NCBI GenBank assembly: GCA_030141585.1
Contig: JAQIFP010000058.1
Span: 1 to 35,428, forward strand
Length of the DNA: 35,428 bases
Direction of reading: 5' to 3'
Source of the DNA: Ophryocystis elektroscirrha
Taxonomy: Eukaryota; Apicomplexa; Conoidasida; Neogregarinorida; Ophryocystidae
Positions 1 through 35,428 of the stretch are shown here, piece by piece. The notes beneath the pieces were generated by a model. It was not told the origin of the DNA, ran no database searches, and worked only from the letters and a program-made list of their open reading frames with translations. Position 1 is the stretch's first letter, and every line of letters begins with the position of its first letter. The translations under genes were made by a program, and so were the position numbers.

Positions 1-122
1 TGTATATATGTATATATGTATATATGTATATATGTATATATGTATATATGTATATATGTATATATGTATATATGTATATATGTATATATGTATATATGTA
101 TATATGTATATATGTATATATC
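1..122. repeat. TGTATATA 8-bp tandem array at left end
   Basis: The window opens with about fifteen uninterrupted copies of the 8-bp unit TGTATATA, decaying at about position 120 into TATCTATATGTG. The same unit in another register closes the window. The array has no coding potential and probably marks where assembly stopped. Confidence 0.95.
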
Positions 123-410
123 TATATGTGTGAATCATTGAAATAATATATGTATATGCATAAAACTGATATATGTATATATGGATATACAGATACTATA
201 CATATATATATTGTGATAACAAAGTATTATTTTTACTCTGATATTTATTATTGTACTTTGATTGCGTTTAAATTTGATGAATGATATTTCAAGATAATGA
301 AGAATGAACAAAATATGAAATATTGAAATTGAAAGTGTATATTGTTAGTTTTTTAAAGTTTCAAATAATTTAGAATGTTCAACTAAATGTAAAATATATT
401 TTTGGTGCAG

Positions 411-484
411 CGTGGGGCGACGAAGATGTAGACCCCGAATTCACTGCAAAATTGAAAGAGCAATTGCAAAATTATAAGCAGTAA
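411..484 (+). CDS. Terminal exon of an unidentified gene (5' part missing)
   Basis: After a good acceptor (TTTTTGGTGCAG ending at 410) one frame stays open to a TAA at 482-484. It encodes a charged C-terminal tail that starts with WGDEDVDPEF and ends with LQNYKQ, quite unlike the surrounding AT-rich noncoding DNA. The first two bases (CG) complete a codon begun in an upstream exon, so the upstream phase is 1. No convincing upstream exon is seen in 131-400; it may lie beyond a longer intron or outside the window. I do not recognise the family. The gene converges on the kinase gene, whose stop lies 37 bp away. Confidence 0.55.
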
Positions 485-521
485 ATCATCTTTTTTTTTG
501 CGATTAATAAAAAAAATAAAA

Positions 522-2543
522 CTAATAAAGGGTATTTTCGTTACTTTTACGTATTTTTTTCAATATTTTACGTATTTGAAAATAAAGCTGATTGATAGCA
601 TCGGAAAGATTGGCTCTTTCACTAGGATTCGGTCTCACTAAATTATCAAATATATATTTAGCTGCCTCATATGAATAATGGTTATTATTGTACTTATTCA
701 ATAATGCTTTTCTTGCTAAAGAAACCCAAATGTTTGGTTCGACTGCCCAGCCCAACTCAGGACCTCGAAAATCTAAAGGCCCTGGACCATTAGGTGGTTT
801 TAAATGATCTACAACACGTTTTCCAAGTAAAACTTCGGTTATTGATAGCCCGGCTGCCCATATATCACTACTTAAATTAATATCAACATTTTTTGCTTTT
901 TCTACATCCCTAATTTTTTTCGAGTAATACTCTAAAATTTTTTGTTCAGGTGACTCGTACCAAGAAGTTCCACCAGTGAATTCTTTGGCAGTATGCATAG
1001 ATGCTGTTCCAAGATCTATAATTTTAACGTCTAATAATTTTTCATGCAAGCTATTTTCATAAAAATCAAGAACAATATTGTCAGGTTTAATATCATTGTG
1101 ACGTATACCTAATTTTCCATATTGAATAATTCTTTTTAGAGCAATAATGCACCAGTTTATTTTATGATATTCATAGGTGACTCCTAAATTCGTCATATTA
1201 ATGTTTTCTTGTCTGATAACGTCAAAAAAGTCAGGCCCTGATAGTTTTCGTGTAATAAGAATGCATTTGCCAGGGTTATCTTTATCCATATAATAACCCA
1301 ACAGTTCGGATGATGGCCAAGAATCCGTTATTGTATTATATTTGTCTTCATTTTGCAATTGTGACAACTTTGAGTATATATATAGATGACATTCTATTTC
1401 ACGCTTTACAGATCTTCCATCGCGAGTATTTTGATCTTCAACTGATTTAATTGCAACTGGGTACGAAACTGTAGGCGTTATAGGTGAAAGCCAAATTCCA
1501 CGTAATACTCGTCTTTTGGAAGAATTTTGAGAAATAATAACTTCATCTAAATTATACCATGCACGCAATTCTGCACGTTGATGTTGAGCTGCATTAAACC
1601 TAGGCTGATCTGTGAAGCTTACAGGACCATTTGCGTCATATAATCTAGTATGACAAAATGGAGGTGTCGGTTCTGGGCCTTTATATGGTACCATTATATT
1701 ATTACTAGTTAAAAAATCCTTACTTATATTGATATTATTATATGAAGAAGTATTGGTTGAATCTTCTATTTTGCCTCCATTATAGCCTTTATTATAACCC
1801 GTACTATACCGTCCATTATAACTATTATTATATCCACTATTATAACCACCAATATAATGACCTCCATTAATACTTTCTATTTGGCTTTCATTATTGCTTT
1901 CGTTGTGACTCAAATTACAAACATAGTTATTAGGAGAAGAAGGTATACGCTTTGTGACAGCCACGGAAGCTGCAGCAGGAGCAACCGGATTAGCTTGAGG
2001 ATCTGGAACATACGAATTATAATGAGGACACTTTATTGGAATATATGGAACCGGCTCTTTATTCTTTCGAGTCTTCTTTTCAACACTATTGTCCGATGAA
2101 TGGTTATTTTGCTCAAAAGTTGATTCTTCAATCAAATTTATCATTTCGTCCGATAATTTATTCCCTGTTTTGCCAAAATAATTCCTCTTATTACATATAC
2201 TAGACAAATCATTATCTAGTACTGGATATTCTTCGTCAATACTAACGTTTTTTTTTGTATTCTTTGACCTATTAGGGTAACGTTTTATAGCATTATTTAT
2301 GAATTTAGAAATAAGCGGCTTTCGCTTATTTTTTTCATAGTCATTAGGTCTTTTTGTAATTCCCTTTACTCTATTTTCCAAAATGTAACCTTGTGACGAT
2401 TTTACGTACTGCTTAAATAGAGCGTAACATTCGTTTAATTGTTCTAAATCTTCTTCTTTAACTTGCTTCTGTTTACTAGTCAAACCAGGCTTATTGTTTA
2501 ATCCATAGTCGAGAATTAGATCTTCATCCATTTCTAGTAGCAC
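522..2543 (-). CDS. Protein kinase without a recognisable glycine loop
   Basis: A single-exon gene of 673 residues; the start is the first ATG of the open frame (a second ATG lies four codons in). The first 300 residues are low-complexity, basic and Asn-rich, including Tyr/Gly/Asn-rich repeats at about 225-260. The C-terminal half is a protein kinase domain: VAIK lysine at about 365, an REIE glutamate at about 383, a catalytic HNDIKPDN loop at about 482, a DLG (instead of DFG) metal site at about 510, an SPE (instead of APE) motif at about 532 and SDIWAAGLSITE. All catalytic residues are present, so activity is likely. The segment before VAIK holds no GxGxxG. Loss of this loop is known in coccidian WNG kinases, but those are secreted and this protein has no signal peptide, so only the analogy is claimed. 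Substrates are unknown. It is the only long intron-free gene here. Confidence 0.88.
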   Translation of the reverse strand: MLLEMDEDLILDYGLNNKPGLTSKQKQVKEEDLEQLNECYALFKQYVKSSQGYILENRVKGITKRPNDYEKNKRKPLISKFINNAIKRYPNRSKNTKKNVSIDEEYPVLDNDLSSICNKRNYFGKTGNKLSDEMINLIEESTFEQNNHSSDNSVEKKTRKNKEPVPYIPIKCPHYNSYVPDPQANPVAPAAASVAVTKRIPSSPNNYVCNLSHNESNNESQIESINGGHYIGGYNSGYNNSYNGRYSTGYNKGYNGGKIEDSTNTSSYNNINISKDFLTSNNIMVPYKGPEPTPPFCHTRLYDANGPVSFTDQPRFNAAQHQRAELRAWYNLDEVIISQNSSKRRVLRGIWLSPITPTVSYPVAIKSVEDQNTRDGRSVKREIECHLYIYSKLSQLQNEDKYNTITDSWPSSELLGYYMDKDNPGKCILITRKLSGPDFFDVIRQENINMTNLGVTYEYHKINWCIIALKRIIQYGKLGIRHNDIKPDNIVLDFYENSLHEKLLDVKIIDLGTASMHTAKEFTGGTSWYESPEQKILEYYSKKIRDVEKAKNVDINLSSDIWAAGLSITEVLLGKRVVDHLKPPNGPGPLDFRGPELGWAVEPNIWVSLARKALLNKYNNNHYSYEAAKYIFDNLVRPNPSERANLSDAINQLYFQIRKILKKIRKSNENTLY

Positions 2544-2793
2544 AGCCTCACTCTAAGTAAGCACATATTATATGGAAAAAAAATTACTTTAGTATAATTA
2601 TCAAATATGCTAATAATAATTCTTAATGTGTTGAATAATACTTATTCAAGGCTATATATCAATCTTATTATTAATAGAAAGTTGTTCATTATTAATAAAT
2701 TATAATATTGATAAATAAATAACGTTACAGTTATTAGATAATAACATATCGTTGGTTTAATCATAGATATGACAATTATTTGACATTTATATA

Positions 2794-2828
<35 letters not shown>

Positions 2829-3703
2829 TGAAGGTAAAATTAATTGTTTTTGAATACTTATTCTTCCAAGTATTTTAATAAAAATAAATTTCATTATAAA
2901 TACCGTATATATATAATACATTTGTAGTTATAAATTATAAATATATTATAATAATAACAATTACTAGTCATGTTAGTATACCAACATATACAAAAATATC
3001 AAACACTTGGTGCAAATAAGTCAGGTTTAAAAAGTTAAAGTTATGAAATAGCGTACCAGTACAAAGGTTTAGTATGGCTAAGCAAATATTCCGATTTAAA
3101 TGCCAGATTTCTTGGTTTATGGTAAGTATAAATTTGCCATAATGGAGACGAAAAATTCCAAACGTAATTGATTCACTTTATTCAGCTCAAATATGGAAAC
3201 GCAAATGATTCAATAACTTCAAAATATATTATCTTATAAAAGATGTTTTTAAATTGTAAAAAAATTTAATTCTTTAGCAAAAAATAAATATATTACTAGC
3301 ACGTTATAAATTCAACCAAATTTTAGATAGAGAAAATTATTTTGGGAAAGTGGGGATAATTTATTGAGATAGCTATGATCAAATTACCATAATATAAATA
3401 TTTAGATATTTCTTGAGTAGTGCTTCGATTAACTTTCAACATCTTTATGTATAAAATGTTGAAATTTCAATCTCCACAATAACACTAAAAAAAAATTTAA
3501 TTTCTCAAAACAAAAACTACAACAGTGGGGATTCTTCTACATTTTAAAGGCTTATTATCGATTTTATGCCATAATCTATTGTAATTTAGTCAGTTTAAGC
3601 TCATTTATATATAAACTTTGAGAATTTTTACATGTAATATTTTACGTCTTATGAATAAGCTAGTACAAACAAAAATATATGATTTATAAAAATTATCATT
3701 GTA
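2544..3703. other. AT-rich intergenic region
   Basis: This is the divergent upstream region of the kinase gene (-) and the secreted-protein gene (+). It contains (TA)n runs at 2791-2828 and no long open frame. A possible small spliced ORF at 3074-3239 is treated as a finding, not as a gene. Promoters for both flanking genes must lie here, but no motif is identifiable. Confidence 0.6.
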
Positions 3704-4395
3704 ATGCAATGGTTGTTATCTCTACTTTACATTCTTGCGCAAATTAAGTCATTACAGTTAATTCATGGTGTACATGTTAATCCAATTAATGAACTTGCTC
3801 AAAAACAATTTGAACTTACAACAAATAGTAGGAATCTATATATATAATTTAGTTCAGATTATACACGACAAAAACCAATAATAAACTTTGATGACGAGGT
3901 AACAATACATCAAGTTATATTTTAAAAGGCTGTATCTGATATACCTTTTGACATAGAAGTTACTGGTACCGTTTCAATTCCAGTCTCCTATAATTATAGA
4001 TTTTGAGGATTTAAAATTTATAAATAAATCCCCTGTTGAGTCGGCGGCATGTGTTCGGTCTTTACCTTTTGGAAAAGAGGTTATAGATGAAATTAAAACG
4101 GCAGAACCGGTGAAGGAAGAGGAAGCCAACTCGTTAGAGGCATCTCATACAGATTCAACCGAGTTGTGTTCAACTTATGAAGGTATTGTTCCAAGGATCA
4201 AGTATATAAATAATGCGTAAACATTTGCAAAATAGTGATTTTTTTGGAGCGGATAATGGTGATTGGTTAGCCGAGGTATACAATCAGTTTAAATATATGA
4301 ATACAGGAAGAATTCAATATTCCACGCCTTATGTCTTTCCGAGAATTAGGTTGCGTATGTTAACTAAATTCATTAGCACGGACCATAATATTTGA
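3704..4395 (+). CDS. Small secreted protein of unknown function, five exons
   Basis: The gene begins at ATG 3704 with a typical hydrophobic signal peptide (MQWLLSLLYILAQ, then a polar region). Phase-consistent splicing gives exons 3704-3827, 3858-3898, 3929-3958, 3984-4216 and 4236-4395, ending in TGA, for 195 residues. The introns are 30, 30, 25 and 19 nt; the last could instead be 4202-4235 (34 nt, donor GTATAT), which removes five residues, and the third could be 3983-4007, also in phase. Exon 4 encodes an acidic stretch rich in Glu, Ser and Thr; the last exon has a Tyr/Phe-rich, basic C terminus. No family is recognised and no anchor or transmembrane segment follows the signal peptide, so the product is probably secreted or sent to an organelle of the secretory pathway. 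Confidence 0.65.
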
Positions 4396-4843
4396 TAAAG
4401 ATATATAGTTTAATCAATGTTATAAATATATATATAAAAATATATTTAACTATATATATAATTATACATATAATTGTATACATAAATATACTAATAATTA
4501 TATATATGTATATATATATATATATATATAAATATACATATAACTATATATAAATGTGTATATAAACATATGTATAAATATATATATAAACATATATAAA
4601 TTTATATGTATTTAAACAATTGATATCTATATTGACTATATACTTACTATATTGTAATGTTTGTCATAATTACTTCATCATTTATTATATCAAACTAATT
4701 GATTATGCATTTTGCGTAGAAAATAAATGTTATCAAACCTGTATTTTTTATATTGTTAATAGTTACATTTTATAGATTAAAATTGCATTAAAATAAAAAT
4801 AAATTTATACCTTAAGTGTATATATGTAAATACTATAATAAAA
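4396..4843. other. AT-rich intergenic region
   Basis: Between two genes on the + strand. It is mostly TATA and TATAAA runs (4421-4610) with no coding signal and no RNA gene visible. Confidence 0.6.
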
Positions 4844-5806
4844 ATGTTGTTAGAATATATCGAATCTGCTGGTTAACAAAAAATTTCATTGTAATACCGC
4901 TGAGTTGTCAACAGATATGTAAGAGCTCATTATTTATAATTCGATTCATATTATTAGTCGATTGGATGACTTGTCTGAAGCCGGAATAGCTTTAAGAATA
5001 CCCCAAGATAATACAAAGGAATATATTTTAGTTTTAATCGAAGCAACAGATTGGGAAAAATCAGTGTTCGGTCACTTAACTATACAGTATAAAGCAGAAA
5101 GCCGATCGGAAATATTAAAATCAATTCAAATTCGTGATGCCCCGCCTGGGTTTTTAAACAATCTATTAGTTAGAGACTACGGGGAATCTAATATCATTAC
5201 AGGTATGCATATAAAATTAAATTATAACAAATTTTTATAGTACTCATAAATTATCAAGAATACGCCAGAATTCAATTAAATACAACACTATACCCTTTAG
5301 CATCCATAAATAATCGTGCTGCTTTATATGTAAAAAGAGGCAATGCAGTATTTTCAAATATAACTTTCACAGCAAACACAGATATAAAAACGTAGAAAAC
5401 TATGTTTCCTTTATACTATATGTACCAGGAAACCTAAAAAACCTAAAAAATGCAAATTTTATTAGAAGGTGAATTAAGCAGTGTATTTGATAAACCTTTT
5501 ACGGCTAATTTAGTATCAAATTTACTTAGTGAATCTAAATTAGAGGATATTGATTCCGTAGAACTTGTTATTACAATTCCGGCCGCTTATAAGGAGTTGA
5601 AAAATAACTTAAAATTATGGATTGCTGAATTTTTACCTTATCCAGTTGCAAAATCTTCCACAAATACTCTGTCTATTACAATTAAGAAAAACAATATTCG
5701 TCACAAGAAAAACCCTAGTGCTTTGTCTTGGAAGTTGAATGCTGATTTATTTAAGTACAAAATATATCTTAAAGGTAATTTTCAATTTATTTCATTAAGT
5801 TCTTAA
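4844..5806 (+). CDS. Unknown protein with repeated beta-rich segments; frame disturbed
   Basis: Start ATG 4844. Proposed exons are 4844-4871, 4924-5202 and 5241-5806; introns 4872-4923 (52 nt) and 5203-5240 (38 nt) keep phase. Exon 2 carries a segment starting EYILVLIEATDW, and a similar segment starting NYVSFILYVPG follows in exon 3, suggesting tandem beta-sandwich-like units, with a third possible at the C terminus. Within 5390-5450 the frame shifts by one and then returns, both times next to A-runs. Either the assembly has two homopolymer errors, or an intron of roughly 85-90 nt (donor near 5391) removes the disturbed part. The last residues could also be altered by a donor at 5775. There are no cysteines, no signal peptide and no family match I can name. 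The gene lies just upstream of the Pus10 exons in the same orientation. Confidence 0.5.
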
Positions 5807-5948
5807 TAAATAAATCCTACATGTACCCTGATTATTTTCCATGCATATATATTAAAATGTAATAACCGTATCAAATAAACTAAAAGCCAGTTTCCTTTGA
5901 AATAAAGAGCACGAATAAATATATATGCATGTGTGAATCTATATACAG

Positions 5949-7110
5949 TATAGATGAATTATATTATACGTTAACTGGGATGGTATTATATTAATCGGTA
6001 TTGAAAATTTGTTAAACCTTGTTTTTACGTTTCGCTCAATGTGAATAGGTCGTTATACGAAAGAAAGTAGAACAATTTCCCAATCCAGATGGATGTTCAA
6101 AGATAAAAGTGTACTTTATCATTTAATGTCATGTTATTTTTAGAATGTTGATACATCTGTTGAAGAACTTTTTGGTAATGAGCTTAAAAAGTATTGGGAT
6201 GCTGATGATTTTACACTTCATGCATCTGGAAGGTAATTTATTATTTCATTAAAAAATTAATGCATATACATAAAATATATTAAATGTAACGCATATTATG
6301 AATAAGGTGTATGCATGCAAATAATACTTTTGCATATAATAAAGAGTTTTAGTAAAACGTGTTTTTTATTGCACATACACACCTATTTTTTGAATTATAT
6401 TTAATTAATTTGTGATGAACCAAATAATTTAAAATTTAAAATAAATATTTTGTATACAGGGAAGACGTAAATGTGATGATGTTGGGACAAGGAAGACCAT
6501 TTGTACTTAGGCTGCTAAAACCTAAAAGGTTATATCCAAAGCTAGCAAATGGTGATTCAATAAGCATTGAAGAAATCGAAGAAAATCTCAATAAAGTTTG
6601 TTCAAAAAAAAAGGTGCAGTGTCAAAACTTATCATGTCCATCTTTGATTGAGGGATTCAATCAACACGATGGAAAAGTGATAATGCGAAATCTACAAAAC
6701 TACTCTGAAGAAAAATCCAAAGAGTATCGTTGTCTGTGCTTTTGCTTGGATGATACCTTTACTGTAAATGATGATATTTTGTCAAAGCTCAAATTAAATA
6801 TACAAAATTTAGAGTTATCACAATTAACTCCCACTCGAGTAGCTGATAGAAGAGCTTTATTATACAGGTAATATTTTAATAATTATTGCATTTCTACAGA
6901 AAACGCCATATTACATGCTTAGATTATACGTGCATTGATAACAGAAAATTCATCCTTTATGTGAAAGCGGATGCTGGCACTTATATAAAAGAATTTGTAA
7001 ACAGTGACAATGACCGTACTAAGCCATCTGTTTCGTCGTTACTTGGAACACCAGTCCAAATTATTGATTTAGATGTACTAAGCGTAGAAATCCCTTCTGA
7101 ATATGCGTGA
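5949..7110 (+). CDS. PUS10: tRNA pseudouridine synthase Pus10 (5' exons unresolved)
   Basis: Pus10 converts uridine 54 (and in some lineages 55) of tRNA to pseudouridine. Exons resolved by phase and motif are roughly 5949-5997, 6049-6110, 6144-6232, 6460-6867 and 6900-7110, with introns of 51, 33, 227 and 32 nt. Family landmarks occur in order: GRYTKESRTISQSRW (the family GRYNKxSRxxxQTPW block), HASGREDVN with the catalytic Asp, MLGQGRPFVL, the TPTRVADRRALLYR block and AGTYIKEFV followed by RTKP near the C terminus. The stop is TGA at 7108-7110. Upstream, the reading frame of exon 5949-5997 has a TGA (5955-5957) close to its acceptor, so the true start and the N-terminal THUMP/zinc region expected in this family were not found; they may be very short, or encoded further upstream. 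It ends 17 bp from the convergent primase gene. Confidence 0.85.
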
Positions 7111-7127
7111 TACAGCAATAATATCCG

Positions 7128-8968
7128 TTAAAAAGATTCAGATCTATGATGAAATGATGAATTCTGAAGACTTCTTGTCTCAGCACACCAAGCGCTCTGT
7201 CCATCTTCAAATACTAAATTCATAATTATGAAAAAAGATGCGTCTAAATTCAGTTGATTTACAGCTTGCGGTGGATGTCTTGATATATCTGAACTGGCTG
7301 GTTCGTGTATATATAATACACTTATACGTAGCGCACTTGAGAAAAAAATACTGGTATTTATAGCTTGAGACAAATTCACCAGTTTATTGTTTCACTGGAA
7401 AAGTGCGAATAATCAATCTTGATGCCTCCACTTTCCCAATCTTCAATTTCTTCGTTAGTAAGTTGTTTGGGAATATCCAAAGTCATAGACAGAGGTGCTA
7501 TATTGTGTAGTATATTTTCTATTTTTTTATTAAAACTTTCTATATACGGAGTCAGCAAAGATTTTCCAGCTAATTTGTAAATATTTACAATAATTATTAT
7601 ATACTTGTAATATATTCCTTGTATAATGAACTTATGTTTATACAGGTATGAGGATCAAAATTAATGATATCATCTAATGGTATGCATACAGAGCCTGTGC
7701 CTTTATGTAAACTGAACGGACTTTTCAATAAATGCTCCATTCCTTTACTAAAAAACGTATTACCTTATAATTCTTTACCTAACATTTATATCAAGTCTAG
7801 GGTAACACAAAGACAATAAAATTTCCATGCCAGTTATTTTATCTCGAGGTAAACAAGCTTGTCTTATCTAAATATAAATATGTACACCTTTATTATCTAT
7901 CTTTAAATTATACAGTTCATTTATAATCAAAATTTGTATATTTTAAAAGTGGCCTAGCCATAATTTCATTATATTATATTATATTAAATAACTATAATAT
8001 AAATATATATATATATATATATTTTAATTTATTATGTTGATTAAAACTATGTATCATTTATAAAACTATATTATATTAGTATAATAGTATAGTATTACAG
8101 TTTTCCATAACATGGGAGCTGATCCATCCCAACAAGTTTGTATAAGTTTCTGATAAGACTCTATTATATATATTTAAAACTAAATAAACTGACTGCGTAT
8201 ATCTGGGATACAATTGTTCATTATTTCATTGACGTTATCTACAACTTTATGTCCTTTTTTGAAAAAATCTTGTTCTTCTAATAACTTAGGTAGAAATTTC
8301 AAAGCTATTTCATATGCGCGCCTATAAGGTAATTATAAACAATAATAAGTATTAATATATAATCACGTCGACAATAAAATATATATATATATATATATGT
8401 TTTGTGTTGTATAGTGTTTAAAAATATTTTAAAGACGACACATTTATATAAACATTATATATACATATATCAATATATATATAAACATTATATATATGTA
8501 TATATTATAAACATTATATATATACATATATATACAGTTAAACATTTAATACCTGCTCATCTTAGTGGCGGAATTTTGCTGAAGTCTAACCCTTTTTGCT
8601 TGTGACCCAGACCCCTATATATATAAATTGTTAAATAAATAATATATTTTTATATAAATTATAGTAATATAAAAATTTTTGCCTACAGTTATTAAAGACA
8701 AATATTCAATTATAACGGCTCTTCCTTCAGAAGATAAATTTCGCGCAGATTTATCGCAAATCCAACCATGAATACCCCTTCTTCCGGAGTAAACCCATAT
8801 AATACATGAAAATCCAAAATCCTCTACAAAAATTAAAAATGTCTTTGATTAAATAACTTATAAATGTTAATTATGTCAATAATGCACTTCGAATACATTC
8901 TTTATTGCATATACAGTACATATTAAATATTATGACTATAAAAATATATAAGTAAAACAAAAACTCTA

Positions 8969-9011
<43 letters not shown>

Positions 9012-10096
9012 ATGGTTATTTATTAGTAAATAATTATTAAATATTGAATAATAATTATATTATAAAGTACCTTTCAAAGCGGTTTCTAATATTTCCACAG
9101 CTAAAGCAAGAAATTGCCTATTAGCAAAGTACATATATTAAAAAAAGTACGTACCAGCATTTTTTACACACAGTTTTTTCTTGGCAACATGTGCGTACAT
9201 CATCGTAATCGTCCATATCTATGTCTAATACGAACTCCTTTTCTGTTGCGTAAAATTTCTCCTTGACTCTAATATCTTTTTCGGACACAGGAAAGCTATA
9301 TATAGCTCCAATATCTATTTTATGCGGCATTTTATTCATAGACAATATTTTATTCTGAAGTTGCTGAGCATTTTGAAAAGCTTGCCACCTGTAAACAAAA
9401 TTATAAATAGCTTTATATTATTAGTGTATCGAAAACTATATATATTTATGTGTGTATATGTATTTATTTACAGATATATATATGTATATATATTAATATA
9501 TATGTGTATATAAAAAAAATATATATATATATATATGTATATAAGTGTATATGTATATAAGTGTATATGTATAAATATATATATATTTATATTTGTATTT
9601 ATATATATAAATATATATATGTACATATGTCTATATACGTATATATGCATATATTTAAATATTATTATGTATATATGTCTATATATAAGTATTTACATGT
9701 ATATATATATGTATGTATGTATATGTATAAATATATATATTATATATGAATATATATAAACATATATATGTATATATATCTAACAAGATATATTTCTATT
9801 ATATGCGTTGATATTTATAATATAAAAATACTGTTTACTGTATGGATTAGACAAAGTTATATTACCGCATGTAGTACTCTTCAGTTTCTGTGGATACAGC
9901 AAAAGAAAACTCTCTTCGTAAGAATTTCTGAGAATCTCCTTGTTCTTTGGAACATATAATTATTTTTTTATCTAACCATTATATGAGAGCCAACGGTAAA
10001 GTGCATCAAATGGAAATATTCGGTCTAAATAATAAAAACCACAGTATAAATAATACCATAATAAAATTTTAAATCTTGCTGAGTTACTATTGTCAT
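7128..10096 (-). CDS. PRI1: DNA primase small (catalytic) subunit, 13 exons
   Basis: The catalytic primase subunit makes RNA primers for DNA polymerase alpha in the nucleus. Exons, in transcription order: 10057-10096, 9977-10024, 9866-9944, 9155-9388, 9071-9117, 8687-8823, 8553-8614, 8194-8321, 8099-8160, 7779-7867, 7644-7747, 7380-7569 and 7128-7350. All junctions are GT-AG and in phase; the sum is 1443 nt, giving 480 residues, slightly longer than usual (about 400-450). Family blocks appear in order: [15 protein letters not shown] at the N terminus, [21 protein letters not shown] with the catalytic DxD aspartates, the zinc ligands of RTCC and [21 protein letters not shown], and [12 protein letters not shown] followed by HLLKSPF. 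The 70-residue tail encoded by the last exon is not recognised as primase and may be lineage-specific. Intron lengths are 32, 32, 477, 37, 247, 72, 231, 33, 231, 31, 74 and 29 nt. Only 93 bp separate its start from the upstream gene. Confidence 0.93.
9430..9785. repeat. TATATG/TATAAA-rich satellite inside primase intron 3
   Basis: Most of the 477-nt intron 9389-9865 is degenerate TATGTATATA, GTATATAAGT and TATAAATATA repeats. Long open frames here on both strands encode only Tyr, Ile and similar residues and are artefacts of the repeat. Confidence 0.85.
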
Positions 10097-10189
10097 AAAA
10101 AAAAAAATAAATTAGGTTTTTTTTCTATTTTAAAGCGGATATGACTTATTTAAAAAATAAAATACATAGTTTAACTTAAAAAAATAGCT

Positions 10190-11703
10190 TTAAGGTTTTA
10201 GCTCGTTGAATAAAGCATCATTTTTAGTTTGATCTGCCCAAATGATTCTAACACGAGTGGAGCAAATACTGCCAAATAGAAGTACTGAGTAATATTGACA
10301 CACTATTGTCTTCCATAGCATTGGTTCTTCATCTGTTTCTAAACCGCCAAACATGAAAAGAAACTGCTTAGCGCATTCCTCACTAAATTATATATTTAAG
10401 TATTATATTCACAAACCTGTCGAAAAGCAGTTTACAGTGTGCTGAGTTTGGAGGAAATAGTAAAACTTTTTGTAATCCTTGAAAACGTAGAATTTTGGAT
10501 ATAAAGTGTTTTAACTAGAACAAATTTTGATTTTTTATGATATAACCTTACAGATAATTCACATTTTTTTTTCTCACTTCTACATCTTGCTCGAGCGGCT
10601 TTAGGTAACCAAGAAACATAAACCATACGAGATCTTTCATCTTCCCACATTCCCCAGAAAGTTGGTCCTTCCATGCCACGGTTAAGTCGTAATTGTAATC
10701 GTGGCTGTAATTCTTGTTCGTGTTTTTCTTCTTTGGTATTTGGAGCTACTTTTATGTTAGGTTTTTCATTTGAAATGGGCGTGGAGTCAGGAGATTTATA
10801 TGGAAGGTCTGTTCTAGACTTTAAACTTATTAAGCTGGGTGGAGCTGTATTTCTGAATATATAGTTATATAAGTGATCTGTGAATATATCATTATACTGA
10901 TTTTTATTATTTTCATATACGTTGAAATTGAAGTCATTATTTTCAAGCATATTGACTGTATTACAGTGATTATTATTTTCATAGTATGAATTGCTTGTAT
11001 AAGGACCCTGACTTGTAGCAAGAGGATAAGTTGCCATAAATCCGCTACTATTCATGCACTGATGCCTTTGATTTTGTATATATACAGGTAGCGTATTGAA
11101 CAAATATTCATGACTATTTTCCTCAATATTTTTGGGAGAAAAATCATGAAATATTGGGTTTACATTTGTACTTGATGTTTTACTAGTCACATCACTACTT
11201 GATAAAGGGGATTTTGTTGTTAATGAACAGGCGTCGCAATATTTGGTTTTTTGCTTAAGTTTGATACAAGCTTTTTCAAATTCTTTTAAATAATCTACAA
11301 CTTCGGGTTCAACAATATTTGTTTCTTCGTATGAGGGGCTGTAAAGGTTTTGGAAATATATGCTTTGATCAGGATTTGCTTTTTCATCGCAATAGCAAAT
11401 TTCTTTATTATAATAATTATCAGGATATAATAAACTAGTTTCGTGTCCTTCAGTGTCTTTATCTGTATAACCTAAAAATAGTGTTGTACATTTATTATTT
11501 TAATTCCAATATACAGGACTATAATTTATATTAATAGTTTTGAGAAGAAATTCTTCTTTTTCTACTATATATATTCTATAACTTTAAATATATATTGTAA
11601 ATATTACTATGAAGAATGTAACAACTAGCATATACTATATGTTCTATAGTATATATAATCTAAATATATGATTACTTTGGTTTTGTAATTCTGTAACAAA
11701 CAT
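10190..11703 (-). CDS. Asn-rich protein, possible divergent AP2 (ApiAP2) DNA-binding domain
   Basis: Four exons in phase: 11676-11703 (start ATG), 10552-11471, 10417-10514 and 10190-10382; introns 204, 37 and 34 nt; 412 residues. The first 250 residues are low-complexity and rich in Asn, Tyr and Ser. At about 276-320 a segment reads FWGMWEDERSRMVYVSW, then a basic ARARCRSEKKK stretch and ELSLKHF. The spacing of aromatic, Arg and SW positions resembles the three strands of an apicomplexan AP2 domain, and a helix-like segment follows. This assignment is pattern-based and tentative; a nuclear regulatory role would follow only if it is right. The C-terminal 90 residues (ending in NELKP) match nothing I know. 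The small first exon rests on phase and a canonical donor only. The primase start lies 93 bp downstream of the stop. Confidence 0.7.
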
Positions 11704-13023
11704 TATGATGCTTAAATTTGCTAGTTAAAAAAATCTTTTTGTCATAATATGGGGTAACAGTAATTTTTGCTTGATTGTATGAAGATGAGATAAAAAATTT
11801 AATACGTATATATATATAGATGGCCTTCTCTAAATTAATTTGTTTATTTTGTTAAACGAACTTTATCCGGATTTGAACTAAAAGTTTTAACGGTGATTTA
11901 TGAGCTTAAAGAATAATAATTATGAAATTAAAAAAAATACAAAAAGATATATGTCTAGAAATTAATTTTGCATCGAGCTGTAGGGTAGTACAAACAAAAA
12001 CACCACCAGAAATTTATTTAATTAAATCAAATTCAATATCATTGCGATGGTTTTATATAACCAACTTTGCAATAAATACGCTAATAAGAGTAATCGTTTT
12101 ATAAACTGGAGTTTAAAAGTACAAATTTGTTTTCCGAGTGTACTTTTAATATTGAAAAATTATTTTTTTTCTGGTAATAACATAGATTTCAACAACAATT
12201 ATTATTCAATAATATCATCGTAAGGCAATTAGATTAATTTTGATGTGTCTAATATTTTGAGACATATCCTTTACTTTATGATAAGTCAATAATTAGACAC
12301 TTTTCAAAAAATTCAATTATTCAGTCTCAGTTATAATTGTATGCATACAAAATTCTCAAAAAAATCAATAAATTGACATATTGGATGATGTTCATTACAA
12401 TAGTTAGTTTGAATAGCAACCTATCACAGCGTTAATCATTTAAAATGTATAAGTAATTTATATTGTATGAATAATTTTAATACTAGTGAATATTGTATAG
12501 AGATTTATGCAATTTATCTTATTGATTGATGTTTATTTTTTATTAATAAATAATTGAAATAATAGTGTAATAGGCAAGATAATTCAGCTGATGATTATAT
12601 GAGATACAGGTTTTTAAAGAATTTTCACATATTTATTCAAATATACACTGTACCCATAACTCTTGATTTTCATTATTTCCAAGAGATTACGTGAAATTAA
12701 GTATTATGCGTTTTATGTACGTAAATTTGTTGATAGTCTTAATTGAATGTGACTTTGAGGTATATGCTTTTCCATACAACTAAGCTAATGTTCACAGTAT
12801 TTGGTGAACATTTTCGACAATTATAATAAAAATAAGCTGTATCAGTAAGTAACAGTTGGGTGTTCAGTATATATAAGTAGTGAAAAATGATTCATTATAA
12901 AAGATGAGAAGTAAAGTTGGTCAAAAAAACAACTAGAACAATATAAAAATACTAATTTATACGAAAAAGTAAATATAAATTATGCTAAAGCGCCATATGA
13001 CTTGTCATCGTGATTTTGCTTTT
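11704..13023. other. AT-rich intergenic region upstream of the tRNA pair
   Basis: No open frame with protein-like composition is present; a 60-codon frame at 11922-12104 has neither neighbours in phase nor a recognisable motif. The region serves as the upstream region of the minus-strand gene ending at 10190 and as the 5' flank of the tRNA genes. Confidence 0.55.
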
Positions 13024-13106
13024 GTACGTATGCCCGAGCGGTTAAGGGGGCGGACTTAAGATCCCCTGGTCGTCAGACCGCGTGGGTTCGAATCCCACTG
13101 CGTACA
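13024..13106 (+). tRNA. tRNA-Leu(UAA), copy 1
   Basis: 83 nt without an intron. The 7-bp acceptor stem (GTACGTA with TGCGTAC, one G-T pair), a CCCG/AGGG D arm, the anticodon loop CTTAAGA (anticodon UAA), a long variable arm with a GGTC/GACC stem as required for a class II leucine tRNA, and a GTGGG/CCCAC T arm with TTCGAAT are all present, followed by discriminator A. The anticodon stem has a C28-C42 mismatch. CCA is not encoded, as expected for a eukaryotic nuclear gene. Confidence 0.97.
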
Positions 13107-13107
13107 C

Positions 13108-13112
13108 TTTTT
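13108..13112 (+). terminator. Pol III T-run after tRNA-Leu copy 1
   Basis: Five consecutive T residues begin one base after the discriminator base, the usual RNA polymerase III stop signal. Confidence 0.75.
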
Positions 13113-13164
13113 GCAAAAAAAATACTATTTACGGAATAATGCTTTTTTAGTAAACTGATCGGCT

Positions 13165-13247
13165 GTACGTATGCCCGAGCGGTTAAGGGGGCGGACTTAA
13201 GATCCCCTGGTCGTCAGACCGCGTGGGTTCGAATCCCACTGCGTACA
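13165..13247 (+). tRNA. tRNA-Leu(UAA), copy 2
   Basis: Identical over all 83 nt to copy 1, including the C28-C42 mismatch, and 58 bp downstream of it in the same orientation. The flanks share no clear similarity except a few bases just before the genes. Unlike copy 1, no T-run follows: the tRNA is followed by TATTATTACTCC, which is already the 3' end of the minus-strand hydrolase gene. Confidence 0.97.
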
Positions 13248-13252
13248 TATTA

Positions 13253-16200
13253 TTACTCCAAAATTGGTAATTTTAGGAATGAGGGATGATTTTGATTATG
13301 TAAAGGAATATTCCAAGTACGGGGTTGCTCTACGTGTATTCCACGTCCTCTAACCTCTCTTAATTTCTCTTTACCGCCACCAGCTTTTATAGCTGATAAC
13401 AAAGAACTGTCTAGTAGATCTGCATCTTCCTTTGTTTGAGTATGACTCCAACGAAAGTTGGCACGGTCAGCACCAACCAGACTAAGACGTATGATATGAC
13501 CGGGGCGGAAATACCAAGCAATAGGTTCAAAACTTAGAACGACGCATTCAGTGCCGCCTATATAAAAAAAAAAAATCAAAAAACACTGGATATTGCAATG
13601 CAATCAATTTTCTATATATAGAATTAATAATTGCCGATAATAATATAACCAATTATTATAGTTTTATAAGTACCTATGGTAAAATGGTGAGCTAGACGGT
13701 CTCCTGTTTGATAAACTATGTCCGCAGAACCTATCCGAGATTTTTGACGAAGAGTGGCGTCATAGGGTCTAAGACGATCAGCATCTAATGGAGGAAAAGT
13801 GCAGCTAGCCCAGTTTGATAATCCAGAGATATTTTGAGATTTATTCAGCGCTAATGTTGGCCTATGCGATAAAAGTATTCTTCCTTCAGTAACATAGTGT
13901 ACTCTATTATTAACTAAATCAATGTCTTCAAGATATGCAAATACAGTAACATCCATTACAGGAATAGGCAGTAATTTATTCACTTGCACTTTCTTTTGGT
14001 TATTGAAGAATTCTCTGCGTATATCTCCAGCTTTTTGGATTAATTCTTCGTTTAAGTTGAGGGAAAATCGCAATATTGGACTACCTACAACTCTTAAGGG
14101 TCTAGTTAAAGGAGAGGAACTAAACATAAGCATATTTCCCGTTGAAGTTCCAAAGGAAAATGACCAGTATGGATAGTTAAAGAACTGGCTTAATACCAAA
14201 GATATTTCCTTTCGTTTATTTATAGACTTTGGTTTCAATTCACGGTATGAATGAGATTGCATTCGAAATGGGTGTTTAGCTATAACCCATCTTGATAATC
14301 CACGTGTAGTTGCATTATAATCAACATCGTAACTTATGTAATTTATATTTGAGTATTTTTCTTCATTCTCAAAAGCCCCATGAGTAAGGTTACTTAATAA
14401 TTTATATGAATATTCTAAAGGAGCTTGATTTGGGCTCTGATTTTGTGGGTTCAGGTTACATTTGTCCACAATCATTTGCGACAAAATGTATAATAGAGTT
14501 TTTTTTTTGAAGTAGTTCATCGAAACAATTAAATTTTTGTATATTGAAGTTTTAAGAATATCCAATTTACATTTCAAATGATTAATTTTTTTATCATAGT
14601 ATGATTCTGGTTTTTCGAATTTAGTCTCTGTGGCGTCAAATATAAGATCTAACTCTTTCACGTTTCGAGGAGGAAACTCATTTGAGGCTATCCATCGCTC
14701 TTCACCAACAGACCAGAAATGAACTGGTGCTATCATTGATTTTGCCGCGTTATTTAATGTCCAGCATTTATTTCGCATGGAACAATCCAAGAATCTGAAA
14801 CAATAAATGAATAAATGAGCACTCTATTAAAACATTTGAGCAGTTTTGAATATAACATCCAATTATTAGTACAAATAATTATTCAAATTCTTGTTGTTTA
14901 ACAGATCTAGTCTAATTACTTTCTATATATGACAAACTTTATAATAATTTCTTTGTATGTCCATATATGAATTATTTATTATTAATAAATATCATAAATA
15001 TAATTATTACCTTATTATATCCCAATACATCTCGATTTCAAAATGAGAGTGCGAACCTCCAGAGTAGGGAGAACAATTTTGTCTACCTGTATGTGTCCAT
15101 GGGCCAATTATTAATTTGTGATTAGCCTAATTCAAATAAAAACCACATATTTTACCGTAGTCTTATTATCATTTTGCAATGCTTCAAATAAACGAGCTGC
15201 TCCTCTAACACTAGATGCATCACAATAGCCCCCCACTATATATACTGAAGTCTAATTAAAATTATGACTATTATTATTTAAGTACATCAGAATTTCGAAT
15301 TTTTGTAGGAATACTTTCAGGGACACCGAATTGGGTAACCGCTATTTTAATAGACTCTTTACCAGACGGGTGAGGAAATACCACAAAATCATCTGTATAA
15401 TGAATGAATTCGACCATGTGGCTCATGTTCCAATTAGCGCTGTGCTGTTTTATTGCTATAGGAAGAGATGATTCACGTGATTTCACAGGTGCAGCAATTC
15501 CGAAAGTAAATATAAACTAAAAGGTCACGATAAACTTTAATATATATAGCGTATGTATTCAAATAAATAAAACATTTTCTTTCAAAGTATAATTAATTCT
15601 TGTTTGCTTAAAAATACTATTCTACATATATGGTATTCAATAATGCGTTATGTAACAAATATTATTATACCGACACATAATTTATATAATATAACCTTAT
15701 ATGTCTAACTACTATATGTGTACATATGTATATATTTATATATGTATGTATATAGTATATATGTATTTATGTATATATGTATAGATGTATATAAGTATAT
15801 AGGTATATATATATATGTATATATAGATTTATGTACGTATATTTATTGTCTTACTCCAGATGTCAATTGCCAGTCATAACTGAAATCAAGAAGCATATGT
15901 TTTTTTGGTGTACCGGATTTTTCAAAAGCCATTGTAAGACCGGTATAATCTTCAACGAAAGCAGAACAAACAATACCACCCGGCTGAATTAAATCGTGAA
16001 CAACATTAACTAGTTAAAAGTGACACGAAAAATTAAATACCTGGTGTAAATAGCGCTAAGACAGCTTTTATGTCACTCATTGCAGCTAAATGTAAACCTG
16101 TCATGCCATCGTACGAAAAACCCCCTGTAGCAACTTTTCCGTCATACCAAAATTGTTCAGAAAGCCAATTCTTCAAAAACTAACATGGAAATTCAATAAT

Positions 16201-18522
16201 AATTTCGTAGTATTCACAACAGCAATAAACTATTTATCAATGAAATATGTTAAATATAACAACATATAATCTTTAGAGTAATTAAAGCTTAAATCGGCTA
16301 CATGCACATTTCCCATTTTATCACCAACATCTTATATCAAATACGTTGAATAGTGCAAAAATAATATAATTTCTATATATATATATATAGATATATGTAT
16401 AGATATATGTATAGATATATGTATAGATATATTTATTTGCTTATACACACATACATTATTATATATATTACGGATGTGTAAGCAAATATCATCCTAACTT
16501 TATGAATTTATTTATTTGATTAATTTGCTTTTAAGTTCTTACTTTGAAGTCTGCAAATTCAGTTGGAGAAAGATCCACAGGTCTGTATCCAAACGAAGCT
16601 CCAGTCCCTCTGGTGTCAGCAACAATCACTATATAGCCATTAGTAACAAGTGCATCAACGAGCTGCCAGCTCCATACATTTGCAGTTGAACTTCCCATGG
16701 GTTGACCCCAGAGTGAAATCATTGTAAAAGGCCATTTTATGGTCATTCTTCTATTATAACGAGTTATTGTCAATAGAGATTGTGTTGTGTGTCCAGGTTC
16801 TTTTTGTCTTAATGAAGTGCGCTTTGGCAACTTCAAATATTTCTCATACATGGATTTATAAGCAGGTTCCGAAATAAAGTCCAATACATTATATACTAAG
16901 TTGGGAGGCATATAAATATCGGCAGCTAGTTCTACACCATCTACCATTTGGATATATTTAGAAATAACTACAGGAAGCTCTTTTTTAGAAGATATTAAAA
17001 AATCGACATTTATATGAGGTTTGAAATCTATCCAATGATGATCATTTGCTACTGGAGTGGGTATACCTGATAAGAAGTAATTTCCAACTAATAGAATAGA
17101 GGCTATCATAAGTGAATAAACTGTAAAATAACGTATTTTAGCAAAACGGTAGACTGCTACTAAATTAGTTATGAATCCGAATACGTCTATATAGAACATC
17201 ATAGTTAAGACATATGGAATAATATTATAAAGAAATTCATCTGTATCGCAGTATTTGAATATATACAAACTATTTACTACTGAAAAGAAATTATCGCTTC
17301 CATCATGGATTTGTAAATGTGTTTTATTGAGCTGATTAAGTTGTATACGATGATGTATATATATCCAAATATCTGGATATAGCACAGTTTTGAACATTAG
17401 GCCTCCAAATATGTTACCCGTCAAATTAAGAAGTAAATTAAAAGACGTTATAAGACCAAAAAAAGTAACACGTTTTGTATATGATGCAGCTGATGATAAC
17501 CATAATAAAATGACCCATTTAAATACCATAATTGCTATCCCATTTCTTATATATTCAGCAAGTGGTATATGTATATGCGGATGTCCATCAATATGGGGAT
17601 GAACAAGACTTATAAATTTGCTTAATATTTCTAATTCTTCCATATTAGAATTTGGCCTCAATAATTCTACAGATGGGTGTTTCGGAGGTTTAACAAATAT
17701 GTCATGATCCCATACGTTCATTCTTAGAATAAAGTAATGCATTCCAAAGGATACTGTTAATAGCAATATTCTTAATTGTATCATGTGATCTATGGAACAC
17801 CAATCCACACATCTTTTATATAAAAGGCGGAAAAAACTTTTAATACTATACTTCAGATTAATTAACATATTTACTGTATTTGCGTTCAACTCCATATATT
17901 TACATTTTATGATATTCAGTATTTTTGCCAAAGATAAATGAAATATAAAATTCCATGTAATTATAAATGCACTGTCCTTTCCTTCATTTATTGCACTATT
18001 AAAATCCGTTGTTAGTAATACAGGTTTTTCAGTTTCAGTAGTACACGGTTTATATTCCTTTAGGAATTCCGATGCAGAATAATTCTTTCTATAAATTAAT
18101 GGTGTATCTAATAATGAAGGTAAACTATTGTTGTAATTGTCTGTATAACCAAGTGTACTACTAGCCTCCAAAGATCTGCGCTTTTTATTACGTATACCAA
18201 ATAAATTACAGGGTGACATATTATTACTACTCTCAGTAGGTTTATATGTGTATCTATTAGACGGGGAAATAGTTGTATAAAAATTGAACTTTCGTAACTT
18301 GGGTGATTTAGCATTTTTAGTTGATACATTAATACGCTCACAAAAATATGAACAATCAGAAGGCAAATTAATTATGTTGCAAGTATTTAATCGCATTCTT
18401 TTTTTGTTTTCCCATGTTTTGGATTGGTAAAGGATAGACTCAGACGATGTCTTACATATATGTAATTTTCTCGTTTCATAATTTATGTTCGTATCATCTA
18501 AAAATTGTCTTCTTGTTATCAT
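13253..18522 (-). CDS. Multi-span membrane protein with C-terminal CocE/X-Pro peptidase-like hydrolase domain
   Basis: About 1390 residues. Exons, in order: 16543-18522, a small exon near 16308-16330, 16041-16179, 15855-16009, 15286-15516, 15156-15251, 15011-15126, 13674-14794 and 13253-13557. The first 500 residues hold a polar N terminus and about six hydrophobic spans (about 183-490). The rest is an alpha/beta hydrolase of the CocE/NonD, peptidase S15 type: DGVELAADIYMP, TRGTGASFG, nucleophile serine in GGFSYDGMTG, PGGI, the QHSANWNM block, VGGYCDASSVRG (acid residue), IGPWTHTG (catalytic His) and a C-terminal beta-sandwich domain with FRPGHIIRLSLVGAD. Such enzymes cleave esters, amides or X-Pro peptides; the substrate here cannot be inferred. 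The splice between the first two exons is out of phase by one base with canonical GT-AG, so that junction is uncertain. Introns of 29, 31 and 34 nt alternate with ones of 116-338 nt. Confidence 0.9.
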
Positions 18523-19627
18523 TTTATCTAATTGAGATTTTAAAGCATAATTTCGGTGTAGTTATGCTTTTCTCGTAAACTATTTTTCTTTGAAACCGGG
18601 AGTGGTTACTGCTATACATATATATCTTAAATGTTAAAAAAAAATTAAGATCAGAATCATAATAAAAAAACGATCAATAGCGAATGTTTTGCAGATGTAA
18701 TGGTTAATTTAGTCGTATTTCATAATATGTAAAAATTTAGTTAAGAGTAACAATAATTTTGTTTCGAAGCGCCTTATAAATTTTGTTTTTTATATACATA
18801 GAAATAATTACTTTGAGTTATTTAATTTAACTTATTTTTAACTGTTTAAAGTACACACTAATGTATTGATATATTTTTTTTTTAATTTTATATAACATAG
18901 ATTAATAAATCATGTTTTACAAATAAGCGTAATTTTAATAATGCAGTTGAAATGTTTCAGAAAAAAAAAAAATTTTATATTCAGAAAAAAACATAAGAGT
19001 GTTAATATTAAAAAAAAAAATTATAATAATAATATAAGATAGTATACAAAACATATATTTATATAAAGCTGTATTATACATCCTTTTATTTAATACTAAT
19101 ATGAATTTAACAAATATTTATCATTAATTTATTCATAATTCAGTATGGGTAGATCAAACAAATAGATTAATAAAAAAAAAACCGTTATATGATACCTTAT
19201 ATCATGTAACACATCTCATGAATATAAATGAGTGTACAGAGTGCTTAATAATTGTTTATATTAAGTTATAATAATTGATGGTTTATTATATTAAATCCAC
19301 AGAACACATTCTCACTATATACGAGTATATATATATACTTAGATAAAAGAATGTAATTGACAGTATTTAATAATAACAAAATTATAGAAGGAGTATACGT
19401 ATATATAAATTATATTTTGTACTTTAATATGCAAAGTAGCTTCATGTATATATATAATGTATGTTTACCAAAAAAAAATTTGTTTAAATAGAAAAACATA
19501 TTTGACGTATAATAAGCAGGTGTTTAGTTAAATATATAATATAAGGTTAACATATTTTAAGATTTATTAGATGTATGATGTTAAAATAATAAATGTAAAT
19601 ATTCTTGTAAATAAAGTTGTGCTTAGA
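18523..19627. other. Divergent intergenic region
   Basis: Shared upstream region of the hydrolase (-) and the transporter (+). It holds several A- and T-runs of 9-12 bp and a few TATATA stretches but no coding or RNA gene signal that I can see. It probably holds both promoters. Confidence 0.6.
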
Positions 19628-20160
19628 ATGGCAGAAGATCTCAAACTAAATCCACCTCTTCAACGGCAAAACGCTTACGGAAAATCCTTTATACGGAAGC
19701 TACAAGTTATGCAGCAAATTCCGATATGTATAAACTCTATGTACTCAATACATCCTACCCTAGTCAACCTCATGTTTTCTTAAACGAAATGAAGTTAAAA
19801 TTTTTTGAATTGGGTCGATCGAAATTATCTCGACGGAGTTTGCTTTTGCTTCATTCCTCTTTTTATTGGTTTCAATTTTTGAACATGTTCTATGAAAGTC
19901 CTGTAACTTTTGACGGTGTAGTTGTGGATGCTTATTTTCTCCTAGCCTGCCTATTAGTTTACTTATTTGTTATAATTCCTGTTCTATCATTACAGCTTTC
20001 TTTATCACAGTACTTTAAGGGGTCATATGTGGTATGATACCATTGTATATATACACAAGTTTACAAACTAATAATGTATCTATAGTTAATTTGATTCATG
20101 TTTAACTTTTATAATTTAATTAGGAAACTATACAAATAAACTAAAACCACTATATAAATG

Positions 20161-20202
<42 letters not shown>

Positions 20203-20486
20203 ACATATATACATACATATATATACAAACATACATATATACATATATACATTCATATATACATATATATATACATAGTTAAATACATGTATACATACAT
20301 GTATACATACATATATACATACATATATACATACATATATACATACATATATACATACATATATACATACATATATACATACATATATACATATGTAGAT
20401 ACATACATACATATATACATATATACATATATACATATATACATATATACATATATACATAGATACATATATACATATATACATAT

Positions 20487-20517
<31 letters not shown>

Positions 20518-21510
20518 CATATATATATGTATATATGTATATACATATATAGATAAATTACATACATACGCATATATATATAATATAATAAATATACTAT
20601 TAAATAAAATTATATACACTAGTTATAGCGCAGATATCCATACATTAAAAAATCAAATATGCACAATTGCTCAGAAAATATATACTGCCGTAAATACACT
20701 TTTTATTGGATTTAATGTTTTCCACTTGGGAGAAAATTTGATGAGATCTTGTGAATTAATTCGAACCACTGCTATGACGATTGCATATGCAATAAAAGAA
20801 CTAAAAATTTATTTGTATAAAATGATGTTCTTAAACCCCGTCACTGCTTGTACGAGATACATTGAAAATCCTTACTACTGTACCTTGGACGTCGATTGTA
20901 TACAAAATATGAAGTTATATAACTGCGACGTAAATAAAGTACGATTTAAATATGCATTTATTAAATATAGTAATTATAGATATGCTTTTACATATATGAG
21001 GAAATATGTGTATAATATAATAAATATATATATATACAATTAAATATATATTTGTTTGATTACTGCATAAAATATTTTATAATAAAAATAATACTATACA
21101 GTTATAAAATAATTATTTAATATAAACTATAACACTACAGTAAATAATTAATTATATAATTTAATTAATTTTTTATTTTCAATGTTAAGATGCTATCAAA
21201 CTGGAAAACAATTAAGCTCCCGTTTATGTCTGTATACTTACATTACCCATTGTTTATCTGTTTCTCATTAATATTAGCTTTGACTTATCTATATCACATA
21301 TGTTCTAACCGAACCAAGCGGGAAAGTAAGTATCATCATAAAATAAACCATTCTTAGTCAGTTTACGCGCAACTTATGGGGCATATGCAATTTTTTTTTT
21401 TATTAGCTGCAGTATATTTTTAGCTCCTGGTAGTCAATTAGGCGTTCAACATTTAACAAGTATGTCTATTTCATATACGAAGTTAAATTAATTTGTAATT
21501 ATATATAAGA

Positions 21511-21542
<32 letters not shown>

Positions 21543-24469
21543 TAAAAAATATATATTCAAAAGTTTATTTATATATATATATATATATATAATTAATTTA
21601 ACTAGCATAAATTTTTGTAGTTTATTAAATTATTTGCTTACATGTAGAGCACTCAAATGTTTTTAAATGCTATACTGTATAATTAACATAAACTATGTTT
21701 AGAATTCAAATCTCATGAACAAATCTTCAAGTCATCTTTTTGGTTTTCTGTATGTAATTATATCCTTCGAGTGGCTCCTTTACACCATAACGCTACTATT
21801 TTATTTATTTCTAATGACTCGTAAGTTTTACCATACTATTTATGTTTTTATAGATTAAAACTTCCCGTCGTTTTTTTGTCTAAATGGTTTGGCTGTGTTT
21901 CTTTTGCCGGAATTTTTTTTACTATAGCTTTACTTTATGGAATTGAGGGGTAAAAATCCAAAAAAAAAAAAAAAAAAAAGAGCAGACAAGTTAAAATCGT
22001 TAAACGTGAAGAAATTCAATGTTTCAGAATTAAAACAAATGAAAGAATATATACCTGAGTTTGAAGCACTTAGTTTGAAAATATACACCAAATTTGATGT
22101 ATACATAAGGCCATGGAAGCAAATAAATGACTGGAATCTAAATCGATCGTCAGATGGAATAATTGTAGCAATTTTCTTTTTTATTTGCCTTTTATCTGTC
22201 AGTTGTTTACTAATTGAACTACACAGTTTCAAGTACTTAGTTCTGGTCAAAGTAATTTTCTTTTTTTTTTTTAAATTTTTATACTTAGGAAATGAGTTTA
22301 TCATTTGGAATGAAGCCTGTCAAAAAAATTCATATTATTTTTGCTGCTACTTTGGCTGGATTTTACGTATTACTTCCCTCTATAGTATTCCATCCCTTTT
22401 TGGAAGCCTTATCAACAAGATTTCTAGTAATATATAGTTTTTCTATTAAATACAGTAAAATAAAGTGTGTAATATTATAATAGTATATCATGGTTGAGTA
22501 TATACGGAACTTATATAATTTTTTAGCTTATTTATACTATATGAATGCATGTAAAAATTAGTGCATATGGTGATATTAAATACAGCTATATAATAATATA
22601 ATATAATATAATATAATTATTCTTATCTGTATGATATTATGCGTTAATTTTAACAATTCATATAATAAATATATATATTCATTACTATTTAATATTTTAC
22701 TATAATTATAAATAATCGTAATAATGGAAAGTTGAAACTTAAATTAAAATATTTCTTACCAGTACAACTTGTTAACAGCAGCTCTATTCACCAATATCTT
22801 CAAATTGCCTACAATATTTTTTTTGGCAACTGTAGTATGTTATAATATTTTTATAATTACTTTAATAGCTTGTAATTGGACTTTCATCAACAAGGGAGCA
22901 GAATGCGTTATGGCTAACAAGTAAGGTTTTTTAATTTTCAACTTTGCTTCAGTATCTCATAGTTTATACAGTGTCTGTATATATACTTCATACACAACAT
23001 TTCTTTACACAAGGACACATCTTACGTCTTTTTCTTACGGCATTATCAACGTATTACAACTATTTTTCTTTTTATTATTAATACCATGTATATGCGCTAT
23101 TTTCGGCAATCAGTCTTACACAGTAATGTTAATCAAACACCTAGTATATTATTAGACAAATGTCAAGAGTGTAATCATTGGAGATGTAGAGTATGCTCGC
23201 CATTTTATAAATTTAAAACTTTCAGGTAAATTATACATCAAAATTTTTCACATCTTTTAATATAAAGTGACTTGTACATATATAAAAAAATATGTCTAAT
23301 TAATTTAATCTCTATACAAAAATATTGTATAACTTATTATTCAATTATAAAAAGTTTTATAAATTATTTAGTATGCTATATACATATCTATAATGCTTTT
23401 TAATATTTGTTATTTTATCTAAAATATGTATATATATATATTCAAAAATAAAGGTTTTTGCTCTTTACAATATATATTAGTAATGTTATATATTATCTAT
23501 ATAGCTATTTTAAACTAATTAATATACATTAAAAACTATAAACTATGTACACTAATAAAAAATTACTTAGTAATCATAAATTGTTTTTTTATCTTACAGT
23601 TTATTAAATCATTTTATTAAAAGTAATATAATTACCTTTTTATAGAGATTTTACGAAAAAAATACTCTCGTAACTCAATGAAGTTTTCTGAATTAAGTTT
23701 AATATGGTCAATATGTATAAAGTTTTTTGTCCCCTGGTTCATCATTATCAATTATTTATGTCCAACAGAAAGCTTTATGACAAAAGTCCCTGATATTCCA
23801 ATAATTACCCTTTATACAAAGCTGTTCTGTATGTATCAATAATTCTTGTTTTAATTTATTAGGCTATGTTTGTTTTATCACAATGGTTATTCTTGCTCTT
23901 ATTTTCACCTTCACTCCTTCCGTAAGTAATAAATGTAATTATAATTTAGACAAAATAATTACACCTCAATGAAAAATATATGCTGTATAATTAAATATTA
24001 TGACAGATAAATACAATAAAGTATACCTTACTTGATTAAGTTTAAAAACAGTTATTAATTTATTTTATATGATTTATGCTTTATAAGCAGTAGACGTTTT
24101 TGATGTATATAGCAACATTTTACTGCATTACTTTTATTATATAAGCTTTTGTATAAACCTTTTTTTTTTTTTTTAATTTATTGTCTTTATTCTTTTTTAT
24201 AAGATATGCACTACCAAAGCAAATAATTACATTAATAATAATAATATATTAATAATTATATAAATAGTTCGTGATAATATCGCATACATTATTTTGAATA
24301 GATAAGAAGAAACGTAGCTCAATATCGTAAAAGTCCAATGAATACAAGAACCCTTAAATTTGACGATTATGACTTTTCGCCTTTCCACAACAATCATATT
24401 GGTTACTTTGAAGATTTCAAAGACCCAGATGAAGTTTGGGCTAAAAGTCTTATGACTGTTCCTTCGTAA
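19628..24469 (+). CDS. SNF-like (sodium:neurotransmitter symporter family) multi-span transporter
   Basis: Proposed start ATG 19628 ([12 protein letters not shown]), stop TAA 24467-24469. Exons that join in phase include 19628-19740/19764-20022, the exon ending 21949 joined to 21981 onward, 23053(approx.)-23122/23156-23225/23646-23828/23863-23921/24302-24469. Other exons (about 20631-20929, 21191-21330, 21700-21830, 22290-22430, 22766-22831, 22869-22920) have correct composition, but some junctions are unresolved. About 11-13 hydrophobic spans are encoded. Two match SNF helices: the span ending [18 protein letters not shown] (family TM2, ending in GQ) and FFLATLVIGLSS (family TM8). TM1 lacks the conserved GNxWRFP sodium/substrate motif. 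The C-terminal tail is acidic and ends KSLMTVPS. Two genes joined by mistake cannot be excluded near 21044-21190. Likely a plasma-membrane solute carrier; substrate unknown. Confidence 0.6.
20160..20545. repeat. CATACATATATA 12-bp minisatellite in a transporter intron
   Basis: A (TA)n block at 20164-20195 leads into an array of the 12-bp unit CATACATATATA and a shorter ACATAT variant. Because 12 is divisible by 3, several frames stay open on both strands and give Tyr/Ile/Cys/Met-rich pseudo-proteins. It lies inside the intron between about 20023 and 20630. Confidence 0.9.
21950..21980 (+). other. 31-nt poly(A) intron in the transporter gene
   Basis: GTAAAAATCC, then a run of 20 A, then G. 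Removing it joins ...GAG GG to A GCA GAC AAG in phase and continues a lysine-rich cytosolic loop. There is no pyrimidine tract and hardly any sequence other than donor, A-run and AG. Confidence 0.65.
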
Positions 24470-25114
24470 ACTTGATATCCTTTTTGCCAATTTATTATGT
24501 GTCAAAAACTTAGATGTATAGTATGTTTTTTTTTATAGATATATATATCTATAAAGATTAAAGAAATTTAAGTTTATTTAGATTTAAATCTTTATGAAAA
24601 TTTAAATAATAAACAGTTGTGTATATGGATACAATATTACAAATAAATATAATTTTTATATAATACTTTAAATTTCCATACTATCTTATATTAACACATA
24701 CATATATTTAGTAACATATATTCATTTATTTGCAAACAAACAAAAAATTTTACTCCTTAGCTTCAAATATCAAGCTGAAATATTCTTATTGGCGTCTGCT
24801 ATATATTTATAATAAAATATATTTGCAAACTTGATTAAAATTAAGCAATTTGCATTATTTCGTGAATAATTTTTTAATAATTGAAAATTGTAACATAACA
24901 ATTTGCTATAAAATAAGAAAGAAATTATTTATTTTCTAATTCATGTACCCAGATTTGAAGACCAGTTTTATATGTAATAATATAATCAGTTAAACAGCAA
25001 TACAATTTTTTTGTATACTTAAAATATGAGAAGTTCAACTAATCATAATTTTTTTGAGAATTTACCTTTTCTTGAAATCAAAGATATAATTAGTAAAATG
25101 ATATAATTGTCATT
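24470..25114. other. AT-rich intergenic region
   Basis: Between the transporter and the TKL kinase, both on the + strand. Only AT-rich sequence with no recognisable gene; it must hold the kinase promoter. Confidence 0.6.
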
Positions 25115-26186
25115 ATGACAGAGCCAGTTGAAGATGAAAAAAAAGCTGAATTATATCTCAAGTTGAAGTCTTGTAATAAAGTGCTTTTAACACCATATTT
25201 ATATATGGATATAATAAGAGATAGTTGGTCAAACTGTAAAAATAACAAAAATCATGAAAATTTATTTGTTGTCGGCTCCCTCCAAAATATAATTAAATAC
25301 ATACCAAACATAAATAATAATTGTGATATATCATTTATTATTTTATTATCTATTTTCCATTTTGAAATGATGTATGGCTACATAGAGCCACCACTCAAGG
25401 ATAGCCTTAAAAAAATTTATTGGTACATATCTGAAAAAATAAAAGAAAAAAAGCTGAGGGTCCCCATATGTAAGGAGCCATATAGAGATATAATAAAGTT
25501 TATGTTAGGAGAGTTAAATAGAACAGTGATGTTTAAGGAGAATTTTATGCTGAATTTATGTAGTTGTGTATATGTATTATATGGTGATTATATGATAAAT
25601 CGTATCAGTTTAATAGCACATGATGAGTCTTATTTTTATTCTAACTGGGCAGTCAGGACAGAAATAGAATATTCAATAGAATCATCAGAAATATATTCCG
25701 AAATAGTAAAACGACAATTGCGCATATGCGATATTCTCCTTTATGCTTTTAACGGTCTGATAATACTGTTTTCGTACATCAAAAAAAATTCATCTAATCA
25801 TATATGTATAGAGCACCTAAAAACTTTATACATCATAGCTTTTATTTTTCAAAAAGATCTTGATAATCTTATTTCTTCCTTTAGTTATTTGATTGCTCGT
25901 TCTATTAGCGTTTTCGCTTTTTCTGAAATAGCTCATGACTCGTACGCAAATTTTCTTGTTTCTTGGACCGAATTCAGCAAGCCTCTCTCTCTGATACAAT
26001 CTCGTGTTAAGACTATTAATGGTATTTACGTAATATATACTTTTATTACAACTAACTTATGATAACACTTGTAAATAAGCTCTCATTGACAAATATATTC
26101 ACATATATATATACATATATATATACACATATATATACATACATATACATATACATATACATGTATATACACATATATATATACAC

Positions 26187-26225
<39 letters not shown>

Positions 26226-29070
26226 CATATATATATGTATATATATATGTACATAGATATAGATACTATATAAATAAATTGAATGAAAGAGTTGCTAAAA
26301 TAGTGCGTTTCGTTTATGTATATGCAATTAATTAAAGTTTGAGCATTTAAATTTATACGTTTTCTGAATATTATAATAGTAGGTGATTTAATTAATTGCA
26401 TAATTTTTATCATTTAAAGACATTATATCAACAAATTTTATAATTTTTAAGTACATATTTCATGGAATTCTGTTAGATCAATTGAGAGTCTGGTTACCAT
26501 TTGACTGGAGTTACACAAACAGTGAAATGATTGTAACAAAAGTTAATCCAATCTCTAAAGTTTTGATCAGTTTATTAGCAAAGTTACATGCAGCGGATTG
26601 GGATGTATTCAAACAAATCAAAATAATTCATGATTTAGAACCAACTCAAAATATCGAGACTTCCACTAAAACGATTTTAAATGACTCTCAGAGTATATTG
26701 ACTCCTTTTGAAGCTTACAAAGAACTTGAAGTTTTAATAAATGCTGATTCTAACGATAACACTTCCGTTAGCAATTTTATGGTTGCTGCTTTTGATTCTG
26801 ATTTCAATGAATTATTAATTCAAGCTCGAACTAGTCCCAAAAGCTTTGATCGAATAAATTACACCAAAAAAAACTGTATAGAAAAAGAGGAACCTCTTCA
26901 ACAGTTAAAGAGCGTCACCGTACGCAAAAATTCAAATATGGAGCCCATGGTAAAATTTGAACCTAAAAAAGGGTTCACAGATAACACAAATATCATGGAA
27001 ACCAAAAGAGAGGATACTTTTGAAGAAAAAAAAGATTTAGAAAGAATTAAACCATTAATATCAAATAACTCAGTTTATGACTGGGAAATTTCTATCAAAG
27101 ACTTAATAATTGAAAATCAAATAGGAGCTGGAGCTACTTCAATAGTACACAAAGGTATTTGGCACGGAACAGAAGTGGCTATTAAAAAAATGACTTCCTC
27201 ATTGGTAGACCCCCAAGAAATGTTAAAATATAAACAAGAAATTCAAATTCTTTTCAAATTACGTCACCCAAATCTAACACTATTTATGGGTGCCTCTATT
27301 CGCCAGGAACCGTATTTTGTAGTCATGGAGTTTTGTGAAGGAGGAGATCTTTTTTCATTCCTTCATATTCCTAATTCGTAAGTAGTTTAGTAAAATTATA
27401 GCTTTATATTCACATTTATGATAGTATGCATTTACTTGAGTATATATATATGTACTTCATCTTCATATTATATATATACATACTGTCTATATATATATTG
27501 ACATATATATATTAAATATATATCTTGTATATATATATTGTATATATATATTGTATATATATTGGATATATATATTGTATATATATATTGTATATATATA
27601 TTGGATATATATATTGTATCTAGATATTGTATATATATTTTATCTATGTATATATATATGTACATATATATATATATGTATATATATATGTATATACTCA
27701 TATACCTGTACATATATATAGATACTCATATATATATATACTTTTATATATAAATACTTATATATATACTTATATATATATATACATTTATATATAAATA
27801 CTTATATATATATATATATATTCTTTTATATATATAGTTATATATATATAATTTAAACAATTTATGGTAATAAACATTATACAGACTATGAATATTTCTT
27901 TGTGTAATTCATAGAATTTTTTTTTGTTAAATAAATTAATCGATGTATAGACAGTGTGCTCGTATTGTATTATGATGAAATTTATTAAAATGTTTTGATG
28001 ACGCTGATTCAAAGCGTCAAAATGATTCATTCTAATCTTCTCACTGATGTTTATTATTATTGTTATTGCTAAAATAATTATTGTAGTATGAAGTTAGGGT
28101 ATATTTTATTGTATTTTGGTTATACAAAAAACTCATATTAAAATATGCATGTGTAATATTATTATTCTATTCAGCATATATACATATTATTATTAATTAT
28201 TATTAATTAATAATTATATAATTTTTAATATTATATTGATTATTATTATTATTATTATTAATAATTATATTATCATGTATATCATTAATATGTAATTATT
28301 TGCAATCAGAACTCCCCATGCAATACAAAATTTGTCAATTCAACAGATGTTAAAAATAGCAACAGATATCGCAAAAGGAATGGCATATTTACACAATTTG
28401 TCACCTCAAGTTATTCATCGTGACCTAAAAAGCTTGAATATATTACTATCTAAAGTTCTGAGGTCACCATACGATGAGCCTTTGGCTAAGGTATATAATA
28501 CAAACATGATATAGACGCAGATTAGTGACTTCGGATTATCTCAATTAAGAGAGGTAAACTCGACCTCCATGTATTACACTCGAAGCTCCGTTGGTACATG
28601 TCATTGGATGGCTCCAGAAGTTCTTTTAGCACAACCTTATGATGAATCAATTGATGTTTATTCTTATGGAGTTCTTCTTTACGAAATCTTTTCTCGTTCC
28701 ATCCCCTATTCAAATCAAAATCCCATAAATGTTGCTGCTGCAGTGTCTCAAGGTCAGCGTCCCAATTTGCAAGATATCCCTCAAAATATTCCCGACTCAA
28801 TACTGTAATTTTACAAAGAATAAAAATTGATCATCAAAATTTTATTTACTAGTAATTACTTTATTATATACACATTTAAATTTATTACATTATATTAAAG
28901 CAATATATATATTTAATAGTAGCAAATGTCTATAGGTTCATTTATTTTTGTATATTGTTTGCATTAAATAGTTTTTTAGATCTTTAATCGAAATCTGTTG
29001 GCATCAAGATTCAAGAAAACGTCCCACATTTCCTCAAATACTGCATATTTTAAGATCAATATCTTCTTGA
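25115..29070 (+). CDS. TKL-family (Raf/CTR1-like) serine/threonine protein kinase
   Basis: Five exons in phase: 25115-26021, 26477-27377, 28310-28490, 28521-28804 and 28980-29070; 787 residues; stop TGA. Introns are 455, 932, 30 (or 24) and 175 nt. Residues 1-300 are largely helical, of unknown type and without recognised domain; 300-510 are a polar linker. The kinase domain follows: glycine loop [12 protein letters not shown] at about 518, VAIKK lysine at about 538, [11 protein letters not shown] at about 638, ISDFGLS at about 667, [23 protein letters not shown] and a closing RKRPTF box. [10 protein letters not shown] and HRDLKSLN place it in the TKL group near Raf and plant CTR1 kinases, which act in signalling cascades. 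All catalytic residues are intact. A 24-nt choice of the third intron would add TQ before ISDFG; 30 nt agrees better with other introns here. Confidence 0.93.
26095..26265. repeat. ACATATATATAC satellite in TKL kinase intron 1
   Basis: TA-rich repeat with ACATAT and ACATAC interspersions inside the 455-nt intron 26022-26476. Open frames across it on both strands are repeat artefacts. Confidence 0.85.
27440..27860. repeat. TATTG-TATATA satellite in TKL kinase intron 2
   Basis: Within the 932-nt intron 27378-28309, TATATATATTGTATATATATTG units (18-22 bp) at 27510-27640 pass into CTTATATATATA units. The remainder of the intron (27860-28309) is plain AT-rich sequence with TTA/TAA-rich runs near 28180-28260. 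Confidence 0.8.
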
Positions 29071-29779
29071 GTAAGAAAGCTTGCAGATCCAATCATTTAT
29101 AGTTTATCAAATACTTAACTTTTTTAATTTTTGTCATTAAGAGGTTTTTTTTTTTTTTTATTAGTTAAAATATATTTTTGTATCCTATAATGTACCCTAT
29201 AAATCAAAAAAAAACTTACCACCTGTTTTATATACGAATATATAGGCTTTAATGAACGGTTGAAAGATGTTTTTTGCTTTATATTGTAAACACAAGTATT
29301 ATTAGAATAATTTTTTTTTTCTATATACTGAAATTCCTTAAACATCTTTTTTCTCTCTATTGCTTATTACACCTTATACTCTGGGAGTTTTTTTTTTTTG
29401 ACAAAATGACAATAAGAGTTGAATGTTTTAGCGCATATGAAACTTGTATTACAATAAATAACTATTTTTAAGTAAAGGGGTTTTTTTTCTTTTCATATTA
29501 TTATATTTTACATAATTTTATACAAATAAAACTTTTTTTTTTGGGTTTATAACTATAATACTAAAAAAAAAAAACAATAACTTTTTATAACATTATCTAA
29601 TAAGTTTAATATAGTAGAAATTTATTTTTAAGCCGCATGGGTGTTATATAAATATATTTTTCGGAAAAAAAAGTCGGCATCTAATTTAATCGACTAATAA
29701 AAAAAAAAAAAACCTTTTTTATTTTATATACATGTGTAATCACCAATAAATTGACTTGGGCTTCATCTCTAGCTCTAAT
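29071..29779. other. Intergenic region rich in homopolymer T and A runs
   Basis: Between the TKL kinase stop and the phosphofructokinase start. It carries T-runs of 9-13 and A-runs of 12 or so (for example 29146-29159, 29391-29399, 29700-29712). No gene is seen. Poly(dA:dT) tracts of this kind often mark nucleosome-poor promoters in AT-rich protists; that role is an inference here. Confidence 0.6.
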
Positions 29780-31132
29780 ATGGAAAAAGGAAAGAAGACA
29801 GATATCATTATGAATGAATCATACGGGCTTGTAGACCAAGACAATAAGATAAAACTAAGTTCTACAGAAAAGCCAAATAGAAATTTAAGTCGTTCATATC
29901 AAATGCTTGAAGAGGCTGGCTCAGATTTGATTCGATCTTGGTCTCAAAAAATCAATGAAAAAAAACAAAATCTTAATGTAAACGATGTGGAAGAAATTGA
30001 TGAGAAAAAAAAAAAAAAAAAAAAAGATATTTTTGATACTTCGATAAAACGTCGTCGTGAAATACATTTGCAGAGTGCCGATTTATTTGATAACTTTAGC
30101 CCACTGCAAAAACAAAGGCAGCTATGGAAGCCAACATTGCCTGATGTATTCACAATGTCTTCAAATGTCATATTAGAGCCTGTAGACGCTCCAGAACTTC
30201 CGCAAAAAGACGAAGCAGTTCTTAAAAGTCTTCACCCTCAAATATTTGGGCAGCCTTGTTTAATGGCACAATCAGATTCACGTAAGTAAAAAATTAATAC
30301 GCGTATAATGCATATAGGTTGAATTTACATAACTATATATATATATAGATATAAATTAATACATTTAATTCGTAATATATTAGAGTTACCTAATTCAATG
30401 ACTATTTCGAAGCCTTATAAAATTGGAATAATACTATCTGGAGGCCCAGCTCCTGGTGGACATAACGTTATAGCAGGTTTATATGATTACATCAAACAAG
30501 CTCATTCGAATAGTCAAGTTTTTGGTTTTATGGGTGGTTTGGATGGAATTTTGCACGGGAATTATCGAGTTATAACTGATGATTTTATGAACCGGTTCAG
30601 GAATCAAGGTGGATTTGATATGCTATGGTCAGGAAGAGGACGCATATCCGGTTCTTCGGACATGATATTAGCAGCAAATGTATGTAAAGATTTAAACTTA
30701 GATGGATTAGTAATTGTTGGAGGAGACGGTACTCTTTCCAACGCAGCACTATTAGCTGAATTCTTTGCTAAACATATGCCCCAGTGCAAAGTTATTGGTG
30801 TACCAAAAACCATAGACGGAGATTTAAGAAACGCATGGGTAGAAATATCATTTGGTTTTGATACAGCTGCAAAAACTTATTCAGAACTTATTGGTAATTT
30901 ATGTACTGATATTACAACAAATCAAGTAAGAAAAAAAAAAAAAAAAAAAAAAATTAGTTTTTATACCATTTTGTTCGTGTTATGGGTAGAAGTGCTTCGC
31001 ATTTGGTAGCTGAATGCGCTTTCCAATCAAGGCCAAATATAGTCCTGATAGGAGAGGAAATAGAAAGGGATAAAACAACTTTGCCAAAAATTATAGATCA
31101 CATTTGCAATACAATTTTAGAAAGAAAAGAAA

Positions 31133-31164
<32 letters not shown>

Positions 31165-34100
31165 GGGTTCCAAATTTGGGATCATTTTGATTCCTGAAGG
31201 TTTGATCGAATTTATACCGGATATTAAATTATTAAACACGGAATTAAACGCAATTTTAGCGGAAATTAACGTTAGTATATATTCAAATTATGTTTGTATA
31301 TAGATTAATGAAAATGATGACATAAAGTCTTTAGTATTAGAAAAATTGAAGCCCGAAGCTCGAAAAGCTTGGGACTTTTTACCACAATTGATTCATGATC
31401 AATTATTGATGGACAGAGAAGCTACAGGATATATACAAGTCGCTAAAATTGCAACGGAAAGATTGCTGAAGTATTTAGTCATTGTTGAGTTACAAAAACG
31501 AAAAAAAATTTTTGATGATTTGATGATAATGACGCATTATTTCGGCTATGAAGGTCGCTGCGCTATGCCTTCAAATTTTGACGCTAATTATTGCTATTGT
31601 TTAGGATACAATGCTGGTGTCTTAATAGCGCATAATAAAACTGGATATGTTAGTGTAATCAGAAGACTCGAGCAGCATCCAACTCTTTGGGCTCCAGGAG
31701 CGGTTCCAATAACGCGTATGATGGAAATTAAAAAAACAGCAAACAATATCGAGTTTCCTGCTGTTTCTCGTCAGTTGTTTGATTTGAATGGAGCCTTATT
31801 TAAGGTCTTATCTGAAGTAATAGACACATTTACATATTATTCATATCTTAGGTACGAAACAAATGGCGTTTAGAGGAATACTACCGTTGCCCTGGGCCAA
31901 TACAATTTGAAGGACCTGTTGCAAATATTGCAAATTACTCAATAACGATTCCCAAAGAGGTAATTCAATGTTATTTTGTACTTTTAATAGACGGATTTGC
32001 TATCTGGAGACATAGATCGTATTGTTGGTTTTGGAAGAGCCGTTGCCCCTAAAAGACCTGGTGCTCTTAGTCTGCTTCAGAAACAACGTCTTCAACACAT
32101 GTAATATATTTATATATATATACAAATATAGATATTTGCACATACATAGAAATATATATTAATATTTACATATAGTTGTGCATACATATATATATATATA
32201 TATACAAATATAGATATTTGCACATACATATAAATATATATTAATATTTACATATAATTGTGCATACATATATATTTATGTATATAAATATAGATATTTC
32301 CACATACATATAAATATATATTAATATTTACATATAATTGTGCATACATATATATTTATGTATATAGATATGTATGAATAATGATATATATATATATTAA
32401 TATACATTAGTTAATTATTTCCTAACAATTAATTTATCATGAATAATTTTATATGCTATATATATATATATATATATATTATTAATATTATATATTTAAT
32501 AATATGTAACATTGTATATAATTATATATACTTTTGTATCTCTGAGCGATATGCATATATATGTTTAGCTCCCTTTACGAGTAAAATTTATTGCATAAAT
32601 CAAATTTATTCATTTTTTGTATAGTTTAATAAATTATAGATAAATTAAACATAATATAATATATTAATGATCAAATAAATGCCTCTCTTTTTTTTAGTCC
32701 TGAAATACCCGCCATTTGTCGAGATCCTTATGCTCGAGCAGTTTCTGGCCCGGAATATTTCCCAAGGGACCCTTTCACACAAAGGCAAATACTAATACAC
32801 TATCCATACAGTTGCAATACAAATAAATTTTATCTTTATGAAGTGATGAGCGATCGTTCAATTGAACCTGTTAGCTCCAAGTTAAAGATTGGAATAGTGT
32901 ATTTATCGAGGCAGGCTCCAGGTGTTCAAAATGTATTGTGGGGAATTATGGAGCGCCTCAAATTGGTACAGGGCTCATGTATCGGATTTTATGGCACAGA
33001 TGGTTTGTGTAATGGAAAATATATAACAGTTAATGATTCGGTAATAAAATTTGATATACAAATACATAAATTCGTATTTACAGATATAAATAAATTACTT
33101 ATATATATATATATATATATACAAATATATATATATATATATATATACAAATATGGAAATTTTCACATATAAATATATATCAATAATAACATATTGATAT
33201 GCATACATATATATATATATACAAATATAGACTTTGGCACATATATATATATATATATATATGTATAAGTATAAATGTATATATGTATGCATATACACGA
33301 AGGTTTGAAACGTACTATATTTATATTTCAATTAATATCAAATTTTATAAATAATATATTAATACTTACTATTGCAGCTATATTGAATATATACTCAGTT
33401 ACTGTTATAAACGACTATTAGACTTAGACTGAATTTATTTTTGTTAGGATTTAGAGTTATATTTAAATCAAGGCGGTTTAGAGCTGTTGGGGCGAGGAGC
33501 GGTTCACGGACTTCTTAATGAAGAAAGTCGAGAAAAAGCTCGAAAAACGTGTGTTGAACTTGAATTGGATGGACTTATATTAGTGGGCTCAAGTTTAGCC
33601 ATGACTGAAGCAGCTTTGACGGCGGAATATTTTTTGGCAAAGAATTGCCGAACTTCAATAATAGGGGTTCCAGCGACTGGTTCAAATAACTTAACGCACG
33701 AGCTTATAGAGACCAGTATAGGATTTGATACGTCAAGTAAAGTGTGTATATATTTAAATTAGCATCACTCGATTTTTTTAGGTTTATGCGTCATTAATAG
33801 GCAACGTGTTAACCGATGCGGCATCTATGCCAAAATATTGGCACTTTGTTCGTTTGATGGGTCGTCAGCCTTCAAATGAAGTGCTCGAATGCGCTTTACA
33901 AACCCACCCCAATGTTGTTATTATTGCAGAAGAATACGGAGCAGCAAACAAATCCTTAGGAGACGTCGTAAAAGACATAGCGGATGTTGTTTGTAATCGA
34001 GCGGACATGGGAAAAAATTTTGGGTCTGTTTTGATTCCAGACAGTTTATTTGTTCATTTGCCTAATATGAAATCTCTGCTTAACGAACTCTCCAAACTTG

Positions 34101-34292
34101 TACATAGAGCAACTAAAGCGAACGCCTTAGACAAGTTACAGGTACCTATTCTTTGATAATTATATTCACCTTAAAGATACACGTCCACAATGATAGACAC
34201 ACTAATTACTTTTATTACACATATTTATTCAAACAATCATTATATAATAGTTTTGTATAAATATATATGTACATATATAAAAAAATATACTC

Positions 34293-34335
<43 letters not shown>

Positions 34336-35144
34336 ACAAAATATACATATATATGTATATTTATATGTAGGAATGTATATATCTGTACAAATATATGTAT
34401 ATATATATATGTTAAAAAGTATAATTTTGATATACATATATATATTTATATATGTACATGTATAAGTTTTACATATATATGTATATATATATGTATATAC
34501 ATATATATATATATGTCAAAAAAAATATACAGATATATATATTTTTATGTAAAGGATGTATATATATATACATTTAGATAGTATATACATGTATAATTTT
34601 TTACAGTGCAACCAAAAAGTTTTTTTTAACTTTAGATAATAAATACATATTAAAATTTATATATTTAAAGTTAGTGTATAATAATATAATTTACGAATAA
34701 TTATTTTTTTTTTTTTTTAGAACGAATTGGACCGAGTAGATGAGATTGATTCGACAGATCAAAACACATGGGTATCAAAAATCACTCCATGGTCTTTAGC
34801 GTTATTCAAATCTCTGCCTCAATTTATTCGTAAAGAGTTGACTCAGACTAATTCTGGCGAGGTAATGTTGAGGAATGTGTTTGCAATTCTGTAGTAATTT
34901 TTTTCTAGTTAATAATAAAATTTATTATTTAATTTATAAATATTTGAGGATTATTTGCACAGATGGGATTCACTATGATAGAGACTGAAGTTTTATTAAG
35001 TCAAATGGTCAATGACGAGCTAAAATTACGAAAAAAAGCTGGACTTTTTAAAGGAAAATTTAACCCTGTATCGCATTTCTTTGGATATCAAGGACGTTCT
35101 TCCATGCCATCAAGATTTGACGCTCAGCTTGCATTTGCCTACGG
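29780..35144 (+). CDS. PFK: Double-domain 6-phosphofructokinase (3' end beyond window)
   Basis: Phosphorylates fructose 6-phosphate at C1 in glycolysis. Exons: 29780-30281, 30384-30925, 30958-31134, 31166-31270, 31304-31816, 31852-31959, 31991-32100, 32698-33040, 33448-33741, 33782-34141, 34721-34861 and 34963-35144, all GT-AG and in phase; 1125 residues are visible before the last donor at 35145. The first ATG gives a charged N-terminal extension of about 200 residues with a seven-lysine run. Domain 1 has [17 protein letters not shown] at about 280, PKTIDGDL at about 308, [15 protein letters not shown] at about 360 and GYEGR. Domain 2 (from about 747) repeats the fold but has VGSSL and PATGSNN where the nucleotide and catalytic motifs belong, so it is probably regulatory. 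This fused, long-type layout is characteristic of apicomplexan PFK. GGDG suggests ATP use. Short introns (31-40 nt, two nearly pure poly(A)) alternate with satellite-filled ones. Confidence 0.95.
30926..30957 (+). other. 32-nt poly(A) intron in PFK
   Basis: GTAAG, then about 23 A, then TTAG. Its removal joins ...ACAAATCAA to TTTTTATACCATTTTG in phase and restores the family sequence leading into [13 protein letters not shown]. Confidence 0.9.
31135..31165 (+). other. 31-nt poly(A) intron in PFK
   Basis: GTAAAT, then 24 A, then G. Its removal joins ...GAAAAG to GGTTCCAAATTTGG in phase and restores the PFK block [14 protein letters not shown]. Confidence 0.92.
32118..32375. repeat. About 82-bp minisatellite (three copies) in PFK intron 7
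   Basis: Three near-identical units of 80-82 bp, each with AAATATAGATATTTGC (or TTCC) and TTGTGCATACATATAT, lie in the 597-nt intron 32101-32697. Copies 2 and 3 are closest to each other. Confidence 0.85.
33095..33270. repeat. Diverged copies of the same minisatellite in PFK intron 8
   Basis: The 407-nt intron 33041-33447 holds (TA)n plus units with ACAAATATGGAAATTTTCAC, a GATATGCATACATATAT part and ACAAATATAGACTTTGGC. They resemble the intron 7 unit but are more diverged. Confidence 0.65.
34255..34590. repeat. TA-rich satellite with diverged longer units in PFK intron 10
   Basis: Inside the 579-nt intron 34142-34720. (TA)n is mixed with repeated blocks of the form ATATATGTSAMAAAATATAC followed by a ...TTTATATGTA...GGATGTATATAT part, suggesting a degenerate longer unit distinct from that of introns 7 and 8. 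Confidence 0.65.
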
Positions 35145-35199
35145 GTAAGATATGTGTATAATATTTCTTTAATTATATAAAGATATATATTAATGAAAA

Positions 35200-35428
35200 A
35201 TTTTTAATATATATATATATTATTAATTCTTTATTGGATATATATTGTAAATATATATATACATATATATATACATATATATATGTATATATGTATATCT
35301 TTATATATGTATATATGTATATATGTATATATGTATATATGTATATATGTATATATGTATATATGTATATATGTATATATGTATATATGTATATATGTAT
35401 ATATGTATATATGTATATATGTATATAT
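35200..35428. repeat. TATATGTA 8-bp tandem array at right end
   Basis: From about 35280 the sequence is an almost perfect array of TATATGTA, a rotation of the TGTATATA unit at the left end; 35200-35280 is TA-rich lead-in. The array lies inside the PFK intron that starts at 35145, so the gene continues beyond the window. Confidence 0.92.

Follow-up and report, generated by a model that had tools for sequence, protein, structure and literature searches.

The PFK gene and its adenine-filled introns

The stretch of Ophryocystis elektroscirrha DNA analysed here (referred to as the window; 35,428 nucleotides, corresponding to contig C72 and with a GC content of 26.9%) carries on its forward strand a two-domain PFK gene. 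A self-written predictor, trained on long open reading frames of the fetched sequence, places this gene, its predicted ends included, at positions 29780-35148 and assigns it six introns of at most 45 nt. Two of these consist almost entirely of adenine. Read directly from the sequence, poly(A) intron 1 (30926-30957, forward strand, 32 nt, phase 0) is GTAAG-A23-TTAG with its A23 tract at 30931-30953, and poly(A) intron 2 (31135-31165, forward strand, 31 nt, phase 0) is GTAAAT-A24-G with its A24 tract at 31141-31164. The exon between them (30958-31134, FLYHFVRVMGR...ILERKEK) is supported by both sequence and alignment. The other four are predicted as ordinary short introns of 33 nt (31271-31303), 35 nt (31817-31851), 31 nt (31960-31990) and 40 nt (33742-33781), all on the same strand. 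The positions and letters of the two poly(A) introns, first proposed from inspection of the DNA, agreed with the sequence when checked, and the accompanying statement that one of them holds no pyrimidine at all is wrong by a single T, located at position +6 of intron 2. A polypyrimidine tract is absent from both, as intron 1 has only TT as pyrimidines before its AG and intron 2 has nothing but A.

Several further features lie in or near this gene. An A21 run at 30005-30025 is coding and specifies seven lysines at the PFK N-terminus; it is preceded by GATGAG and not by GTA. A third candidate poly(A) intron of the window, GTAAAAATCC-A20-G (21950-21980, forward strand, 31 nt), was called by the predictor within a weak gene model. 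TA-rich low-complexity repeats are found at 20130-20620 and 32100-32540, the second within a predicted PFK intron. A second PFK gene is probably represented by two more matches elsewhere, on the minus strand of contig C34 (G000:C34:49720-52241; L001 and L003).

The lengths of the two poly(A) introns are 3n+2 and 3n+1, respectively, and each breaks the reading frame if kept. The spliced translation passes from TDITTNQ into FLYHFVRVMGRSASHL across the first junction and from ILERKEK into GSKFGIILIPEGL across the second, and both junctions are gap-free against P0001, a transcript product of Lankesteria metandrocarpae with 65% identity, which confirms the initial view that both must be removed to keep the PFK frame. 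P0003, like P0001, has no insert at either site, and P0010 shows none. P0002, another relative of 65% identity, stems from a 30.6-kb contig and is evidently unspliced: at the first site its translation reads TTGQ, then 35 foreign residues, then QVYHFVR, and at the second RKAK gives way to unrelated sequence. P0002 thus has introns at both sites, and the one at the first site looks pyrimidine-rich toward its 3' end, judging from residues alone. Since the two sites are common to P0002, they are old, and it is the content of the introns that is poly(A).

Two other origins of the tracts have to be weighed at this point. Many introns of this genome look alike, as would be expected after the recent insertion of a mobile element that bears poly(A) or creates introns, but such an origin is scarcely credible: both PFK sites are shared with P0002, and the introns compared have only the donor, the A's and the AG in common, their tails and flanks being different, unlike introners, which are near-identical copies. 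It is also very unlikely that the tracts are translated lysine codons with an A-run counted one or two letters too long or too short. Such runs easily suffer slippage errors and the gene does encode the lysine run at 30005-30025, but the last three letters of intron 1, TAG, form a stop codon when read in frame with the downstream exon, inserts are missing from P0001 and P0003 at both sites and from P0010, and A-runs are far commoner after GTA than in a backward-read control. Frame and homology together indicate that both A-tract sequences are introns, which would be excised from the PFK transcript, and the predictor placed both of them to the base.

Occurrence across the genome

Within the genome of 8,008,172 bases in 118 contigs, GTAAG followed by A15 has 22 matches, compared with 0 for the pattern read backward, and the more permissive GTANNN-A15 has 182 as opposed to 30 for its backward control; the corresponding numbers for GTANNN-T15 are 119 and 49. 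Among 100 listed GTANNN-A15 matches, contigs C1, C2 and C31 (365-410 kb) hold 1, 5 and 2, respectively, and contigs of 47-60 kb, for example C38 and C44, hold 7-8 each; masked stretches are a possible cause of the low counts on C1, C2 and C31. Homopolymers are error-prone, and the runs might have replaced other sequence during assembly or amplification. Such an artefact is highly improbable given that the arrangement recurs on many contigs (182 matches) with exact donors, and that the published Ophryocystis assembly, if this is the one, was built according to the genome paper from 250-bp paired Illumina reads, which are long enough to span the runs (PMC10210345).

Introns were predicted in 200 kb of C29, a contig stretch with 33.6 kb masked, in the window and in 3-kb loci around the GTAAG-A15 matches, and the tests of candidates add short pieces around most of those sites among the 100 listed for GTANNN-A15 that these regions did not already include. 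Outside the junctions compared with homologues, most introns are calls of the self-written predictor, which returned 273 flanked by coding signal on both sides. Short introns (26-42 nt, mode 31) account for 132 of these, and 128 exceed 60 nt and are less certain. With 32 and 31 nt, the PFK introns fall within the narrow short-intron class of this genome, set at 28-42 nt. Two of the 132 predicted short introns have no pyrimidine after the GT. Retention of the 27 short introns with A14 or longer would cause a frameshift or a stop in 24 cases, and three would keep the frame without a stop.

C29 and the window constitute a sample that was not chosen for A-runs. Its 84 predicted short introns include one with T15 or longer, eight with T11 or longer and 11 with A15 or longer, the last fraction not being a genome-wide share, because GTANNN-A15 is denser on C29 than in the genome as a whole (12 matches in 200 kb versus 182 in 8.0 Mb). 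As 11 of the 84 sampled short introns hold such a tract and the PFK gene has six short introns, the presence of two in one gene is unremarkable here. Three poly(A) introns per gene are found in importin alpha (L016) and at 41.7-43.3 kb and 110-113 kb of C29, and weak within-gene clustering is seen in the sample (3 adjacent pairs versus 0.9 expected, p=0.048). Short introns with a T-run (T11-T20), or with an A-run followed by a T-run, are of the same total length and occur in L006, L007, L008, L016, L024 and C29.

From 34 listed poly(A) (A14+) junctions, 11 were picked for conserved genes and aligned with homologues, and nine proved gap-free: two in PFK, three in importin alpha, and one each in the RFC small subunit, Nop58, Rad50 and eIF3b. 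The third importin alpha junction lies two residues short of the alignment end and is gap-free, and all three are gap-free against P0124 and P0125 as well, relatives in which no read-through intron was seen. At the second eIF3b junction, the alignment opens a gap four residues further on, and the ABCF junction falls outside the aligned part of its homologue. The Rad50 intron, GTAAG-A17-G-A10-G, is free of pyrimidines after the GT. An A16 run after GTAAG in the gene of SF1, the branch-point-binding protein (G000:C71:59422-59632, L020), was considered as a minimal poly(A) intron and dropped, because it belongs to an intron of about 210 nt with an ordinary T-rich 3' end, past which the protein sequence continues.

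The location of the runs is strongly biased. With sequence classes that rest on the predictor, all introns being counted without an exon-score filter and the strand of intergenic sequence being arbitrary, C29 and the window contain 14 sense-A runs of at least 15 in 5,356 bases of short introns, 3 in 59,563 bases of long introns, 4 in 102,392 bases of exons and 2 in 34,551 bases of intergenic sequence; for sense-T runs of at least 15 the respective numbers are 2, 7, 0 and 9. Sense-A runs are about 49 times denser (odds ratio 49) in short introns than in long introns and intergenic sequence taken together (14 in 5,356 bases versus 5 in 94,114). The preference for A over T (14 versus 2 in short introns, 5 versus 16 in long introns plus intergenic sequence, p=2e-4), as well as the fact that A-runs adjoin the donor directly, would fit an active signal, whereby a protein that binds poly(A) or A-rich sequence, for example a nuclear poly(A)-binding one, acts at the donor and replaces U2AF on the pyrimidine tract. 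However, 73 of the 84 sampled short introns lack an A15 and poly(T) introns of equal length exist, so the A-tract is not generally needed, and an active role of this kind is unlikely.

Length, branch site and 3' end

Poly(A) short introns of C29 and the window have a mean length of 34.1 nt (sd 3.0, n=11), and the other short introns one of 33.8 nt (sd 2.7, n=73). To avoid circularity, 108 GTANNN-A15 candidates (106 distinct runs) were scored by coding signal alone, with no prior on length or splice sites. Coding support on both sides was found for 46, of which 36 are 28-35 nt long, 39 are up to 45 nt and seven are longer; the lack of support in the other 62 is partly explained by flanks of just 60-110 nt for many of them. 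With the seven introns over 45 nt dropped (n=39), the length of the A-run correlates negatively with that of the rest of the intron (rho -0.76) and hardly with total length (rho 0.14), and the first of these relations recurs in C29 and the window, where introns were not picked for A-runs (rho -0.75, n=11).

A related signal is visible without the coding score. An AG ends 28-36 nt past the GT in 79 of the 106 runs compared with 13 of 33 control A-runs (p=3e-4), and the corresponding counts at 40-48 nt are 38 of 106 and 13 of 33; 34 runs have a G directly behind them, which is scored as an AG regardless of its use. How far the first AG lies from the run is independent of run length (rho -0.04, n=102; for control runs, rho -0.30, n=31, p=0.10), which means that the trade-off between run and remainder appears only once the coding signal picks the acceptor.

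This AT-rich genome has many slippage tracts, and slippage together with small deletions might yield runs of about 20 A's and introns of about 33 nt by mutation alone, with neither selection on length nor a ruler. This seems improbable, since short introns without a homopolymer are equally long, and since runs in the supported introns (16-27) are longer than control runs (15-23, mostly 15-17) and total length is still narrow. The initial reading had expected homopolymer introns to be highly unstable in length; the narrow total length suggests that any such instability of the A-run is checked.

None of nine branch-like motifs tested in 90 plain short introns was clearly more frequent than in shuffled sequence. 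YTNAY occurs in 53 of the 90 (53.2 in shuffles). Of 27 introns of the poly(A) kind, one has YTNAY and none has CTAA, TAAC or an extension of either. No branch motif among those tested is thus shared, a result compatible with branch sites that are degenerate, which is the case in many eukaryotes. Plain short introns have a T-rich 3' end (46-69% at -3 to -9) with no fixed A, and in those of at least 30 nt T makes up 60% and A 28% at position -6. In poly(A) introns pyrimidine tracts are short or absent. Each of the 132 predicted short introns, the poly(T) ones included, has an A at -9 to -19, so a branch A without a motif is plausible; among T-run introns, where the result is informative but weak, this holds for 15 of 15, as against 12.5 in shuffles (p=0.048, for a window chosen post hoc).

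Domain searches of the genome point to a spliceosome, with Prp8 PROCN (1.4e-230) and SF1-HH (2.2e-24) both encoded, and matches to a U2AF-like UHM fall below the curated family cut-off. A search with the Rfam U2 model gave no match to U2 snRNA here, nor in any of 14 control genomes, and a conserved 24-mer of U2 has no match in the genome with up to three mismatches, negatives that carry little weight. SPF45 was not recognised in a six-frame search, in which genes are split at introns: the single G-patch match is followed by a lysine-rich end and has no UHM beside it, so that a role for SPF45 is not supported.

The original prediction held that recognition relies on donor, AG and length. It is supported insofar as nothing else is visibly shared, and it can be refined in two respects: the introns form a genome-wide class, and an A lies at -9 to -19 in each of the predicted short introns. 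As a whole, the interpretation first put forward is partly supported.

A proposed minimal intron and its known counterparts

The sequence evidence makes it probable that the short introns are spliceosomal and owe their definition to GTA, AG, some A and a restricted length, and that the A-tracts are filler made by slippage. They would be GT-AG introns at old positions, the interiors of which have turned into A homopolymers. Recognition would take place across the intron and would involve a GTA(A) donor, the AG, at least one A about 9-19 nt upstream of the AG and a total of about 30-36 nt, with the remaining interior unconstrained. Replication slippage would expand an A-run, or less often a T-run, until the allowed length is filled, and further growth or shrinkage would be selected against because the intron would leave its length window. 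Adenine may be preferred as filler, as it can fill the whole interior and abut both GTA and AG; a whole interior of A would keep the branch nucleophile, which one of T would not. A may dominate over T because a branch A is needed or because the tract itself is active, two possibilities that the present data do not separate.

A further-reading of the same pattern, put forward tentatively, is that the spliceosome of this parasite has no need of branch-site or pyrimidine-tract sequence in short introns, and would measure about 31 nt from GTA to AG and use any suitably placed A as nucleophile. If so, GT-A25-TAG would be a complete intron, and the hypermutable A-tracts would serve as natural length probes, the narrow spread of which reads out selection on intron length.

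It has long been asked how little sequence suffices to define an intron, and introns made of a donor, an A-tract and an AG, which several conserved housekeeping genes contain, lie near the lower bound of information. They form a natural length series from A16 to A27 with compensating ends, with which independence from a branch site and selection on intron length could be tested directly. They are also a warning that gene finders and repeat maskers may mis-annotate genes holding poly(A) introns.

Homopolymer runs, presumably made by slippage, are familiar as the A/T mononucleotide tracts of AT-rich genomes. Unlike those tracts, the sense-A runs described here cluster in a single class of introns, whose length limits them. 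Introns with an entire interior of poly(A) were not met in the literature searched, the scope of which mostly excluded subscription papers, and the main text of the Ophryocystis genome paper uses the word "intron" once only, for a mapping setting (PMC10210345). As far as these sources extend, tiny introns of near-fixed length and splicing without a proper pyrimidine tract are known already, and the poly(A)-filled variant was not found described.

A polypyrimidine tract is not universal among U2-type introns, as is stated in the work on human short introns that depend on SPF45/RBM17, which have a truncated tract and are spliced without U2AF (PMC8363638). Like the introns reported here, these are short and poor in pyrimidines, but the SPF45 model intron described there is 56 nt long and keeps its truncated tract (PMC8363638). 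In Stentor coeruleus, introns of 15-16 nt are reported in which the branch A is nearly always the 10th position (PMC9505925). They share the near-fixed length and the lack of a strong branch-site consensus, whereas they are half as long and the example sequence given is U-rich and not poly(A) (PMC9505925).

Another close comparison is offered by Porospora cf. gigantea, a gregarine with a genome of about 9 Mb, for which introns of 25-30 nt with a mode of 28 are reported to make up 71-72% of all introns (PMC9250747). Its genome has 54% GC, and the passages on its introns do not mention homopolymer interiors (PMC9250747). The A that is strongly conserved 6 nt before the 3' site in Porospora (PMC9250747) is not a feature of the introns described here, which have a mode of 31 and, in the plain ones of at least 30 nt, just 28% A at -6. 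Both, however, are compact gregarine genomes with a distinct class of tiny introns (PMC9250747).
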